Origin: a virus | Length of the DNA stretch: 64,000 nt | IMG/VR virus record: IMGVR_UViG_3300045125_000071 | Coordinates: 124,001-188,000 of that record | Reading direction: 5' to 3' (one strand) | In this document: positions 1-64,000 of the stretch, one piece after another | Layout of the letters: each line of letters opens with the position of its first letter | Position numbering within the stretch: the stretch's first letter is position 1 | The notes under the pieces: generated by a model | Told to the model about the DNA's origin: nothing | The model's input: the letters and a program-made list of their open reading frames with translations, nothing else | Database searches by the model: none | Translations under genes and position numbers: made by a program

Positions 1-422
1 TTTGTTTCAGCTGCAACAGCAAATTGTCTACTTTTAGCTTTGTTTTTTTCTATTATTTTTATTATATCATCACCATTCAATACTGTTTTAGAATCCATTA
101 TTTCCTTAACAGCTAGCATTTTTGACGCTTCTTTTGTTTTTGGACCAACAGAAATACCTTTACCTAAAAATCCTGCTCTAATATCTGCATTAATAGCTGA
201 TTTTAATTCTTTTTCTAACAAAGAGAACTCTTTACCTAATGCTGCATTTATAGCTTTTTCAGTTGTTATGAATTCTCTCGCTAACAATGAAATTTTAGCA
301 TCTCTACTTAATGTTTTTAATTCTCTAGCAACTTTACTAATATCAACCTCACTCACCTCAAATTTTGATTCATTGATAAAATCACTAATTGTTTTTTTTG
401 GAATGGTTATATCTTTTTTCAT
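1..422 (-). CDS. Hypothetical protein, 3' end outside window
   Basis: An open frame runs from an ATG at 422 to the window edge without a stop, giving at least 140 residues starting MKKDITIPKKTISDF. It is rich in Lys, Ala, Glu and Leu and looks helical. It lies on the same strand and 20 bases downstream of the next gene. I do not recognise a family. An opposite-strand frame over the same bases is judged a shadow. Confidence 0.7.
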   Translation of the reverse strand, partial: MKKDITIPKKTISDFINESKFEVSEVDISKVARELKTLSRDAKISLLAREFITTEKAINAALGKEFSLLEKELKSAINADIRAGFLGKGISVGPKTKEASKMLAVKEIMDSKTVLNGDDIIKIIEKNKAKSRQFAVAAET

Positions 423-442
423 ATTAAATTTTTTATTTTTTT

Positions 443-847
443 TTAATCAAATGGGTCTTTACCACCATAATATTGGCGTATATTACTTAAAGTTTCTAAA
501 TTTTTTCGTTGTGTTTTATTTAATCCTGTTTTGTATGTTGCATATGTATCCACACCTTTTTCAAAACCATACAAAACACCACTAGTTGATGCACCAGCTT
601 TTAAAGCTGCTGGTGATTTCTTGCCTAATAATGATTCCAAAGATGATACAAACCTTTTCATTATTGATGAAAACCAGTCTAATGCTTGTGAAATAAAGCT
701 GGCACCTTTAGGAAAAGTTTTTGCCATTGCTGATTTTGCCTGAGTTAAAAATTTAGGAACTTTACTTGCACCAGAAATCATAGATTTTATTAAACTAGCT
801 AATTTAGGATTTTTACTTACTGCTACCTGTGCTTGTACTGGACTCAT
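443..847 (-). CDS. Hypothetical Ala/Ser/Lys-rich protein
   Basis: 134 residues starting MSPVQAQVAVSKNP. It is rich in Ala, Ser and Lys with amphipathic helices in the first half. The start overlaps the stop of the upstream micro-gene (ATGA), so translation is probably coupled. Function unknown; a virion or accessory role is only inferred from the region. Confidence 0.75.
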   Translation of the reverse strand: MSPVQAQVAVSKNPKLASLIKSMISGASKVPKFLTQAKSAMAKTFPKGASFISQALDWFSSIMKRFVSSLESLLGKKSPAALKAGASTSGVLYGFEKGVDTYATYKTGLNKTQRKNLETLSNIRQYYGGKDPFD

Positions 848-948
848 TTTTTTAGCGGTAATAAAGACGCTCTAGCGTTTTTTGCTAATACGCCAGTTGT
901 GACTAAACCTAAAATATCAGTACCTAAATCAAAAAAATGCCCTAGCAT
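844..948 (-). CDS. Small membrane protein, 34 aa
   Basis: A 34-residue frame, MLGHFFDLGTDILGLVTTGV and then a basic tail, with one hydrophobic segment around residues 11-22. It starts inside the end of the 116-aa gene upstream and its TGA overlaps the ATG of the next gene. These overlaps on both sides are the main reason to accept it. Holin-like size, but no function can be assigned. Confidence 0.6.
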   Translation of the reverse strand: MLGHFFDLGTDILGLVTTGVLAKNARASLLPLKK

Positions 949-1292
949 AGAATCATTTTTTCATTTTCTGGCCAATCATTAGAAGTAATCTGATATATAT
1001 CTAATGCGGTTATTATTGCCCATGGTATCCAATGAAATGCTAAACCAACACCCGTGGCAATTAAAATTGCGTCAGCAATCATAACAACTGTGCTATACAT
1101 AGCTTCTTTTAATTTTCTGAAAACCCAACGTACACCCTTTGCTAAGGAAACTAAAATTTCTTTCCACTCACCTTTTGAGATTACAACACCAAATTCTTTT
1201 AATCCTTCCCAACCTTCTATAAACGCATCTTTTACACCCTTCCCAGCATCAGCTAATTTTTCACCAAACCACGTATCTTGAAAAAATTCCAT
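942..1292 (-). CDS. Hypothetical membrane-associated protein
   Basis: 116 residues. The first half is amphipathic and basic; a hydrophobic stretch at about residues 66-97 (VVMIADAILIATGVGLAFHW) looks like one or two membrane segments. It overlaps the upstream gene by about 40 bases and the small downstream gene by a few bases. No family recognised. Confidence 0.7.
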   Translation of the reverse strand: MEFFQDTWFGEKLADAGKGVKDAFIEGWEGLKEFGVVISKGEWKEILVSLAKGVRWVFRKLKEAMYSTVVMIADAILIATGVGLAFHWIPWAIITALDIYQITSNDWPENEKMILC

Positions 1293-1614
1293 TCTAATAA
1301 TATATTTCTTAGACCATGTAAATTTTGCTTTTCTTCAAATATTGGTAATTTTAAAATATTTTCTTTAATATTTTGATATTCTTTATTATTTTCTAACGAT
1401 ATGTTATTAAATATTGTTTTGAAGATATCAATTGAATCCCATAAGTTACCCAAACTACGTTGTTCTTTTATATCAAATACATCATCTTGTAGAATGAAAT
1501 ATCTACCATCAACGGTTGTACATAATTCAAAAATGTAATTTCTTTTGTTTTTTAAATTATACAATCCCTTAATTCTATTTTTTCGGATTCGTTTAAGTTA
1601 AACGGTGTATACAT
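1253..1614 (-). CDS. Hypothetical protein (frameshifted near start)
   Basis: A 103-residue open frame begins at 1564, but an upstream ATG at 1614 (MYTPFNLNESEKIELR) joins it if one base is added in the G run near 1565. The joined protein would be about 120 residues. It contains aromatic and acidic patches and no motif I recognise. The upstream Nudix gene ends about 30 bases before this start. Confidence 0.6.
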
Positions 1615-1644
1615 TTTTCTAGTTTACAATATATAAATATACAA

Positions 1645-2317
1645 TTATAGTAAAGTGTTCCCCTTTCCTCTTTTAAAGATTGTCCAACAACATCTTTCCA
1701 TTTTGTAACAGCAATTTGATTTGCAGGACCTCTTGTAACACCGCTTTCCCATTTTGTTACTTGTGGGTATCCAGTACCACCGCCTTGTGTTGGTGTTGTT
1801 GATGCAGCAGCTGCGGCATCCTGTTCTTTCATTTCTTTTTTATTATTATAATAATTCAATATAAAATCATTTCCATACCCAGTACTAGATATTTCTTCTA
1901 TTGAAACTTCAATTGGTTCAATATTATTTTTTTCTCTTTATAATCTTCTAATTTTTCGGCACCAAAACCCTCAAAATATACTATAGGTTTACCATTAACC
2001 ATTTTAGATGCAATAATTTTACTTATTTTAGACACCCCCCAACCCTCTTCCTGGGATTCTCTATATGCAGCATCTATTGGTTTTTCATTTTTTTCCACCT
2101 TACCACCAGGTAAACCAATTTTCTTATTTTCAGATTTTTCATAGGGTCTAGTTGTTGCAGCAATTTTATTGTTTGGTAATTTAATAACCACAAACGCAGC
2201 AAACGCATTATCCTCCTCTTCTTCAGATAATTCTCTATAACCTTTACCTTCTTCTATAATTAATTTGTCAATTAATCTGCGTATTTGTTCTTCCTTGACA
2301 ACAACTATTTTATTCAT
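1645..2317 (-). CDS. Nudix hydrolase with N-terminal targeting-like module (frameshifted)
   Basis: The start MNKIVVVKEEQIRRLIDKLI is preferred over two upstream ATGs because it carries the N-terminal module shared by other genes in this window and overlaps the stop of the preceding gene. A Nudix box follows: GLPGGKVEKNE then REsqEEgWG, close to the GX5EX7REUXEEXGU pattern, although the last part is degenerate. Nudix enzymes hydrolyse nucleoside diphosphates linked to another group. After about residue 138 the frame shifts in an A run near 1918. Reading on gives a tail with Ala-rich and TPTQGGGTGYP sequence and a WKDVVGQSLKEERG end at about 1645. The join is inferred. Confidence 0.65.
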
Positions 2318-2682
2318 CTTCGTCATATATTGAATTATCTTTTTTGGCATACATTTTTATGTATTGTCCCGTTTTGCATTTGCTTCGTCTTCAATTTCAT
2401 ACCCAATATCTGGCGGTCTTACTTTTAATCTACCATCTTCCCATTGTTTATGGTGAACAAGTTCATGTGCAAGACTACGCATAACGTCAACTAACGCCCT
2501 ATTTTTACCGTTTATTTTGATTATCTTATTCTCCTTAGTATAATCGTAATTAGCGGTTGTTTTAAGCTCCTTTCTACCATTCTGTATCGAAATAGTTGGT
2601 ATGTTTTCAATTTGTAATTCTTTTTTTACAAATTTAGCAAAATCATTTAACGTATTTTTCTTTTTTCTGATAAAAAACTCAT
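2310..2682 (-). CDS. HExxH metallopeptidase-like protein (frameshifted)
   Basis: The core SLAHELVHHKQWEDGR contains the zinc-binding HExxH motif. Downstream, IEDEANA could supply the third ligand. The listed end (RDNT) is probably a one-base shift. In the other frame the protein continues KTGQYIKMYAKKDNSIYDE and stops inside the start of the Nudix gene, as such phage peptidase-like proteins usually end. The start may be the ATG at 2682 if an A is lost in the run near 2660; otherwise an in-frame ATG at 2722. Substrate unknown. Confidence 0.65.
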
Positions 2683-2693
2683 AATAATAAATA

Positions 2694-2939
2694 TTATAAA
2701 AATTCTTCTTTTGGCGGTTCATTATGTTTATAAAACTCGATTAATAATTCAGAAACAAAATCTTCATCAATATCCTCCATATCTTTTTTGGTTATTATTG
2801 TTGGAGAATTTAATTCAATGTCTCTAAATAATAATTCATCTAACCTATAAGTATTTTCGGCATCACCCATAAAAGAAAATTCAACCTGGAGCGTTTGGGT
2901 TTTATCGTTGTAATAAAAGTTATGTATAATCATATTCAA
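2694..2939 (-). CDS. Hypothetical protein, 81 aa
   Basis: Starts MNMIIHNFYYNDKTQTLQVE, a short beta-rich acidic protein. It sits directly upstream of the HExxH protein. No family recognised. Confidence 0.6.
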   Translation of the reverse strand: MNMIIHNFYYNDKTQTLQVEFSFMGDAENTYRLDELLFRDIELNSPTIITKKDMEDIDEDFVSELLIEFYKHNEPPKEEFL

Positions 2940-3017
2940 GTACTGATAATTATATTCATTTTTATCAAAATTTTATATTATATATGAAATTGATAAAATT
3001 TATTATAATTAATTAAT

Positions 3018-3342
3018 ATGGACTGGTATATTATTGAATATTTGTATCCCGAATCTTATAAATTGTTTATAAAAACAATGTATCCAAATACTGGATTAAT
3101 TAGTTTATCAGTATTAAAAAATTTTGATTTAAAAAAGTTGTACAGTTTTTTTGATAAACAAGAAATTTATCTTATATTAGAATTAAATAACACAAACCAG
3201 TGGAATTATATAATAAAAAAATGACACTTTTTTAAGTTCAAATTCATTAACCAGAAGTACAAGAGATGAAATTGAATCTGATGGTTTTATGCAATGTTTT
3301 AAATTTTTAGAAGTTGTTATAAATAATAAACAAAAAGTATGA
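3018..3342 (+). CDS. Hypothetical protein (frameshifted)
   Basis: The frame from 3018 (MDWYIIEYLYPESY) stops at 3224 in an A7 run. Reading in the neighbouring frame continues NDTFLSSNSLTRSTRDEIE and ends at 3342, overlapping the ATG of the next gene. The joined product is about 107 residues. Unknown function; it is one of a pair of small plus-strand genes. Confidence 0.5.
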
Positions 3343-3636
3343 AAGATTATTACACATTTGATTTTTATTTTGATTATTTATTACAAGCAATAAAAACTAT
3401 TACACACAAATAATAATACCGAATTTGAAATTAACACTGTTTATGAGTGGGTATTAATTATTGAAGATAAAACGCTTTTACGTTATAAAAACAGAAACTC
3501 AATAATATCTTATAGTAATGATTTAGAATTATTTATTGAATTAATTGATTATTTAATATCATTATTTGAAAAATCTGAGGAATATGAAAAATGTGAAAGG
3601 CTGCTAAATAGAAAAATTGAATGTAAACTTATTTAA
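3339..3636 (+). CDS. Hypothetical protein (frameshifted)
   Basis: Starts MKDYYTFDFYFDYLLQ at 3339, overlapping the stop of the preceding gene. The first frame ends near 3411. The next frame continues NNNTEFEINTVYEWVLIIED and stops at 3636. The joined product has about 98 residues, acidic and aromatic. Function unknown. Confidence 0.45.
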
Positions 3637-3641
3637 TATTT

Positions 3642-3866
3642 TTACTTAACTGTTTGGTAAAAAATATAAGACAACCAAAAACAACCTGAAATTGAATAAA
3701 AAATAATATCTGCACCCCAGTATGAGCCAGTGATTTCCATCATTAATTTGAACAATGCGTCGTAACCAAATGGGAGAAAAAACATCGCTAACATAAGTGA
3801 TATATCTCTGTAGAATTCCAACCTTTTCGCTTTGTCTTTCAAAGATTTTAATTTGTTTATCGCCAT
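3642..3866 (-). CDS. Two-helix membrane protein, YrhK-like
   Basis: 74 residues: a basic N-terminus (MAINKLKSLKDKAKRLE), then two hydrophobic segments at about residues 22-43 and 50-70 separated by a short turn. The pattern resembles the YrhK-like family of two-helix membrane proteins, but the match is from memory and weak. Confidence 0.55.
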   Translation of the reverse strand: MAINKLKSLKDKAKRLEFYRDISLMLAMFFLPFGYDALFKLMMEITGSYWGADIIFYSISGCFWLSYIFYQTVK

Positions 3867-3893
3867 CGTCCATATTAAGGTTAATTATGCCGT

Positions 3894-4106
3894 TTATTGT
3901 TCATTAAAAACATTTCTTACATAATGCATGTCTCCATTGTGCTTAACCCAAATCTTACAATTTTCGTGATTACAATTAATATCACTACATAATTTTGTTA
4001 AATGAATATTGTCACAATATGTTTTTGCATCAATTATTTCATCATCAAATTCCTCCTCAATTAAATTCAAAGGACTACCATTATAATATCTTACTTTTCT
4101 TATCAT
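3894..4106 (-). CDS. Hypothetical Cys-containing protein, 70 aa
   Basis: Starts MIRKVRYYNGSPLNLIEEEF. A middle segment with CSDINCNHENC could bind a metal. The ATG overlaps the TGA of a truncated glycosyltransferase tail upstream, showing it once followed a glycosyltransferase gene. Unknown function. Confidence 0.6.
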   Translation of the reverse strand: MIRKVRYYNGSPLNLIEEEFDDEIIDAKTYCDNIHLTKLCSDINCNHENCKIWVKHNGDMHYVRNVFNEQ

Positions 4107-4227
4107 GATTCTTTTCTTTCTTTTTTCGGGTAAAATTCAAACCTGTTATGTTCTGTTGGTGTCGCTAATAAAATACCAGGTTTAATTTTATCTTTTAAAG
4201 TTTCTTGATAAATATAATGTTTTAACT
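4103..4227 (-). pseudogene. Orphan C-terminal tail of a glycosyltransferase
   Basis: The minus strand encodes LKHYIYQETLKDKIKPGILL then ATPTEHNRFEFYPKK and a stop. The same tail occurs at 4480-4600 at the end of the large glycosyltransferase (LYPGILLMTPTEHNRF). It has no start and is cut off at 4227, where an endonuclease fragment begins on the other strand. It is a remnant left by recombination or endonuclease invasion. Confidence 0.6.
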
Positions 4228-4510
4228 AAAAAATAATAAAAGTATTAGAACACTTGAATTAATTGGATGCAGTTATGATGAATTAATTAAATTCATTGAA
4301 AATAAATTTATTGATAGTATGAATTGGAATAATTACGGTTATTATGGTTGGCATATTGACCACATCAAACCATTATCTTCAGCAAAAAATGAATTTGAAT
4401 TAATTAAATTATTTCATTATACTAATTTACAACCTTTATGGTGGAAAGATAATCTAAGTAAAAATGGTAAATACATTCCTCAACATTCTTTTCTTAATTC
4501 ATTAGAATAA
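4226..4510 (+). pseudogene. HNH endonuclease, C-terminal fragment
   Basis: An open frame without a proper start encodes LIGCSYDELIKFIENKF, NWNNYGYYGWHIDHIKPL and FHYTNLQPLWWKDN. These are hallmarks of the C-terminal half of phage HNH homing endonucleases, with the DH and N of the HNH motif visible. The N-terminal half is absent. It lies antisense between two copies of the same glycosyltransferase tail, so it marks an invasion or recombination point. Confidence 0.7.
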
Positions 4511-6849
4511 TGGTCAAATCTATTGTGTTCTGTTGGGGTCATAAGTAATATTCCAGGGTATAATTCATTTTTTTTAACAAGTTGATACATAAAACTCATT
4601 AACGTCTGTTCAAATGGTGATTGGAATTTTGTATTTATAAACATTTTTTTATTACCTATTCTACTAACTATTTGTGGCCAATTACAATAGTACACCTCAC
4701 CCGTAGCGTATGGTACATTTTTATATGATAATATTTTATTAAAATTTGTTTTTTGGGGCGTTTGAGTCTAAACCAAATTTTGGTAAATCATAATTATTTG
4801 GCCAAAAAGTTGTTCTAATATTTTGTGGTACATTATACCATGCCCATTGAGTTCCATTATCACCATAAAATTCGGAATAATTTAATTTTAAAAAATCAAA
4901 ATTTTCTATTTGCATAATCTCCAAAGATATTTTATATAAATTATTAATATATCTTCTAAAACCATTTCTACAAATTGAGTCTTTTTCTGGATAAAAAAAC
5001 ATATCATCCTCAAAGAAATAATAATAATCTAAATTTGTTTCATTTTGAAAATGTTCAGCTATAAATTGTCTACCACCAGATATACCTATATTGTCTTTTT
5101 TTATATGTTCAAATCCATATTGTTCACATAATTCTTCATATTTTGAAGTTGTTGATAAATCTGTTGAATTATTAAGCAAATATTTTTTCGGTTTTTCTAT
5201 ATAATTTTTATCATATTCTAACATCGATTCTATCAACACTTCAAATTGTTTTGGACTATTAAATGTTATTACATATAAACCAACATTATTAATGTCTAAA
5301 TTATTTTGAATTTTTATATTTTCAGATTTTTCCCGTTTTACTGTTAAATTATCGTTTTTTAAATTTTCAAAAAAGGTACCTAATAAACCATTATATTCAA
5401 TTTCATAATATTGAATTAATTCTGGGTATTTATATGTCATGATAGTGAATATACTTTCTTCAGTACCCATATAACCTTCATTTAGGCTATCATATAACAA
5501 AGTATAATAAATGTTATTTATTTCACCTATAACATCTTTTGGTCCACCAAATATCCCACCACGAGCAACTTTATTTACTTCAGCATCCGCATAGTTACAA
5601 ATTGCATTATATTCAAAACCGTGAATTTCTGTTTTACCATCATAAGGAAAACAAACAAATGAAAAATCATCAAAATATTTTTCTAATTTTTGTATAACCC
5701 TATCTTGCCAAAAATAACCTTCATGTACAGTATTCGTCAAACCACCGTCAACCCAAATCAAATGTGTTGAATCAAATTTATCCATTATTTTAGCATCATT
5801 CAATAAAAACATTTTAGACATTACAATCGGATTGTACATTTCCAATTTTGCTTGCGTACTATCTTTTAACCATTCAGCTTGATTATACCATTCAGGTTTA
5901 TTTCTAATTTCTTGTATTTTATTAAAAATATCAAAATTATTTTTGAACCAATCTAATTCTTTTATTATTATTTGCGTGTTTTCAAATTTTCTTCTATTTT
6001 CAACAAAATCTTTATATTTTGATTCTATAAAAATAATCATATTATCTTCTGTTTTTAGAAGTTTTTCTAGATTAATTAGATAATGTTCAAAACCTCTATT
6101 CCATCCTTCAGATAATTCATTTCTTTTTATATCCCATATTCCAGTAACTATTGTTACATTTTTTCTTACGTTATTATTTGATTTTTTAAATAATGTTTCA
6201 TGCAAATCGTTTCTTAATCCAACGATATCTTGACCATTAATTTCATAGATATATTTGTTATCCATGAATATTTTTTTAATGTCTTCTTGCTCTTCAATAT
6301 TTAAATTTATCCATTCGAGTCTTATAACCGATGGTTTATATTTTTCTAAATCAATTTGTTTAAATATTTTATAATCATGACCTTCCGCGTCAATTTTAAC
6401 AACATCAAAGTTTTCAATGTTGTGTTTTTTTAACACGGTTTCAAATCTTAAACAATTAACTTGTACTATTTTACCATACTTGTTAACAGTATCCTTATCA
6501 CCTTCACTTCCTAATCCGTTTTTTGGTGGATATACGGCACTCATACCGTAAAAACAACTATGTACAACTCCATTATCTATAACATCCCTATCAATTGTTA
6601 ACATATCTATCGTACCATCATAATCTGATATTGCACAATTTTCAAAAAATTTGAACCGCCTATGTTATTTTTTAATTTTTCAAAAAGATATGGTATTGGT
6701 TCGACATACAAACCAATAAAATTATACATATTTGTATAGCCAATCATCTCATCAAACATGACACCATCCATAGCGCCGATATTGATAACAAAAACATTCT
6801 TTTGTTTCTTTCCTATATAATGAAGAGCCTTATCAAAAAAATTACTCAT
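4480..6849 (-). CDS. FkbM methyltransferase - HtrL/WlaTC-like - GT2 fusion protein (frameshifted)
   Basis: Three open pieces join into about 790 residues. Residues 1-150 are an FkbM-type methyltransferase: SAM-binding INIGAMDGVMFDE, then FDVVKIDAEGHDYKIF. Residues about 190-430 resemble the HtrL/YibB (WlaTC) glycosyltransferase family (VTIVTGIWDIKRNELSEGWN, WVDGGLTNTV). The last third is a GT-A-like domain with FFEDDMFF (DxD-like) and the tail PGILLMTPTEHNR. Shifts are near 6640 and near 4745, in A/T runs. Three sugar-modifying domains on one chain suggest a multi-step glycan builder for virion or host surface. First gene piece read: MSNFFDKALHYIGKK at 6849. Confidence 0.7.
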
Positions 6850-7460
6850 TTAATTTTTTATTTTACAAACCCAAACAATTTTATCAAAAGAATCTTTTTC
6901 AATTGATTCCAAATTATATTGTTCACAAACATCTTTTATATCATCATCTTTTATTTCACACCAATTCCAGATTTTATCATAGTAGTTATCTTCAAAATTT
7001 TGTAAATCACTACAATAATCATGCGCCATTATAATATCACCTGGTTTTAAATATTCAGACAATTGATTGAATTCTTTTACTTTATTTCCACCATCACAAA
7101 TGATTAATGTTTTACCATCATTTTGTATGTATGGAACAATGTAATCTTTTTTATCAAAATATAATCATTACCTTGACCAAATAAATTCTCACTTGAAATT
7201 TCTAAATTCTGCATTTCATTAAGTTTATCGTGAAATGAATTATGGTTTATATCATAAGATTTAATGATAGTGTCATATAAACCCAATTCATTTAAAGTAT
7301 CTCTTAAAAAATGTGTAAATCCGCCAGCACCAGTACCAATTTCTAGAATTCTATTTGGTTTATATTTTTCTAAAAAATACGTAAATACTTGAACGAAATC
7401 TTCATGTTGTTGTAACATTGTTCCTTTATATACTGATATACCAGTAATTGGTTTTTTCAT
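6850..7460 (-). CDS. CmcI-like class I SAM methyltransferase (frameshifted)
   Basis: The N-terminal piece has the SAM motif ILEIGTGAGGFTHFL. After a one-base shift in an A run near 7150 the chain continues DYIVPYIQNDGKTLIICDGG and KPGDIIMAHDYCSD. The order (early GxGxGG-like loop, later DGG and DI-MAHDY) fits the cephalosporin-hydroxylase/rhamnosyl O-methyltransferase family. It ends one base from the start of the FkbM fusion gene and starts three bases after the gene upstream, so it belongs to the glycan island operon. The substrate is probably a sugar, by context. Confidence 0.7.
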
Positions 7461-7463
7461 ACT

Positions 7464-8307
7464 TTAATTATTTAGTTTTTCAAAAATATTATAAAAATAA
7501 ATTTCATCTTGAAAGTTATATTTTGCCATATCACTATCTTCATGATGCCATGTTGTAAAAAATTGCGGGTTAAAAATTTCCGTGTGCCTATCGTACAATA
7601 ATGTTAATAAATGTTCTTCTCTATCAAGACCACCAAATTGAACCATTTCATTTATAGCATTTTCATAATTTAGTAAAAAAATTTTTAATAATTCAACATC
7701 GCCACCAAATAAACCGCCAATAACATGTGAAGTTATATTTTTTGGGTTGGTCAAATAAAAATTTGGATTAGGTGATGAATCCATAATATGTTTTTCTTGT
7801 GTTGCAACTATAATCACTATTTTATCTAAACTATTCAACCCACTAACTAATTTAGGATTAAATAATGTACAATTAAAATATGAATTAAATCCTACACCAT
7901 CTATATATTTGTTTGGGAATAAACCACCATATGATAAACCGCAATCAATCCAATATATATAATCATAATTTTCATGTAAATGATTTTTCATCCAGATAAA
8001 TTTTCCATGCATCACTTCATTGCACCTATCTGTTTTAACATTATTCATTTTTTCTTGAAAATAATTATGATACGGGTGTTTAAATAAATCATATTCAATA
8101 AATCTTATTAATTGATTTGAATTTTGTGATATAAATTTTTCTTGTAAATTATTTATTTCACTTGGACTGGTATAAATTACAAAATCGGCTTCGGTTTTCA
8201 ATAATGTTTTTAAGGAATTAAAATAATGGTGGTATCTACCAGTTCTACCACCTAATTTCGTGTTATCTAACCCATCATAAAAACAAGTAACAAATAATGT
8301 TTTTCAT
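7464..8307 (-). CDS. HtrL/WlaTC-like glycosyltransferase (frameshifted near start)
   Basis: The main frame carries FIWMKNHLHENYDYIYWIDC and HVIGGLFGGDVELLK, similar to the middle domain of the FkbM fusion protein downstream (YWIDCGL versus IWVDGGL). The real start is probably ATG 8307 (M-K-TLFVTCFYDGLDNTKLGG), joined by removing one A near 8303. Family members use a nucleotide sugar to modify surface polysaccharides. Confidence 0.65.
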
Positions 8308-8949
8308 AATATTATTTTTAAAAAATACATGATTAATTGGTTTATCAAAATTATCTTCTGGCCACAACCACCTACATAATAATCGTTTATCGGTTCAACA
8401 GGAAAACTATTAATATATTTTGAGCAATGTATTAATATTGAATCTTCAAAAATTGGTTTTAATTTGGTTCTTAAAAATTGTTGGTCGGAATCGTACCCCC
8501 ATTTATCCCAACCGTCCATTAATTTTTTTATAACAACCTTATCATTTTTTTAATCCCCACATACCACCCATTATATCAAAGTGTGAAATATTGTCTCTAA
8601 TAGAGTGCAATAACATGTCTGATTCTATAAATAAATCAACACATTTCTTTTCTCTATATGATAACCTAGCATCCGCATCCCTAACAATCATGATTTCCAC
8701 ATCGTCATCATCTATAGCTAAAAACCTCCACATCATTTGAAATATATCTTTACGATTTTCCATATTAATCAATTCAACATTATCATAAGTTTCTAAAATT
8801 GATATAGTATTTGATGATACCGAATCGTCATAATATACCCTACAAATCCAATCTGGGTATATTATTTTTGCCAACTCAATATTACAAATCATTCCTTTGG
8901 AATATCTTAAATCAGAACCATAAAGAGAAAATGATATTATTTTTTTCAT
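8304..8949 (-). CDS. Putative glycosyltransferase (frameshifted)
   Basis: Piece one (MKKIISFSLYGSDLRYSKGM) has MIVRDADARLSYREK, a DxD-type metal/sugar-nucleotide site, and HFDIMGGMWG. A shift at about 8541 leads to LMDGWDKWGYDSDQQFLRTK, which completes the protein. Similar proteins occur in glycan loci of phages and bacteria. It overlaps neighbouring genes by four bases at both ends. Confidence 0.6.
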
Positions 8950-9900
8950 AATAAATTTTTATGGTATGTGTCAAAAATTTCTAATAACATATTTTCAGAA
9001 TTATATGGGTCTACAGGTTTATGGTGTATATTATTTAATATACCATATGAAATAAAATTACTAATCCAACAATAATTATTAAATAGATATATTTTTTTAC
9101 TAAATGAAAATAAAATAAATTCTATTAGACAATATTCCCAATAATCATTATCGTTATAGTCTCTATTAACTGTTTTTTTATAATCTTCATCTAATAATAT
9201 AAAATTGTTATACATTTTTTTTAATGTATTTTTTATTTCAATATTATTTGAAAAAACTAAAATTTTATTTTCATTTTTTGCAATTTTTTTGATGTGTGTT
9301 AAAGCATCATCAGTAAATTCAATATAACCTTTAAATATATAATCTCTAACCGCAAAAGGTGTTTTATTGTTATTCAAAATATTATCATTAAAATAATCTG
9401 CAATATCATCCAAATCCCTAAAATGCATGATACTAAAACTATCTAATTCATATTTTATTTTTATATTTTTTACTTTTTCAATTATTGAATTTGAAAATTT
9501 TGGGTAATCATCATATTTTTCTATTGTTTGATTACCAAGTCTAGATAAGTTTATATATGGGAAATCTAAATCATCGTTAAAATTAGTTGGAGCAAAAACA
9601 TCATAACAATGCATACCAGTTATCCATTCATTTATTGGAAAAATTAGTTTATAATCACCTAATGATTCACAAGACTGTGCAACATTTGTAATTATAATAT
9701 CATCAAAATAATTGTAATATTTTTTTCAAATAGATTTATAAAATCAATCTCTCTTTTAGAATTAAAAATTAATATTATATTATAATTTTTTCTTTTAATT
9801 GTTTTGATAAAAAATAAATTTCACAAAAATAGGTATAAAAATCTCCAATACCCGAAGTAAAATTTATTTGTATATAAATCAAATTATTGTTCCCATTCAT
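8946..9900 (-). CDS. Fucosyltransferase-like protein (frameshifted)
   Basis: Start ATG 9900 (MNGNNNLIYIQINFTSGIGD) overlaps the end of the upstream gene; two shifts in A/T runs near 9790 and 9725 lead into the long frame from MHCYDVFAPTNF. SIMHFRDLDDI, then KILVFSNNIE and a SNFISYG-like end, resemble GT11-type fucosyltransferases (R of the HxRxxD-like site). The assignment is tentative; the operon context supports a glycan role. Confidence 0.5.
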
Positions 9901-10827
9901 CCAAACCTAAAAGTTTATATGTTAAATTTATACTACCATTTAGGGATAGATAATCATCATAATATTTCCTGGCGTTTTTTGATATAAAATTTAAAAAATC
10001 AATATCATCTTTAACTTCCAAAAATTTATCGGTAATCATTTTTGCGTGAGATGCATTACCTAATCTATCTATTATTAAATCCGTAGGTTTTTCTATTGAA
10101 ATGTAATGAAAATTTGGAATTAACGGTATTGCCATTTTGTTGATATATTCAAATCTTATGATTGGAACACCTAAACCAAAATTTTCAACATCCCTATAAC
10201 AAAATTCACCTCTCCCTGATATTGATAATGCTACTTTATATTTTATTAAATCTCTAGCATATGCATCAAAATTACCCATAGGAAGACCGCCTTCAAAAAA
10301 TTCACTATTAAAATATGAAAGTATTTTTCTATCTTCTATGGATGTACCTCTAAAATAAAATTTATCTATAAAATTTGATATGTTATTTCTTTCACTATAG
10401 ATTGAATCTATATCGTATAAATTAGATGGAAAATAAATCCATGGTGAATATTTTGATAAATTATCTTGACCAACATGTCTAATCAATTTATTTTCATCAA
10501 ATTGTGAAAAGATAATTTTTTTGCAAAGCGGATTAGGATGGTGATTTAAAATAGCGCCTGTCAAATCGTCAGAAACAGATAAAACAACAAATTCAGAAGT
10601 CTCTTTATTTTCTATAATCATTTCACACTCTAGCATAAATGACTTAGTAATATCATTCAATAATTCAACAGGATAATATGAAATGTTTGCTTTATCGTAA
10701 TAAACATCTTCTATTACATCAAATTTTTGTTTTAAATGTTCTATAAAATTTTTAAAAAAATATTATAATATCTATAATTCCAGGAATGTTCATTTTGGGG
10801 TGTATGTATTATAATTTTAGTCATCAT
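9884..10827 (-). CDS. Putative glycosyltransferase, GT-B-like (frameshifted)
   Basis: Begins MMTKIIIHTPQNEHSWNYRY and is joined by a shift near 10750 to a 258-residue frame. Motifs are VALSISGRGEFCYRDVENFG and GVPIIRFEY, typical of the donor half of exostosin-type/GT-B enzymes where a conserved Glu follows 'G-P'. It is part of the glycan operon. Substrate unknown. Confidence 0.5.
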
Positions 10828-10833
10828 TTATAA

Positions 10834-12080
10834 TTATAAATTACCAATTATTCTCTCACACCAACCCTTAGTACTACTATATGGCCAAACAACCCAATAT
10901 TTCGGTTTTATATCTGTTTGAAATTCTCTCCATACCTTACAATATCCATCTGGGTCATTTTTCATTCTATTTATCTCATTCCTATCCGCATCTTTTCTGA
11001 AGATTGTTTCGTCATTTTCATCATGAAACGCAACAGCCCAAAATTCATAATCATTTTCTGGAACCTTATCATAACCAATATCAATACAATGTTTAAATAT
11101 TTTTAAAAGGAATTTTCAAAATCTTCACCATATAATGGTGGATTTGGTGCTATGTTGTTATCCAACGTATATTTTTGTATTGCACGTTTTTTAAATGAAA
11201 TACCAGCATATCTTTCATAATCTTCCAAAGTTCTTTCTTTTTCCAAAATCATATGGTCCGAAATCAATATCTTTAACTTCACCATCCATTTCGAAAAGTT
11301 TTCTATTCTTTTTATGTGAGATATTGTTTTTTTCAACCCATTTTTATCATCGTCCCATTGCTTTGTTCTACCTTTTCTAGTATACTCATGCCAAACAACG
11401 ACTTTATGTGGGTGAAATAAATCGTAACCCCAGGTATACGCTCTAACAGCAATTGAAATTTCTTCACCATGAAAATAATAATCTGGGTCATGGGGCACTT
11501 CTAAAACAAATTGACCTAGTGTGAATGCAAAATGTGCAGAATAAAATCTCGCTGGAATTGGTTCATTCAATTCTTGATAATTATCAATGGATGCTGGTAA
11601 AAAGAATATTGCGCCTTCTGGTATGAATCTATCAAAATTCATTTTCCAAGGAATCATTATTCTTGATTCTGAGTCATTATCTGGGTCAAATGAAGATACG
11701 TAACCAGTCAATAACGGTTTTTTATGACCTTTATCTTGTAGTTGCTTAATCATGTTTATACATTCCTCATCCCAATTTTCAACAAATCTGTGATGAGAAT
11801 CTATTTGTAGTGTATAGTCTTCACCATTGTAATTCTGTTGTAATGTATTTCTTGCCCAACAGGCACCTTTTGAATCTAAATAGTTAATGTCAACAATTTT
11901 GAACCTACCATCATCTTTAAATTCGTCTAAATTATCCCATTCATCACTCAATGAATGTTGCCAAGCAATAGAAAATACCAAATTTTCAGGGTATTTTGCG
12001 TTTTTTATACAATCTTTAATTGTTGGAATTAATTGCGGGTCTCTATAAGACGCAATTTGAACAAATATTTTATTATTCAT
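10834..12080 (-). CDS. GlcNAc-type glycosyltransferase (PF11397-like), frameshifted tail
   Basis: IFVQIASYRDPQLIPTIKDC at the start, LQIDSHHRFVENWDE (metal-binding DxH) and YYFHGEEISIAVRAYTWGYD are the signature blocks of the GlcNAc transferase family. The frame stops at 11103. A one-base shift in a T run continues FLKIFKHCIDIGYDKVPEND to 10834. It is the first gene of the glycan island. A sequence TATAAATA reads on the coding strand about 15 bases before the ATG. Confidence 0.75.
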
Positions 12081-12189
12081 GATTTTTTAGTGTATTTATA
12101 AAATATAGGTAAAGATGTTGAAAAAATACACCTATAAATTTTTTTACAATAAAAAATCTTTACATTTATTAAAAACATAATTTAATTAT

Positions 12190-12536
12190 ATGGATAAAAT
12201 ATATCAACCAGAAATTGTTTTGAAAAGTAACCAAATTGTTGATTTACTTGTAGATATAAATTTTTTAAAGAGAATGATATTGAAAAAACAGAATTTGCAT
12301 TAAATTACTTTAATGTAAAACTTACAGAAAAATTTATTAATGGTGAATTAAGTGATGATGACGTATTTTCTGAAAATGAAATGGAAACTTGTCTAAAAGA
12401 AATTATTGTTGGTTCAACATTACAACAATTAAAAGAAAAGGGTTACATAAATTCATACGAGGATGAAAATACTGAGGAAGTATTTTTAACAGAAGACAGT
12501 AAAGAGTATATAAAAAATATGAAAGATTTGGATTAA
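12190..12536 (+). CDS. Hypothetical acidic protein (frameshifted)
   Basis: MDKIYQPEIVLKSNQIVDLL is joined, after a shift in a T6 run near 12260, to KENDIEKTEFALNYFNVKL and a chain ending EYIKNMKDLD. About 115 residues, strongly acidic. Its end overlaps the end of the convergent flavodoxin-like gene. Unknown function. Confidence 0.5.
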
Positions 12537-13286
12537 TCTAATTCGAAAGTGTCTTTAAATTCTTTACCAGATTCTTTATAACTTTTATTTGTTTCATCTT
12601 TATGTTTTCGGTGAATTGCCAATTCCAGCATAACTCATTTTTTACATCAAAACCATAAAAAGTTAACACTTGTTTTTGAACTTTTACAACATCGGAACCC
12701 CGCCAATTTTGTCCAACAGCGATAATACCACAAGAAATATCTTTAATAAGATTAGATTCACCCAAAGTAGAATGTCTATTTTCCAACCAGGTTAATCTTT
12801 CAATCAAATTTTGATAATGTGAATTCATTTGACCCCATCTAATGCTACCAAAAAACAATACACAATCAGATTCGAATAATTCTTTACTTATTTTCCATAA
12901 CTCATCATCGGGATTATTGATGTTTCTCCAACATCTATGGTTCCCAGTTGGATTTTGTCTTTATCTTTTAATGCCGCTTTTTTAATCCACATTCATTACC
13001 TTTCATATGCGAAACATTTGCTTCACATGCATAAATTTTCAATTCTGGTACTTCGATTAACTTACATTTTGATTTTCCTAAGTAAGATTGTATTGCTTCT
13101 GCTAATATTGTTGATTTCGGTTTCTCTTTCAATTCCTTTGCTGCCCATCCGCCGCGATTTGAAGTTGTAAGAAACAATATTTTTCTTTCCTTCTAGAAAC
13201 TTAACTGTCTTAATTAATTTTTTATAATGAGGATTGTCTTTTTTAAGATTTGGGTCAATCTCCTCTAATATTTTGATTAGTTCCAT
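12533..13286 (-). CDS. NAD(P)H:FMN reductase / flavodoxin-like protein (frameshifted)
   Basis: Several pieces join: MELIKILEEIDPNLKKDNPH, FLTTSNRGGWAAKELKEKPK (the position of the FMN phosphate loop), CEANVSHMKGNECGLKKA, VLFFGSIRWGQMNSHYQNLI and SCGIIAVGQNWRGSD. The order matches multimeric flavodoxin/NADPH-dependent FMN reductases. Shifts lie near 13180, 12960 and 12590. Such proteins move electrons through FMN; here the partner is unknown. Confidence 0.6.
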
Positions 13287-13615
13287 TATTTTTTCTTTTC
13301 CTCAGTTTGAGTAGTATAAATAGCTTTTTTATGTTCTCTAATCTTATTTTTCAATTGGTTAATCAATGTATGCGCTGATTGTAAATTTGTTGAAATTTTA
13401 GAAACCCTACCATTTGATATGGTTTTTAGACCATCAGGTATACAATCTTCCAATTTTCTTAATTCTTTGAGTGTTTCATTTAATGCGTTTTCCAATTCTT
13501 CGATTTTATACTGAACTCTTGAAAATTCATCGCGTTTCACCTTTGAAGTTTCTTCGGATATGACCTTTAAAAACGCATTTTTTATAATTTCTTCAGATAA
13601 TAGATTCTTGTCCAT
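13286..13615 (-). CDS. Coiled-coil protein with targeting-like N-terminus
   Basis: 109 residues. The first 22 (MDKNLLSEEIIKNAFLKVIS and E-E) vaguely match the N-terminal module seen on other genes here, with a possible I-S-E cleavage point. Residues 30-100 are charged heptads (KIEELENALNETLKELRKLE), so a coiled coil. It ends at the start of the flavodoxin-like gene. Function unknown. Confidence 0.6.
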   Translation of the reverse strand: MDKNLLSEEIIKNAFLKVISEETSKVKRDEFSRVQYKIEELENALNETLKELRKLEDCIPDGLKTISNGRVSKISTNLQSAHTLINQLKNKIREHKKAIYTTQTEEKKK

Positions 13616-13692
13616 ATGTATATAAATACTTAATCTTTACCATTTTTTTATTTGGATTTTATTTCCTATATTTTATTTATAAAAACAAATTT

Positions 13693-14732
13693 ATGCTTTT
13701 TGATTTTGACGATATTTTAATTACACCTGCAATTACATCCCCAATTAACTCAAGAAAGGAAGTTAATCCTTTTTATGCTGATGGGTTTCTTCCATTAATG
13801 ACCGCCCCAATGGATACTGTTGTTGATGTTGAAAATATGAATATTTTCAAAGAAAATAAAGTACACGTTGTATTACCAAGAAATACCTATTGTGTTGATG
13901 ATGTCTTTTCATCATTTGGTTTGGACCAATTTATTGATTATTTTATCACAACAAAGAGGACATCGGATAAACCATTTAAAGTGTTAATTGATGTTGCAAA
14001 TGGTCATATGGAGAAATTAATCACTACCACAGAAATAGCGAAAAAATGTATGGCGACACCATGATATTGATGGTGGGTAATGTAGCAAACCCAAATACAT
14101 TCCAAAAATTTTGCGAAACAGATGTTGATTATGTTAGAATTGGTATTGGTAATGGTGGCGGGTGTTTAACGACTGTACAGACAGGTATTGGTTATCCTAT
14201 GGCTTCACTCATAACAGAATGTCATAAAAAAAGGTCTAATTTAAATGAATCAATAAATTTAAGTTTATTTTTTGACAAAAAATTAGAAAAAAAACGTATA
14301 AAAACCAAAATCGTTGCTGATGGCGGGTTTAAAAAATACTCAGATATTATTAAAGCATTAGCGTTGGGTGCCGATTATGTGATGTTGGGTTCAATATTCA
14401 ATAAAGCGTTGGAAAGTGCGGGTGAAACAATAAGACATACGCCTGAATTAACCGTAGGTCAAGTTGTTGACCAATATTCACAAGAGGCAAGAGATATGTT
14501 TGAAGCAGAAATCATTTTGAGAAAACTGTTCAGAGGTATGAGTACTAAAGAGGTACAGAAGAAGTGGGGTAAAGATGACCTGGTAACATCTGAAGGTATT
14601 GTTAAATCACACAAAGTAGAATATACATTATCAGGGTGGAGAAAGAATTTTGAGGATTATTTGCGTTCTGCCATGAGTTACACGGGAAAAAAGGACTCCA
14701 CGAATTTATTGGTGGAGTTCAATATGAAATGA
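13693..14732 (+). CDS. IMP dehydrogenase / GMP reductase-like enzyme (frameshifted)
   Basis: Two frames join at an A6 run near 14045: FLPLMTAPMDTVVDVENMNI in the first, then MVGNVANPNTFQKFCETDVD, VRIGIGNGGGCLTTVQTGIG (catalytic Cys loop) and KIVADGGFKKYSDIIKALAL with GADYVMLG in the second. These are the TIM-barrel landmarks of the family, which interconverts purine nucleotides with NAD(P). There is no CBS domain, as in GMP reductases, but the sequence cannot decide the reaction. A phage copy would adjust host purine pools. The phage gene is shorter than bacterial GuaB. Confidence 0.8.
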
Positions 14733-14767
14733 TTACACAAAATGCTTTTAAAAGGTTTGACAAGTGA

Positions 14768-15016
14768 TTAATCAACCCTAAAATCTCTTTCTTCTGTGCT
14801 TGTGAGTTCCTTATCGCGTTTCATACCTTCTTTAATGTATGTACGAATAAGTTTAGAAACAGTCATTTTTTTATGGTCAGCAACTTTTTCAATTTCTTTA
14901 TAATATGCTGGAACAATTCTGAATGAAAGCATTTGAATTAACTGTTTGTGTTTTGGCATATCAGTTGGATTCTTTGCCCCAGACTCTTTTGCTTGTTTAT
15001 ATGCTTTAGATGCCAT
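14768..15016 (-). CDS. Ribbon-helix-helix (CopG-like) DNA-binding protein
   Basis: 82 residues. LSFRIVPAYYKEIEKVADHK followed by KMTVSKLIRTYIKEGMKR gives the beta strand and two helices of a ribbon-helix-helix domain. The N-terminal 30 residues are basic. It is probably a small repressor; the target is unknown. A TATTTATA motif reads on its strand 18 bases before the ATG. Confidence 0.75.
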   Translation of the reverse strand: MASKAYKQAKESGAKNPTDMPKHKQLIQMLSFRIVPAYYKEIEKVADHKKMTVSKLIRTYIKEGMKRDKELTSTEERDFRVD

Positions 15017-15086
15017 GTTAATATATATTTCTCTATAAATATTTCATAATTAAGATTATTTTAATTATCTTTTAAAAACTTAAAAT

Positions 15087-15440
15087 ATGGTAAATAAAAA
15101 TCAAGAAAATAAAATTAACCAAACTTTAGAAGGTCAATTTCCCCAAATGACCGAAGAATTTAAAAAAATTTGTACTGAACAATATGATTTATTTTGCGCC
15201 AAGATGTCAAATTATGGGAAGGGTAATATTATGTTAGGTGGTGACATAAATGATGAAGAAGATAGAAAATTGGCTTTAAAGGGGATTACTATTAGATTAA
15301 ATGATAAAACAAACAGACTTATTAATTTATTACTTAAAAACAAAGAAAACGTTGTAAACGAAACTATTGTTGATACTTTCCAGGATATCATAAACTACAG
15401 TATTATTGCCATGATTATTGAAAGGCAGAAGTGGAAATAG
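15087..15440 (+). CDS. DUF1599-like protein (nucleotide modification associated)
   Basis: 117 residues. YDLFCAKMSNYGKGNIMLGG then GITIRLNDKTNRLINLL is the signature of DUF1599, found in phages and often near nucleotide or base modification genes. An all-helical small domain. The exact role is not known. Confidence 0.75.
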   Translation: MVNKNQENKINQTLEGQFPQMTEEFKKICTEQYDLFCAKMSNYGKGNIMLGGDINDEEDRKLALKGITIRLNDKTNRLINLLLKNKENVVNETIVDTFQDIINYSIIAMIIERQKWK

Positions 15441-15472
15441 TTTTATAATAGTATTTATATTAAACTTGGTGT

Positions 15473-15831
15473 ATGAAATTCAATGTGAGTCATCCAACAT
15501 TCGTTACTTTTTAGATAGCGTAAATTCAAGTATTCTTAGCAATATAAAAATTGACAATTATTTTGGGATATCATCTGAAAAAAAATTTGGTATTCAATAT
15601 ATGGTATTAAAACTTATGAAAAATGCTGTTAAAACAAGAGCAAAATTAACTAATACCGAATTAAAAAGTTTTGTGATTTTACTACAAACAAAAAACGAAG
15701 AATCTGAAAATTATGAATTCGCGGCTATCCTAAAAGATATTATTGTAAATTTTGATACGGTGAATGATTTTGTAAAACCTGTTAAAAAAACTAAAATTAT
15801 CAAAGTCGACGAAAAACAAAATGAAGAATAA
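15473..15831 (+). CDS. Hypothetical protein (frameshifted near start)
   Basis: The likely start is MKFNVSHPTFVTF at 15473, joined by one extra T to LDSVNSSILSNIKIDNYFGI. The long frame goes on to a Lys-rich end. About 118 residues, helical. Its end overlaps the start of the next gene. Unknown function. Confidence 0.55.
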
Positions 15832-16241
15832 TATAGATTATGCAACAAAGAAAAAATATGCTCTATATGCACTGAAATGGTGTAATACTTATTTTGGAAA
15901 ATGTAAAAGAAAAAAACGGGAACTAATATTTGAAATAAATCCCAGAAAAAATTAAAAAAACGAAGTATATATTTTGGATATTATTGTTTTTATAGAAACA
16001 AACTAACAATATATATAAACAATTGTGAGACCTTACTTGATATTGTTCAAACAGTTATTCATGAATATACGCATTATTTACAATCAAGAACAAAATATGA
16101 ATACTATGAACAAATCTACAACTATTCAACAAATCCTCTAGAAAAAGAAGCGAAAAAAACGAATTGAAATATGGTAAAAAATGTTTAAGAAGTATTAAAA
16201 ATCAGTTCAATATTTCCAAATCTGTAATTTCTTTCAAATAA
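15821..16241 (+). CDS. HExxH metallopeptidase-like protein (frameshifted)
   Basis: Starts MKNNIDYATKKKYALYALKW. After two shifts in A runs (about 15950 and 16000) it reads LLDIVQTVIHEYTHYLQSRT, with an HEYTH zinc site, then NPLEKEAKKNE as the probable third-ligand region. It is the second HExxH protein in the window. The end overlaps the convergent gene. Confidence 0.55.
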
Positions 16242-16399
16242 TACAATACAACATTATCTTGTGTTTTTTTCAAAACAATATTACACTCAAGCAAATTCAT
16301 TAATTCATGAATTTTATTTTCCTTAATATGTGATGCATGATATTTTCTATACACAAAATATAGCTTATTATCATATTTTATTAATTCATGATTAATCAT
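16202..16399 (-). CDS. Hypothetical protein, 65 aa
   Basis: Starts MINHELIKYDNKLYFVYRKY. Lys/His rich. Its ATG overlaps the stop of the P-loop kinase gene (ATGA-type), so the two are probably cotranscribed. Unknown. Confidence 0.6.
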   Translation of the reverse strand: MINHELIKYDNKLYFVYRKYHASHIKENKIHELMNLLECNIVLKKTQDNVVLYYLKEITDLEILN

Positions 16400-16950
16400 A
16401 ATTTTTGATTTCGAATGTGGTTTAAAACTTCATTAGCAATATTATAATCAACATTAAATTCATTAAAAGGTAAATTATTAACCAATAATAACTCTTTGAT
16501 TTTTTTGTCAATTGACAGAGATTCTTCATAATCCTGATATCTACCAACATTTTCATATGTATTTTCTAACCTCTTTAGGTAAATATTTATATTTTTGTAT
16601 TTTTTAAAAAGTGAAATAATAAAATTATCATAACTTTCATCATAAAATTCACTAGGGTAATTTGAAAAAGAATCGTACATGTTTTTATATACCAGACCAA
16701 GTAGTATTGGTGAATCAACAATAATATAGTCCACCTTACCATATAATCTAGATATATTTCTATGCTGATTTGCTGTGACGTAAAATTGGTCTTTTATTGA
16801 TTCAATATTACCATCCCAAGCAAGAACTTTTGGGAATTCTTGTGTTAATTCAACACTATACGCTCTTTTTTTCATTACAGAAAATAATTCCGAGGCAAGC
16901 GTGGATTTACCAGAACCTGGTCCACCAAATAAATTTATGATAATACTCAT
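16396..16950 (-). CDS. P-loop nucleotide kinase-like ATPase
   Basis: Start MSIIINLFGGPGSGKSTLAS is preferred because it places the Walker A motif (GGPGSGKST) right at the N-terminus. VDYIIVDSPILLGL supplies the Walker B-like Asp. The length (184 residues) and layout fit the AAA_28/nucleoside-kinase-like ATPases common in large phages. The substrate is unknown. Confidence 0.75.
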   Translation of the reverse strand: MSIIINLFGGPGSGKSTLASELFSVMKKRAYSVELTQEFPKVLAWDGNIESIKDQFYVTANQHRNISRLYGKVDYIIVDSPILLGLVYKNMYDSFSNYPSEFYDESYDNFIISLFKKYKNINIYLKRLENTYENVGRYQDYEESLSIDKKIKELLLVNNLPFNEFNVDYNIANEVLNHIRNQKL

Positions 16951-17037
16951 ATGTAAATTATATAAAAAATATTCCAAAAATAAAACGTATATATAACTAA
17001 TTTTGTTTTTATATAAAATATTTATAGTATCAAGATT

Positions 17038-17362
17038 ATGGAAATGGATAGTAATTCAGTATATACGGTATTAATAACAGCAATAACGGTGCTTGGTTCT
17101 GCAAGAGCATGGAGGTATTATGAGAGGAGGGCACTTTTAAAAGAAAAAGACAGAAAATTACATGAAAGATAATTGCGCAGAACGAATTGCAAAACTTGAA
17201 GCATTGTTGGAAAAAGCTTCCGTAGAAAAAGATGAAATGAGACAAGTAATATTGAAACTAACCGAACAAGTTGCGGAACTTAGAGTTAAAGTTGAATTTC
17301 TTGAAGAAGAAAATGAATATTTGAATAATTTAAGAGGTGGAAAGAGAAAACCAACTCAATAA
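17038..17362 (+). CDS. Membrane-anchored coiled-coil protein (frameshift or two genes)
   Basis: From 17038 MEMDSNSVYTVLITAITVLG gives one membrane helix and a basic Arg-rich stretch. A frame change near 17150 leads to NCAERIAKLEALLEKASVEK and a long heptad coiled coil. As one protein it would have an N-terminal anchor and a coiled coil outside; as two genes they overlap (ATGAAAGATAA). Spanin- or holin-associated proteins can look like this, but the sequence does not prove it. Confidence 0.6.
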
Positions 17363-17916
17363 TTTTTAACAATACTATCAAATATTTCAATCACTTGATT
17401 TAAAGAAGAATGGTCAAAACATTCAGAATACCCAGAAAAAGATTCTAATAATGGTCTATATTTTTTTATTACCTTATTTTTTTCAATTTATCAAGAACTT
17501 TCTTTTCAATTTCTTCAGCCATTTCGGTATCAACTCTCCTCAAAATTGTTTCAACAACATATCCATCATAACCAAATAATTTACTAAATCTACTGATAAT
17601 AAATTTTTTTGATGTTATTCCTACCTTCACAAATAAAAGGTTGGTTTTTTCTTCTTTTAGAATAATTAAATACAAAGATTTTGGTGGATTTCTTTTTCTT
17701 TTTTCTTTATTATGTTTTTCTAAATTTTTTTGAGAAAGTAACGGCTTGACTCAATGTTTTAAATTCTTTAATTACCCTATATGGATTTGGTATATATTTT
17801 TTATATTTTTTTACATAAAGCAACTTACCACTATCAACTTCATATAATGTTGAATTATTTTTTTTAATTTCATTAATATCAAAATATCCAATTTTTGTTA
17901 CCAATTTCTTGCTCAT
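17356..17916 (-). CDS. GIY-YIG/T5orf172-like protein (frameshifted)
   Basis: MSKKLVTKIGYFDINEIKKN starts the first piece. After a shift near 17710 comes LYLIILKEEKTNLLFVKVGI with TSKKFIISRFS, the 'Y-I/L-K-VGIT' core of T5orf172-type GIY-YIG-like domains. A second shift near 17475 gives the C-terminus. Related domains occur in phage homing endonucleases. The plus-strand 47-48 kb gene family member is similar in the core. Confidence 0.5.
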
Positions 17917-17993
17917 ATGTATTTTACAGTTCTAAACATAATTATTGGTATTCTTTATTTAAAATGCGATATTTATAGAATATTTAATATATT

Positions 17994-19729
17994 ATGGATA
18001 TAAATTACTTAACAAACAAGCTATTAAAAGAAGCTGTAGAAAAAAATATCAAAAACAATTTGATAACTTATACGGAACTTGGAAAAACGAAAAACCAAAT
18101 CTTACATTAGAAGATGCTGAGGCAATATATAATGTTTATAGAAGTGTTTTAGGTTCTATTAATATGGATGTAGACGCTGTTAAAAGATTTTTATATATAC
18201 ATGATGGCAAAACACCTAATAAAAGAAAATTAGAATTAAAAGATTTACAAAATATTGAATCTATCACATTTGTTGAGTTGCTTTCATTTTAGAAATTGTG
18301 GAAAAAATTCGAGAAAGATATTGATTCCGATGATTCTGAAGCAAAAAAACAAGACGATTTACAAAAAGAAAATGAAATAAAGGCAATATTTGATGCTGAT
18401 GGTGTGCAACCAACAAAAGAAAAATTGATGAATCTAAGAAAATGTGGTATGATGCCACATCAGCAAAAATATCAGAAGGTTCAGTAAGGTTATATGAAAT
18501 TATGAACCAAACCCAAATCTATAAGAATGGGTTTATTACTATCAAAAAATGTACTTGCTAGGAAAAATACAATCGAGAAAGGAGGTTTTAATTACCCATG
18601 GTGCGTAACCATGAGAGGTCGTAATGTCTATATTAGACGTGTTGATGAAAATGGTAATGAATATGGTGATGGCGTTCAGAATCACATGGAAAACATGTAT
18701 TCCAGCTATAGAAGCGGTCAAGGTTGGACATTTTATTTTGTTATAGATGATAGTAAACCAGAAACCGACAAATATCATATGGCATCAATAGCAGTATCTA
18801 AAAATAAATTATTTTTGTTACATCAATGCTTAATGATGGTGATAGACAAATGGATTGGGATGACATATCAATAATTTATCCAGATTTAGATGATTTGGAA
18901 AATGTTTTAGTACCAAGAGAACATGATACTAAAGAATTAGAAACAAAAAGCATTCTTGATATTGTTAATGAAATACCAGGTAATCAAACGAATTTTCAAG
19001 ACAAGACAATCAAAGACAAATGGATTTTATTGATGCTGGTGGTGTTTTAAGAGTACCACGTTCTTGGGAAATGGCTAGTAAAGATGTAAGAGCAACATAT
19101 ATTAATACAACAATAGTACCAAACGTAAACTCAAAATTCAGTAATTTAGAATTTATTCAAGCGGTACTAAAAACAAGTAAAAACCATTTAGAAAAAAATT
19201 GATAAATTTAGGATTTAAAAATGGTGTAAATTACCTAATTGAATATTATTTAAATCGTTCTTATGAATCAAAAATTGCAAGTAAAACAAATAAAAATCAT
19301 AAATTAATGATAAATAGAGTCACCAAAAAAGTTGGTTTATTCGATTTTGGTAATTTTACTTGGTTAACATTTAACGGTATAACATTCGATGATAACTATT
19401 CTCTTATGAGCGGTAGGGGTGAATTTTATGTAAGCAATAAAAACATAAATTATATTTTAGAAAAATATACAAAAGGCGCTGAAGATTCAACAACGCTTTA
19501 TGCATTATTTGAATTCGGTGGACCATCTAAACTTACTGCCGATGCTTATTTTTTCACCAATACCCAGTGGAACAAATTATTAAAAGATAAGAAAATAACA
19601 CCAAAATCTGCTAAATCACCCATAGCTAAAATTAAAGATTTTGAACCAGAAAGGGACATTGATATAAAAGAATATCTTATGAATTTAAAAGGGGTTTATA
19701 ACCCCCTTTTTTATTTAAGCAATGAATAA
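17994..19729 (+). CDS. Large conserved phage protein, several frameshifts
   Basis: Five or more open pieces in three frames read as one chain of about 560-570 residues: MDINYLTNKLLKEA, FEKDIDSDDSEAKKQDD, NTIEKGGFNYPWCVTMRGRN, GWTFYFVIDDSKPETDKYHM, LLTSMLNDGDRQMDWDDISI and FDFGNFTWLTFNG. I recall similar WCVT...TFYFV blocks in uncharacterised proteins of large marine phages, but no function. Shifts are near 18040, 18290, 18450, 18825, 19020 and 19195. The last codons run into the terminator, so the true stop is probably near 19682. Confidence 0.55.
19685..19713. terminator. Bidirectional hairpin terminator
   Basis: AAAAGGGG / CCCCCTTTTTT arms around TTTATAA, with an A run on the left and a T run on the right. 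It lies between two convergent genes. Confidence 0.75.
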
Positions 19730-20424
19730 TATTTGTTAAAGTGTTTTATTTCATAACCTTTTGCTGTTTTTTGATTACCAGATAAAACATGTTTTACATT
19801 ACTTTCTGAACATTTTAAAAATTCCGCAACTTCTTTAGTCGTTTCAAATTTAGCAATAATTATATTATTTTTTAAAATAATTTTTTCACCGTGGTAATTC
19901 CAAACTTTATCTCTAATTATTTTTTTCCTTTTTCACTTAATTTTTGTTTTGTTTTTTCTGTATGTTTTTTCCCATAAAAAGGATTTTTATTACCAGAATA
20001 TCTACCCTTCATTGTTTCAGATTGTCTTTTTTTTGTTCTTTAGTTAATACTCTTTTATTATTTTTTCCATAACTATTACCTATGTTTGTCAGTCTATATG
20101 CTAATCTAGCTTCTTCATATGCTGATGATGATATGATTCTTTTTGTTTTATTTGACATAGATAACATTTTATGAAAAGCTAATGCCATTTGTCTATCTTT
20201 ATATATTATCCATAATAACCAATGCGCAATAAAATGTTCTCTAGCTGTTAATAATACAATGTTTTCATTATTTTTTGGTCTATTACTATTACCTTTTCCA
20301 CCTTTACATTTTGGTACTATATGATGTCCTTCAAAATATTCACCATTCTTTTTTCTTTTATTCTATCGTTTTTCATTAATAACCTACTAAACATTAAATC
20401 ATCATATATTTTTTTATAATTCAT
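19711..20424 (-). pseudogene. HNH homing endonuclease with NUMOD domains (multiply frameshifted)
   Basis: Pieces in different frames give MNYKKIYDDLMFSRLLMKND, EGHHIVPKCKGGKGNSNRPK (HHIVPK, HNH core), NIVLLTAREHFIAHWLLW, then GNKNPFYGKKHTEKTKQKLS (NUMOD3-like) and KFETTKEVAEFLKCSESNVK (NUMOD1-like helix-turn-helix). This is a typical free-standing homing endonuclease. At least three shifts; whether it is dead or mis-sequenced cannot be told. Confidence 0.65.
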
Positions 20425-20446
20425 AATAATCTTTTAATTAATATGG

Positions 20447-21298
20447 TTATTTTGTTAATAGTGAATAAAATAATTTGAATTCTTTCATTCGTTGTTCTAA
20501 ACCTATTTGCCCACCATTTACACATCTTGTAACAATTTTTACTGTTTGTTCGGATGCGTCAACACACTTATTTAAACAGTTTTTACTAAAAAACCATGCA
20601 GCAGATAATAATGGATATTTAGTCGCAACTAAATCTGGGTTGTTTACTAAATTCACATTTATGGCATCACCAAAAGCGACGTAATTATTTTTACCTGTTA
20701 ATTGTATATATCCCCTACCTCTGAATTTAAAACCCTCCTTAGTTGGTTCTGGACCATTACCCATTCTATCACCGTAAACCCTCGATGCTATTTTTTCTGG
20801 TTTCTTTTCATATGATTCAGCAAGATTACCTGGAAAATATCTTGGAAACACTCTCAGAAGCCCTTGTCTGGAATAATTAAGATTTTCCTGTACAATCCTA
20901 AAGTTACCAGATTCATGTCCACATTGAGCCAGAAAATGGGCTAATTTTATTGGTGTATCTATTTTAAACTTTTCTGTTGTTTCAGGTATTTGGGCAAGAA
21001 CATTATCTGGTATATAGCCCCTTAAATTTTGTAAATTTAGGGGACCAATAGTTTCAGTAATTTCTGTTGCTATTTCATCGGTTTCTTGTTTTTTAATTGG
21101 TTTGCTGTCAAATTTTGTTGTAAATAATTTACCCCAAGTGTTTTGTCCAACAACACCATCCGCAATCAAACCATTTCTAGCTTGCCATTTTTTTACCGCA
21201 GCTTGCGTACCAGCACCAAAAACACCATCAGCACTTAACCCTAATTTTTCTTGTAATTGTTTTACCTGTTCGCCTCTAGACCCTATTTTTAATAACAT
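20447..21298 (-). CDS. Endolysin: peptidoglycan-binding domain + GH19 muramidase/chitinase-like domain
   Basis: 283 residues, intact. Residues 3-60 are a PG_binding_1 domain (IGSRGEQVKQLQEKLGLSAD, a second repeat-like GLIADGVVGQNTWGKL). From about residue 95 a GH19 lysozyme-like domain follows: LAHFLAQCGHESGNFRIVQE with the catalytic Glu in GHESG, FRGRGYIQLTGKNNY, and PLLSAAWFFSKN. It cleaves cell-wall glycan at the end of infection. It lacks the N-terminal module of the second muralytic enzyme at 25.4-26.3 kb, so this one is the better lysis candidate. Confidence 0.88.
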   Translation of the reverse strand: MLLKIGSRGEQVKQLQEKLGLSADGVFGAGTQAAVKKWQARNGLIADGVVGQNTWGKLFTTKFDSKPIKKQETDEIATEITETIGPLNLQNLRGYIPDNVLAQIPETTEKFKIDTPIKLAHFLAQCGHESGNFRIVQENLNYSRQGLLRVFPRYFPGNLAESYEKKPEKIASRVYGDRMGNGPEPTKEGFKFRGRGYIQLTGKNNYVAFGDAINVNLVNNPDLVATKYPLLSAAWFFSKNCLNKCVDASEQTVKIVTRCVNGGQIGLEQRMKEFKLFYSLLTK

Positions 21299-21387
21299 AA
21301 TTTTATAATTTTATAATTTTATTCAATTATATATAAATATTTCATTTTGAAATTATTATGTATTTATAATAATAACAAAATATTAGT

Positions 21388-22575
21388 ATGAGTAAGACTC
21401 TTTTTATATTAAAAGAAAACCAAATAAAAAAACTTATTGGTAATATATTATTGGAACAACAAACTATTACTAATAACTCCACAACAGTTAATATATTTCC
21501 AAAAACACCTTTAGGTAATTTATTTAGCTATGGTGAATTTCAATCTGAAAAGGTCAAAGATTATATTTTAACGAATTTGAAACCAAGAATAGAGGATTTT
21601 ATAGCAAAAAGTGATTCGGCTCAATTTACCATCAAAATATCTGCTGGGGAATCTCTTGTCACAAATCCAAAAGGTTTCGAGACAAGAGGAAGTTTAGCAC
21701 TAGCCAGAGCTAATTCAGTAAATCAATATTTTCAAGAAGCGTTTGGTGATTTAATAAAAAATGGTGTTATAAAAATAGAATCACCAAATAATGTAAGTAA
21801 AGTTCAAATCGGTACAACACCTTATGAAAAAGGTGACCAAAACAACCCAAATTTAGTGGCTAAATATAAAGCCGAGCAGTTTGTAAATTTTGAAATTGTC
21901 GGTTCAGGAACAAAAACTGAAGTTAAAACAACAACATTATGTGAAACAGAACCATTACGGAGTAGCGGTGGTTATATTATGGCAGATAATGATTATACTA
22001 ATATAACAAATTGGAATTTAGGTAAAGGTAGTGGGGATGTATATATTATGTACGATGTTTACCAACAATTAGATATTTTATATTTTGAATATAATGGTCA
22101 AATATATGGGGACACATTATTTCATGGAAGTACTGGGGATACACAAAGAATATTTTTAGGCACAAGTTTAAGAGCGAAATACGGTAACGGTACTCTACCT
22201 AATCAAATGGCGAACAACACATTTATACCATTAAATCAAAGTGATAGTAGAATATTTAAAAGTTTAGATGATATGGGTGAATGGGGTTTGGTTAAAAGTT
22301 TTCAAAACACATTTGGTCCAAATTCTTCATTACATAACCCACAATACATGGCAGCATTCCAGGAATTTGATGAGACTAAAAACAAGAGTAGGTTAATTAA
22401 AAATTTAGGCGTTGATTTCCCTTGGGGTTATTTGGATAGTAAAATAGGTAAAAAAGAAGTAACCATTGGTCCGTTTAAAAAAGTTGATGGGATTGACACT
22501 ATTAAGGTTATTAATGTTGCCCCAGTCGGAACTACTGGGTGGGTAATATCGTTGGTCTGTACAAATAATCCTTAA
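21388..22575 (+). CDS. OmpA-like protein with N-terminal targeting-like module
   Basis: 395 residues. Residues 1-26 (FILKENQIKKLIGNILLEQQ) carry the shared N-terminal module. Residues 85-170 resemble an OmpA-like peptidoglycan-binding domain (FTIKISAGESLVTNPKGFET, RGSLALARANSVNQYF). The C-terminal half is unknown and ends with a Gly/Trp-rich stretch. A TATTTATA motif lies 20 bases before the ATG. It could be a virion protein that meets the host wall. Confidence 0.7.
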   Translation: MSKTLFILKENQIKKLIGNILLEQQTITNNSTTVNIFPKTPLGNLFSYGEFQSEKVKDYILTNLKPRIEDFIAKSDSAQFTIKISAGESLVTNPKGFETRGSLALARANSVNQYFQEAFGDLIKNGVIKIESPNNVSKVQIGTTPYEKGDQNNPNLVAKYKAEQFVNFEIVGSGTKTEVKTTTLCETEPLRSSGGYIMADNDYTNITNWNLGKGSGDVYIMYDVYQQLDILYFEYNGQIYGDTLFHGSTGDTQRIFLGTSLRAKYGNGTLPNQMANNTFIPLNQSDSRIFKSLDDMGEWGLVKSFQNTFGPNSSLHNPQYMAAFQEFDETKNKSRLIKNLGVDFPWGYLDSKIGKKEVTIGPFKKVDGIDTIKVINVAPVGTTGWVISLVCTNNP

Positions 22576-22860
22576 TATATTTGGGTATTTGATTTTTATA
22601 TCATTTTCATCCAATTTGATATACGTTTTTGTTTTGAAATCATACAAAGATAATTGTCTAACAAAGACAGTGTCTTTTATATTACTCCAACTGATAAATG
22701 CTATATGTTTGTTTGTCAATTTTTCTACATGCGAAATAATAAAACTATTTAACTTTTTATCAATCTTCATTGTTTGCCACAAACTATCGGAATTTATACC
22801 ATTTTGGGCATAAGATGATACCGAATAAAGACAAAATACAAGAATTGTTAGGTATCTCAT
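22405..22860 (-). CDS. Small secreted protein, signal peptide
   Basis: Start MRYLTILVFCLYSVSSYAQN gives a clear signal peptide with an SYA-Q cleavage site; the mature part begins NGINSDSLWQTMKIDKKLN. After about residue 100 the frame runs antisense into the neighbouring gene. A one-base shift near 22580 would stop it at about 22572, which I think is the real end. Function unknown; exported to the periplasm. Confidence 0.55.
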   Translation of the reverse strand: MRYLTILVFCLYSVSSYAQNGINSDSLWQTMKIDKKLNSFIISHVEKLTNKHIAFISWSNIKDTVFVRQLSLYDFKTKTYIKLDENDIKIKYPNILRIICTDQRYYPPSSSDWGNINNLNSVNPINFFKRTNGYFFFTYFTIQITPREINA

Positions 22861-23032
22861 AAAATTTGTTTTAACAAACGTATAACAATTATACACATTT
22901 TCCAAATTTTTTTTATATTGTATTTATAAATGACCTTGTGCTTGATTTTCAAGTGTTTATATATAACATTTGAGTTGGATTTAACACCCAACAAATTGAA
23001 AATCAAATAATTAGAGAATAAAAAATAAGGAA

Positions 23033-24028
23033 ATGAAAAAAAAAGTATCAATTAACAGTGGCGTTGCTGTGCCACAATCCTTCATTACAAAGAACAAACA
23101 GAGGGTAAAACAGTATGCAGACACCGTTTATCTTGAAAACGGGGACGAGTTCGAATTAGAACTCTTTAATCCAACACAAAATAAGGTTTTGGCTAAAATT
23201 GAACTGAACGGAACAAGTATCGGTAGTGGTGTTGTTCTCCGACCAGGGGAAAGGGTATTCTTGGAAAGGTATCTGAATGAACCTAAAAAATTCAAATACG
23301 ATACCTATTTTGTGGATGATAATAATCCAAGCGTTGATGCTGCAATCAAACAAAATGGGGATGTTATGGTATCGTTCTATGATGAAGAGAAACCTGACTA
23401 TTTGTATAATGGTACTTGTTGATATCAGGTAATTATTTGTCATCAGGCACAACATACCACAAATTACCCAACATTTACAACTTTTAATGATAACTTCACA
23501 TACACAACAAATGGGTTGAATATGTATAGAGATACATTATCATTCAGTTCTTCAGAGGTAAAAAGCGCATCAATAAGTTCACGAAGTTTTGCCAAGACAA
23601 AAGAAACTGGCAGAATTGAGAAGGGTGGTGACTCATCACAAAAATTAACATATGATTCAACAAGATTTAAAACCACAAAAATCGCAACAAACTGGTGGAA
23701 AATTTTGCCAATGTCAGAAAAGGTAAAAACGATTGATGAGGTTCAGACATTCTATTGTTCAAGTTGTGGAACAAAAAGAAAAAAGGATAATTATAAATTT
23801 TGTCCAAACTGCGGAACAAAATTTGTTGAAGAAAAAGAACCTAAAATCATATTCACCGAAGATGTTAGATATATTCATTATATTAATGGTGAATTTAGAA
23901 CTTTAATGATGTCATCGTATAATGATACCTTAGATAAATTTTTGGAAAGACATAAACACAAATCCAAAATTATCATAAAAAGAGATAGTCTGACAGAAAA
24001 TAGTTTGAGGGCGATTTTAATAGATTAA
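23033..24028 (+). CDS. Probable virion structural protein with zinc ribbon (interrupted)
   Basis: MKKKVSINSGVAVPQSFITK is followed by LFNPTQNKVLAKIELNGTSI and LRPGERVFLERYLNEPKKF, a domain I have seen in structural-type proteins of large phages. The same frame continues after a TGA at 23420 and ends with a zinc ribbon (FYCSSCGTKRKKDNYKFCPN then CGTKF). Two compensating indels are more likely than a real stop, since a neighbouring frame is open across the gap. An AAGGA ribosome-binding site precedes the ATG. Confidence 0.6.
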
Positions 24029-24373
24029 AATAAAATAACACAAGGTCACAAAAAAGGGGGGTTTAAACCCCTTTTTTATTTCATGTATTTCTTTTTCTTT
24101 TGATATCATTTTATCGACCGCATTTGTAAATTTAAAACATTTGTCTGTAATGTCATTTGCTTCGTGGTCGAACATTGTTAATTTTACACTATTATGTTTA
24201 ACTAACATATCTGGATGATGGTTTTGTTTTTTTGCAATATTGGCAACTTTGTTTACAAAATCGATAACATCGTCATATGATTCAAATTTATATGTTTTAA
24301 CCAATTTTCCACCAGTTTCTTTCCAATCAGATTTTATTTTATCAAGTTGTTTTTCGGTTATAATAATTTTCAT
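24017..24373 (-). CDS. Pterin-4a-carbinolamine dehydratase-like protein
   Basis: MKIIITEKQLDKIKSDWKET starts with the first half of the shared N-terminal module. The rest matches the DCoH/PCD fold: KLVKTYKFESYDDVIDFVNK, then VANIAKKQNHHPDML, with the family's active-site HHPD, and a second strand VKLTMFDHEANDITDKC. PCD enzymes dehydrate pterin carbinolamine. The role in a phage is unclear. The final 14 residues run through the terminator and are probably not real. Confidence 0.75.
   Translation of the reverse strand: MKIIITEKQLDKIKSDWKETGGKLVKTYKFESYDDVIDFVNKVANIAKKQNHHPDMLVKHNSVKLTMFDHEANDITDKCFKFTNAVDKMISKEKEIHEIKKGFKPPFFVTLCYFILIY
24051..24078. terminator. Bidirectional hairpin terminator
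   Basis: AAAAAGGGG, a GTTTAAAC loop region and CCCTTTTTT. It lies between convergent genes and cuts the listed tail of the pterin-dehydratase-like gene, whose real stop is probably just before it. Confidence 0.75.
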
Positions 24374-24376
24374 ATA

Positions 24377-24986
24377 TTATGATTTATATAATAATCTCAA
24401 TAATTTTTTAGTTAAATCTGGATTGTTTCTATTTGCGTGAATATATTTGTATAACGGTATTCTGAATGATTCGATATTTTTACCAGGGAAATTACTTTTA
24501 AAATTTTCTTTATCTGCCAATAAATCTGGCGATTCAATATTCGGTGTTTTTTTTACTTCTTCCTTTTTTTGTTGTGGTGGTGCTGGGTATGTTTTATTTA
24601 TTTGTTGCATTGTTTTGCTTGGTTCATTTGGTGCGTTTGCGCTGGTTGTTCATTTAATTGTGGTCTATCAACATTCAACATTTCAGCATCATAATCCCTT
24701 CTTTTCAAACCACCAGCCTCAACTTCATCAACTAACATATTTGTAATCGCATCCAGAAAAGCATACATTTTTTCTCTATCTTCATAATATGCTGGATGTA
24801 ATTTAATATTGTTTATAACAATTTTAGCCATTTTATATGGTGATGGTTCCATAGATTGCCCAGGCATAAGTTTACCACCTTCATAAGAATAATCTTCTTT
24901 ACCAAGCTCATCCATTTGCGCATATTCTTCTTGCAATCTTTTTTGTAATTTCTTTAATTGCAATTCCGTCAACTTAATTTTTTCAT
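24377..24986 (-). CDS. Hypothetical protein with N-terminal targeting-like module (frameshifted)
   Basis: With one A restored in the run at about 24980 the start reads MKK-IKLTELQLKKLQKRLQ-EE, matching the shared module. The body (MDELGKEDYSYEGGKLMPGQ, then KMAKIVINNIKLHPAYYEDR) continues through a second shift near 24605 into a Pro/Lys-rich linker (TYPAPPQQKKEEVKKTPNIE) and a short helical end. Function unknown. Confidence 0.55.
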
Positions 24987-24987
24987 A

Positions 24988-25101
24988 TTATTTGATGTTA
25001 ATATTTTTTAAAACAGAGATATTATCGTTGATTCTTTTTGTTGTTTTTTTACCTGACTTGATACTTTTTGTTGGTCTATGTTTTTTTTGTTTTTTTGCCA
25101 T
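24988..25101 (-). CDS. Small very basic protein, 37 aa
   Basis: MAKKQKKHRPTKSIKSGKKT and a short tail: more than a third Lys/Arg. It ends two bases before the next start. It could bind nucleic acid or be packaged with DNA; this is inference only. TATTTATA lies on its strand 41 bases upstream. Confidence 0.55.
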   Translation of the reverse strand: MAKKQKKHRPTKSIKSGKKTTKRINDNISVLKNINIK

Positions 25102-25155
25102 TTTAGTATTATTGTTTCAAACGATATCTCTTTATTTTATATATAAATATCAATT

Positions 25156-25355
25156 TTAATTTTTATCCATATCTTTATTATCATCTGATTTTCCAGAGAA
25201 TGTCTTATATTGTCTTAATCTCTTAGCTTTAAAAGCGGGAGAATCACTGCTCTCATAATCTGCTAATGCTTTTTTCGCTGCGCGTTTTTAAGTTCTGGAG
25301 ATAATTCAACGATTAGATTTTTTAATTGTGTTTCTGTTAAAATAATTTTTCTCAT
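25156..25355 (-). CDS. Small basic protein with N-terminal targeting-like module (frameshifted)
   Basis: MRKIILTETQLKNLIVELSP is a close match to the shared module. After one missing A in the run near 25287 the frame continues KKRAAKKALADYESSDSPAF and ends KDMDKN at 25156. About 66 residues, basic. With the module removed only about 45 residues remain. Confidence 0.6.
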
Positions 25356-25387
25356 ATATCAATAAATATGTTCAATAATATCTATTA

Positions 25388-26279
25388 TTAACTAAAAAAT
25401 AAATCAAGTTCTTCCATTCTTCTTTTTGTAAACCCCGCATGAATTTACCGTTATCATAAACATATTGCAACCAGTATGTTTTGATTGCTTTTGGGTCTTC
25501 ACTATTAATTGCGTTTTTCAATCCATCGCCAAGACTCCCAACATTGTATAGAAAAATTGCTAAAGCATCGAACTCATTTTGACTAAGAGGAACTGAAATA
25601 TCTTTTTTAATTTCTGGCAAAACTTTTTCATTCATATGGCTCATTAGATATTTTGCAGCCATTGCTTTAGATATGTGGAATTTGGTTCCTTTTTGATATT
25701 TCTTTAATTCTGGATGGTTTTTAACCAATGTACCATAGCCAATGGTCAATGCTCCGCCACACGGTTTTGATGTTGGTGCGTCAGGACAATGGTCATCATA
25801 AACCTGGCTTCTGAAATCTTCCGTTTTTTGTGATTGCAATATTTGAATCGCAAGTCTTGAATATGTTTTAGCTGCTGGTTTACCAACAGGTAACGCATAT
25901 ACATGAAATATTCTGTTTTTTCCAAACTTGCCAATTTTTATCAATTTTGCTTTCGGATTCTTTGTTTTTACCATATCACAAGAAGGACATTTTCCATTAT
26001 CAATCTCTTCAGAAAAAGGAATCAACAAAATGACAGGCTTTTCATTTTCAGCCGTCTCAAATTTCAAAATAGATTTTCCCATATCTGATAATGTTATTTG
26101 GATGGATTTTAAAACAATTTTTTTCCTTTTGTAAGTGTTTTCACTTTTTTATAAAAATTATTTAATGTCACATCCTGTATGGTATAATTTTGTGGTTTTA
26201 TAGATAATTCGTTTTCATTTATTAATGTTTTTATAACAATCGATAATTGAGATTCTGTCAGTTTAATAAAATTTGGCAT
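25388..26279 (-). CDS. GH24 (T4-type) lysozyme with N-terminal targeting-like module (frameshifted)
   Basis: Begins MPNFIKLTESQLSIVIKTLI-NE, the shared module. A shift in an A run near 26120 joins it to the long frame. A middle domain with GKCPSCDMVK is followed by the lysozyme domain: KTEDFRSQVYDDHCPDAP, GALTIGYGTLV, then VPLSQNEFDALAIFLYNVGS. This Glu...Asp...TIGYG layout is that of T4 lysozyme and gp5. The true end is probably RRMEELDLFFS at 25388. A lysozyme with the module could be packed in the virion to breach the wall at entry. Confidence 0.75.
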
Positions 26280-26326
26280 TATGTAACTATTTTCTGATAG
26301 ATAAATATTTATATAATAAAATAATC

Positions 26327-27076
26327 ATGAAGAATAACATTATATTAACGGAATCACAATTGAAAAGAATAATTGAGAAAGTAATTGCTGAGCAAGATAA
26401 ATCATACACTGTTGGCGATTTAAAAAATATGGGCTTGCTTGGTGGTAAACCACCAACACAACAATGGACACCGCCAGCACGTGGTGAAAAATATGGTGAA
26501 AGTAGAGGTCCTGGTAGAATTGCAAAAGAAGGAAATATAAGACCTTCCATAACATTGCCGAGTGGTTTATTCAAAAATGGAATTGATAGAATTGATACAA
26601 GTTCTGTTGAATTTAAAAATGGTATAAACGCAATTGCTGATGCGGTCAAAAAAAGGGACAAAATATAACGGTATTCGTTGAGGGTGGAGCATCGGCTGTC
26701 GGTCAAGTAGAAGGATATGATAATAATGCATTAGCAAGTAGAAGAGCGCGCAATTTTATTGCACAAGCACAAAAAATGTTCCCATCTATAAATTTCAAAA
26801 CATCAACAAAAGTGGGTGTATCGACACGAAAAAATTCACCAGAAGCGGAAAGTGAGCAATATGTTAAATTGATGTTTCCTGGCGAAATGTCACCAGAAAA
26901 AAATATCAAGCGGTTGATAATACACAACTGGTAATGAATTATCGTAAACCAAAGAAACCAGTAGAAACCAAAAAATAGATTATAAAACATATTATAAGGT
27001 ATGTTATTGGATACCAGAAGAGTATTATAGCCAAGTAATGTCTTTAATTCAAAAAGTTGGGGGTCTAGAAGTATAA
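26327..27076 (+). CDS. OmpA-like protein with N-terminal targeting-like module (frameshifted)
   Basis: MKNNIILTESQLKRIIEKVI-AEQ is the best example of the shared module. A Pro/Gly-rich linker follows. After a shift near 26650 the chain reads NITVFVEGGASAVGQVEGYD and NNALASRRARNFIAQA, an OmpA-like domain with the usual LSxxRA-type helix. Further shifts near 26910 and 26975 give an end at about 27076. A TATTTATA motif is 14 bases before the ATG. Confidence 0.65.
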
Positions 27077-27086
27077 TAAAATAATC

Positions 27087-27161
27087 ATGAAGAATTACAT
27101 TATATTGACAGAATCTCAATTAATACAAGTTATAAAGACTATTATAGCTGAAGGCAAATAA
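27087..27161 (+). CDS. Stand-alone copy of the N-terminal module, 24 aa
   Basis: MKNYIILTESQLIQVIKTII-AEGK then stop. The first 12 residues and about 20 bases of upstream sequence nearly repeat those of the OmpA-like gene at 26327. The frame ends just after the putative I-A-E cleavage point. It is either a micro-gene made only of the module or the head of a gene lost by recombination. Confidence 0.55.
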   Translation: MKNYIILTESQLIQVIKTIIAEGK

Positions 27162-27193
27162 TTATTTCCATTCTCTTTTAATTAAATGGATAT

Positions 27194-27631
27194 ATGAGAA
27201 TAAAGAAGGGAAAACACGGGAACATTCATTTACCAAGAATCGTATCACCAAAGAAGGAATTGAAACGTCAAGCAACGTTCACCGATTCATGCAGATATGA
27301 TATTGGTGATGACCAAAGCGATATCAATAAGTTATATGGAATCGGGTTTTTACCATGGCACAGAAAGAATTCAATAAGATTTGGTTGGAGATATGTGAAG
27401 GAAACCGATAAGATTGAAATCCTGGCGTATTGGTATATAAACAGCACCAGATACAATGAAAGCATATGTTTTGTGGATATCAATCAGAAATGTGCATACA
27501 GCATCAAATGGATTGGCAATGGTTATGAATTGAAGGTGGATGACATATCAAAGACAATCAATATGGGTAGCCATAATTTTGGTTTATATGTTATATCCAT
27601 ACTTCGGCGGGAATATGAAAGCCCCACATGA
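27194..27631 (+). CDS. Conserved hypothetical protein (Bacteroidota/phage type)
   Basis: 145 residues, intact. CRYDIGDDQSDINKLYGIGF followed by HRKNSIRFGWRYVKETDKIE and ILAYWYINSTR is a conserved pattern I have seen in unnamed proteins of Bacteroidota and their phages. Beta-rich. Function unknown. Confidence 0.7.
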   Translation: MRIKKGKHGNIHLPRIVSPKKELKRQATFTDSCRYDIGDDQSDINKLYGIGFLPWHRKNSIRFGWRYVKETDKIEILAYWYINSTRYNESICFVDINQKCAYSIKWIGNGYELKVDDISKTINMGSHNFGLYVISILRREYESPT

Positions 27632-27853
27632 TATTGTTATTGAAATTTCATCCCACTAATCCTTAAGTTTTATATTAGTTATGAATATTAAATAAAATAC
27701 CCCAAAAATTTTTTTCACTTTGGGCATTATTTTCTAAGTTTTCAGTTTTTTACCAAAAATTTTTTCACATTTACCAATAAAATCCAATTTCCCAGAAAAA
27801 ATTTGGAATATATAGTATATTTGTGTAAATTTCATTTATTAAAAAGTTTAAAC

Positions 27854-28406
27854 ATGGAAAAAACAAAAATCGTTAAAAATAACGAAATGACCGCAGAAAT
27901 TCTCAAGGAAATGTCAGAAGAAGGGTTTTGGATTTTATTCGAAAGACTTTCATTGAAAAACAATTATCCTGAAATATTTCAGCATATTAATTGTACAACC
28001 TGGTGAAGAATCTTTTCTTAGAGAAAGAATTGAAGATGAAATTGAATATTTACAAAATTACCTTAATGATAAAGAAAAAAATTGGAGTAAACACAAACGT
28101 ACTTACCAATTATTAGATAAAGAACATATGAGGTTTGACCAAAGTGGCTACGAGTCAGTAACGGGTGAGGTAACAATACACAATACGGGAATATTAAATA
28201 AATTCGCTGATTTGGGAATATATGATTATACAAGTTTCCTATTCTTGGATTTCTATAAAGGCAGTGGAACCATATATTTGAAATATTGGGACAATGACGA
28301 GTATCTTGAAGAAGATGATTTAGGTGGTCTTACTACATCTGAAATAATATATAGGATTTTTGAATTGACGATTTTTACAAATAAAGTAAAAGAAAGAAGA
28401 TGGTGA
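27854..28406 (+). CDS. Hypothetical protein (frameshifted)
   Basis: MEKTKIVKNNEMTAEILKEM leads, through a one-base shift near 27990, to LIVQPGEESFLRERIEDEIE and the frame ending KVKERRW. About 184 residues. A TATATTTG promoter box lies at 27816 with a short leader. Last gene before the G-rich boundary. Function unknown. Confidence 0.55.
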
Positions 28407-28698
28407 AATGACAAAAAATTTTTTTTCAATTTTACTATATTTTTCCAAAAAAAATTTTTGTTACGGGATTGACCCCTGTTTAGACCCCCTAAAAATGCCT
28501 ATATAGAGGGGGGATACCATGGGGGAGGGGGTAGGTAGGGTGCATATAGGTAGGTAGGGGGTAAACTAGACAAAATCCAGCCGCCCCCCGTACCTGCTGA
28601 ACTTCAGCATGGCTTTAACAAATGATTAACCTATTGTGTGTTCGTATATGGATATGTTTCGTATATTTGCTTATTCAATCACCTAAACCTTTTACGCC
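28407..28698. other. Non-coding boundary with G-rich tandem tract
   Basis: No gene seen. 28495-28560 has six or more G runs of three to six, with a tandem TAGGTAGGG unit (28530-28558), followed at 28563-28577 by one arm of the 16-nt inverted repeat. A promoter box TATATTTGC (28662-28670) precedes the next gene. Base composition changes here from very AT-rich to mixed. Confidence 0.7.
28563..28577. repeat. Half-copy of the conserved inverted repeat
   Basis: AAACTAGACAAAATC, the right arm only. The left arm is missing; the G-rich tract stands in its place. Confidence 0.7.
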
Positions 28699-28989
28699 AT
28701 GCAAATCAAGACTTCTTACGCGCACCCAGTGAACTTCAGTGTTGATGTGAACATCGAAGACGGTTTCATCAGTTATAATGTTAAGGTATCCGAAACCGAG
28801 TTGGAGATTACCTACTCATATGCCGATACTCGCACGGGTGTAACCAAGGCGCAGATTAATGCGGGTGCAGACTTCATCCGCGAGAGCCTCAAAAATCGCA
28901 CCCTGCACCTGCCCACCTTCATTCCCATTGCAGACATCGCAGATGTTGACCAATGGGATGGTGTTGCGGAGCAAGTGTATCCCGAATAG
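28699..28989 (+). CDS. Hypothetical protein, paralogue of 31820 gene
   Basis: 96 residues from MQIKTSYAHPVNFSVDVNIE. The end, SLKNRTLHLPTFIPIADIAD then VDQWDGV, closely matches the protein encoded at 31820 (SLVDGSLHLPSFIPLSDVED). Promoter TATATTTGC at 28662-28670 with the leader TTATTCAATCACC, also shared with the paralogue. Function unknown. Confidence 0.75.
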   Translation: MQIKTSYAHPVNFSVDVNIEDGFISYNVKVSETELEITYSYADTRTGVTKAQINAGADFIRESLKNRTLHLPTFIPIADIADVDQWDGVAEQVYPE

Positions 28990-29008
28990 GCTCACCACAC
29001 ACATTCAA

Positions 29009-29036
29009 TGCCCACCGATTGGTGGGCATTTTTTTT
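29009..29036 (+). terminator. Hairpin terminator
   Basis: TGCCCACC / GGTGGGCA stem, then T8. Confidence 0.85.
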
Positions 29037-29067
29037 GCCCCAACCCGACGGGGACTCGACCGCCGTT

Positions 29068-29114
29068 AGATTTTCTCTAGTTTCAAAGTGCTATGATAAA
29101 ACTAGAGAAAATCT
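29068..29114. repeat. Conserved inverted repeat, copy 1 (compensated variant)
   Basis: Arms AGATTTTCTCTAGTTT and AAACTAGAGAAAATCT. The usual G in the left arm is C and its partner in the right arm is G, so pairing is kept by a double change. Confidence 0.85.
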
Positions 29115-29255
29115 CGGAAGCCCCAGATTCCTCCTCGGTTGGTTTAACAATACATTAGCGATGTATTAACATGATATTAGCAAAAGGTGAGCGTATCTTT
29201 GTGGCTCACCTAAACCACCGCATGAGTCGAGCGGTTCACCAAACGACACCACACC

Positions 29256-29699
29256 ATGGCAAACCCAATGCCCGCTGCTTCTCTCCTGCACCTGATTTCC
29301 GAAGAAACCAAAGAACTGAAGGGCGCACCCTTCACCGTGCGTTCCAAGCGCACGGGCGTAGACTTCACCTACAAGGTGACCCAGTCCGTTTTCAAGGACG
29401 TGCGCTACTTTCACGTCAAGGTCGAGAAGATGCTTGATGGCATCCTCGGCTTTTACTACCTCGGCTACTTCCGTGCCGATGAGGGGAAGATTTTTGCCAA
29501 AGGTCGTGTGCCCGTGGAAACCCCTTCTGCCCTCGCCATTGGCTGGGTGCTGCGCAAGGCATTCGCAAAGGATGCTGCTGCGCTTGATGAGGGCGTGGAA
29601 GCGTTCAACCTCGGTTCGTGCTGCGTGTGTGGTAAGCGTCTGTCCGATGCTCGTAGCATCGAGTTGGGTATTGGTCCCGTCTGCCGTGGTGAGCGTTAA
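29256..29699 (+). CDS. DUF6011-like zinc protein
   Basis: 147 residues. The C-terminal CCVCGKRLSDARSIELGIGP with a final VC is the Cys-x-x-Cys ... GIGPxC signature of the DUF6011 group, a small zinc-binding end found in many phage proteins. Promoter box TATCTTTG at 29194-29201; its leader repeats before the 30124 gene. Function unknown. Confidence 0.7.
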   Translation: MANPMPAASLLHLISEETKELKGAPFTVRSKRTGVDFTYKVTQSVFKDVRYFHVKVEKMLDGILGFYYLGYFRADEGKIFAKGRVPVETPSALAIGWVLRKAFAKDAAALDEGVEAFNLGSCCVCGKRLSDARSIELGIGPVCRGER

Positions 29700-29721
29700 T
29701 CGCTTTCATCCCCGATATTGA

Positions 29722-29748
29722 AACCCCGTCCATGTGACGGGGTTTTTT
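29722..29748 (+). terminator. Hairpin terminator
   Basis: ACCCCGTC / GACGGGGT stem around CATGT, then T6. Confidence 0.85.
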
Positions 29749-29935
29749 GTTTCTATCCCTAAACGAATTTAAAGCCTTTTACGGGCGTTTCTTGTTCCAA
29801 TAGTATCCTACTATTGTTTTCTGATTATCGTCTATTGTAGGGGGTTCTAAAACGATTAAGCAAAACGGACAACCAAAACGTGGGAACAGACATTCTTGCT
29901 GTGAGGCTGAAGCGACGGGACGCTTCCCCAGTTCG

Positions 29936-29980
29936 GATTTTGTCTAGTTTTATGTTATTGTTGTGAAACTAGACAAAATC
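29936..29980. repeat. Conserved inverted repeat, copy 2
   Basis: GATTTTGTCTAGTTTT and GAAACTAGACAAAATC arms, loop about 13. Confidence 0.9.
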
Positions 29981-30123
29981 TTGCCGCCCGTACCTGCTGA
30001 GCGATGGGGTTTGTCTTTAACAATACATTAGCAATGTATTAACATTTTATTTGGAAATTGTGTGCGTATCTTTGTGGCTCACCTAAACCACCGCATGAGC
30101 CGAGCGGACAAACGGCACACACC

Positions 30124-30495
30124 ATGGGTCTTGATATGTACATTCAGCGCCGAGTTAATGGCGGTCAGTCCGAGCAGGTTGGCTACTTTCGGAAATTCTA
30201 CGCCCTCCATGATTGGATTGGCATTCATGTGGGTGAGGTTGAGAACCTTGCCCCCGTTGTCCTGTCCGAGGAAGTCCTTCAGAACTTGTCCATGACGTTG
30301 GAAAATGTCATGGATTGTCCCGAATTGGCTCGCCTGACCTTTCCACCCGAAAAGAACTACGGGGATATTGACCCGTGGTATTTCCATCGGGTCGGAACTG
30401 CCTTGGAGTTGGTGTGGAAACTCCGTATGGAGGCTTCCGTTGCCCTTCAAGAGCGTGGCGAAGTCCACGAACTTGAATATGTGGCGTGGTGGTGA
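30124..30495 (+). CDS. MGLDMY-family phage protein
   Basis: 123 residues from MGLDMYIQRRVNGGQSEQVG; GYFRKFYALHDWI follows. The start at the MGLDMY motif is chosen because the family begins there. A longer paralogue is at 53013 (MGLDMYLNKRTY, WRKFNALHGWF). Promoter box TATCTTTG at 30067-30074. Function unknown, common in phages. Confidence 0.75.
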   Translation: MGLDMYIQRRVNGGQSEQVGYFRKFYALHDWIGIHVGEVENLAPVVLSEEVLQNLSMTLENVMDCPELARLTFPPEKNYGDIDPWYFHRVGTALELVWKLRMEASVALQERGEVHELEYVAWW

Positions 30496-30514
30496 CCTTG
30501 CCCGTATCCCACAA

Positions 30515-30543
30515 AGCCCGTCCGATGTGACGGGCTTTTTTAT
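30515..30543 (+). terminator. Hairpin terminator
   Basis: AGCCCGTC / GACGGGCT stem around CGATGT, then T6. Confidence 0.85.
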
Positions 30544-30717
30544 TTTCATCCCTTACCCAATTTCAAGCCCATTACGGGCTTTTTTCATTACTGATGGTAT
30601 CTACATATCACCCGAAGATTATCGTTCAATTTTGGGCGTTATAATGCGTTTAAGCAAATGGTCATCCAAAACGTGGGAACAACGATTTCCCTGGCGACGG
30701 GACGCTTCCCCAGTTCG

Positions 30718-30765
30718 GATTTTGTCTAGTTTTAGATTTTAATAGTTTCAAAACTAAACAAAATC
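30718..30765. repeat. Conserved inverted repeat, copy 3
   Basis: Right arm AAAACTAAACAAAATC has one change (G to A) that leaves a C-A mismatch. Flanks CCTGGC (30690) and GCCAGG (about 30777) extend the stem. Confidence 0.88.
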
Positions 30766-30959
30766 TGCCCGTCCAAAGCCAGGTCGCAGACTGCCAAAAT
30801 CCTTTAACAATACATTAGCACATCATTAACATTATATTTGCATATTGCACCCTATCTTTGTTGCAGTTCTTTGATAGACGGACTATCTTACATAGCCTTG
30901 CAGGTGCAAGGTGGGTAGATGATATTTTAACTTTTTTTCACCTAAAAAAACCTAAACAC

Positions 30960-31556
30960 ATGGCACAGAAAGTTCAAATGAGCGTACTTGATTTCGTATT
31001 ATTTATGCTCCGTTTCACGCACCGCCACATGGCAGGATTGACCGCTGAAACCTGCCTTGATAATGCCCAAATGAAGGGTGGTAAAGCCACCGCTGCAAAG
31101 TATGGTGGTTATGTCACGAAGTTGTCACGGATAACGTGGAATCACTCCGTGGACTACGAAAACGCAGTCAAAAACAAACTTGTAAAGTTTGGTCTTGACC
31201 CCGAAGCGTTTATCGCAGGTGAGCATAGGTTTGCAAAACGTGCGCTTTGTGACGGAAAGTTGACCACTATGGCTTATCACAAAGATGATGAACATCTACC
31301 TATATCCGAGCGTAGGTGGTATCTTGTGGCTTACATCATGGACGGCATCGTAAAAAGCAAATATGCTTACACGGATGCCAACGGCAACGAAGTTGATGCT
31401 GATACGCTCCATGCCGACCTTTATGATAAGCGTTCACGCAAACAAGCGGATGCAGGTCTAACGGAAATTGAGCAGCAGGTAATCTATCGGAATTATTCGG
31501 TGGAAAATTTGCGGAACATTCGCTTTGAAGGCTACGATATTGACATCGTGCAGTAA
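30960..31556 (+). CDS. Hypothetical protein, 198 aa
   Basis: Starts MAQKVQMSVLDFVLFMLRFT. Basic, mostly helical, with DADTLHADLYDKRSRKQADA toward the end. Promoter box TATCTTTG at 30853-30860 gives a leader of about 95 bases. No family recognised. Confidence 0.7.
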   Translation: MAQKVQMSVLDFVLFMLRFTHRHMAGLTAETCLDNAQMKGGKATAAKYGGYVTKLSRITWNHSVDYENAVKNKLVKFGLDPEAFIAGEHRFAKRALCDGKLTTMAYHKDDEHLPISERRWYLVAYIMDGIVKSKYAYTDANGNEVDADTLHADLYDKRSRKQADAGLTEIEQQVIYRNYSVENLRNIRFEGYDIDIVQ

Positions 31557-31559
31557 TAC

Positions 31560-31589
31560 AATGCCACCCGAAAGGGTGGCATTTTTTTT
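31560..31589 (+). terminator. Hairpin terminator
   Basis: ATGCCACCC-GAAA-GGGTGGCAT, then T8; GAAA tetraloop. Confidence 0.88.
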
Positions 31590-31648
31590 GGCTAAAATTT
31601 AACGTTAACAAACCCTTAACAATCGGAAAATCTGGCTGCCACCGTTCG

Positions 31649-31693
31649 GATTTTGTTTAGTTTTAGATTGGTATTACAAAACTAGACAAAATC
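31649..31693. repeat. Conserved inverted repeat, copy 4
   Basis: Left arm GATTTTGTTTAGTTTT (C to T gives a G-U pair in RNA), right arm canonical. Confidence 0.9.
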
Positions 31694-31819
31694 TGCGCTG
31701 GGGACGCTGGCTGAGGCACGGGTGGGTTGCGCTTTAACATATGATTAACCCCAAGTATTATGTGGGGATGAATATGCGATGTATATTTGCTTATTCAATC
31801 ACCCCTAAATCTTTAAGTC

Positions 31820-32109
31820 ATGCAAATTAATGGTTCTTACGCCCTCCCAAGCATCTTCAATGTTTCAGTTGAATTCAGTGACAACAGGAACATCACCTAC
31901 AAGGTAGAAGCCGACATCGAAAAAAGGAAGTCGCTATTTCCGTGGATTTGGCTGATGGCACTTTCACGGATGCGGAACGTGAGGAAGGTGCGAATTTCAT
32001 CTGTGCGAGTCTTGTGGATGGCTCTTTACATCTGCCCTCGTTCATCCCTCTGTCCGATGTGGAGGACATTGAGCAGTGGGATGGCATCCATGAGGCTCTC
32101 CAAGCCTGA
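31820..32109 (+). CDS. Hypothetical protein, paralogue of 28699 gene (frameshifted)
   Basis: MQINGSYALPSIFNVSVEFS runs into an A6 run at about 31920; adding one base continues KEVAISVDLADGTFTDAERE and ends SFIPLSDVEDIEQWDGIHEA. The repaired 96-97 residue protein aligns end to end with the one at 28699. Promoter TATATTTGC at 31782-31790 with the same TTATTCAATCACC leader, so promoter and gene duplicated together. Confidence 0.7.
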
Positions 32110-32129
32110 CAATCCTCGAAACGGATTCG

Positions 32130-32158
32130 ATGCCCGACCGAAAGGTTGGGCATTTTTT
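32130..32158 (+). terminator. Hairpin terminator
   Basis: TGCCCGACC-GAAA-GGTTGGGCA, then T6. Confidence 0.88.
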
Positions 32159-32206
32159 GCGCTTGAGTGGCGGAAGTTCTGGATACCTGCTGGTTCCCAG
32201 TCAGAG

Positions 32207-32251
32207 GATTTTGTTTAGTTTTAGAAGGGTATTACAAAACTAGACGAAATC
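32207..32251. repeat. Conserved inverted repeat, copy 5
   Basis: Left arm with GTTTAG, right arm with GACGAAATC; both changes keep pairing as G-U. Flanks CCTGCTGG and CCAACAGG extend the stem in part. Confidence 0.88.
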
Positions 32252-32322
32252 CAACAGGTGACAGCCAGGAAGTGTGCAACGTATTTGCGGTGGATATGTT
32301 GTGAAAACATTAACATTATATT

Positions 32323-32353
32323 TTTGGTTATGGTCATGTTCTTTGTATATTTG
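32323..32353 (+). promoter_or_regulatory. Bacteroidota-type promoter
   Basis: TTTG at 32323-32326, 19 bases, TATATTTG at 32346-32353. Confidence 0.75.
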
Positions 32354-32384
32354 ATTATTATTACACCTTAAACCTTTAATCGTT

Positions 32385-32711
32385 ATGAACAACTACATCA
32401 TCATCAGTCGCACCTTTGTTGAGGTTACCCCCGATAGCGCAGAGGACGGGGAATTTTCCGACCACGGCTTCATTGACGAGCGTGTTGAGGTCACCTTCCC
32501 CGAATTGGTAGACCTCATGTACGAACACTGCCACCCCTCATGTTCCCCCAATGACGGAGGAACGGATGTATGGTACTCAACCGAGATGTACACTTCCGAT
32601 TTTGGGGATGGAACGAACCGCCAAGAAAGCATCCACTTCCATAAGGATAACACCCCGAACATCGCCAAATATTGGAAAATGGCGGCAAGGGCGGCAGGAC
32701 TTGTGGAGTAG
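32385..32711 (+). CDS. Hypothetical protein, 108 aa
   Basis: MNNYIIISRTFVEVTPDSAE, then DGGTDVWYSTEMYTSDFGDG and a helical tail NIAKYWKMAARAAGLVE. Small acidic phage-type protein; no name I can give. Preceded by a well-spaced promoter. Confidence 0.7.
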   Translation: MNNYIIISRTFVEVTPDSAEDGEFSDHGFIDERVEVTFPELVDLMYEHCHPSCSPNDGGTDVWYSTEMYTSDFGDGTNRQESIHFHKDNTPNIAKYWKMAARAAGLVE

Positions 32712-32729
32712 TCGCCCACCACCCCCGAA

Positions 32730-32758
32730 CATCCCAGCAGAGATGCTGGGATTTTTTT
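32730..32758 (+). terminator. Hairpin terminator
   Basis: ATCCCAGCA / TGCTGGGAT stem, then T7. Confidence 0.88.
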
Positions 32759-32789
32759 GCTCTAATAGAACTTCAGGCCCACAGCTCCA

Positions 32790-32838
32790 GATTTTATCTA
32801 GTTTTAAAACTAATCGTATTACAAAACTAGACGAAATC
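32790..32838. repeat. Conserved inverted repeat, copy 6
   Basis: Left arm GATTTTATCTAGTTTT, right arm AAAACTAGACGAAATC. Outer arms ACTTCAGGC (32770-32778) and GCCTGAAGT (about 32861) are perfect 9-base complements. Confidence 0.88.
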
Positions 32839-32967
32839 TACCCGTCCCGCGTGCCTCAAGTGCCTGAAGTACCACTTGTTCCCCTTTGTGATAACATTAA
32901 CAATCAATTTGATTGTTTTTAGTTTATGTGGTGTATATTTGCTTATTCAATCACCTAAACCAATTTT

Positions 32968-33084
32968 ATGAAGCACTTTATTTTTCTTCTCATTCTTACG
33001 GCTATTTATTTCATTTTGTTTCTCACAATTTTTCTGCCATATTTCTTGTGGCATTTCAAAAACACCCCCAACTCGCTCATGTGA
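32968..33084 (+). CDS. Single-helix membrane micro-protein, 38 aa
   Basis: MKHFIFLLILTAIYFILFLT then IFLPYFLWHFKN: almost wholly hydrophobic, one or two membrane helices. Promoter TATATTTGC at 32934-32942 with the TTATTCAATCACCTAAACC leader. Followed by a lipoprotein gene; together they look like a small envelope operon. Confidence 0.65.
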   Translation: MKHFIFLLILTAIYFILFLTIFLPYFLWHFKNTPNSLM

Positions 33085-33154
33085 ATAAGGGTTACATTCA
33101 GAAAGTAAGAAAAGTTTTCATAAACGATTCAAAACGCCCCCAAACTTTCTGAAC

Positions 33155-33286
33155 ATGAAAAAAATCATCTTCCTTCTGTTCGTATCCATTTTTTTTGCAT
33201 CTTGCATGACCACTCGCACAAAAGTCGGTGGGTGCTACTACTACTATCGACCGAGCATGAAAAACGCCAAATGGCGTTATCTATAA
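33155..33286 (+). CDS. Small lipoprotein, 43 aa
   Basis: MKKIIFLLFVSIFFASCMTT has a type II signal peptide with lipobox FASC; the mature part (CMTTRTKVGGCYYYYRPSMK) is short and tyrosine-rich. It would sit in the inner or outer membrane. Phage lipoproteins are often superinfection-exclusion factors or spanin parts; which applies is unknown. The end abuts the terminator. Confidence 0.7.
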   Translation: MKKIIFLLFVSIFFASCMTTRTKVGGCYYYYRPSMKNAKWRYL

Positions 33287-33307
33287 TTTTCATATGGCAA
33301 GCATCGT

Positions 33308-33340
33308 TCCCCCTGACATTTCCATGTCGGGGGTTTTTTT
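33308..33340 (+). terminator. Hairpin terminator
   Basis: CCCCCTGACAT / ATGTCGGGGG stem around TTCC, then T7. The same stem is reused at 34372 and 36329. Confidence 0.88.
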
Positions 33341-33372
33341 GTCCACCAGCATAACCTGGCTGGATGAATCTG

Positions 33373-33417
33373 GATTTTGTCTAGTTTTACAACAGTATTG
33401 CCAAACTAGACGAAATC
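33373..33417. repeat. Conserved inverted repeat, copy 7
   Basis: Left arm canonical, right arm CAAACTAGACGAAATC. Confidence 0.88.
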
Positions 33418-33531
33418 TGGAGCTGTTCGAGTCGTCCCTCAACAGTTCGAGACGTTATGAGAACATTAACACTCGATTTGTTTGTGTTTCGGTATTTATC
33501 AGTATATTTGTATAACAAAACACAATACGCC

Positions 33532-33761
33532 ATGAAAAAAGATTATCTACTACGGATTTCCATGTTGCTTCTGCACACCATCTATGTGCTGACCGCTTTT
33601 CCCATCTTGGTATTACAATCCATATGGAAATGGAAGGTGGAATTATTGGATAACCTTTTTACAATTACTTCAGACATTGGCGCATCCTTCTAAAAATGTT
33701 CTTCAAGGAGCGTGAACCCAATAGTTACGCAAACTATTATCAGCACATCAGTTTAAAATAG
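33532..33761 (+). CDS. Membrane protein (frameshifted)
   Basis: MKKDYLLRISMLLLHTIYVL and ILVLQSIWKWK make a hydrophobic N-terminal half. The open frame stops at 33693, but a one-base shift in the T5 run near 33660 continues YNYFRHWRILLKMFFKEREP to 33761. About 76 residues. A TATATTTG box at 33503-33510 has TTTG 18 bases before it. Confidence 0.55.
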
Positions 33762-33780
33762 TTCAAGGGTTATAGGTGAA

Positions 33781-33808
33781 ACCCCGTCCGAAAGGGCGGG
33801 GATTTTTT
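33781..33808 (+). terminator. Hairpin terminator
   Basis: ACCCCGTCC-GAAA-GGGCGGGGA, then T6. Confidence 0.88.
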
Positions 33809-33839
33809 GCCCTGAAGAATACGGCGGCTTCCCTGGTGA

Positions 33840-33884
33840 GATTTTGTCTAGTTTCAAAGTGTTATGATAAAACTAGACGAAATC
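33840..33884. repeat. Conserved inverted repeat, copy 8
   Basis: GATTTTGTCTAGTTTC left arm, AAAACTAGACGAAATC right arm. The loop resembles that of copy 1. Confidence 0.88.
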
Positions 33885-33993
33885 TGACCTGATGCGGGCT
33901 GGACCTGCTGGTGGTGGGTATCTTGTGAAAACATTAACATTTGAAAACATCGTATTACCGATATGGGGTGTATATTTGCATAAACAATAAGAC

Positions 33994-34179
33994 ATGAAAC
34001 TGAATATCGCAACAAAACTGAACGAACTTCAAGAGGAGGTTCTGAAAATTGAAAACGAGGATGCCCGTCACTTTGAAATCAAAGAAATTGCCGAGATGGT
34101 AACGGCATGGTATGATGGAAATGTCGAGAGGCGCAGAAGGATTGCAGAAGAAAAAAACTTCACCAAACAACACCAGTAA
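33994..34179 (+). CDS. Hypothetical helical protein, 61 aa
   Basis: MKLNIATKLNELQEEVLKIE continues with charged helices (NVERRRRIAEEKNF). Promoter TATATTTGC at 33971-33979. The next gene starts two bases after its stop. Confidence 0.65.
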   Translation: MKLNIATKLNELQEEVLKIENEDARHFEIKEIAEMVTAWYDGNVERRRRIAEEKNFTKQHQ

Positions 34180-34180
34180 T

Positions 34181-34339
34181 ATGCACATCACAAGACATCG
34201 CACGAAACTCGCATGGAGGTGCTTCAAAAAGTATCTTCAAGACAAAAGCATCCCAAATGTGTTCGCTCGTGTTTATTGGGCGTTCATGTCCGCACGTTGG
34301 TATTTCCTTTATCCCAAATGTAGTTTCCAAAAAGATTAG
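34181..34339 (+). CDS. Hypothetical basic protein, 52 aa
   Basis: MHITRHRTKLAWRCFKKYLQ then an aromatic stretch ARVYWAFMSARWYFLYPK. Short, basic and aromatic; possibly membrane-peripheral. Cotranscribed with the gene before it. Confidence 0.6.
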   Translation: MHITRHRTKLAWRCFKKYLQDKSIPNVFARVYWAFMSARWYFLYPKCSFQKD

Positions 34340-34371
34340 GGTTTAGGTGTTTTTTCATAGGTTAGCAATCA

Positions 34372-34404
34372 TCCCCCGACATTTCCATGTCGGGGATTTT
34401 TTTG
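34372..34404 (+). terminator. Hairpin terminator
   Basis: TCCCCCGACAT / ATGTCGGGGA, then T7. Preceded by TTTTTTCATAGGTTAGCAATC, which also stands before the terminators at 34945 and 36329. Confidence 0.88.
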
Positions 34405-34437
34405 CTCAGCCAATGAAGTCCTGGTTTCCCCGTGTAA

Positions 34438-34482
34438 GATTTTGTCTAGTTTTAAAAACGTATTACAAAACTAGACAAAATC
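34438..34482. repeat. Conserved inverted repeat, copy 9
   Basis: Both arms canonical; loop of 13 including GTATTAC, shared with several other copies. Confidence 0.92.
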
Positions 34483-34592
34483 TGACCTGATGCTGTGCAG
34501 GTAGGTTGCACAGCAAAACGGTTTAACAACGTGTTAACAACATCATTCGGATATGGGGTGTATATTTGCATAAACATTAAAACCTAAACACT

Positions 34593-34918
34593 ATGCCCTA
34601 CATCAGCGAGAAAAAACATGGATTAAGACAGACGGTTGGAGAGGTTACGTTCAACCCGTCAATGCGGTGGGATGCTGCAACTGCACAGGGGATTGGAGTG
34701 ATTCACCCTGCCCCACAAGTGTGGTCTTGGAGGAAATCAACGGTTTCAAAAAACTGTTGAAGGCAAACGGCATCCAACACAAAAGAGTGGTAACACAATC
34801 GAGCAACGTGTTCATGGTGAAGGTGAACATATTGGTTCACCCGAACGACAGGGAACGCGCCTTGGAATTGGCAAAAGAGCATGAGCAAAACACCCGACTA
34901 TTCTATCGGGTGTCATAA
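34593..34918 (+). CDS. Hypothetical protein (frameshifted)
   Basis: MPYISEK leads, by removing one base in the A6 run near 34613, to TWIKTDGWRGYVQPVNAVGC and CNCTGDWSDSPCPTSVVLEE, then GFKKLLKANGIQHKRVVTQS and a helical end. About 108 residues with a Cys cluster. Promoter TATATTTGC at 34561-34569. Function unknown. Confidence 0.65.
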
Positions 34919-34944
34919 GATGGTGTTTTTTCATAGGTTAGCAA

Positions 34945-34977
34945 CCCCCCGATGTTTCCACATTGGGGGTTTTTTTG
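34945..34977 (+). terminator. Hairpin terminator
   Basis: CCCCCCGATGT / ACATTGGGGG around TTCC, then T7; same upstream block as the terminator at 34372. Confidence 0.85.
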
Positions 34978-35021
34978 TCCGTCTGGAGGAGGTTCTGGTA
35001 CCTGCTGGTTTCCAGTCAGAG

Positions 35022-35069
35022 GATTTTGTTTAGTTTTGAAACTAGTGGAATATAAAACTAGACAAAATC
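35022..35069. repeat. Conserved inverted repeat, copy 10 (long composite stem)
   Basis: Left arm with GTTTAG, right arm canonical. Outer arms also pair: TTCTGGTA (34993-35000) with TACCAGAA (35071-35078), and GGAGGAG (34985-34991) with CTCCTCC (35088-35094). The best example of the extended hairpin. Confidence 0.92.
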
Positions 35070-35186
35070 TTACCAGAAGCGGGCTGGCTCCTCCTGAACA
35101 CGGGCTTTAACATAACATTAGCAATCGGAATGTTCGGTATTACGTTATCCGTTGTATATTTACATATCACCAAAAACAAAAAACAC

Positions 35187-35522
35187 ATGACAACTGCAAT
35201 CGCTCAAACCTGCAACCAACTCGGCAAAAGGGAATTTGACCCTGCCGAAACTTTGGCGTACTTCAAGGCTCACGGCTTTCTCTTTTGGTCGTGGGGTGCT
35301 TCAAAATTCACCAACTTCAATAACTTGGGGTTGTGCTTCAAAGTGAATGGGCATCACCACAAGGGGTACGTTTTCGTGGCTCTTGATTGGTCGGACACCT
35401 TCGATGTCCATATCATCAACACGCAAGGTCGGGTGCTTGACACCTACAATGAGGTTTACATTGACGAACTTTTCAACGTCATTGACAACCGAATTGAGAA
35501 GATAAAGGACTACGTGCGATAA
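35187..35522 (+). CDS. Hypothetical protein, 111 aa
   Basis: MTTAIAQTCNQLGKREFDPA, then HGFLFWSWGASKFTNFNNLG and LCFKVNGHHHKGYVFVALDW. A compact alpha/beta protein, conserved-looking, with no name. Promoter box TATATTTAC at 35154-35162. Confidence 0.7.
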   Translation: MTTAIAQTCNQLGKREFDPAETLAYFKAHGFLFWSWGASKFTNFNNLGLCFKVNGHHHKGYVFVALDWSDTFDVHIINTQGRVLDTYNEVYIDELFNVIDNRIEKIKDYVR

Positions 35523-35530
35523 CTCAAACC

Positions 35531-35568
35531 GCCCCCGATGTAATGTCGGGGGTTTTTTCTATTTTTGT
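35531..35568 (+). terminator. Hairpin terminator overlapping a promoter box
   Basis: CCCCCGAT-GTA-ATGTCGGGGG with T6 (35531-35557); the -7 type box TATTTTTG at 35561-35568 begins right after the T run and serves the next gene. Confidence 0.75.
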
Positions 35569-35585
35569 TAAATAAATCTAATATC

Positions 35586-35855
35586 ATGGAACTTGTAGCA
35601 ATTATCATATCATTGTTGTTAGTAATCCTTTATTTATATGCTCGTTATGTTGAATTAAAACATGTGAAAAATTTAAAAGATGAATATATTCTTTCGTTAG
35701 AGGATTTTGTCGATAAACAAAAGATTCATATTAACACATTAGAGGAACTGGTTAGTGTGTATAGACAAAAAGATAAATATAATGAAGATGTCATACAGGC
35801 AAAAGATGGTATAATTAAAGCGTATGAAACACAGGATAAATATTATTTGAATTAA
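35586..35855 (+). CDS. Membrane-anchored coiled-coil protein, 89 aa
   Basis: MELVAIIISLLLVILYLYAR is an N-terminal membrane helix; the rest (YILSLEDFVDKQKIHINTLE) is a long charged helix. Layout like the 17.0-kb gene. It is AT-richer than its neighbours. Unknown function. Confidence 0.65.
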   Translation: MELVAIIISLLLVILYLYARYVELKHVKNLKDEYILSLEDFVDKQKIHINTLEELVSVYRQKDKYNEDVIQAKDGIIKAYETQDKYYLN

Positions 35856-35920
35856 ATTTGGTTTGTAAATATAAACGTATTACCTTTGCAACATATTAAT
35901 AACAATTAAAAATAAAAAGT

Positions 35921-36298
35921 ATGACAAAGATTTTCAATGGTACTCCCCACGCCATCAATGTAGTTGATAACGGCACTTTTGATTCTGCTCTGCGTAAGTA
36001 TGTGACAGACACCCCCAACGTGGTTGCCTCAATCCCTTCCAATGGGGTGTTGAGCGCAAAAATAGTTACGAAGGATGGTGACCCTATCAATGGCATCCCG
36101 ACCTTTTTCAAAGGTACCAACGGCTTTGACCCCATCCCTGACGGGTATGACGTGGTAATCGTTTCCGCTCTTTACGCTTCTGCCGTTCGGTCGAATGGCT
36201 TGACAGATACGTCGAAACTCTTTACCGTGGCTGACCCCGTTTATTCCACGGACGGCAAGACAATCCACGGATGTAGGGGCATCTGCCCTTTCATTTAA
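35921..36298 (+). CDS. Conserved hypothetical beta-rich protein, 125 aa
   Basis: IFNGTPHAINVVDNGTFDSA, DGYDVVIVSALYASAVR, then FTVADPVYSTDGKTIHGCRG. The opening 'TPH-I-V', the 'IVS' strand and the closing 'D-G-I-GC' resemble a small family found in phages and bacteria with no assigned role. Promoter box TACCTTTGC at 35881-35889. Confidence 0.7.
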   Translation: MTKIFNGTPHAINVVDNGTFDSALRKYVTDTPNVVASIPSNGVLSAKIVTKDGDPINGIPTFFKGTNGFDPIPDGYDVVIVSALYASAVRSNGLTDTSKLFTVADPVYSTDGKTIHGCRGICPFI

Positions 36299-36328
36299 GA
36301 CATAGTGTTTTTCATAGGTTAGCAATCA

Positions 36329-36361
36329 CCCCCTGACATTTCCATGTCGGGGGTTTTTTTG
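36329..36361 (+). terminator. Hairpin terminator
   Basis: CCCCCTGACAT / ATGTCGGGGG, then T7; same stem as at 33308 and same upstream block as at 34372. Confidence 0.88.
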
Positions 36362-36393
36362 CTCAGTACTCTTGGCTCGTGCGTCCCAGTCGG

Positions 36394-36442
36394 GATTTTG
36401 TCTAGTTTTAAAACTAATCGTATGACAAAACTAGACAAAATC
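36394..36442. repeat. Conserved inverted repeat, copy 11
   Basis: Both arms canonical; loop of 17 with CGTATGAC as in copies 20 and 22. Confidence 0.92.
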
Positions 36443-36551
36443 CTTTCAGGCGGGGCCAGGCGGATTCCAAAACAGACCATTAACAGAAAATTAACGGGTG
36501 GGATGTCGGGTAATACAGAATAAAGTGTATTTTTGCTGAAAATAATTTAAT

Positions 36552-37090
36552 ATGAAAAAGACATTGATAATTCACCCAAAGGACAGAAGCACGGATTTTC
36601 TCAAACCGATATATGAGGATATAACCTATAAGACAATCATTTCGGGTGACTTAACAAGATTGCACGTTTTATCTGAAATTAATAGCCATGACAGGATAAT
36701 AATGATGGGGCATGGTTCACCGATGGGATTGTTCGGGGTGAATTTTAATTGTGGTTTCATTATTGACGAACTTGCGGTGGAATTATTGAGAAAAAAGAAA
36801 ACTATTTCATTTGGTGTTATGCCAGTGAATTTGTTAAAAGGCATAAGCTGAATGGTTTTTCCACTGGAATGTTCATAAGCGAAACCTATGAAGCAATGAG
36901 TTGTGGTGTTACTGCAACGAAGGAAGATGTTGTGAATAGCAATTCTGTGTTTGCTGAAATGATGCGTAAAACTATAATGAAAGAACAAAGCGAGGTGTTT
37001 AATAGCGTTTCAAAAGCGTATGACAAGTACGCAAAAGAAGCCAATAACAATGTGGCAAGGTATAACCATGAAAGGTTGATATTGATATAA
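36552..37090 (+). CDS. Conserved protein with GHG and WC motifs, caspase-like? (frameshifted)
   Basis: MKKTLIIHPKDRSTDFLKPI, DRIIMMGHGSPMGLFGVNF, then (after a shift near 36800) NYFIWCYASEFVKRHKLNGF and STGMFISETYEAMSCGVTA. A beta strand ending in HG and a later strand ending in WC is the dyad layout of caspase/CHAT-fold peptidases, so a protease-like role is possible. This is pattern recognition only. About 180 residues. Confidence 0.6.
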
Positions 37091-37172
37091 TGTCTTTTGA
37101 AAACTTTAACAAATAATATTTGGTTTTTATTTTCAGGTAATGTAAATTGCATCAAACCTTAAATCAAAAGTT

Positions 37173-37610
37173 ATGAGAAACTTCAATGAATTTTATTCGT
37201 ACATTCTGAATCTTATGAAGGATGAAATCTCTATCACGGGAACGTATCAAGGAAAATTGTTTTGTCTGGTTGATGACGCAAATAATATTTGTACTGCGGA
37301 AATCCCCAACAAGAATTTGGATGATATGGGTGATTTGTTTTTGAAAGTCATGCAAACCCAACATCTTATTGATGAGTTTCCCGTTCGACTGCGAAACGAT
37401 GGTATGACACCTTTGGCGTTTGCCCACACGGAATTGTTTTATTCCGAAACATCATCAAGGATTGCTTTCATCAAGATTGCCATAGATGATGATGGTGATA
37501 ATGTTGTTTTGGAACATAAAAAATATGAAATCAAAAACAATGAAATCATTGTGGATGAAAAGGGTAATCTGAAAAAACAAAAAGTGAAACTGGTCGAAAT
37601 CGAAGAATAA
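37173..37610 (+). CDS. Hypothetical protein, 145 aa
   Basis: MRNFNEFYSYILNLMKDEIS, LFCLVDDANNICTAEIPNKN, FAHTELFYSETSSRIAFIKI. Weakly similar in layout to the next gene (a TG-x-F-L core, then an acidic 'VDENGN' tail), so they may be old duplicates. Unknown. Confidence 0.65.
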   Translation: MRNFNEFYSYILNLMKDEISITGTYQGKLFCLVDDANNICTAEIPNKNLDDMGDLFLKVMQTQHLIDEFPVRLRNDGMTPLAFAHTELFYSETSSRIAFIKIAIDDDGDNVVLEHKKYEIKNNEIIVDEKGNLKKQKVKLVEIEE

Positions 37611-37671
37611 AAATATAAAAGTTTTTTTTGGTGAATTAAAAATTATTCATAACTTTATCAAAACTTAAAAC

Positions 37672-38136
37672 ATGGAACAAGAAAAAATGGTAAAATGTCT
37701 TTTCTTCTTTGATGAGATGAAGAATAAGGCGATGAAAGAAATCCGTGAAACGGGTACGTTGCACGCTGCGATTTTTGCTCTTACCGAAAAGGAAGATAAT
37801 GGTAAGAAATGCGTTGCTGCTGCGATGATACCGAACTTCATGGGAAAAAACGGAATTGAACTTCTGACTTCGGTGATTCGCCTTACAATAGGGTTGAGGA
37901 TGTTCGTGGACAAGGTTGAAGAACAAGAGGAAACAAAAGTCATCGCTGTTTTTCATTGCGAATTGTTAGATGATGAGAACGGACAAAAGTTGTACACGAT
38001 GCGGAAATTTTGTGATAATGGGAATGATAGTGATGACAATATCAAGGTGTACAATCTTGTTCATGGCGATAGCACCGTTGATGAGAACGGCAACATCGTA
38101 GCACCCGAACTTGAATTTGTGGAGGATGAGGAATGA
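37672..38136 (+). CDS. Hypothetical protein, 154 aa
   Basis: MEQEKMVKCLFFFDEMKNKA, ETGTLHAAIFALTEKEDNGK, then an acidic tail DSTVDENGNIVAPELEFVED. Same general build as the gene at 37173. Followed by a terminator. Unknown. Confidence 0.65.
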   Translation: MEQEKMVKCLFFFDEMKNKAMKEIRETGTLHAAIFALTEKEDNGKKCVAAAMIPNFMGKNGIELLTSVIRLTIGLRMFVDKVEEQEETKVIAVFHCELLDDENGQKLYTMRKFCDNGNDSDDNIKVYNLVHGDSTVDENGNIVAPELEFVEDEE

Positions 38137-38158
38137 TTTGATTTAAGGTTTAGGGTAG

Positions 38159-38187
38159 TCCCCGTCCGAAAGGATGGGGATTTTTTT
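38159..38187 (+). terminator. Hairpin terminator
   Basis: CCCCGTCC-GAAA-GGATGGGGA, then T7. Confidence 0.88.
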
Positions 38188-38222
38188 GCTCAGCCTGGCC
38201 GTCGCCTGGTTATTACCTGTCG

Positions 38223-38264
38223 GATTTTGTCTAGTTTTGTGTTGTTTTAAAACTAGACAAAATC
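38223..38264. repeat. Conserved inverted repeat, copy 12
   Basis: Both arms canonical, loop 10. Confidence 0.92.
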
Positions 38265-38307
38265 TCTACTGTTGGGCCTGGATGCTCCAAAAAAACTTCA
38301 AATATTT

Positions 38308-38338
38308 TTTGGTTATTCCAAAATACATTGTATCTTTG
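38308..38338 (+). promoter_or_regulatory. Bacteroidota-type promoter
   Basis: TTTG 38308-38311, 19 bases, TATCTTTG 38331-38338. Confidence 0.78.
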
Positions 38339-38353
38339 CTGAAACAATAAACA

Positions 38354-38542
38354 ATGAATAATAACAAAATGAAAGGAAAAAGAATTCGGTTGATTAAAAT
38401 GGTAGACCCGCAAGCCGTTCCGAACGAAACCACGGGAACAATCACCCATGTGGATGGTATAGGTCAGATTCACGTTAAATGGGATAATGGTAGGAGCCTT
38501 GCCATCATTCCCGAAGAGGATGAGTACGAGATAATCGATTAG
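38354..38542 (+). CDS. DUF4314-like protein
   Basis: 62 residues: KGKRIRLIKMVDPQAVPNET, TGTITHVDGIGQIHVKWDNG, RSLAIIPEEDEYEI. This is the standard DUF4314 layout (RIRL...DP...G..GTV...D..GQIHV.WDNG..L..I), a small SH3-like domain frequent in phages and plasmids. A second in-frame ATG lies five codons in. Role unknown. Confidence 0.85.
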   Translation: MNNNKMKGKRIRLIKMVDPQAVPNETTGTITHVDGIGQIHVKWDNGRSLAIIPEEDEYEIID

Positions 38543-38607
38543 GAACTAAAGAAACTTTGTAATAACTTTGCGCAAGATTTGTTAAACAATAATTAAAACT
38601 TAAAAAA

Positions 38608-38952
38608 ATGCGTTATTTGAAATTGACTTATGCAGGAAAGAATTCCCCCACATTGGTGAACATGGATGATGTTCGGACGATGTACATGGTATCTGACCCG
38701 AATGGTCGATACGAGCCGTCAACAAAGGTTGTTTTCAAAAATGGTGAATACATAAACGTGTCGGAGGACTTGCAGACAATATTGAAACTGACCCAGGATT
38801 TCAATTCGGGCAAGTATCAAGAAACCGATTGGGAAACCCCGCCAATCGTTCCTAGCGTCCAACAAAGGATGGAAAATTCCTTCACACGTAGGAGATACAA
38901 TCGCGAACGCAATTTCAATCACGAAAGCGCGTACAACGATAATCAATGGTAG
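38608..38952 (+). CDS. Hypothetical protein, 114 aa
   Basis: MRYLKLTYAGKNSPTLVNMD gives a small beta domain, ending in an Arg/Asn-rich tail (FTRRRYNRERNFNHESAYND) that may bind nucleic acid. Promoter box TAACTTTG at 38563-38570. Unknown. Confidence 0.68.
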   Translation: MRYLKLTYAGKNSPTLVNMDDVRTMYMVSDPNGRYEPSTKVVFKNGEYINVSEDLQTILKLTQDFNSGKYQETDWETPPIVPSVQQRMENSFTRRRYNRERNFNHESAYNDNQW

Positions 38953-38974
38953 TTGTTCATGGTGTTTTATGTTT

Positions 38975-39007
38975 TGCCCCCGTCATACAAATGGCGGGGG
39001 TTTTTTA
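38975..39007 (+). terminator. Hairpin terminator
   Basis: GCCCCCGTCAT / ATGGCGGGGG, then T6. Confidence 0.88.
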
Positions 39008-39043
39008 TTGTCGCTACTGGAACTGTTCAGGCCCACCAGTCGG

Positions 39044-39088
39044 GATTTTGTCTAGTTTAAGACAGGTATTACAAAACTAGATAAAATC
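39044..39088. repeat. Conserved inverted repeat, copy 13
   Basis: Right arm AAAACTAGATAAAATC (C to T, giving G-U). Flanks CCCAC (39032) and GTGGG (39098) also pair. Confidence 0.88.
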
Positions 39089-39213
39089 TTCCCTGTCGTG
39101 GGCTGGCGTGTTGTAACCTATTTACAATCCAAGTGTTAGGATAATTTTAACAATTAAAAATTGGATAGATTTTGAACATGATTTAGTTTTGTGTCAGAAT
39201 AAAATTAAACCAT

Positions 39214-39681
39214 ATGAATTTGAATGTCGCACAAAAGTTGGCAAACGACCTATTGATTGAACATGGTCTTGTTCAGAAAGGTTGGTACTTTCAATTTGAT
39301 AATAGCAAAAGGCGTTTCGGTGTTTGCAAATATGGTAAAAAGGTTATTGGTCTTTCACGGGAATTGACGTTGCTCAACGACGTTGTAAATGTTAAAGATA
39401 CTATCCTGCACGAAATAGCCCACGCCATTGCAGGACGAGGTGCTGGACATGGTTGGTTGTGGAAACAAGTTTGCATCCGCATCGGGGCAAAGCCTGAAAG
39501 GTGTTATTCAAGCAATGAGGTCAATACGCCACTACTGAAATATCAAGCAACGTGTGGTGCTTGTGGTGCGCTGCATCAGAAAGCAAAAATGCACAAAAAG
39601 GGTGTGAGAAGGTCTTGCAAATGTCAAAGCGGAAAAGATTGGGATAGTAGGGTATTACTTGAATATAAGGCATATTATTGA
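39214..39681 (+). CDS. SprT-like zinc metalloprotein
   Basis: 155 residues. VKDTILHEIAHAIAGRGAGH contains HExxH with a following GxGH, as in SprT/Spartan-type proteins; the C-terminal half has a four-Cys zinc ribbon (YQATCGACGALHQKAKMHKK, then CKC). This SprT-like + ribbon order is common in phage proteins of this kind. It may act on DNA-bound proteins, by family analogy only. Confidence 0.85.
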   Translation: MNLNVAQKLANDLLIEHGLVQKGWYFQFDNSKRRFGVCKYGKKVIGLSRELTLLNDVVNVKDTILHEIAHAIAGRGAGHGWLWKQVCIRIGAKPERCYSSNEVNTPLLKYQATCGACGALHQKAKMHKKGVRRSCKCQSGKDWDSRVLLEYKAYY

Positions 39682-39728
39682 AAAAAACTTATTATCTTTA
39701 CATTCTAAAAACACAATCACCATATATT

Positions 39729-39938
39729 ATGAAATACATATTTAGAGGAAATGTTATATTTGAATACATTCCTGAAAAACAGGAAGTGATTCAGAATAAA
39801 ATACATCAAGTTATACCTGCATTTGATTATTGTAGAATGATACCTGAAGATTACAAATTGTTGGGTGAGTTTTTTGATAAAGCATATAGACACACCAAAG
39901 GAGAAGAAATTGTTTTAAATGATATTATAGTAAGTTAA
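39729..39938 (+). CDS. Hypothetical protein, 69 aa
   Basis: MKYIFRGNVIFEYIPEKQEV, then DYCRMIPEDYKLLGEFFDKA. AT-rich relative to neighbours. Box TATCTTTAC near 39690. It ends seven bases before the first tRNA-like element. Confidence 0.6.
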   Translation: MKYIFRGNVIFEYIPEKQEVIQNKIHQVIPAFDYCRMIPEDYKLLGEFFDKAYRHTKGEEIVLNDIIVS

Positions 39939-39944
39939 AAGTAC

Positions 39945-40056
39945 AGTCAGGTGGCGAAACGGTAGACGCACGGAAGGCATTCCGATTCTCCCTTGTTAGG
40001 AGGCATCCAAAAGCAAGGGCATAGCATGAATACAGGTTCGAATCCTGTCCTGACTA
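39945..40056 (+). tRNA. tRNA-like element 1 (leucine-type D-arm, abnormal anticodon region)
   Basis: Acceptor arms AGTCAGG (39945-39951) and CCTGACT (40049-40055) pair over 7 bases. The D-arm GTGGCGAAACGGTAGACGCA is nearly that of bacterial tRNA-Leu, and the T-arm ACAGGTTCGAATCCTGT is perfect. Where the anticodon arm should be, CGGAA-GGCA-TTCCG has a 4-base loop. A second candidate, TCTCC-CTTGTTA-GGAGG, has a proper 7-base loop (anticodon TGT) but sits too far along. At 112 bases it is too long for a plain tRNA. Confidence 0.5.
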
Positions 40057-40072
40057 CTTAAAAAATAAACTT

Positions 40073-40210
40073 ATGATACTTGTTAAAGAAAATAAGGGAT
40101 TTGCTGTTTACTTTGATACCAATACCCAAACGTATTTGGTTTTCAAAGATGGCGGATTCTTAATAGGAAACAAATACAAGTTCAGTGATGTAAAATCTTA
40201 TTTGGATTGA
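40073..40210 (+). CDS. Hypothetical protein, 45 aa
   Basis: MILVKENKGFAVYFDTNTQT and YLVFKDGGFLIGNKYKFSD, a small beta protein. It fills the gap between two tRNA-like elements. Unknown. Confidence 0.55.
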   Translation: MILVKENKGFAVYFDTNTQTYLVFKDGGFLIGNKYKFSDVKSYLD

Positions 40211-40213
40211 TAT

Positions 40214-40302
40214 TCAGTCAGGTGGTGTAATGGTAGCACACGGAGAAGAACTCACCAAAAGGTAGAGCCGACACGGAGTATAGGTTCGATTCCTCGCGCA
40301 GG
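40214..40302 (+). ncRNA. tRNA-like element 2, degenerate
   Basis: Begins CAGTCAGGTGGTGTAATGGT, like element 1, with a D-arm of the Asp/Gly type (GGTGTAATGGTAGCAC), and ends with a T-arm-like AGGTTCGATTCCT. No matching acceptor arm is seen. Confidence 0.35.
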
Positions 40303-40323
40303 CCCTCATCAAAACACACGCAA

Positions 40324-40467
40324 ATGAACACGCACACGATTGAGGTATCCATCCCATCTAATGTTGACCTTGAGCATACATTTTATGCGGTGTTGGATGC
40401 GCTTTGCGCTTCCGACAATGTTACACAGGGGAGGTTGAATTGGTTTTACAAACCATTCGAAAACTAA
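40324..40467 (+). CDS. Hypothetical protein, 47 aa
   Basis: MNTHTIEVSIPSNVDLEHTF then AVLDALCASDNVTQGRLNWF. Short acidic frame between tRNA-like elements; its last codons form the first copy of an 18-base direct repeat. Unknown. Confidence 0.5.
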   Translation: MNTHTIEVSIPSNVDLEHTFYAVLDALCASDNVTQGRLNWFYKPFEN

Positions 40468-40487
40468 ATTTACAAACCATTCGAAAA
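40446..40487. repeat. 18-base direct repeat
   Basis: TTACAAACCATTCGAAAA occurs at 40446-40463 and again at 40470-40487, separated by six bases. Confidence 0.8.
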
Positions 40488-40512
40488 AAGAAAAGAGAAA
40501 AGTTCGGTTTAG

Positions 40513-40580
40513 ACCTATAATGTGCAATGACCTCCGCGCCCTGCAGTGGTTGAGCGGTTCGATTCCGCAGTGGGGCCTAA
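40513..40580 (+). ncRNA. tRNA-like element 3, degenerate
   Basis: A T-arm-like GAGCGGTTCGATTCCGCAG and possible end arms GTTTAG / CTAAAC. No clear D- or anticodon arm. It also includes TATAATGTGC, a string seen in integron attC sites. Confidence 0.25.
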
Positions 40581-40607
40581 ACTGCGCTGCACAGGACAAA
40601 GCAGCAA

Positions 40608-40709
40608 CACATTATGAACGTTTCGGGGCTTTGCGTAGTAGCCCTTAGTATAAACTTAAAATTAACCACGACACTTGATAGGGCTATTACGCAAAACCCT
40701 TGTTATGTG
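40608..40709. repeat. attC-like imperfect hairpin
   Basis: GGGCTTTGCGTAGTAGCCC (40626-40644) pairs 17 of 19 with GGGCTATTACGCAAAACCC (40681-40699). Outside it CACAT..AAC (40608-40619) pairs with GTTATGTG (40702-40709). The two-box stem with mismatches and a 36-base loop resembles an integron cassette recombination site. Confidence 0.5.
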
Positions 40710-40728
40710 CCGTTAAATTTTTAAAACG

Positions 40729-41169
40729 ATGTCAAAATTAAAAACAGCTCAAGATTTAATTAAAACAAATAACAGTTCAGTTATGGCTGGGTTCAATATG
40801 TTTATTCACGGACACCCACCTATTACATTTGCAGATGGTTACCACGATGCTTATGACAGAATGCAAGGTTATGAATTTGCTCAAAAAATGGCAAAAGAAG
40901 ATGGTATTGCTTTTACAAAAATATTCAAATGTAAAGAAGGGGATTGCCACCCGTTTCAGTATGGCGGTTTCTTCGTGTGTAATAATTGCGGCAGGAAAGG
41001 TGTAGATAAAGAATGGTGGAAAATTCAAGTTGAAAAAGACGGAAATGAATTTTGTTGTCACGGATTGGATTTTGTCAACTTGCAGGAAAGTTCAAACTAC
41101 GCTTTCGGTAAAACGTTTGAAGAAGCAATTTCTAATTACGAAAAGGTTATGTTAGGGTTGTCCGCTTAA
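40729..41169 (+). CDS. Cassette-like gene, Cys-rich protein of 146 aa
   Basis: MSKLKTAQDLIKTNNSSVMA, then IFKCKEGDCHPFQYGGFFVC with NNCGRKG (possible zinc site) and ESSNYAFGKTFEEAISNYEK. It is flanked by a perfect 10-base inverted repeat, GTTATGTGCC at 40702-40711 and GGCACATAAC at 41171-41180, and preceded by the attC-like hairpin. AT-richer than nearby genes. Looks like a captured cassette. Function unknown. Confidence 0.65.
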   Translation: MSKLKTAQDLIKTNNSSVMAGFNMFIHGHPPITFADGYHDAYDRMQGYEFAQKMAKEDGIAFTKIFKCKEGDCHPFQYGGFFVCNNCGRKGVDKEWWKIQVEKDGNEFCCHGLDFVNLQESSNYAFGKTFEEAISNYEKVMLGLSA

Positions 41170-41369
41170 TGGCACATAACACTCAAATATTCGCATTCGA
41201 GACGTGGAGCAATGGAGGAATCCAAACGTCAGCATTTTATGAGGGGGATGAAGCAATGAATTTCATTGCTCGCCACGAGCAAAGTGGCACATTCGCTACA
41301 TTGCACGTCTTCAAAAATGAGAAAGAGGCCCTACAGGCTTACGAAGATTTTCGTAGCGAGGGGAACTGA
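41169..41369 (+). CDS. Hypothetical protein, 66 aa
   Basis: MAHNTQIFAFETWSNGGIQT, then ATLHVFKNEKEALQAYEDFR. The ATG overlaps the stop of the cassette-like gene, and its first codons contain the right 10-base inverted repeat. Unknown. Confidence 0.55.
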   Translation: MAHNTQIFAFETWSNGGIQTSAFYEGDEAMNFIARHEQSGTFATLHVFKNEKEALQAYEDFRSEGN

Positions 41370-41382
41370 CCCCTCCCCCCGA

Positions 41383-41426
41383 CCTGCAATGGTTTCAGCG
41401 AGGTTCGATTCCTATCTTGGCTACTC
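41383..41426 (+). ncRNA. tRNA-like element 4, fragment
   Basis: CGAGGTTCGATTCCTATCTTGG with a following CTAC resembles a T-arm and 3' acceptor end. No 5' half is visible. Confidence 0.25.
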
Positions 41427-41451
41427 GTTCCGTCTAATCAACGGATAATAT

Positions 41452-41479
41452 GCCCCAACCGAAAGGTTGGGGTTTTTTG
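41452..41479 (+). terminator. Hairpin terminator
   Basis: CCCCAACC-GAAA-GGTTGGGG, then T6. Confidence 0.9.
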
Positions 41480-41510
41480 TTTCTGGCGCTTCCTGCTGTT
41501 CTTCTGGAAA

Positions 41511-41550
41511 GATTTTGTCTAGTTTTGAAATGGTAAAACTAGACGAAATC
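41511..41550. repeat. Conserved inverted repeat, copy 14
   Basis: Shortest form, loop 8; right arm with GACGAAATC. Flanks CTGTT and AACAG pair. Confidence 0.9.
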
Positions 41551-41623
41551 CAACAGGTACCAGCCAGGCGACGGGCTTGGGCAACCTGTTAACGGGCTTT
41601 AACATACAATTAACAACAATTAT

Positions 41624-41654
41624 TTTGATAGCGATTATACGCAACATATCTTTG
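41624..41654 (+). promoter_or_regulatory. Bacteroidota-type promoter
   Basis: TTTG 41624-41627, 19 bases, TATCTTTG 41647-41654. Confidence 0.8.
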
Positions 41655-41677
41655 CATAAACAATTAAATCATAAGCC

Positions 41678-41986
41678 ATGAACGCACAAGAGATTCTGAA
41701 AAAACTGACTGAAATTCAAGAAGAAGTCAACACGCTAAAATCGAATGTCGAAAACGCGACCGCCAATTTCAAACTGACCGATGAGCAGATTAATAAAATC
41801 GCAAGGTCGGTTGCCAAAAGTATCTCATATGCTGGCGAGAACATCGTTGATGACTACGATTTGTCCATGACCCATCGGGAGGTGGAGTTGAGTGACATCA
41901 CCTTCAGTGAGCGCAAGTTGATGGAATTCATCGAAGATGCGTTGAAAGAAACCATTGAAGAATTGGTGGAGACCGAGGCGAACTAA
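41678..41986 (+). CDS. Hypothetical helical protein, 102 aa
   Basis: MNAQEILKKLTEIQEEVNTL then acidic helices to the end (KETIEELVETEAN). Probably a coiled coil at residues 1-35. Unknown. Confidence 0.7.
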   Translation: MNAQEILKKLTEIQEEVNTLKSNVENATANFKLTDEQINKIARSVAKSISYAGENIVDDYDLSMTHREVELSDITFSERKLMEFIEDALKETIEELVETEAN

Positions 41987-42008
41987 CCATTCGCCATCGA
42001 ACGAGCAA

Positions 42009-42036
42009 ACCCCGACCGAAAGGTTGGGGTTTTTTG
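42009..42036 (+). terminator. Hairpin terminator
   Basis: ACCCCGACC-GAAA-GGTTGGGGT, then T6. Confidence 0.9.
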
Positions 42037-42075
42037 TTTAACCCCTTCCGACGCTCAGGTAAACAAAACCGTTCG

Positions 42076-42117
42076 GATTTTGTCTAGTTTTGAATTGTTT
42101 TTAAACTAGACAAAATC
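42076..42117. repeat. Conserved inverted repeat, copy 15
   Basis: Both arms canonical; flanks CGACG (about 42049) and CGTCG (about 42123) pair. Confidence 0.9.
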
Positions 42118-42188
42118 TTGACCGTCGAGGCCAGGCCGATTGCAATCTATTTGCAATCCAAGTGTTAGGATAATTTTAACAGTTTTTA

Positions 42189-42220
42189 TTTGGTGAACAT
42201 ATAATACCGTTATACTTTTG
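42189..42220 (+). promoter_or_regulatory. Bacteroidota-type promoter
   Basis: TTTG 42189-42192, 20 bases, TACTTTTG 42213-42220. Confidence 0.75.
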
Positions 42221-42241
42221 CTGAAACAAAACACATACGCC

Positions 42242-42847
42242 ATGAATGAAGCAGTTGACAGCAAAAGAATCGGGGACTACCTTATTGAAATCTTCCCCGA
42301 TAGCAGCCCCGAAAGCCCAAGAGAATGGGATAATTTGGGAACAATGATATGTTTCCACAAAAGGTACAATCTGGGCGACAAGCACGACTACGACCACAAC
42401 GACTATGACGGGTGGGATGAAATGGAAGCCGCCATTGTCAAGAACGAAAATGCGGGAGTTATATTGCCCTTGTACCTTTACGACCACGGAGGAATAACAA
42501 TATCCACAAGCCCGTTCAGTTGCCCGTGGGATAGCGGAAGGATAGGTTTTATCTTTGTTTCAAAAGAGAAGATGCTGAAAGAGTACGGGGGAAAAATTGT
42601 CACCATGAAACTGAAAGAACGGGTGGAAAAGTATTTGGAAGGGGAAGTTGAAACTTATGACCAGTACCTTCGGGGTGACGTTTATGGCTACAAAATATCC
42701 AAGGTGACGACCTGCAATGAAGGACATGAACACAAGAAGTTCCAAGATAGTTGTTGGGGGTATTACGGGGAGGAGGGTGGTTGCATGGAGCAAGCGGAAA
42801 GTGTTGTTAATCACTATGTCAAGAAGGACAAAGAAAAGATGGTATAA
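42242..42847 (+). CDS. Conserved phage hypothetical protein, 201 aa
   Basis: IFPDSSPESPREWDNLGTMI, CFHKRYNLGDKHDYD, then YLYDHGGITISTSPFSCPWD with SGRIGFIFVSKEKM. This ordered set (PREWDN, HRRYNLGD, SPWDSG-IGFI) is a conserved phage and plasmid family without a known role. Starts at the second ATG, right after the promoter leader. Confidence 0.75.
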   Translation: MNEAVDSKRIGDYLIEIFPDSSPESPREWDNLGTMICFHKRYNLGDKHDYDHNDYDGWDEMEAAIVKNENAGVILPLYLYDHGGITISTSPFSCPWDSGRIGFIFVSKEKMLKEYGGKIVTMKLKERVEKYLEGEVETYDQYLRGDVYGYKISKVTTCNEGHEHKKFQDSCWGYYGEEGGCMEQAESVVNHYVKKDKEKMV

Positions 42848-42855
42848 GGGTAATG

Positions 42856-42885
42856 CCCCCGACTGAAAATGTTGGGGGTTTTTCT
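42856..42885 (+). terminator. Hairpin terminator
   Basis: CCCCCGAC / GTTGGGGG stem, then T5. A TATCTTTG box (42929-42936) follows directly; no inverted repeat between. Confidence 0.8.
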
Positions 42886-42955
42886 CTTTTTTTTAACATT
42901 TGAAATTGGGTATAACAATATAAAAAAATATCTTTGTAGTATAAACATACACACC

Positions 42956-43189
42956 ATGAGAATAGCAGAAGTTAGAATCACCGAAATGAATGTTGGAGAA
43001 ACGAAAACTTTCAGTATTGAGTTTTCGAGCGCACCAGACCTTATTGTTAAAATTGACAACGCCATTAATGGGGCTAAATGGGAAAAAGAAGGTAGCCTTA
43101 ATCTTGAGGTTGTGGTGGTGGACGAGGAGCAGTTCCACGATGAAGAATACGAAATGTTGGAGGATGAAAACATCATATTAGGATATTGA
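42956..43189 (+). CDS. Hypothetical acidic protein, 77 aa
   Basis: MRIAEVRITEMNVGETKTFS, NLEVVVVDEEQFHDEEYEML. Small beta-rich acidic protein. Unknown. Confidence 0.65.
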   Translation: MRIAEVRITEMNVGETKTFSIEFSSAPDLIVKIDNAINGAKWEKEGSLNLEVVVVDEEQFHDEEYEMLEDENIILGY

Positions 43190-43209
43190 AACCACACGCC
43201 CTCGAAGAA

Positions 43210-43237
43210 GCCCCGACCGAAAGGTTGGGGTTTTTTA
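43210..43237 (+). terminator. Hairpin terminator
   Basis: CCCCGACC-GAAA-GGTTGGGG, then T6. Confidence 0.9.
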
Positions 43238-43271
43238 TTGTCTACTGGCGGAACGGCGCTACCGACGGTGA

Positions 43272-43311
43272 GATTTTGTCTAGTTTTGGAATGATAAAAC
43301 TAGACAAAATC
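43272..43311. repeat. Conserved inverted repeat, copy 16
   Basis: Both arms canonical, loop 8; flanks CTGGC and GCCAG pair. Confidence 0.92.
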
Positions 43312-43361
43312 CAGCCAGCGGGCGAGCTGGGAGCGTGTTGTGAAAACTTTAACATTTCAAA

Positions 43362-43393
43362 TTTGCACATAACCAATATGCAAAGTATTTTTG
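43362..43393 (+). promoter_or_regulatory. Bacteroidota-type promoter
   Basis: TTTG 43362-43365, 20 bases, TATTTTTG 43386-43393. Confidence 0.78.
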
Positions 43394-43409
43394 CTGAAAC
43401 TTAAATCAC

Positions 43410-43910
43410 ATGAAACAAATCGAACTGACCGAAAACGTTATGGTATCCGACCCTTGCTATGAGAAGGGTACATGGTGTCAAGAAGAAATTGTGGTAAAAC
43501 CAGGGGTGTATTGTGTTATGACCCAAAAGAAAGATGGAAGGGTTGACAAATTGCTCGCCATGCACATTGACCACACGGATGCGAAATTGAAAAAGAAGCC
43601 ATATTGCACCATTGGTGTTGATAGCGGACAAGCAGGGATTTTCTCTCTTGATACGTTCCGAAACGACAAGGTGTTTGAGGGGGAAGAAAGTGATTTTGCA
43701 AAAAGAATGGGGTTGGATGAAGGTGATGGTGAAAAGTGGTATTCCCATATTTGTGACCTAACATTGGGTGAAGATAGTTGGGGAACATACGCCAATGGTG
43801 TGGCATCGTCAAGCGGTTGGGGTGATGGTAGTTATGATGTATTCGTTGCCGAAGCCAAGTCGGGCGAAATCGTCGGCATCTTGATTGATTTTGAAGTCGG
43901 TGACTATTAA
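43410..43910 (+). CDS. DUF4241-like protein
   Basis: 166 residues: VMVSDPCYEKGTWCQEEIVV, IGVDSGQAGIFSLDTF, then GVASSSGWGDGSYDVFVAE. 'VSDPCY', 'GVDSGQAG' and 'SSGWGDGSY' in this order are typical of the DUF4241 group. Intact. Function unknown; found in bacteria and phages. Confidence 0.78.
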   Translation: MKQIELTENVMVSDPCYEKGTWCQEEIVVKPGVYCVMTQKKDGRVDKLLAMHIDHTDAKLKKKPYCTIGVDSGQAGIFSLDTFRNDKVFEGEESDFAKRMGLDEGDGEKWYSHICDLTLGEDSWGTYANGVASSSGWGDGSYDVFVAEAKSGEIVGILIDFEVGDY

Positions 43911-43955
43911 CACCACATTAACAAAATAAAATATAAATTGCATAAAAATTGAAAC

Positions 43956-44171
43956 ATGAAAGTTATTGCAGCACGTATTACCGAAATGCCGAAAGATTTT
44001 TTTGACCCGATGCCCCAAGTCTATGTGACATTGGAGAACGGAAAGGAACAATATCTTTTTGAGTATTACCCCGATGAAATCAGTTTCACCCCGAATGAAT
44101 TTGTGGGGTTGACAATCGAAGAATGTCGGCATCTCAAATTTCAGAAGGATAAAAGATTTTTAACCACATAA
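43956..44171 (+). CDS. Hypothetical protein, 71 aa
   Basis: MKVIAARITEMPKDFFDPMP then a beta/alpha body ending KFQKDKRFLTT. The opening resembles that of the 42956 gene (VARITEM), so they may share an ancestor. Unknown. Confidence 0.65.
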   Translation: MKVIAARITEMPKDFFDPMPQVYVTLENGKEQYLFEYYPDEISFTPNEFVGLTIEECRHLKFQKDKRFLTT

Positions 44172-44182
44172 AACAAATCCAA

Positions 44183-44359
44183 ATGTTTGAAACTAAAATT
44201 AAACTGAAACAAGGTTGTTCCCTTGACTTAATGAACGGAATTGTCATATGGGATAGAGATAGGTTGGAAACGCTGAGATGCGCCCTGCTACGAAAAGAGT
44301 TCGTGGATAGGCTTACGGACGAGGAAGTGATTTTAATCAATGAAAAATGTTTAATATGA
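44183..44359 (+). CDS. Hypothetical protein, 58 aa
   Basis: MFETKIKLKQGCSLDLMNGI, RLETLRCALLRKEFVDRLTD. The stop overlaps the next ATG. Unknown. Confidence 0.6.
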   Translation: MFETKIKLKQGCSLDLMNGIVIWDRDRLETLRCALLRKEFVDRLTDEEVILINEKCLI

Positions 44360-44505
44360 TGGTAGCAATCTTTGGAATTGTTTGTGGAGTGGCAGGGTTC
44401 GCCATAGGGTGGAACTTTTGCAGGAAGGAAACGCTAATTCATCTGCTCGAAAAAGGAGCATTGGACAAAGACGTTTTTAAGGCTGAAATTGAAAAGGATT
44501 TTTAA
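44356..44505 (+). CDS. Small membrane protein, 49 aa
   Basis: MMVAIFGIVCGVAGFAIGWN is a membrane helix with GxxxG spacing; the tail is charged. Overlaps the upstream gene (ATGA). Unknown. Confidence 0.6.
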   Translation: MMVAIFGIVCGVAGFAIGWNFCRKETLIHLLEKGALDKDVFKAEIEKDF

Positions 44506-44523
44506 TCAACAAACAAATAAACA

Positions 44524-44820
44524 ATGTTAAGTCACACACGCAAGAGCGCAGGTGGAACATCGTTCCACGGCTCGGAGATTCGCACAACGGCAGGCAAACT
44601 CAAAGCGTTGTTCCCCGATTCGTATGACGAGAGCAATGATGGGAGGGACAAGACCAACTACGACTTCACCCTTCAAGACGATGATGGGAACATCGTGACA
44701 ATCTACGATTGGAAGGAGTACCGACCGATTGGTGACAATGAAATGATTAACTTCCACATCGGAGGTATGAGCCAAGACATCACCGAAAGGGCGAGGATGT
44801 ACCTTGAAAGCGTCGTATGA
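44524..44820 (+). CDS. Conserved phage hypothetical protein, 98 aa
   Basis: AGGTSFHGSEIRTTAGKLKA, then KTNYDFTLQDDDGNIVTIYD with WKEYRPIGDNEMINFHIGG. The 'GTSFHG', 'FTIYDWKEYR' and 'FHIGG' blocks are a recurrent small phage family with no assigned function. Last gene of its operon. Confidence 0.75.
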   Translation: MLSHTRKSAGGTSFHGSEIRTTAGKLKALFPDSYDESNDGRDKTNYDFTLQDDDGNIVTIYDWKEYRPIGDNEMINFHIGGMSQDITERARMYLESVV

Positions 44821-44846
44821 CATTTATTCGGATGGTTCAGAGAACC

Positions 44847-44876
44847 CGCCCCGACCGAAAGGTTGGGGCTTTTTTG
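44847..44876 (+). terminator. Hairpin terminator
   Basis: CCCCGACC-GAAA-GGTTGGGG, then CT6. Confidence 0.9.
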
Positions 44877-44909
44877 TGTCCACAGATTCTTCCAGCTCCC
44901 ACAGCTCAA

Positions 44910-44956
44910 GATTTTGTCTAGTTTTGAATCCGCTGTTTACCAAACTAGACAAAATC
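44910..44956. repeat. Conserved inverted repeat, copy 17
   Basis: Arms canonical, loop 15. Flanks pair: CCAGC (44892) with GCTGG (44980) and GATTC (44884) with GAATC (44959). Confidence 0.92.
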
Positions 44957-45029
44957 CCGAATCGCCCAGCCAGGTGGTGCTGGTAAAATGTTAATGGTTT
45001 CATAAAAAGAAAATAAGACTGAAAATAAA

Positions 45030-45061
45030 TTTGGTGCATATGAAATTTCAGACTAAATTTG
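45030..45061 (+). promoter_or_regulatory. Bacteroidota-type promoter
   Basis: TTTG 45030-45033, 20 bases, TAAATTTG 45054-45061. Confidence 0.8.
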
Positions 45062-45082
45062 CATCATAAAACTTTTATCACC

Positions 45083-45919
45083 ATGAGTAACAAACTCGCA
45101 ACCACGCCCCTGAACTGGGGTGTCCGCACGGAGAGCCTGACAACGGAGTCGGGCATCGTTCTGAACGACTATGTGTCCCTTGTACGGGATGACACGAACG
45201 TTCCCTTGTCGGTGGTGTCCAGCACCTATCATCCGTTTCAGAACGAGCAGTTAATCGAATTGCTTGAGAAGGTGTCCAAACAAACGGGTGTGGGCATCCA
45301 CAAGAGCGGATATTTCGGGGATGGACAGAAGGTGTATATCCAATTAAAAACGGATGACCTTGCCATGCCCAACGACAGGGTGGAAGGCTTCGTGACGGGT
45401 ATCAACTCTTTCGATGGAAGCACATCCCTTGCTTTCGGGAATAGCACCATCACGATTTCTTGTCAGAACACCTTCTTTGCTGCCATGCGGGAACTGAAGT
45501 CCAAAATTCGTCATACAAAAAATATGATGATAAAGGTGGATGAAGTTGCAGCATCCCTTGACAAGGCACTTATCGAAGAGAAGAAGATGTTCGAGCGTAT
45601 CAAACGCATGAGCGAAGTCCGCATGACCCCGCAGGTGAAAGACCTTGTAATGAGGGCTCTTTTCGACCTTGACAGCACCCTTGACCTGTCGAAGGAGGAT
45701 GCCGTTTCCACGGTGACGCGGAACAAGATTATCAAGTACGAAATTGACCACCAAACGGAAGTCACGCAGAAGGGTGACAACCTGTGGGGTCTCTTTTCGG
45801 GTGTGACCCGTTACACCACCCACACCGCCACCAAGAATGACACGGAGTCCAAACTCTTCGGGGTCTATGCGGGAAGGGAACGCAAGATTTTCAATGAACT
45901 GGCAGCGTTCGCCAACTGA
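45083..45919 (+). CDS. DUF932 (phage/plasmid-like) protein
   Basis: 278 residues, single gene in its unit. WGVRTESLTTESGIVLNDYV, VVSSTYHPFQNEQLIELLEK, GYFGDGQKVYIQLKTDD, then TGINSFDGSTSLAFGNSTIT and SCQNTFFAAMRE. This is the classic DUF932/TIGR03299 layout. The family is widespread on phages and plasmids; biochemical role not established. Confidence 0.88.
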   Translation: MSNKLATTPLNWGVRTESLTTESGIVLNDYVSLVRDDTNVPLSVVSSTYHPFQNEQLIELLEKVSKQTGVGIHKSGYFGDGQKVYIQLKTDDLAMPNDRVEGFVTGINSFDGSTSLAFGNSTITISCQNTFFAAMRELKSKIRHTKNMMIKVDEVAASLDKALIEEKKMFERIKRMSEVRMTPQVKDLVMRALFDLDSTLDLSKEDAVSTVTRNKIIKYEIDHQTEVTQKGDNLWGLFSGVTRYTTHTATKNDTESKLFGVYAGRERKIFNELAAFAN

Positions 45920-45928
45920 CCTGAAACA

Positions 45929-45970
45929 AACCCCCATCGTTTCCACGATGGGGGTTTTTAACTTTTTTTG
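45929..45970 (+). terminator. Hairpin terminator overlapping next promoter
   Basis: ACCCCCATCG / CGATGGGGGT stem, T5. The TTTG box of the next promoter lies in the following T7G. Confidence 0.85.
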
Positions 45971-45996
45971 TATTACGTTTAATTTGATTATTTTTG
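45967..45996 (+). promoter_or_regulatory. Bacteroidota-type promoter
   Basis: TTTG 45967-45970, 18 bases, TATTTTTG 45989-45996. No inverted repeat separates it from the terminator. Confidence 0.72.
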
Positions 45997-46032
45997 CGTC
46001 GGAAATATATTTATCATTAAAACAGAAAGAAC

Positions 46033-46705
46033 ATGAATAAGAATGAATATAGCGTTCGAGCCAACAAGGTTGAACAAGAAATGAACAGGATTGCAGAATT
46101 GATGAACACGCCGAGAATTGAATTAAACGAATCCAGCCTATCCCGTGTGTGGAGGCATACAGAGGAGTATGACATCGCCACAATATCGGCGTTCAGGAAC
46201 ATGAATGTAAATTGTCTGAATTACAGCGAGAATGTCGAGGAAGGACATGAATTCACATACAAAGAGAACAAAAGAGAGGAACAGGGATTTATTGTCTGTA
46301 TTGTTGCAGAAGGGTTATGGGGTGACGAAAATCATGGGCAATTATATCGAGAACTTCAATACCGAAAGTGCGGTTGAAGTCGGTGAAGAATCTTTCTTTG
46401 TTGTGAACAAAAATTCGGATGAAGATTTCTTCCCCACGCTGATAAAACTGGCGAAGTATTTTTGTCAAGACAGCGTATTACTTAAACCAAAGGGCGAGGA
46501 TGCTTATTTGTATGGAACAAACAATTCCGAATTCCCAGGTCTGGGTAATACAATCAATTTGGGTTCGTTCAAAGGTGGTGAAGAAGCGGAATTCCATTCC
46601 CGTGTTGGCAAATCAAAAAGACCATTTTTCTTTGCGGAAGATTTCAATGTCGCAAGTCGCCATCTGATTTCAACAAAAGCAAAAAAGGTTCTATCGCAAA
46701 TCTGA
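46033..46705 (+). CDS. Conserved phage hypothetical protein (frameshifted)
   Basis: MNKNEYSVRANKVEQEMNRI and SLSRVWRHTEEYDIATISAF join, by a shift near 46275, to NRDLLSVLLQKGYGVTKIMG, ENFNTESAVEVGEESFFVVN, then CQDSVLLKPKGEDAYLYGTN and FKGGEEAEFHSRVGKSKRPF. The repaired protein (about 223 residues) has a conserved-looking set of blocks I associate with an unnamed phage family. Confidence 0.7.
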
Positions 46706-46724
46706 TATAAAATCATATCAATCA

Positions 46725-46753
46725 AAAACCCCGCAAATATGTGGGGTTTTTTT
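46725..46753 (+). terminator. Hairpin terminator
   Basis: AACCCCGCA / TGTGGGGTT stem, then T7. Confidence 0.85.
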
Positions 46754-46790
46754 ATGCTCAGTCTGGTGGAAGCCTGGCTGGCATCGATAG

Positions 46791-46838
46791 GATTTTGTCT
46801 AGTTTTGAAACTATTAAAATCTAAAACTAGACAAAATC
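46791..46838. repeat. Conserved inverted repeat, copy 18
   Basis: Arms canonical, loop 16; flanks GCTGG (46777) and CCAGC (46841) pair. Confidence 0.92.
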
Positions 46839-46889
46839 TTTCCAGCGGCGGGGGCTGGGAAAAAAAACTTCAAAAAACTTTGAAAAAAA

Positions 46890-46921
46890 TTTGGTTAATA
46901 CATATTGATTGTATAATTTTG
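46890..46921 (+). promoter_or_regulatory. Bacteroidota-type promoter
   Basis: TTTG 46890-46893, 20 bases, TAATTTTG 46914-46921. Confidence 0.8.
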
Positions 46922-46938
46922 CATTAAAACGTAAACAC

Positions 46939-47196
46939 ATGGAAAAGAAAACCAAGCACACCCTTTTGAAGGGAGAAGGCATCAACCAACACACCTTGTA
47001 TGGTGATTTCAAGGTTGAAGAGAAGGAATCGTTCAGCCGTCTGGTCGTAACCAAAAACAGCGTTCTGCGACATGAAACACCCACAGGCGAGTTCGCTGAA
47101 CACAAGCCCCTTTCGGTGGACAAAGGAAAGTGGAGCATGGGAAGGCAGGTCGAGTACAATCCCTTTGAAAACAGAATTAGTGCAGTATTTGATTAA
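46939..47196 (+). CDS. Hypothetical protein, 85 aa
   Basis: MEKKTKHTLLKGEGINQHTL, then SVDKGKWSMGRQVEYNPFEN. Basic with a conserved-looking 'MG-QVEYNPF' end. Its 3' end is overlapped for 20 bases by an antisense endonuclease-like gene, probably inserted there. Unknown. Confidence 0.7.
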   Translation: MEKKTKHTLLKGEGINQHTLYGDFKVEEKESFSRLVVTKNSVLRHETPTGEFAEHKPLSVDKGKWSMGRQVEYNPFENRISAVFD

Positions 47197-48118
47197 TGTC
47201 AAATTTTGCGTAACATTCATACCTACCATTAAATTCTTTTTTTGGTAGGTATGAATTATTCTTATTGTTGTTTTTTATCGTTACTTCAATTTCACTAATA
47301 TATTTAGCATCGCCATTAATAATTTTTAATATTTCAAAATTGTACGGCATTTTATTTTTCCCCCTAAATCTCTGTGAAATTGAATTGAAAGTTTTACCTA
47401 CTTTGAAAAATCTCTCATCATTATCCCAACATTCTAATATGTATAATTTGAATGAATCAAATTTATTTGATTTTAGACCTTTCTGTTCCCATAATCGGTA
47501 ACTCCAAACACCATAATTCATACCACATTTTTTACAACCTTTTCCATTCAAATGATTATTAGGTCGTTGGTTAAATTCCCCATGAACAGAACAAATTATT
47601 TTAACATCAGTTTTTGTATTTACATATTTTGATAATGAATAATCGTAGGTATTACCATGAACACTAATTGCTTTATCTACAAAATCTTGTGTTGTCAATT
47701 TCCCTGTTTTTCCACATTTTGGGCAACCATATCCATTTAGATGGTCGTTAGGTCGTTGGTTAAATTCCCCATGAATATGACATAATATTGTGACTTTTGT
47801 TGTTGAATTAATTATAACACATTTTGAGTAATCATATTTATCACCATGAACTTTTTTAGCTTTTTCAATAAAAATATCAGAGTATTTCGGTTTGATAGAT
47901 TTTTTTACTATTTCTTTCTTAATTTTCTCTTTTACCTTTCTTTTACTTTTATTGTATTGTTTCAATTTTTCTTTTCTTTCTGGTGATAGATTTTTATAAT
48001 AATTTTTATCATATTCCAATCTCTGTTTTTTTATTTTCTCTATATTGTTTTTCTTGTACTCCCTGGCTCTTGCCTTATATCTTTCTCTTTGTTCTTCCGT
48101 TAAGTCTAACCATTTCAT
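47177..48118 (-). CDS. Homing-endonuclease-like protein: zinc-finger repeats + GIY-YIG/T5orf172-like end
   Basis: The start MKWLDLTEEQRERYKARARE is preferred over an upstream ATG. A Lys-rich first 90 residues is followed by two copies of a repeat (KVTILCHIHGEFNQRPNDHL, GYGCPKCGK; and KIICSVHGEFNQRPNNHLNG, GCKKCG) with metal-binding Cys/His. The C-terminal YILECWDNDERFFKVGKTFN is a GIY-YIG/T5orf172-like nuclease-type core. It is AT-rich and antisense to everything around it, so it is a likely mobile insertion. Confidence 0.78.
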   Translation of the reverse strand: MKWLDLTEEQRERYKARAREYKKNNIEKIKKQRLEYDKNYYKNLSPERKEKLKQYNKSKRKVKEKIKKEIVKKSIKPKYSDIFIEKAKKVHGDKYDYSKCVIINSTTKVTILCHIHGEFNQRPNDHLNGYGCPKCGKTGKLTTQDFVDKAISVHGNTYDYSLSKYVNTKTDVKIICSVHGEFNQRPNNHLNGKGCKKCGMNYGVWSYRLWEQKGLKSNKFDSFKLYILECWDNDERFFKVGKTFNSISQRFRGKNKMPYNFEILKIINGDAKYISEIEVTIKNNNKNNSYLPKKEFNGRYECYAKFDINQILH

Positions 48119-48189
48119 ATTGCTATTTATCAATAAGTATTATCTCATAACCCAAAAATATAGTCCACAAAAAATTTTTTTGGGATTAT

Positions 48190-48221
48190 TTTGTTGTATC
48201 AAACTATTTTTGTTATATTTG
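48190..48221 (+). promoter_or_regulatory. Bacteroidota-type promoter
   Basis: TTTG 48190-48193, 20 bases, TATATTTG 48214-48221. Confidence 0.8.
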
Positions 48222-48236
48222 CATAAACAACACGCA

Positions 48237-48458
48237 ATGTATAATATTAAAAGAGAATGTTGGAATGAAAAAACATATAATGGATATGTTGATGCCCCAT
48301 ATTGGCGTATTACCTTTTCATACTATATAATTGGATTAAAAGACAATGGAGAGTTTTGGGCTATTAATGGAAAAGGTATTGATGTGAACACGCATTATGT
48401 TAAGGATATGCTAAACAGAATTATTACAGAATGTAATTTGAATATAACACTTTCTTAA
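48237..48458 (+). CDS. Hypothetical protein, 73 aa
   Basis: MYNIKRECWNEKTYNGYVDA then YYIIGLKDNGEFWAINGKGI. Aromatic small protein, AT-rich like the inserted endonuclease gene beside it. Unknown. Confidence 0.62.
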   Translation: MYNIKRECWNEKTYNGYVDAPYWRITFSYYIIGLKDNGEFWAINGKGIDVNTHYVKDMLNRIITECNLNITLS

Positions 48459-48470
48459 AAACAAAACACG

Positions 48471-48704
48471 ATGGTAAAACTTGCACAAAGAACTATCTGT
48501 CCCAATGGACATGACATATCTATTGGACTAACTGGTAACATTGGTTACGTTTCAATCACAGATACTAATTTATATCCAGATGATGATAGTAGAAGTGAGA
48601 GAAGGGATTTAAATTATCATATAATGATGATACCCTTATTGACCAGGAAAGACTTGATAGCTTTAAGAACTGCGATTGATGAAGTTTTAGAAAATTCAAA
48701 ATAA
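48471..48704 (+). CDS. Hypothetical protein, 77 aa
   Basis: MVKLAQRTICPNGHDISIGL, then IPLLTRKDLIALRTAIDEVL. Second gene of the 48.2-kb unit. Unknown. Confidence 0.62.
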   Translation: MVKLAQRTICPNGHDISIGLTGNIGYVSITDTNLYPDDDSRSERRDLNYHIMMIPLLTRKDLIALRTAIDEVLENSK

Positions 48705-48775
48705 TATATCACCATATTTTTGATAAAGTATAACAATTTTTTTCTTATATTTGTAAAACTAAAACAATAACAATC

Positions 48776-49179
48776 ATGGCTAATCCGTTAGTACATTCAA
48801 AGAGTTCAGTTAAACGCTGGGGTGGGCAAATATCCGATTACCTTCCGCTTCACGAGCTTATTGATTCACCAAAAGCTACGATGAACAACAATTCGGTAAG
48901 ATTGCTTACGCATAACACATGGTTTGCGTATCACATCATGCCCAAGATTTTCGGCTACAACATCACCAATTCGGATGGCAAGTCCGTTGATGTGGTGGAC
49001 ATCGCCATGTTGCATATTGCCGAGGATTTTCGTATGAAATTCGTTCCAACCCCCAGGATTATTTGCAGCACCTACAAGTTCAGCCGTGGATGAACAATGG
49101 GGTAAAAGTATTAGAGAGTGAAGAAGCACAAAACATTGTTAAACAATTAAATGATAAATTACATGAGCAAGAAAACTAA
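48776..49179 (+). CDS. DUF6915-like protein (frameshifted)
   Basis: MANPLVHSKSSVKRWGGQIS, DYLPLHELIDSPKATMNNNS, NTWFAYHIMPKIFGYNITNS and VDIAMLHIAEDFRMKFVPTP fit the DUF6915 pattern. The frame breaks in the C run at about 49058; the next frame gives QDYLQHLQVQPWMNNGVKVL and ends QLNDKLHEQEN, the expected 'DYL...PWM' end. TATATTTG box at 48746-48753. Function unknown. Confidence 0.75.
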
Positions 49180-49834
49180 AACAATCGAGTTCAGAATTGA
49201 AACGGAAGAACAAGCCATCCAAGAATGGAAGAAGTTAGGTATTACATCATGCGAAATGCAATTCAGTTGCGGTGGCGACAGCATGAACGACTATTCCTTT
49301 GAATTTTTCAAAAATGGTGTTGGTGTCATTGAAAGCAAAGAGTTGGATAATTTTTTCGACAACGAAGTTTTCAAAAGGGTGGAGTTTTATGAGGCTTCTG
49401 ATGGACATTACATCGGTGAGGCTGGTTCGGTTGAAATCACGTTGGTAGAAGAAGATGATGAAGAACCTTTCTTAAATTATTCCAAATCATCACAATCCGA
49501 ATGGAACGAAAGTTTCACAGAAACGATTGATGTGGAATTGACAGAAGAAGAAACCAATTTTCTGAATAGCAAGGTTCGGAGGGTTTCTGCTGATGAAAGT
49601 AACGAACCTTTTTATATCTACAAAAAGGACTGCATATTGTCCAAACGTGAAATGGAAATAAGAAATAAATTGGGTAGAAGATTGGATGAAATTGCCCAAG
49701 ACCATGACATCGAAACCGCAGTAGGTGATAAGCAAGAGTATTACCAATGGGAAATCAATACCGATGATACAGAGGTAAACAAATTGCGTGTTTCAAGGTC
49801 ATACGTTGTTTACAAGGATGATGACACTTTTTAA
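49163..49834 (+). CDS. Conserved phage hypothetical protein, 223 aa
   Basis: The start MSKKTKTIEFRIETEEQAIQ overlaps the end of the upstream gene. EMQFSCGGDSMNDYSFEFFK and VEFYEASDGHYIGEAGSVEI are blocks I have seen in an unnamed phage family (CGGDSMND...SDGHYIGE). Acidic. Role unknown. Confidence 0.72.
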   Translation: MSKKTKTIEFRIETEEQAIQEWKKLGITSCEMQFSCGGDSMNDYSFEFFKNGVGVIESKELDNFFDNEVFKRVEFYEASDGHYIGEAGSVEITLVEEDDEEPFLNYSKSSQSEWNESFTETIDVELTEEETNFLNSKVRRVSADESNEPFYIYKKDCILSKREMEIRNKLGRRLDEIAQDHDIETAVGDKQEYYQWEINTDDTEVNKLRVSRSYVVYKDDDTF

Positions 49835-49854
49835 TTCAAATAAAAACAAACAGA

Positions 49855-50541
49855 ATGGAAATTATTATTGACAACGCATCGTTTCCGTATGACATTGGTT
49901 GCCGTCTTATCAAGACGAAATACTCCGAATGTCCATTTGATGAACTCAAAGAAGTATGGGATGATATTCAACCCATAACATTCAAGGAAATCACAAAGCA
50001 TTTGGATAACATCGAGAAAAGAAGGGTCGCCATAAATTGTTTGGGCATCAACCGACTTGTGAAGGAAGTTGAACCGAAACTGCTGGACACCCAGACAATC
50101 AAGAAAACAACGGCATGGGTGAATGACGATGGCAAGTTGGAAGCGTTCAATTTTGAGGACACCTACGAACTTTACCAAGTCGAAGCCAAAAAATTGGGTC
50201 TTGAAACAACCCAAGAGAGTAGGAACTATTTTCACTATGTCCGATGCAAGGACACATCAACGGACAGGGAATATCTTTTGTGGGTGGATGCCATAGACGT
50301 TTACAGGCATAACAACAATTCACACGGATGGGTTTCAAGTAATGTGAACTATGGAACGAAAATAAACGCCATCCAAGCCATCGCATGGACAATCCAAACG
50401 GACATCAAAGAGGGTGGTATTGAGAAGATTGTTCGGCAGGGAGATTGCATCCTTATCAAAGAGAAAAGGAAGGTTGAAAGGGGGTCGGAAAGGCATCTGA
50501 CAGAGGAAGAATACAGGGAACTGCTGGTTGCTGAAAGTTGA
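49855..50541 (+). CDS. Conserved phage hypothetical protein, 228 aa
   Basis: MEIIIDNASFPYDIGCRLIK, YFHYVRCKDTSTDREYLLWV, then NAIQAIAWTIQTDIKEGGIE with KIVRQGDCILIK. The 'AIQAIAWTIQT-(IVR)QGDCIL' end is a conserved block in large-phage proteins of unknown role. Confidence 0.72.
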   Translation: MEIIIDNASFPYDIGCRLIKTKYSECPFDELKEVWDDIQPITFKEITKHLDNIEKRRVAINCLGINRLVKEVEPKLLDTQTIKKTTAWVNDDGKLEAFNFEDTYELYQVEAKKLGLETTQESRNYFHYVRCKDTSTDREYLLWVDAIDVYRHNNNSHGWVSSNVNYGTKINAIQAIAWTIQTDIKEGGIEKIVRQGDCILIKEKRKVERGSERHLTEEEYRELLVAES

Positions 50542-50561
50542 TGTTGTTGTGTGTTTTGTTT

Positions 50562-50590
50562 ATCCCCATCCGAAAGGGTGGGGATTTTTT
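50562..50590 (+). terminator. Hairpin terminator
   Basis: TCCCCATCC-GAAA-GGGTGGGGA, then T6. Confidence 0.9.
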
Positions 50591-50624
50591 GTCCTTCAGG
50601 TTTCTCCTGGCTAATTAGCGGCTG

Positions 50625-50667
50625 GATTTTGTCTAGTTTTGTGTGTGATATAAAACTAAACAAAATC
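50625..50667. repeat. Conserved inverted repeat, copy 19
   Basis: Right arm AAAACTAAACAAAATC as in copy 3; flanks CCTGG (50606) and CCAGG (50671) pair. Confidence 0.9.
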
Positions 50668-50707
50668 TTTCCAGGTTGGTTGGCTAATTCTTCAGATAAA
50701 AAAAATT

Positions 50708-50738
50708 TTTGGTTATGTAAATAAAAGTTGTATATTTG
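50708..50738 (+). promoter_or_regulatory. Bacteroidota-type promoter
   Basis: TTTG 50708-50711, 19 bases, TATATTTG 50731-50738. Confidence 0.82.
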
Positions 50739-50759
50739 CTGAAACAAAAACCAAACACA

Positions 50760-51275
50760 ATGAAAATCGAATTAAAAAACGTCAAGTTCTCCGAGTTCGC
50801 ATCCGAGGAAACCAACTGCTTCGCTGCCGACCTTTATGTGGATGGTAAGAAGGTTGGATTCTGCAAGAATGATGGTCATGGTGGTAACACCTGGGTTTAC
50901 AATTCCGATGCAAATACGCTGACCAAATTCCGTGAGGTTGAAGAATATTGCAAGACGCTTCCGCCAATTGAATTCGGTGATTTTTCAATTCCATCCAATT
51001 TGGAAAATGTTGTCGATGGTTTGTTCGAAGAGTGGTTGAAAGAGAAAGACAAAAAACGGATGCAAAAGAAGTTGGAGAAGTCCATGCTCAAAGGCATCTG
51101 CATTGAAACCGAGAATGGTTTCACGTTGGCAACATTCAAGATGGTTGGCAAGGTTGTCCCATTGGCTGATGCGTTAAAGGTTCAGCCAGTCCTCGAACAC
51201 ATCAAACAATTCTGTATTACAGAGAAGCAAAAAGGGAATAAAATTCTGAATACAAATTTGCCTTTTGAAATATAA
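50760..51275 (+). CDS. Conserved phage hypothetical protein, 171 aa
   Basis: MKIELKNVKFSEFASEETNC, FAADLYVDGKKVGFCKNDGH, GGNTWVYNSDANTLTKFREV, EEYCKTLPPIE. 'SEET-F-A-LYV-GKK-G---NDG-GG' is a recurring phage block with no known role. The rest is Lys-rich and helical. Confidence 0.75.
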   Translation: MKIELKNVKFSEFASEETNCFAADLYVDGKKVGFCKNDGHGGNTWVYNSDANTLTKFREVEEYCKTLPPIEFGDFSIPSNLENVVDGLFEEWLKEKDKKRMQKKLEKSMLKGICIETENGFTLATFKMVGKVVPLADALKVQPVLEHIKQFCITEKQKGNKILNTNLPFEI

Positions 51276-51304
51276 TTGTATTACCTTTACATAAACAATA
51301 CACT

Positions 51305-51559
51305 ATGTCATTGAAAGATGCTTTTACAACGGAATTAATTCGCGAACTCAGGAACAGGGGTGTAATCAACATCCTGTGGACGAATGAAGATATTATCGAA
51401 ACGGCAAAAAATCTTGAAGTCGAATTGACGGATGAAGAGATTGATGATGTTACCACATTGATGGAAGAAAAACATGATGCCAATTATGGTGTCAACTGGT
51501 CATTCATTGAGGAATGTATTTGGCAAGTTATTGATAACCGAAAAAAATCAAAAACATGA
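51305..51559 (+). CDS. Hypothetical helical protein, 84 aa
   Basis: MSLKDAFTTELIRELRNRGV, then NLEVELTDEEIDDVTTLMEE. The stop overlaps the next ATG. Box TACCTTTAC near 51284. Unknown. Confidence 0.65.
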   Translation: MSLKDAFTTELIRELRNRGVINILWTNEDIIETAKNLEVELTDEEIDDVTTLMEEKHDANYGVNWSFIEECIWQVIDNRKKSKT

Positions 51560-51760
51560 GCAAAAAAACATACGAAGTTTCTTTTGCAACTCTCCGTTCA
51601 GGCAGAGAATCCGCTTGAGGCAGCGAAAGAGGCCAATAGATTAGCCTTCAATGAAGGTGACACATTCATCTACGATGTTGAAGACGAAGAGACGGGCGAG
51701 AAGTTCACCGTAGATTTGTCCGAAAACGATGAGGATGCAGTTTTACCCAACAACGATTAA
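51556..51760 (+). CDS. Hypothetical protein (frameshifted)
   Basis: MSKKTYEVSFATL leads, by a shift near 51598, to VQAENPLEAAKEANRLAFNE and DTFIYDVEDEETGEKFTVDL. About 67 residues; 'A-NPLEAAKEA' is a small domain common in phage and cellular proteins of unknown role. ATGA overlap with the gene before. Confidence 0.6.
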
Positions 51761-51767
51761 ATTTCAT

Positions 51768-52166
51768 ATGAAAACAAAAATCGTAACAACACAAGCAATT
51801 CGTGAAACCGCATACGACATCGCGGAAGAAATGACTGAAATGTTGGGAACGGAATTCACGGTCACCCTTGTCGAGGGTATGCCACTTGGTGACTATTACC
51901 GCATCGAAGGAGAGATAACTGCGGAACAGTTCGAGGAAATGCCTGACATCGAGAACGAATGGCTTTTCGAGAACCCGACCAACGAATGGGTGTCGAAGTT
52001 CGGGAAACTTAGCGATACCGAATATTCCAAGACAATCAAGGATACTGTTTTCTACTACAACACCTATTTGTTTGGTGGGAGTCATTATCAGATACTAGTA
52101 AGTGGTGAAATGGGTGGCAAGTACGATGTGGAAGAACCCGAAGATATTGCGAGAATATCAAGATAA
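51768..52166 (+). CDS. Hypothetical protein, 132 aa
   Basis: MKTKIVTTQAIRETAYDIAE, GMPLGDYYRIEGEITAEQFE, then FYYNTYLFGGSHYQILVSGE. Acidic alpha/beta protein. Last gene of its unit. Unknown. Confidence 0.68.
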   Translation: MKTKIVTTQAIRETAYDIAEEMTEMLGTEFTVTLVEGMPLGDYYRIEGEITAEQFEEMPDIENEWLFENPTNEWVSKFGKLSDTEYSKTIKDTVFYYNTYLFGGSHYQILVSGEMGGKYDVEEPEDIARISR

Positions 52167-52186
52167 TTTGTGTTTTGTGTTTTGTG

Positions 52187-52217
52187 CTCCCCCGCTGTTT
52201 TTACGGCGGGGGTTTTT
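52187..52217 (+). terminator. Hairpin terminator
   Basis: CCCCCGCTGT / ACGGCGGGGG stem, then T5. Confidence 0.85.
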
Positions 52218-52251
52218 GTTCCCGCTGTACGCCCGCCGAGCCAACTGTTCG

Positions 52252-52298
52252 GATTTTGTCTAGTTTTAAAATCGCGTATGACAAAACTAGACAAAATC
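52252..52298. repeat. Conserved inverted repeat, copy 20
   Basis: Arms canonical; the loop and inner arm (AAAATCGCGTATGACAAAAC) almost match copy 22. Confidence 0.92.
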
Positions 52299-52326
52299 TT
52301 TTCAGGGACACCAGGCCCAAAAATTT

Positions 52327-52358
52327 TTTGGTATATCAGAAATAATGTATTACCTTTG
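52327..52358 (+). promoter_or_regulatory. Bacteroidota-type promoter
   Basis: TTTG 52327-52330, 20 bases, TACCTTTG 52351-52358. Confidence 0.8.
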
Positions 52359-52378
52359 TGTTCTAAAACACACACATC

Positions 52379-52681
52379 ATGCAAGACGAAAAAACAGTTG
52401 AAATCGTTAATCAGATTACCAATTATGTGAATACCTTTTCCAGAAGGGATGATTTCAATAAGGTAATGTCCACGGAACATCGCACTCTGCAACAATCTTT
52501 CACACGTTTGTGCCTGAAATGGTTGGAACACGTTGCTCAAGATGAATATAAGACAGACCCACGGAATGAAGCCAGCAAGAGTACTGCAAAAGAATTGATA
52601 TCAAAGTTCAGAGAAGAGAAAGGATTTTTACCGTCAGAATTTTTACCTTTGTGTAAAAAATATTTGGTGAACAAAAAATAA
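52379..52681 (+). CDS. Hypothetical protein, 100 aa
   Basis: MQDEKTVEIVNQITNYVNTF, then HRTLQQSFTRLCLKWLEHVA. The second block resembles a phage pattern 'HRTLQQ-F-R-C--WLEH'. Helical. Unknown. Confidence 0.68.
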   Translation: MQDEKTVEIVNQITNYVNTFSRRDDFNKVMSTEHRTLQQSFTRLCLKWLEHVAQDEYKTDPRNEASKSTAKELISKFREEKGFLPSEFLPLCKKYLVNKK

Positions 52682-52712
52682 CTTTATACTTTTACATTCT
52701 AAAACATACACA

Positions 52713-52988
52713 ATGACAAATTTGGAAAATTACGATTTTGAAATGTTTTCCCCTGCTGGGAACAAAGCCTGTCAAAGTCTTGTAAAGAAGGTATTCAGGA
52801 AGATTGAAGGCAAGACAAGGCTTACCGAAGATGATGTCTATAAACACATCAGAGAAGGTATTAAGAAGGTTAAGGAAAAACATTCTGAAGTGTATGACAG
52901 CGAACCAGGTTGGCACATCCAAGAATGGGTGAATAAGAAACTGAAAGAGGTTGGCTATGGCTTCGAGGTATCAAGGTACGATTTCTAA
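52713..52988 (+). CDS. Hypothetical protein, 91 aa
   Basis: MTNLENYDFEMFSPAGNKAC, then TRLTEDDVYKHIREGIKKVK and HSEVYDSEPGWHIQEWVNKK. Basic helical. Unknown. Confidence 0.66.
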   Translation: MTNLENYDFEMFSPAGNKACQSLVKKVFRKIEGKTRLTEDDVYKHIREGIKKVKEKHSEVYDSEPGWHIQEWVNKKLKEVGYGFEVSRYDF

Positions 52989-53012
52989 TAAACAAAACAA
53001 AAACCTACAACT

Positions 53013-53585
53013 ATGGGATTGGATATGTATCTGAACAAGCGCACCTACGTTAAGAACTGGTCGCACATGGATAAGAGTGAATTGCACACGGTGACCATCA
53101 AAATGGGTGGTAAGAAAAGGGCTGACATTAAGCCCGAACGCGTGTCTTACATTATCGAGGAGGTCGCCTATTGGCGCAAATTCAACGCTCTGCATGGGTG
53201 GTTTGTCACCAATGTTGCCGATGGTGTTGACGACTGCAAGGAGGTCTATGTTTCTCATGAAAATTTGATGGAGTTACATGAGACCCTTCTGAAAGTTCAG
53301 GAAATCCTGAACGCTGCGCCCACCGTACAAAGGGAGGTCTCAAACGGGTGGCAAACGGATGGAAATGGCGGGATAAAGGAAACCACGGCTATGATACTTG
53401 TTTACGATTGTGAGGAAGAAATCAATGAGGTGTTACCGCCGACCCCAGGTTTTTTCTTTGGAAGCCAAGAAATCGATGGATGGTTCAAACAGAATGTTGA
53501 CGAAACGGTTACCGTAATCGGTGACATTCTGAAAGAAATCGAATTCGGTTATTCATCAGATTATTATTACGAGGCATCGTGGTAA
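53013..53585 (+). CDS. MGLDMY-family phage protein
   Basis: 190 residues: MGLDMYLNKRTYVKNWSHMD, IEEVAYWRKFNALHGWFVTN, then EVLPPTPGFFFGSQEIDGWF and QNVDETVTVIGDIL. The full-length form of the family, with a shorter relative at 30124. Common in phages, function unknown. Confidence 0.85.
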   Translation: MGLDMYLNKRTYVKNWSHMDKSELHTVTIKMGGKKRADIKPERVSYIIEEVAYWRKFNALHGWFVTNVADGVDDCKEVYVSHENLMELHETLLKVQEILNAAPTVQREVSNGWQTDGNGGIKETTAMILVYDCEEEINEVLPPTPGFFFGSQEIDGWFKQNVDETVTVIGDILKEIEFGYSSDYYYEASW

Positions 53586-53587
53586 AC

Positions 53588-53613
53588 GGTGGGGAGCAAT
53601 CCCCACCTTTTTT
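53588..53613 (+). terminator. Hairpin terminator
   Basis: GGTGGGG-AGCAAT-CCCCACC, then T6. No inverted repeat follows; the next gene starts 23 bases on. Confidence 0.82.
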
Positions 53614-53635
53614 CATTTCATAAAACTTAAAACAC

Positions 53636-53983
53636 ATGAAAACATTGAACGAACTGAAAGAACAATTGCAAGAGGATATTATCACCTATCTTGATGACAT
53701 CGTGGCTGAAGATGAGGTAACCGAATTGTGTCAAAAAGTGGTAAACAGGGTTAACGAACTAAAACATAATATTCAAACAGAATACAGAGTATATTGTATT
53801 GACATGGATGATGATGAATTATATGCCGAAGATTTCGACGGTGTATGGGATTTGTCAGACGAAAAATTCATTGAACACGCTGAAAGGCAAGGTCTTGTAT
53901 GGTCTCTGGAAGGTTTCCAAGAAGCGTTCAATCAGGACGGTGTATCCGATACATGGATTATGCGTATTATCAAACATTCATAA
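53636..53983 (+). CDS. Hypothetical acidic protein, 115 aa
   Basis: MKTLNELKEQLQEDIITYLD, then CIDMDDDELYAEDFDGVWDL and an end DGVSDTWIMRIIKHS. Strongly acidic. Unknown. Confidence 0.66.
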   Translation: MKTLNELKEQLQEDIITYLDDIVAEDEVTELCQKVVNRVNELKHNIQTEYRVYCIDMDDDELYAEDFDGVWDLSDEKFIEHAERQGLVWSLEGFQEAFNQDGVSDTWIMRIIKHS

Positions 53984-53995
53984 ATTCAAACAAAT

Positions 53996-54193
53996 ATGGC
54001 CAAAAGATACCAGGTCATTTCGCCAGACGGGTTCACCATCGAATTCGATGTGTGGGCATATCCATCAAAGAAAAAGGCAAAAGAGGCTTTTGAGAAGTGG
54101 AAGGAAAGATATACCAGACAAGGATATTATTCATCCGTGAAGTATGGTAGAATTCCTTTAGCCGAATTGGAAAATTATTGTCAAATTGGATAA
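53996..54193 (+). CDS. Hypothetical protein, 65 aa
   Basis: MAKRYQVISPDGFTIEFDVW, then YPSKKKAKEAFEKWKERYTR and GYYSSVKYGRIPLAELENYC. Small alpha/beta domain with a 'QGYYSS' block seen in other unnamed phage proteins. Unknown. Confidence 0.68.
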   Translation: MAKRYQVISPDGFTIEFDVWAYPSKKKAKEAFEKWKERYTRQGYYSSVKYGRIPLAELENYCQIG

Positions 54194-54205
54194 AATTAAA
54201 ACAAA

Positions 54206-54391
54206 ATGAAACTTCGTAACTACATCCTGACTCTGGACGCAAAAGTTCAAAACCTTTACAAGAATACGATTGAGACAATGCATATGCAAGCATATAATTT
54301 GCGTGATGCAAAGGTGAAATCTTCAAGAATTGCACGTGATTACAACATGAAAGTTGTAAGTGTAAAACTGAACAGAGCGATTCATTTTTAA
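54206..54391 (+). CDS. Hypothetical basic protein, 61 aa
   Basis: MKLRNYILTLDAKVQNLYKN, then KSSRIARDYNMKVVSVKLNR. Basic. Unknown. Confidence 0.62.
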   Translation: MKLRNYILTLDAKVQNLYKNTIETMHMQAYNLRDAKVKSSRIARDYNMKVVSVKLNRAIHF

Positions 54392-54403
54392 ATTATAAAC
54401 ACA

Positions 54404-54778
54404 ATGAAAAAGATTCTTGAAAAAATCAGAAAAGCTTACGAGAAACACGGACAGGCTGCGGCTTTCGATGTCGCCAACGAACATGGGTTGAAGTACGAGT
54501 ACTGTTGGACTTGTGAAACGTCAAGCCCCGCTGTTGACCATCAATGTGCTATCTGTGGATGCGACACAACAACGCGTATGACACATACCGAGTTTTTCGA
54601 AAGAACGGATTACATTACTCTGGGACAGCAGAAGCTAACGCTGTTGGCTATTCTGGATAAAGGTGGATTGCACTCAACCCAGGTCGAAGACATTGAAGGA
54701 TTAATAAATTTCATCGACAGCTTTCAAGACACAGCCATTGATAATGGTATGAAAGAAGAAGATGTTTTTATAAATTAA
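54404..54778 (+). CDS. Zinc-ribbon protein, 124 aa
   Basis: MKKILEKIRKAYEKHGQAAA, then YEYCWTCETSSPAVDHQCAI with CGCDT, a four-Cys zinc ribbon (CxxC...CxxC). The second half is helical and acidic. Role unknown. Confidence 0.7.
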   Translation: MKKILEKIRKAYEKHGQAAAFDVANEHGLKYEYCWTCETSSPAVDHQCAICGCDTTTRMTHTEFFERTDYITLGQQKLTLLAILDKGGLHSTQVEDIEGLINFIDSFQDTAIDNGMKEEDVFIN

Positions 54779-54828
54779 ATTTGCGTAATTGATATAAACG
54801 TATTACCTTTATACCAAAATTCAGAAAC

Positions 54829-55029
54829 ATGGCACTCAAAAAACACATTCCAACAATCGAAGACAGAATCCAAGAAAGGAAAGATGTTCATGCAATGTTG
54901 AAGACATCGATGAAAGAAGTAAAAAGTCTTATCAATTGCCTGGATAAAATCGACGAGCAAATAAAAAAATTGGAAAAAAGAAAACGAAAAAAAGAAAGTG
55001 TGAACCAAAGTTCAAAAAGATTGTTCTAA
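54829..55029 (+). CDS. Coiled-coil protein, 66 aa
   Basis: MALKKHIPTIEDRIQERKDV, then LINCLDKIDEQIKKLEKRKR. Very basic C-terminus. Box TACCTTTATAC near 54803. Unknown. Confidence 0.62.
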   Translation: MALKKHIPTIEDRIQERKDVHAMLKTSMKEVKSLINCLDKIDEQIKKLEKRKRKKESVNQSSKRLF

Positions 55030-55056
55030 ATAAGTAACCAACAAAAACCAGATAAA

Positions 55057-55329
55057 ATGAAAGTACAAGTAGTTTGCAAAGTTCCGAGCGGACATCAGCC
55101 AAAACCAGTCAAAATTCTTTGCGGTGGCTGCAAGAAAAACCCCGATGGTTCGTTTTCATTTGAAATGGAATTCGATACCAAGGTTGATGCAACCCAATGG
55201 TTGTATGATAGGGCATATGAAATCGCAAAAGATGATAAGGAACTCAAGCGGCTCAATTCGCAAATCAGGGTTCACAAGAAACTGAGCTATGATGTTGCGA
55301 CAGCAAAAATCATGCGTGTCAAAAACTAA
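55057..55329 (+). CDS. Hypothetical basic protein, 90 aa
   Basis: MKVQVVCKVPSGHQPKPVKI, then DATQWLYDRAYEIAKDDKEL. Small alpha/beta. Two bases before the next start. Unknown. Confidence 0.64.
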   Translation: MKVQVVCKVPSGHQPKPVKILCGGCKKNPDGSFSFEMEFDTKVDATQWLYDRAYEIAKDDKELKRLNSQIRVHKKLSYDVATAKIMRVKN

Positions 55330-55331
55330 TC

Positions 55332-55514
55332 ATGTCAAAAAGAGTTATCAAGTACGAAGTAATCGTCTGTGGTGAGGTCATCAAGGTCGAAAACCTAAAA
55401 GAGGCTGAGGACAGGTTGAAGAGGCACGAACTATCGGACTTCGCACCATCCTACATCCTCCGAAAGGAGTTCTCCCAGAAAGGGAATTTGCTGGATGTGA
55501 TAATGGTGGGTTAA
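55332..55514 (+). CDS. Hypothetical protein, 60 aa
   Basis: MSKRVIKYEVIVCGEVIKVE, then SYILRKEFSQKGNLLDVIMV. Unknown; end of its operon. Confidence 0.62.
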   Translation: MSKRVIKYEVIVCGEVIKVENLKEAEDRLKRHELSDFAPSYILRKEFSQKGNLLDVIMVG

Positions 55515-55539
55515 CTCATTGCGGATGGGTTCATGAGGA

Positions 55540-55571
55540 CAAGGAGATGCCGAAAGGTGTCTCCTTTTTTA
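55540..55571 (+). terminator. Hairpin terminator
   Basis: AAGGAGATGCC-GAAA-GGTGTCTCCTT, then T4. Confidence 0.85.
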
Positions 55572-55674
55572 TGAAATTATTATCAAATATTTTGTTAATG
55601 TGGAAAAGATTATATATTTTTGCACGTACAATACACAATATGTTGATATTTTTGCACAAGTAAATCAAATCAAA

Positions 55675-55905
55675 ATGAGTAAAGCCGAAACCGTAAACCT
55701 AACAGACAAGTTGAACAGAAAACACATACGACTTGTCCTGTCCGATGACGGAAAGGGCGTATGGGAACGATGGGAGTCAAAGGACAAACATAAGTGGGTT
55801 AAAACCCATGAATCTCTTTCTGTTCAAAATGTTATCAAGGAACAGGAGGAAGTTAAAACCCGAAACTATTTCAATCTATTCAGAATAATCTTTTCCAAAC
55901 GATAG
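55675..55905 (+). CDS. Hypothetical basic protein, 76 aa
   Basis: MSKAETVNLTDKLNRKHIRL, then WERWESKDKHKWVKTHESLS. Two overlapping TATTTTTGC-like boxes (about 55616 and 55645) precede it; which is used is not clear. Unknown. Confidence 0.64.
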   Translation: MSKAETVNLTDKLNRKHIRLVLSDDGKGVWERWESKDKHKWVKTHESLSVQNVIKEQEEVKTRNYFNLFRIIFSKR

Positions 55906-55940
55906 TTCTGTGAGATAGCTATTGTTGGTTTTAGTTCGAA

Positions 55941-55968
55941 AGCCCCGCAGTTTTGTGGGGCTTTTTTA
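55941..55968 (+). terminator. Hairpin terminator
   Basis: AGCCCCGCA / TGTGGGGCT stem around GTTT, then T6. Confidence 0.87.
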
Positions 55969-56001
55969 TTTGTTCGAGAGTCGTCCTGGTTAACAGCTCC
56001 A

Positions 56002-56043
56002 GATTTTGTCTAGTTTTGGAACGATTTAAAACTAGACAAAATC
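56002..56043. repeat. Conserved inverted repeat, copy 21
   Basis: Arms canonical, loop 10; flanks TCCTGG (55984) and CCAGGGA (56047) pair. Confidence 0.92.
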
Positions 56044-56059
56044 CATCCAGGGAAAAAAT

Positions 56060-56090
56060 TTTGCATATCAAAGTATTATTTGTATATTTG
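56060..56090 (+). promoter_or_regulatory. Bacteroidota-type promoter
   Basis: TTTG 56060-56063, 19 bases, TATATTTG 56083-56090. Confidence 0.82.
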
Positions 56091-56111
56091 TGTAAACAAA
56101 ACATATCACAT

Positions 56112-56872
56112 ATGAAGTTTAAATCAATTGCGGAAGCCAAGAGACAAACGGGCTTATCTTACCTGGGCAATGTTAACCACAGCGCAAAGCATGAAAAGAA
56201 CGCGAAGTACAATGAGCTTGTATATGCATTATATCTGGCTCCAGCTAAGCTGTCTGGTTACAATGTTTGTCCAAAGTCGAACGCCGAATGTCGGTTATTA
56301 TGTCTGAATGAAAGCGGACAAAATAAGATGGACAAGGGGAATATCAATAATGCCCGAATCAAAAAAACAAAACTGTTTTTCGAGGACAGACAGTTTTTCA
56401 TGGAATGGCTGGTGGCTGAAATCAAACGCTACAAAACCAAAGCCAAAACGATGGGGTATCATTTCAGCATTCAGATTGAATAATACGTCGGATATCAGTC
56501 CCGAACAATTTCATATGGAAATCGATGGGGAACGGAAAAATATACTACAGCTGTTTCCCAGATGTACAGTTTTACGATTATACCAAAGTGGACAATCGAA
56601 TTGACATTGTCAACAAACATACCAACTATGACCTTACCTTCTCGTATGACGGGTACAATTGGGAGGTCTGTGAAAAGATGCTGAAGAACAATGTTCGGGT
56701 GGCGGTTGTCTTCGCAAAGCAACTTCCTGAACAATGGCGGGGACATAACGTCATCAGCGGGGACGACTACGATGTGCGCTTCCGTGACGACAGGAACGTC
56801 ATTGTCGGCCTGAAGTTCAAGCAGGTACGGAACAAGTATACCAAGGACATGAAGTTCGTGGTGCAGGACTAA
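56112..56872 (+). CDS. GP88-like phage protein (two frameshifts)
   Basis: MKFKSIAEAKRQTGLSYLGN, SGYNVCPKSNAECRLLCLNE, SGQNKMDKGNINNARIKKTK and LFFEDRQFFMEWLVAEI join, after a shift near 56475, to LNNTSDISPEQFHMEI and, after another near 56560, to FPDVQFYDYTKVDNRIDIVN, YDLTFSYDGYNWEVCEKMLK and VRVAVVFAKQLPEQWRGHNV. The layout fits the mycobacteriophage gene-product-88 family in long form. About 253 residues; family function unknown. Confidence 0.75.
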
Positions 56873-56891
56873 CGGTTCAGGGATAATGGTC

Positions 56892-56924
56892 CATCCCCCA
56901 GGAAAAACCTGGGGGATTTTTTTA
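56892..56924 (+). terminator. Hairpin terminator
   Basis: ATCCCCCAGG / CCTGGGGGAT stem around AAAAA, then T6. Confidence 0.9.
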
Positions 56925-56939
56925 TCTCAGCACGAGCAA

Positions 56940-56986
56940 GATTTTGTCTAGTTTTAAAACCGCGTATGACAAAACTAGACAAAATC
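56940..56986. repeat. Conserved inverted repeat, copy 22
   Basis: Arms canonical; last copy in the window. Confidence 0.92.
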
Positions 56987-57112
56987 CAATCTGGTGCCAG
57001 CAGGTCATAAAAAATTGTTAAAAAAATATTTGTTAAAAGGTATTAATGTTTTAGCTTTGTGTTTGAATATGTCAAATTTGACATCTTTGAAATCAGAACA
57101 AAAACATTATGT

Positions 57113-57143
57113 TTTGTTTATGTTGGTTCTCGTGTTATATTTG
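57113..57143 (+). promoter_or_regulatory. Bacteroidota-type promoter, nearly leaderless
   Basis: TTTG 57113-57116, 19 bases, TATATTTG 57136-57143. The ATG follows at 57158, so the leader is only about ten bases. Confidence 0.75.
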
Positions 57144-57157
57144 TATGTGTGGGGTAT

Positions 57158-57727
57158 ATGGAGAGTCGTATTTTAATTACAGGTGATTCCAAATCACTGC
57201 GCAATCTGGCTGGGGACTTCGGCAACTTGTACGATGACCCTGAAAGGTTATTCATGTCTTCCATGGTTGGGATAGCAGCTGACGGTTGTTCGAATCTGGT
57301 GCATTTTGGTAGTCCATATGATGAAGTTGTTGATTCATTTGACTACTCTTATTTTGCTGGTGAAATCAAAGCGTCCTTTACTTCTGATTATCCCTGCAAA
57401 GAATTCTTCATTAAGCTTTCAAGGAAGTACGGTGTATCTATCCGTGTGGTATACATCGATTTTGGGTTACCATATAATTCAGGTTCTTATACTATAGTTG
57501 ATGGTAGATTATGGGTACCAATAACGTATGAAACGGCGTATGAATGTCTGTACCAGAACTTTACAAAAGAATTCTGGACCTATTTAAAACACGGGACACA
57601 TTTGAAACATCTTAAACCAAGCGAATCAATTGACCAATTCATCGACAGGTTTTTTGGTTACGTATTACACCAGGACCTAGAAGAGATTCGCAGGTTGCAC
57701 CAGGAAATAGTAACGAGCATTTCTTAA
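57158..57727 (+). CDS. Hypothetical protein, 189 aa
   Basis: MESRILITGDSKSLRNLAGD, then GVSIRVVYIDFGLPYNSGSY and an end HQDLEEIRRLHQEIVTSIS. The start is set by the promoter, which would lie inside any longer reading. First gene of the 57-60 kb operon. Unknown. Confidence 0.7.
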   Translation: MESRILITGDSKSLRNLAGDFGNLYDDPERLFMSSMVGIAADGCSNLVHFGSPYDEVVDSFDYSYFAGEIKASFTSDYPCKEFFIKLSRKYGVSIRVVYIDFGLPYNSGSYTIVDGRLWVPITYETAYECLYQNFTKEFWTYLKHGTHLKHLKPSESIDQFIDRFFGYVLHQDLEEIRRLHQEIVTSIS

Positions 57728-57741
57728 AAAAACAAACAAAA

Positions 57742-58251
57742 ATGGGAAGAGTTAACAAACGGACTAAGTCAGCATTCGCAGATTTAACTGGAAACGAGAG
57801 GGAAGTAAGCGCGTATGACATATTCCTTAACTTGAACAATCCAACGGAACCGTCGAGTACTCTGCTGGGCCTAATCTCCAATTATAGGGTGTATATCGAA
57901 TCAAACAGGTTGGTCATCGAGCGAATCGGATTGGTGGAAGAATTAATCATGCAACTCAGGACGTATGAAAACATGGATGACATTAAGATATCCAACATCA
58001 GGAACTACATCTACGCTCGTGCGCCTTTCTACAGGAAGGACATCAAGACCAAGGATGTTCGTGTCATCGTGGACAGCACCGATATTTGGAATGTACCTCT
58101 GGATGAGCTAAATTCGAACGAGGAATTCATGAACAAAGCCAAGGAGGCCCTGAGGGAAAAGATGAAAGCTGTCATCGATAAGAACCTGGAACGACTTCAG
58201 GAACTGAATGAAAAGATTTCATCTGAAATGAAAGTTGGGGTGGATGATTAA
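57742..58251 (+). CDS. Hypothetical protein with ARAPF block, paralogue A
   Basis: MGRVNKRTKSAFADLTGNER, then NIRNYIYARAPFYRKDIKTK and an end of charged helices. The ARAPFxxKD block and the following layout recur in the gene at 58537, so the two are likely duplicates flanking an 89-codon gene. Function unknown. Confidence 0.7.
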   Translation: MGRVNKRTKSAFADLTGNEREVSAYDIFLNLNNPTEPSSTLLGLISNYRVYIESNRLVIERIGLVEELIMQLRTYENMDDIKISNIRNYIYARAPFYRKDIKTKDVRVIVDSTDIWNVPLDELNSNEEFMNKAKEALREKMKAVIDKNLERLQELNEKISSEMKVGVDD

Positions 58252-58277
58252 TCACGTATTACATAAATCTAACAAAT

Positions 58278-58547
58278 ATGGAAAACAGTGTTTACACTCA
58301 GGAGACGTATGACAAGTATTTTAAAGCGGCTGAGGATTACGCCAGGATGTGGGGAATCACTGATGTTCATGTAATAGAAATCATGACATCGGTAATGTTG
58401 CACAGGGATAATCTGAGACCTGGTGGTGGCTTTGTACAGTCAGTTGTCGCCAACGACCTGTATCAGGCTATCAATAGAGCTGATGATACCTGCATTAAGT
58501 ACTTGAAACAAATTGTTGCGGCTAAATACAATTGTCATGTCAGATAA
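58278..58547 (+). CDS. Hypothetical helical protein, 89 aa
   Basis: MENSVYTQETYDKYFKAAED, then GGGFVQSVVANDLYQAINRA. Helical. Its end overlaps the start of paralogue B. Unknown. Confidence 0.66.
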   Translation: MENSVYTQETYDKYFKAAEDYARMWGITDVHVIEIMTSVMLHRDNLRPGGGFVQSVVANDLYQAINRADDTCIKYLKQIVAAKYNCHVR

Positions 58548-59073
58548 GAAGATAAAGGTTAATGGTGTCTTCACCAAGATTTCAGGTGATGATAAAAAAC
58601 TGTCTGAATGGGAAGTGTTTAAATCAAACACCGCCCGCGCCGCAGCTAAGATTGGTAATAATACCAAAAAAGCTCGCATACAGGCTAAGCTTAAGCGTTA
58701 CAGTGAAATCATCCAGAGCGAACAGTTCATCAGCATGATTGCAGAACTGACTCAGCTGGAACATGAAATCATACAGAATCAGTGCTCGGTAAACCCAAAG
58801 ATTACCATGGGCACCCTGAAACAAACCAGGAACGGCAACGTCGTGGAACATCTGATTGCGCGTGCACCATTCCCATTCAAGGATAAGAACAGAAATGAAT
58901 TTCGCATGTATCTGGGGAAAATGGGCGAACTTCCATATGCGACGGTGGAGGATGTGTGCAAGGATTCCAGGTTCATGGTCGAAGTGGAGAAAAAGGTCGT
59001 TTCAGCAATGAACGATATCATCGCTGGAAAAACCAATTCAAAAGTATATATGGGTAACAATCCAGAGACATGA
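58537..59073 (+). CDS. Hypothetical protein with ARAPF block, paralogue B
   Basis: MSDKKIKVNGVFTKISGDDK, then VVEHLIARAPFPFKDKNRNE. See paralogue A at 57742. The first half is basic. The end overlaps the next start (ATGA). Confidence 0.7.
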   Translation: MSDKKIKVNGVFTKISGDDKKLSEWEVFKSNTARAAAKIGNNTKKARIQAKLKRYSEIIQSEQFISMIAELTQLEHEIIQNQCSVNPKITMGTLKQTRNGNVVEHLIARAPFPFKDKNRNEFRMYLGKMGELPYATVEDVCKDSRFMVEVEKKVVSAMNDIIAGKTNSKVYMGNNPET

Positions 59074-59210
59074 GAAAAATATTGAAGTGGGCGGAATGGA
59101 AAATTGATTTATATATCGCCTATTTTATGTACAATCCAGGTAAACGGTACCACTATCATCGCTACATGATTAAAAAGTGGGGTGATAAATATTTAAATAC
59201 GTTTCAATGA
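59070..59210 (+). CDS. Small basic protein, 46 aa
   Basis: MRKILKWAEWKIDLYIAYFM then basic and aromatic residues, YNPGKRYHYHRYMIKKWGDK. Coupled by ATGA overlaps on both sides. Possibly peripheral to the membrane. Unknown. Confidence 0.6.
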   Translation: MRKILKWAEWKIDLYIAYFMYNPGKRYHYHRYMIKKWGDKYLNTFQ

Positions 59211-59644
59211 ATCGACCAAATGAGCAATTGGGGTCCGCAGCCCCATCGCCATGGACAATCGCACCAATGGCATTGCTGGCTCTTTTCCTTTCCTTCTTCG
59301 GATTCCCATTTCTATTCCTAGTTGTAATTTACCAGTTCTTCGAACTCTGGTTCTGGGACTATGAATTGTATGACCGAACCATCGTGGAAAAGAAAGGAAT
59401 ATTCTCCGTGTCATACAGGGAGGTTCATTACGCCCGAATCAAATCAATCATGGTGGACCAACCATTCCTGCTCCGCATAGTGGGTCTGTCGAACATCACC
59501 ATCAAATCAAGTGACCCTTACATGCCCATCCTGGAAATAAAAGCGGTTTCAGATGGTTTGCAATTAAAGGAGTTCATCAGCCAGAAAATGTACGAATGGC
59601 GAAAAGCCGAAGGCATTAAGGAATTCGATATGTACAATCTGTAA
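59207..59644 (+). CDS. Bacterial PH-domain (YdbS-like) membrane protein
   Basis: 145 residues. Two hydrophobic segments at about residues 17-50 (PMALLALFLSFFGFPFLFLV) are followed by YELYDRTIVEKKGIFSVSYR, YARIKSIMVDQPFLLRIVGL and ITIKSSDP, the bPH_2 fold of YdbS-like membrane proteins. Role in infection unknown. Confidence 0.72.
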   Translation: MNRPNEQLGSAAPSPWTIAPMALLALFLSFFGFPFLFLVVIYQFFELWFWDYELYDRTIVEKKGIFSVSYREVHYARIKSIMVDQPFLLRIVGLSNITIKSSDPYMPILEIKAVSDGLQLKEFISQKMYEWRKAEGIKEFDMYNL

Positions 59645-59735
59645 TTCCCGCGTATTACATTTTCAAAAAAAAGTTGCCCTGAAATTTTTTTATTCGGCCA
59701 GAATTTGTTATATTTTATATATAAACAAATGTAAA

Positions 59736-59942
59736 ATGAATAACAAAAAAATGAAAAGGGTCGGCACCCAAAAGAACGCCAGCAATTACACCCGCACAGG
59801 GAATAACATCTACTTCGACGGCTACTCGTACCGTGTACGCGTGAGCGTAGATGGTGTCAGGTACAGCAGGAACTTTACAACAAAGAAAGCAGCAATGCAG
59901 TACCGTAAACAATTGCTCTCCGAGCAACTAGAAGTCGCGTAA
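59736..59942 (+). CDS. Free-standing AP2/arm-type DNA-binding domain
   Basis: 68 residues: NNIYFDGYSYRVRVSVDGVR, YSRNFTTKKAAMQYRKQLLS. Three strands and a helix as in the AP2-like arm-binding domain at the N-terminus of tyrosine integrases, but no catalytic domain follows. It may bind DNA on its own as a regulator, possibly at the non-coding stretch just downstream. Confidence 0.6.
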   Translation: MNNKKMKRVGTQKNASNYTRTGNNIYFDGYSYRVRVSVDGVRYSRNFTTKKAAMQYRKQLLSEQLEVA

Positions 59943-59965
59943 TACAATAATCTTGCATGCCGTGC

Positions 59966-59998
59966 AATGCCAGTGCTTTATGTACTGGCATTTTTTTT
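59966..59998 (+). terminator. Hairpin terminator
   Basis: AATGCCAGT / ACTGGCATT stem around GCTTTATGT, then T8. Confidence 0.9.
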
Positions 59999-60039
59999 GC
60001 ACAACATATTACAAAAATTTATATATGTATTACTACCGC

Positions 60040-60057
60040 ATGTTCCACGTGGAACAT
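60040..60057. promoter_or_regulatory. parS-like palindrome
   Basis: ATGTTCCACGTGGAACAT, a perfect 18-base palindrome. Its core TGTTCCACGTGGAACA differs from the ParB-site consensus TGTTTCACGTGAAACA at two symmetric positions. Confidence 0.65.
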
Positions 60058-60106
60058 ATCCTGGCGGCTCCGCGTATGACAATGTGTATGTATGACACAT
60101 TATTAG

Positions 60107-60115
60107 TTATCCACA
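60107..60115 (+). promoter_or_regulatory. DnaA box
   Basis: TTATCCACA, the perfect strong DnaA-binding 9-mer, 50 bases from the parS-like site. A single box could also be chance. Confidence 0.5.
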
Positions 60116-60389
60116 ATATATGCACTGACATTATGACATGCCAGGGCCAGAAATTTTGTCAGTAGGTCGAGATTGGGACGTAGGACAATCCCCAAATGTA
60201 TTACAACTATTTTACATATTATCTACTTATTTATATTCAATATATTAGAACTGAATTTTTGTGGGTTTGTAATACTTAAAACGCCAATAAATTAATTACG
60301 ACAAAATGACCTGACTAAATAACCCTTTTAGATTACAAACAACTGACATTATGTTAGTAACATTTCTTTGCACAATAACATAAATTATA

Positions 60390-60725
60390 TTAGTGTGCAT
60401 CCCATATTAGGGGTTCATCGCAGTTCGGACATTCATTAAGAACCAGTAAATTATTCTTTCGGAAGCTCCATTTTTCTACTATCTCTTTATCGTTTTCAGT
60501 TAGTTTTCGGTATCCATCAAGACAACCTATCTCGCCATTTATGTCATAGTATTTTCCTTTGTACCTTGTAATGACATGGTTCATTTCCTGGTTTATGTAT
60601 GGTATACAATTCTTATACATTCTACTTAGTAATACATGGAACCTATAACATCCTCCCCTTGTAAAAATATATTCCATGTATCCATCGGTGTTCCTTAGTT
60701 CATCTATGAATTTTTCCAAAGTCAT
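60390..60725 (-). CDS. Conserved hypothetical protein, 111 aa
   Basis: MTLEKFIDELRNTDGYMEYI, FTRGGCYRFHVLLSRMY, HVITRYKGKYYDINGEIGC, and a Cys pair near the end (LNECPNCDEPLIW). 'GGCY+F...H-(V/I)-Y-YYDI-G' is a recurring block in phage proteins of unknown role. The start overlaps the TGA of the micro-gene upstream. Confidence 0.7.
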   Translation of the reverse strand: MTLEKFIDELRNTDGYMEYIFTRGGCYRFHVLLSRMYKNCIPYINQEMNHVITRYKGKYYDINGEIGCLDGYRKLTENDKEIVEKWSFRKNNLLVLNECPNCDEPLIWDAH

Positions 60726-60847
60726 AGTTCTTCCTTTCCTATTTGCAGGGTCTTCAGGTGTTTGATTAGTTCTTCTAGGTTATAGGGTTCAAAGTCTGGG
60801 TTTCCGTCAATACCTATATCCATTCTCCTACCTTTTGAAATCTTCAT
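60722..60847 (-). CDS. Hypothetical protein, 41 aa
   Basis: MKISKGRRMDIGIDGNPDFE, then LEELIKHLKTLQIGKEEL. It overlaps the gene before it and the next start, both by a few bases. Unknown. Confidence 0.55.
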   Translation of the reverse strand: MKISKGRRMDIGIDGNPDFEPYNLEELIKHLKTLQIGKEEL

Positions 60848-61326
60848 TATGGTTAGGAAGATGACAATGACCGTGTAGGTGTATGCGACCTTTACGGAGG
60901 TTGTTCCATGTTTCCAAAGGGTAGTGCATACATTCTATGGTTTCTTCTTTGTATTCGAATTGTTCGAACCAATTTACGGATAGGAATAATTTTTCTTATG
61001 TTATTATGATTCTTATCAATGTGATGGTCATGGTTACCGAGAATGAGGTGTATGTTTTTACATATGATTCTATTACGGAATTCTTCGATGTTTTCAAATC
61101 CACCGAAACTCCAATCTCCCAGGTGTATTAGAATATCGTCTTCTTTAACAAGGTTGTTTATATTGTTGACGATTGCATCATTCATCTCTTCAAGGGTATT
61201 GAAGTTCCTTGTTCTTTCTGTGGGTATTTCTCCTTCTGGTGTTCTCCAATTTGTTGTTCCTCTACAGATATTTTTCTGTGAGTAATGGGTATCGGAGGTT
61301 AACCATATGGTTTTATTGTTATCCAA
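60828..61326 (-). CDS. Calcineurin-like metallophosphoesterase (frameshifted)
   Basis: WLTSDTHYSQKNI, ILIHLGDWSFGG, HLILGNHDHHID are the metal-binding blocks DxH, GD and GNHD/E. The open frame ends at 60892 but a shift near 60990 restores LRKGRIHLHGHCHLPNHNED, supplying the GHxH block, and a stop at 60828. Such phage enzymes hydrolyse phosphoesters; the substrate is not known. Confidence 0.8.
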
Positions 61327-61347
61327 TTTTTATCATTCTCCAACATT

Positions 61348-62214
61348 TTAAAAATAATCCTTAATAAATAATGAATCCCAGTTTGTTTTATTGTTGCTTC
61401 TGCTTGATGGTGCAAAGTATTCTTCCACCGCATTTATATAAAACGAGTGTTCCCCTTGATTGAAGACATTCCAGTTATCATCGCTGAAGAATCGTTTCAT
61501 ATTCAATTGTTCCAATGCCAGGTTGTCAAATGATGTTACATCGAATATATTAAACATCTTTCTTACCCACCAAAACCATTGCCGATGGTTCTTTGTGGTT
61601 AAATCAACCTTTCCCTCATTGAAACCGAAATTCTTTTCTCCCAATATTAATATCTTCCTAACACCTTTATTCCTTAGATTGATTACATCCATAATGCTGT
61701 CAATCCCCGCGATTACATGGATAACCGTGTGCTCGTAAGCCAATATGGATTCTGGCACCTTCCAATTTAAATGATGACCGATATGATATCCCCAAACCCT
61801 TAATCAACCCATTGTGGATTAGAGATTTTAATATCTTCTCATCCCTGTTTATATGACCCTGATTTATGGTTAAATTGACAATATATCCCTTGCCAATTGC
61901 TCCAGCGAATAAAATCAAATAAATCCATTGTGATTTCATTTGCCCCAATTGCAAGTTCAACCCCCTTTGGAAGACCCGTTAACCTATCCTTTAACTTATG
62001 ATAATCACATTCATCCCCATCGGTTCTTGCGGATTCATGACAAAATTTGCAAAATGCCGAATTGGTCTTTGGATTATATCCATATGCGCATTTTGTGCTT
62101 AACCCTTATGTCGATGTTCAAAGGATAATCCAATTCAAGCGTGTTCTCAAATTGAATTACCCTTGTCCCATCTCCATGCAATTCAATCATTGCATTTCCG
62201 TTATTGTATATCAT
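61348..62214 (-). CDS. Radical-SAM-like protein (several frameshifts)
   Basis: Starts MIYNNGNAMIELHGDGTRVI and continues in other frames: STKCAYGYNPKTNSAFCKFC with HESARTDGDECDYHKLKDRL, KGVELAIGANEITMDL, KILKSLIHNGLIKGLGISYR, HVIAGIDSIMDVINLRNKGV and SFYINAVEEYFAPSSRS. The Cys triad (C-x12-C-x2-C) and barrel-like strands suggest a radical SAM enzyme with unusual Cys spacing. Shifts near 62105, 61870 and 61750. About 285 residues. Reaction unknown. Confidence 0.6.
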
Positions 62215-62239
62215 TGTTTGTCCCGCGAAATTATAAATC

Positions 62240-63118
62240 TTATATCTCCGTTATGGTGAACCTGATAACCTTGACCAAACCTGGAACCTTTCTCATCTCA
62301 TCCGTTATCAACTTATAACGTTTCCCCCAATCATTGTCATTTTTATTAATCAAACCCTTCCGCTCCAATTCCTTCTGAATCTCATAATAACGATTATCAT
62401 CCTCCCTTTCCAAAAGGATTTCGCCATTTGAAAAATCCTGATGCAAATGGTGTCCAAGTTCATAGAAAACTCCGCGATGTCTGGTGATTTTCCATAAAAT
62501 CGAATCATCGCTATTAAAACGACCATCCTCGCTTACCAACACGCCCCCCAAAAGCGAATGAATCGCATCACTTATCTCTTCATCCGTTGGCTTGGTCAAA
62601 AACTTTGCGGTTGTCTTGAAATTATCAATGGTTAACTCAAACTTGAATTGCGGACGAATCATCTTCCCCATCCCTGTACTCAGGAACATGATAAAATTCG
62701 GGAGCAGCCGTGCTGTTGTCATTGCCACCAAATAACCATGAATTCTTGTTGAATATGAAATTCCTCAAATCATGCTTGCCATTCGGAACAATGCCATATG
62801 ATTCATGGTCAATGTAGCCATCATCCAACCCATTAAATCGAACATCCGTCGCCCCAGTCTGCTCCATGATTACCTCTTTCAACATTTCCAACTTTTCATC
62901 ATTATTGGCGAACGATTGGGCGGCATAACTCGCCTTGGTCGGAGCATCATTATTTTTGAACCAATCCCAACCATATTCCCCACCAAATATTTCCACAACA
63001 CCATATTGGTCTGGATATAAGGTGTCAAGAACAAATTGCTTATCCTCCGATGCAAGCGAAATGGAATGTGACGATGAGCTGTTTGTCTCAAAACCCCCTT
63101 TCTGATTAATTTCTTCAT
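62240..63118 (-). CDS. Conserved phage hypothetical protein (frameshifted)
   Basis: MKKLIRKG joins (shift in a G/A run near 63095) to GFETNSSSSHSISLASEDKQ, IFGGEYGWDWFKNNDAPTKA, SYAAQSFANNDEKLEMLKEV and HDLRNFIFNKNSWLFGGNDN; a second shift near 62680 gives FKFELTIDNFKTTAKFLTKP and the C-terminus. 'FETNSSSSHS' at the N-terminus and 'GGE-GW-W' mark an unnamed phage/bacterial family. About 290 residues. Confidence 0.7.
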
Positions 63119-63135
63119 GATTCCGTTTGTTTGTA

Positions 63136-63700
63136 TTAATAGATATTTGATTTGACCTGGTCCATCTCAACGCTTCTCTTCTGCATCAATATTTCATTCT
63201 CATATGTTATCTTCACCTGTTTGTATTTGGATATCTCAACCTGAACATTTGTGTTATCCTTATATAACCATGTTGTGGAATATTGGCAATTTTCAGATTG
63301 AACCGCAACCATTTCATAACCATCATTCAATTCATATGGTGCGGTGAATTTTTCCGATATATAATCTGGTTGACCATATTTCTTTGTCAAAGTTTCAACC
63401 ATCTCTTCGTATTTTTCATTTAACATATCCCAGGTTTCCTGCTTTTCCAAATATACGGTTAATCTACAGAACTGTTTTGATTTTGGTGTCAAAATCAAAT
63501 ACAATTCAACATCCTGCAACATGATTTTTCCGCTCATGTAGATTGCAAGGTCGTCGGTTTTCATTACTTTGAACCCCTTCTGTTTGAACCTCTCAACTGC
63601 CACCGAAGCATTGCCAGAAATGTTAACCCCATAAAATTGTTGGGAATAAGATTGAAAGCGAGAATAAAACGAAAGCCAGGATTGAAATAACTGTTCTCAT
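63136..63700 (-). CDS. Secreted protein of Bacteroidota type (frameshifted signal peptide)
   Basis: MRTVISILAFVLFS starts a signal peptide; after a shift near 63655 comes QSYSQQFYGVNISGNASVAV and the long frame VERFKQKGFKVMKTDDLAIY, MSGKIMLQDVELYLIL, TVYLEKQETWDMLNEKYEEM, TKKYGQP. This order is typical of a secreted protein family common in Bacteroidales genomes, so the gene may come from the host. Function unknown. Confidence 0.7.
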
Positions 63701-63787
63701 GATATATTTTTTGTAAAAATATGCAATTCTTTTTCTATTTACCAAATATTTTTATTTATTTGGAAAATTTTTGTTTCCCGCGAAATC

Positions 63788-63816
63788 AAAAAACGGCACC
63801 GTTTCATGGGTGCCGC
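63788..63816 (-). terminator. Hairpin terminator (minus strand)
   Basis: On the minus strand GGCACC-CATGAAAC-GGTGCC is followed by a run of T6. It would end the partial gene at the right edge. Confidence 0.75.
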
Positions 63817-63847
63817 CTTTGGTGTGGTTTTATTTAATTTAAAACCC

Positions 63848-64000
63848 TTAACACATGTTGGTCGTTATGGCTGAATAATCCTTAAACCCATCAGATGGCA
63901 TGTCCTTATATTCCCACCCTTTCTTCCCATAAAAACATCTCCTAAAATCAAGAAACTCACTGCATTCTCATATTCCTCCTTCGCCAAGAGCATCATCAAA
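63848..64000 (-). CDS. Hypothetical protein, 5' end outside window (frameshift likely)
   Basis: The end of a minus-strand gene reading LAKEEYENA, then FLDFRRCFYGKKGWEYKDMP and SDGFKDYSAITTNMC with a stop at 63848. One shift is needed near 63955. Too short to name. Confidence 0.45.

Follow-up and report, generated by a model that had tools for sequence, protein, structure and literature searches.

The capsid-targeting sequences (CTSs) of bacteriophage T4 are short N-terminal stretches found on the unrelated proteins IPI, IPII, IPIII and Alt, an ADP-ribosyltransferase among them. They end in L/I-X-E and are cut by gp21, which cleaves after this motif; T4 propeptides are given as 7 to 65 residues long in the accessible part of PMC9026906. 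In SPN3US, a phiKZ-like phage, the head or ejection proteins gp45, gp47, gp53 and gp54 have N-terminal propeptides that are cleaved behind a short motif whose last residue is E (PMC5694885, accessible part). As far as these portions of the two papers go, both kinds of propeptide are established. The ArdC-N and ART domains of polyvalent proteins, for their part, have been linked to delivery together with DNA by phages and plasmids (PMC5512222, again in its accessible part).

The tag described here was found in a window of 64,000 bases, the whole stretch of DNA that was analysed, which covers positions 124001-188000 of IMG/VR virus record IMGVR_UViG_3300045125_000071 (251,358 bases; G000). Like a T4 CTS it is short and N-terminal, stands on unrelated proteins and ends in L/I-X-E, and the phage itself resembles T4 in having a head with gp23 and gp21 homologues. 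However, the tag is often longer (16-26 against 7-19 residues), and its carriers are more numerous and more varied per genome. The T4 CTS sequences themselves also look different. Going by the accessible text on phiKZ-like propeptides, these share with the tag an N-terminal position and a putative cut after a motif ending in E, but they have A/S-X-E and several exceed 100 residues, whereas the tag has [IL]xE and occurs with a T4-type capsid. Two tagged proteins match domains of polyvalent proteins, ArdC-N (over the cut-off) and ART-PolyVal (just under it), although polyvalent proteins, as the accessible text has them, are large multidomain chains, while tagged ones are single, small and joined by a common tag. 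In the accessible portions of the literature on phage capsid-targeting sequences, PMC9026906, PMC3012670 and PMC5694885 included, no account of the tag was found and the sequence IITESQ was without a match; the accessible part of PMC7824862 gave no mention of capsid targeting or of a prohead protease.

The reading favoured here, with a probability of about 0.6, is that the tag is a capsid-targeting propeptide, and that a 24-codon micro-gene in the window (Table 1) is a duplicated tag, most likely a remnant without cargo. At the N-terminus of late-expressed proteins, some 16-26 residues would bring their carriers into the prohead core and would be removed by a gp21-type protease after [IL]-x-E; the cargo would be packaged in the head and ejected along with the DNA. 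The leader and tag of the neighbouring gene 26327 would have been duplicated behind that gene to form the micro-gene, whose cargo would since have been lost and which may be read through from the preceding gene. If this is true, the tag would serve as a new targeting peptide with which proteins could be loaded into phage heads, and the proteins injected into hosts by giant T4-like phages could be listed from sequence alone; many of these are now called ‘hypothetical’. The micro-gene would then offer a naturally occurring tag without cargo for testing, and would record how tagged genes duplicate.

Table 1. Features of the window (window positions; a slash marks a predicted cut)
Feature	Position	Strand	Remarks
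NUDIX hydrolase	1898..2317	-	tag MNKIVVVKEEQIRRLIDKLIIE/E
109-aa protein	13286..13615	-	weaker tag MDKNLLSEEIIKNAFLKVISE/E; TATTTAT box
395-aa protein	21388..22575	+	tag MSKTLFILKENQIKKLIGNILLE/Q; TATTTAT box
Pterin-4a-carbinolamine dehydratase	24017..24373	-	tag-like start without [IL]xE
Tagged gene	24598..24984	-	tag KLTELQLKKLQKRL; frame broken just past ATG (A run); score 22.4 at 24978
Tagged gene	25263..25355	-	MRKIILTETQLKNLIVELSPEL...; frame broken in A run
Phage lysozyme domain PF00959	25372..26082	-	Pfam
Tag, probably front of lysozyme gene	26109..26279	-	MPNFIKLTESQLSIVIKTLINE/N; frameshift between
Box and leader of OmpA-like tagged gene	26306..26326	+	TATTTAT 26306-26312; leader TATAATAAAATAATC 26312-26326
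OmpA-like gene	26327..26977	+	N-terminal tag MKNNIILTESQLKRIIEKVIAE/Q; at least 2 frameshifts interrupt; end uncertain
Open stretch	26975..27076	+	IDYKTYYKVCYWIPEEYYSQVMSLIQKVGGLEV, then stop; perhaps end of OmpA-like gene after homopolymer slip
Duplicated leader	27072..27086	+	TATAATAAAATAATC; directly 5' of micro-gene
24-codon micro-gene	27087..27161	+	MKNYIILTESQLIQVIKTIIAEGK; tag only; predicted end IIAE/GK; without TATTTAT box; profile score 26.4
Independent untagged gene	27194..27631	+	relatives begin at same ATG

A preliminary description of this DNA had reported ATAATAAAATAATCATGAAG at both 26313 and 27073, together with a 24-codon frame that encodes the tag and nothing more, and both observations hold. 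Of the 51 bases at 27073-27123, 46 are the same in the 26313 copy; 300 first-order Markov sequences derived from region 20001-28450 averaged 29.0 matches and never exceeded 32. The frame reads MKNYIILTESQLIQVIKTIIAEGK before its stop. The words ‘tag’ and ‘module’ used there are fair, as the sequence is found on other genes too. From 26313/27073 on, the copies are identical at 50 of 60 bases. The 15-base leader TATAATAAAATAATC is exact at 26312 and 27072, and a scan of the whole 251,358-base record found it free of mismatches nowhere else. The left edge of identity is abrupt at 27072, the 26312 copy being preceded by AATATTTA, which completes a TATTTAT box, and the 27072 copy by CTAGAAG. This edge cuts through the box: the 26327 gene has AATATTTATATAATAAAATAATC, the micro-gene merely CTAGAAGTATAATAAAATAATC.

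The earlier suggestion, that tag and upstream DNA move as a unit, is borne out as a local duplication of leader and tag for the 26313/27073 pair, but not as a genome-wide spread to unrelated genes. A second neighbouring tagged pair, G006:317767 and G006:316657, shares ~24 identical bases that include the TATTTAT box. Among 32 tag starts from three records, which may include frame-internal starts, leader similarity is 0.529 within records and 0.541 between them, and the corresponding values for the core DNA are 0.628 and 0.613. With no within-record excess, genome-wide shuffling of leader and tag is not supported. Duplication is therefore local, and unrelated genes would have acquired the tag either long ago or by another route. 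At window 26279-26327, divergent tagged genes lie on either side of one symmetric ATAAATATTTAT stretch common to both.

That the micro-gene might be a truncated gene had also been proposed; as the front of the next gene, this fails. Relatives of 27194 in two IMG/VR contigs (L016 and L017; 49% identity) align from residue 1, have their own ATG and no tag, and in both contigs the start overlaps an unrelated upstream gene; further, more distant relatives are found in named phages. As 27194 thus has its own start in its relatives, the micro-gene is not its broken front, an origin that the out-of-frame alternatives likewise rule out. Nor does the micro-gene frame stay open into a normal gene: 32 bases separate its stop from the start at 27194, and of the other two frames one stops after 9 codons and the other extends, out of frame, through the gene that follows.

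Although the micro-gene, a local duplicate, has neither a box nor, apparently, a cargo, its tag seems to have been under selection. Of 66 bases compared with the 26327 tag, 18 differ, distributed as 5, 3 and 10 over the three codon positions, and in a neutral simulation (20,000 trials) a fraction of only 0.0003 kept the tag score, an [ILV]xE end and an open frame. Together these results suggest that the micro-gene tag has been under selection for much of its history, a period that may include time with a cargo. Codons 1-6 match one of the 26327 and 26279 tags at 17 of 18 bases and codons 7-12 match the other, again at 17 of 18, a pattern that is suggestive only of a mosaic of the two. A sigma-70 scan near the micro-gene gave nothing above weak consensus matches, and a tRNA scan of the 64-kb window found none.

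A remnant of a former tagged gene is the most likely identity of the micro-gene, because there is no room for a cargo and because tag-only genes are rare, although the codon pattern and the low neutral retention, in pointing to selection on the tag, weaken this view. It is rather unlikely, but conceivable, that the micro-gene works as it stands, as a late peptide that would enter the prohead core, be cut there, and either modulate the assembly of the core or give rise to a small internal peptide. The pattern of changes in its tag would fit such a function, as would a frame that is intact amid a frameshift-rich record. A later genome scan (14 stretches) provided one convincing parallel for a free tag peptide, L229:313-441, a tagged mini-gene of 42 aa that has a TATTTAT box of its own and is followed by a separate gene; moreover, a relative of the OmpA-like gene, in L031, has a second module near its C-terminus, so that extra modules near this gene recur. 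Against a working gene stand the missing box, the mere GK that would be left after the last cut, and the size distribution of tagged frames: in the loci then examined, 178 (115 distinct) were longer than 50 aa and 3 were shorter, these being the micro-gene itself, the frameshifted 25355 frame and one frame internal to a longer one. Although assigned to a Wolfebacteria MAG, the L229 contig looks phage-like and is probably a misbinned phage. Near-identical 43-aa tag-like frames in Belliella buryatensis (L223:3246 and L225:55) have identical upstream DNA, and each overlaps a similar next gene; they show no [IL]xE ending and, like a 35-aa L234 frame from the genome scan, were left out of the mini-gene count. 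A broader and quite tentative proposal is that in T4-like giant phages a common propeptide family loads at least a dozen enzymes into each head (among them lysozyme, NUDIX, CCA-enzyme, ART, ArdC-N and amidase), and that tag-only genes work in this loading, as free peptides competing for or building the core or as empty slots for recombining cargo.

The tag is an N-terminal stretch common to otherwise unrelated proteins. Searching IMG/VR with degenerate DNA that encodes M-K-x-I-I-x-T-E-x-[QE]-L retrieved 119 stretches, 80 of which were listed. Among the matches listed, the tag is N-terminal on at least 34 different protein bodies (34 clusters from 101 of 121 matches; one cluster, L051, is probably a chance hit and was kept in the counts). 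The other 20 matches span 12-18 residues, mostly MKFIILTEKEL...; they lie at the C-terminal end of longer frames, with 65-178 open codons upstream, and were removed before families were counted. As I-I-x-T-E was required by the search pattern, the conservation of this core cannot count as independent evidence. A 12-column profile was made from 33 representatives of the clusters together with 7 own tags, which as seeds match by construction. With it, tagged starts scoring at least 12 numbered 9 in the phage's own record, 8 in G002, 17 in G006 and 1 each in G004 and the first 150 kb of Flavobacterium phage immuto; the shuffled counterparts gave 1, 0, 0, 0 and 0, respectively. Met lies within seven residues at 93 of the 95 distinct strong sites in the loci then examined. 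One exception is the frameshifted start at window 24978; the other, the sole truly internal module among the 95, is the second module of the L031 protein (L031:840-1697; 285 aa), which matches PF00691 OmpA and also has an N-terminal tag. The L219 OmpA-like relative has the N-terminal module only. Five tag stretches gave only weak matches in PHROGs (E 0.015 or worse), no Pfam match covers the tag except in the dehydratase, and the predicted structure of one tagged family has a mean pLDDT of 52.7.

The end of the tag has the form of a gp21-type L/I-X-E motif and is the predicted cut site. [IL]-x-E is present within residues 13-34 of 27 of the 34 representatives, against a mean of 12.5 and a maximum of 21 in 2000 shuffles; as a background, 31% of 917 other ORFs have it, as do 40% of 174 other ORFs with a TATTTAT box. 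Across the same 34 representatives [ILVMF]E, [ILVMF]xK and [ILVMF]xD are not enriched, and [ILVMF]xxE is enriched weakly (21 of 34 against a mean of 17.0, p 0.09); in the small sample of ten own tags, xK and xxE also lie above shuffles. As I-T-E at tag residue 8 fits the motif too, two cuts may be possible. The phage's own record encodes a gp21-type protease at 82295-82651 (E 3.2e-18) and a gp23-type capsid protein at 79190-80659 (E 8.3e-65), with YLINE/A at residue 60 in the N-terminal part of the latter. LINE/A recurs in 5 of the 6 closest capsid copies, own included, and the sixth has LLTE/N. The gp23 and gp21-type pair occurs in the own record and in 8 of 21 others, and all 9 records with gp23 above the cut-off have the protease; two of these, G008 and G010, owe their retrieval to chance matches at C-termini and are not counted as tag carriers. 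In 13 of the 20 records reached via true tags, three of them >200 kb, neither protein is above the cut-off; these records may be fragments.

These observations also bear on whether the tag could be an N-terminal address elsewhere than the head, to the membrane, the replication compartment or the tail, or else a translation-start element. Packaging is deduced from sequence, and 7 of the 34 families have no [IL]xE in the stretch examined, which leaves such an address some room. It is nonetheless unlikely, given the [IL]xE excess, the co-occurrence with the protease and a conservation that persists at the protein level despite codon change; the last of these also speaks against an element that acts purely as DNA or RNA.

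TATTTAT lies at most 45 bases upstream of 19 of the 34 tagged representatives, compared with 181 of 932 other ORFs and a genomic rate of ~2%; other genes behind such a box in the own record are an apparent tail sheath gene and a core-like gene, both named by eye. The box resembles the T4 late promoter, TATAAATA, read from the opposite strand, and may itself be a late promoter. Tagged cargo above the Pfam cut-off includes NUDIX, lysozyme and pterin dehydratase in the own record, CCA-enzyme and HD in G002, and further OmpA, ArdC-N and Tae4 amidase. ArdC-N (anti-restriction) and Tae4 (amidase effector) are found on the tagged proteins L104:1-986 and L060:2298-2978, respectively, and the ART-PolyVal match reaches 30.9 bits against a cut-off of 31.2. 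The dehydratase match starts at residue 8, so its tag-like start may be native. By eye, the body of G000:73311 is like that of an L030 protein but has a different N-terminal helix, likewise ending in LKE.

Frame shifts in A/T runs are seen at window ~24978, ~25290, ~26100, ~26655, ~26905 and ~27590, and these gene breaks look like long-read error or recent decay of the record. That the OmpA-like gene ends at 27076 is unsupported, since the similarity of the 26975-27076 tail to the L219 tail is not beyond chance (p 0.24). For the OmpA-like piece, tblastn against phages gave chance matches only and a first IMG/VR search was empty; the endolysin has distant relatives, and searches found no sister locus and no close sister of the phage. 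Although several A/T-run frameshifts lie nearby and leader-tag copies 760 bases apart could perhaps mislead assembly, it is improbable that the micro-gene stems from an error in the record, an indel or collapsed repeat that deleted a cargo gene between 27158 and 27194, as no single-base shift opens a plausible gene and the 27194 start is backed by relatives. The G+C content is ~0.30 up to window ~28000 and 0.36-0.45 from there through to the window end.
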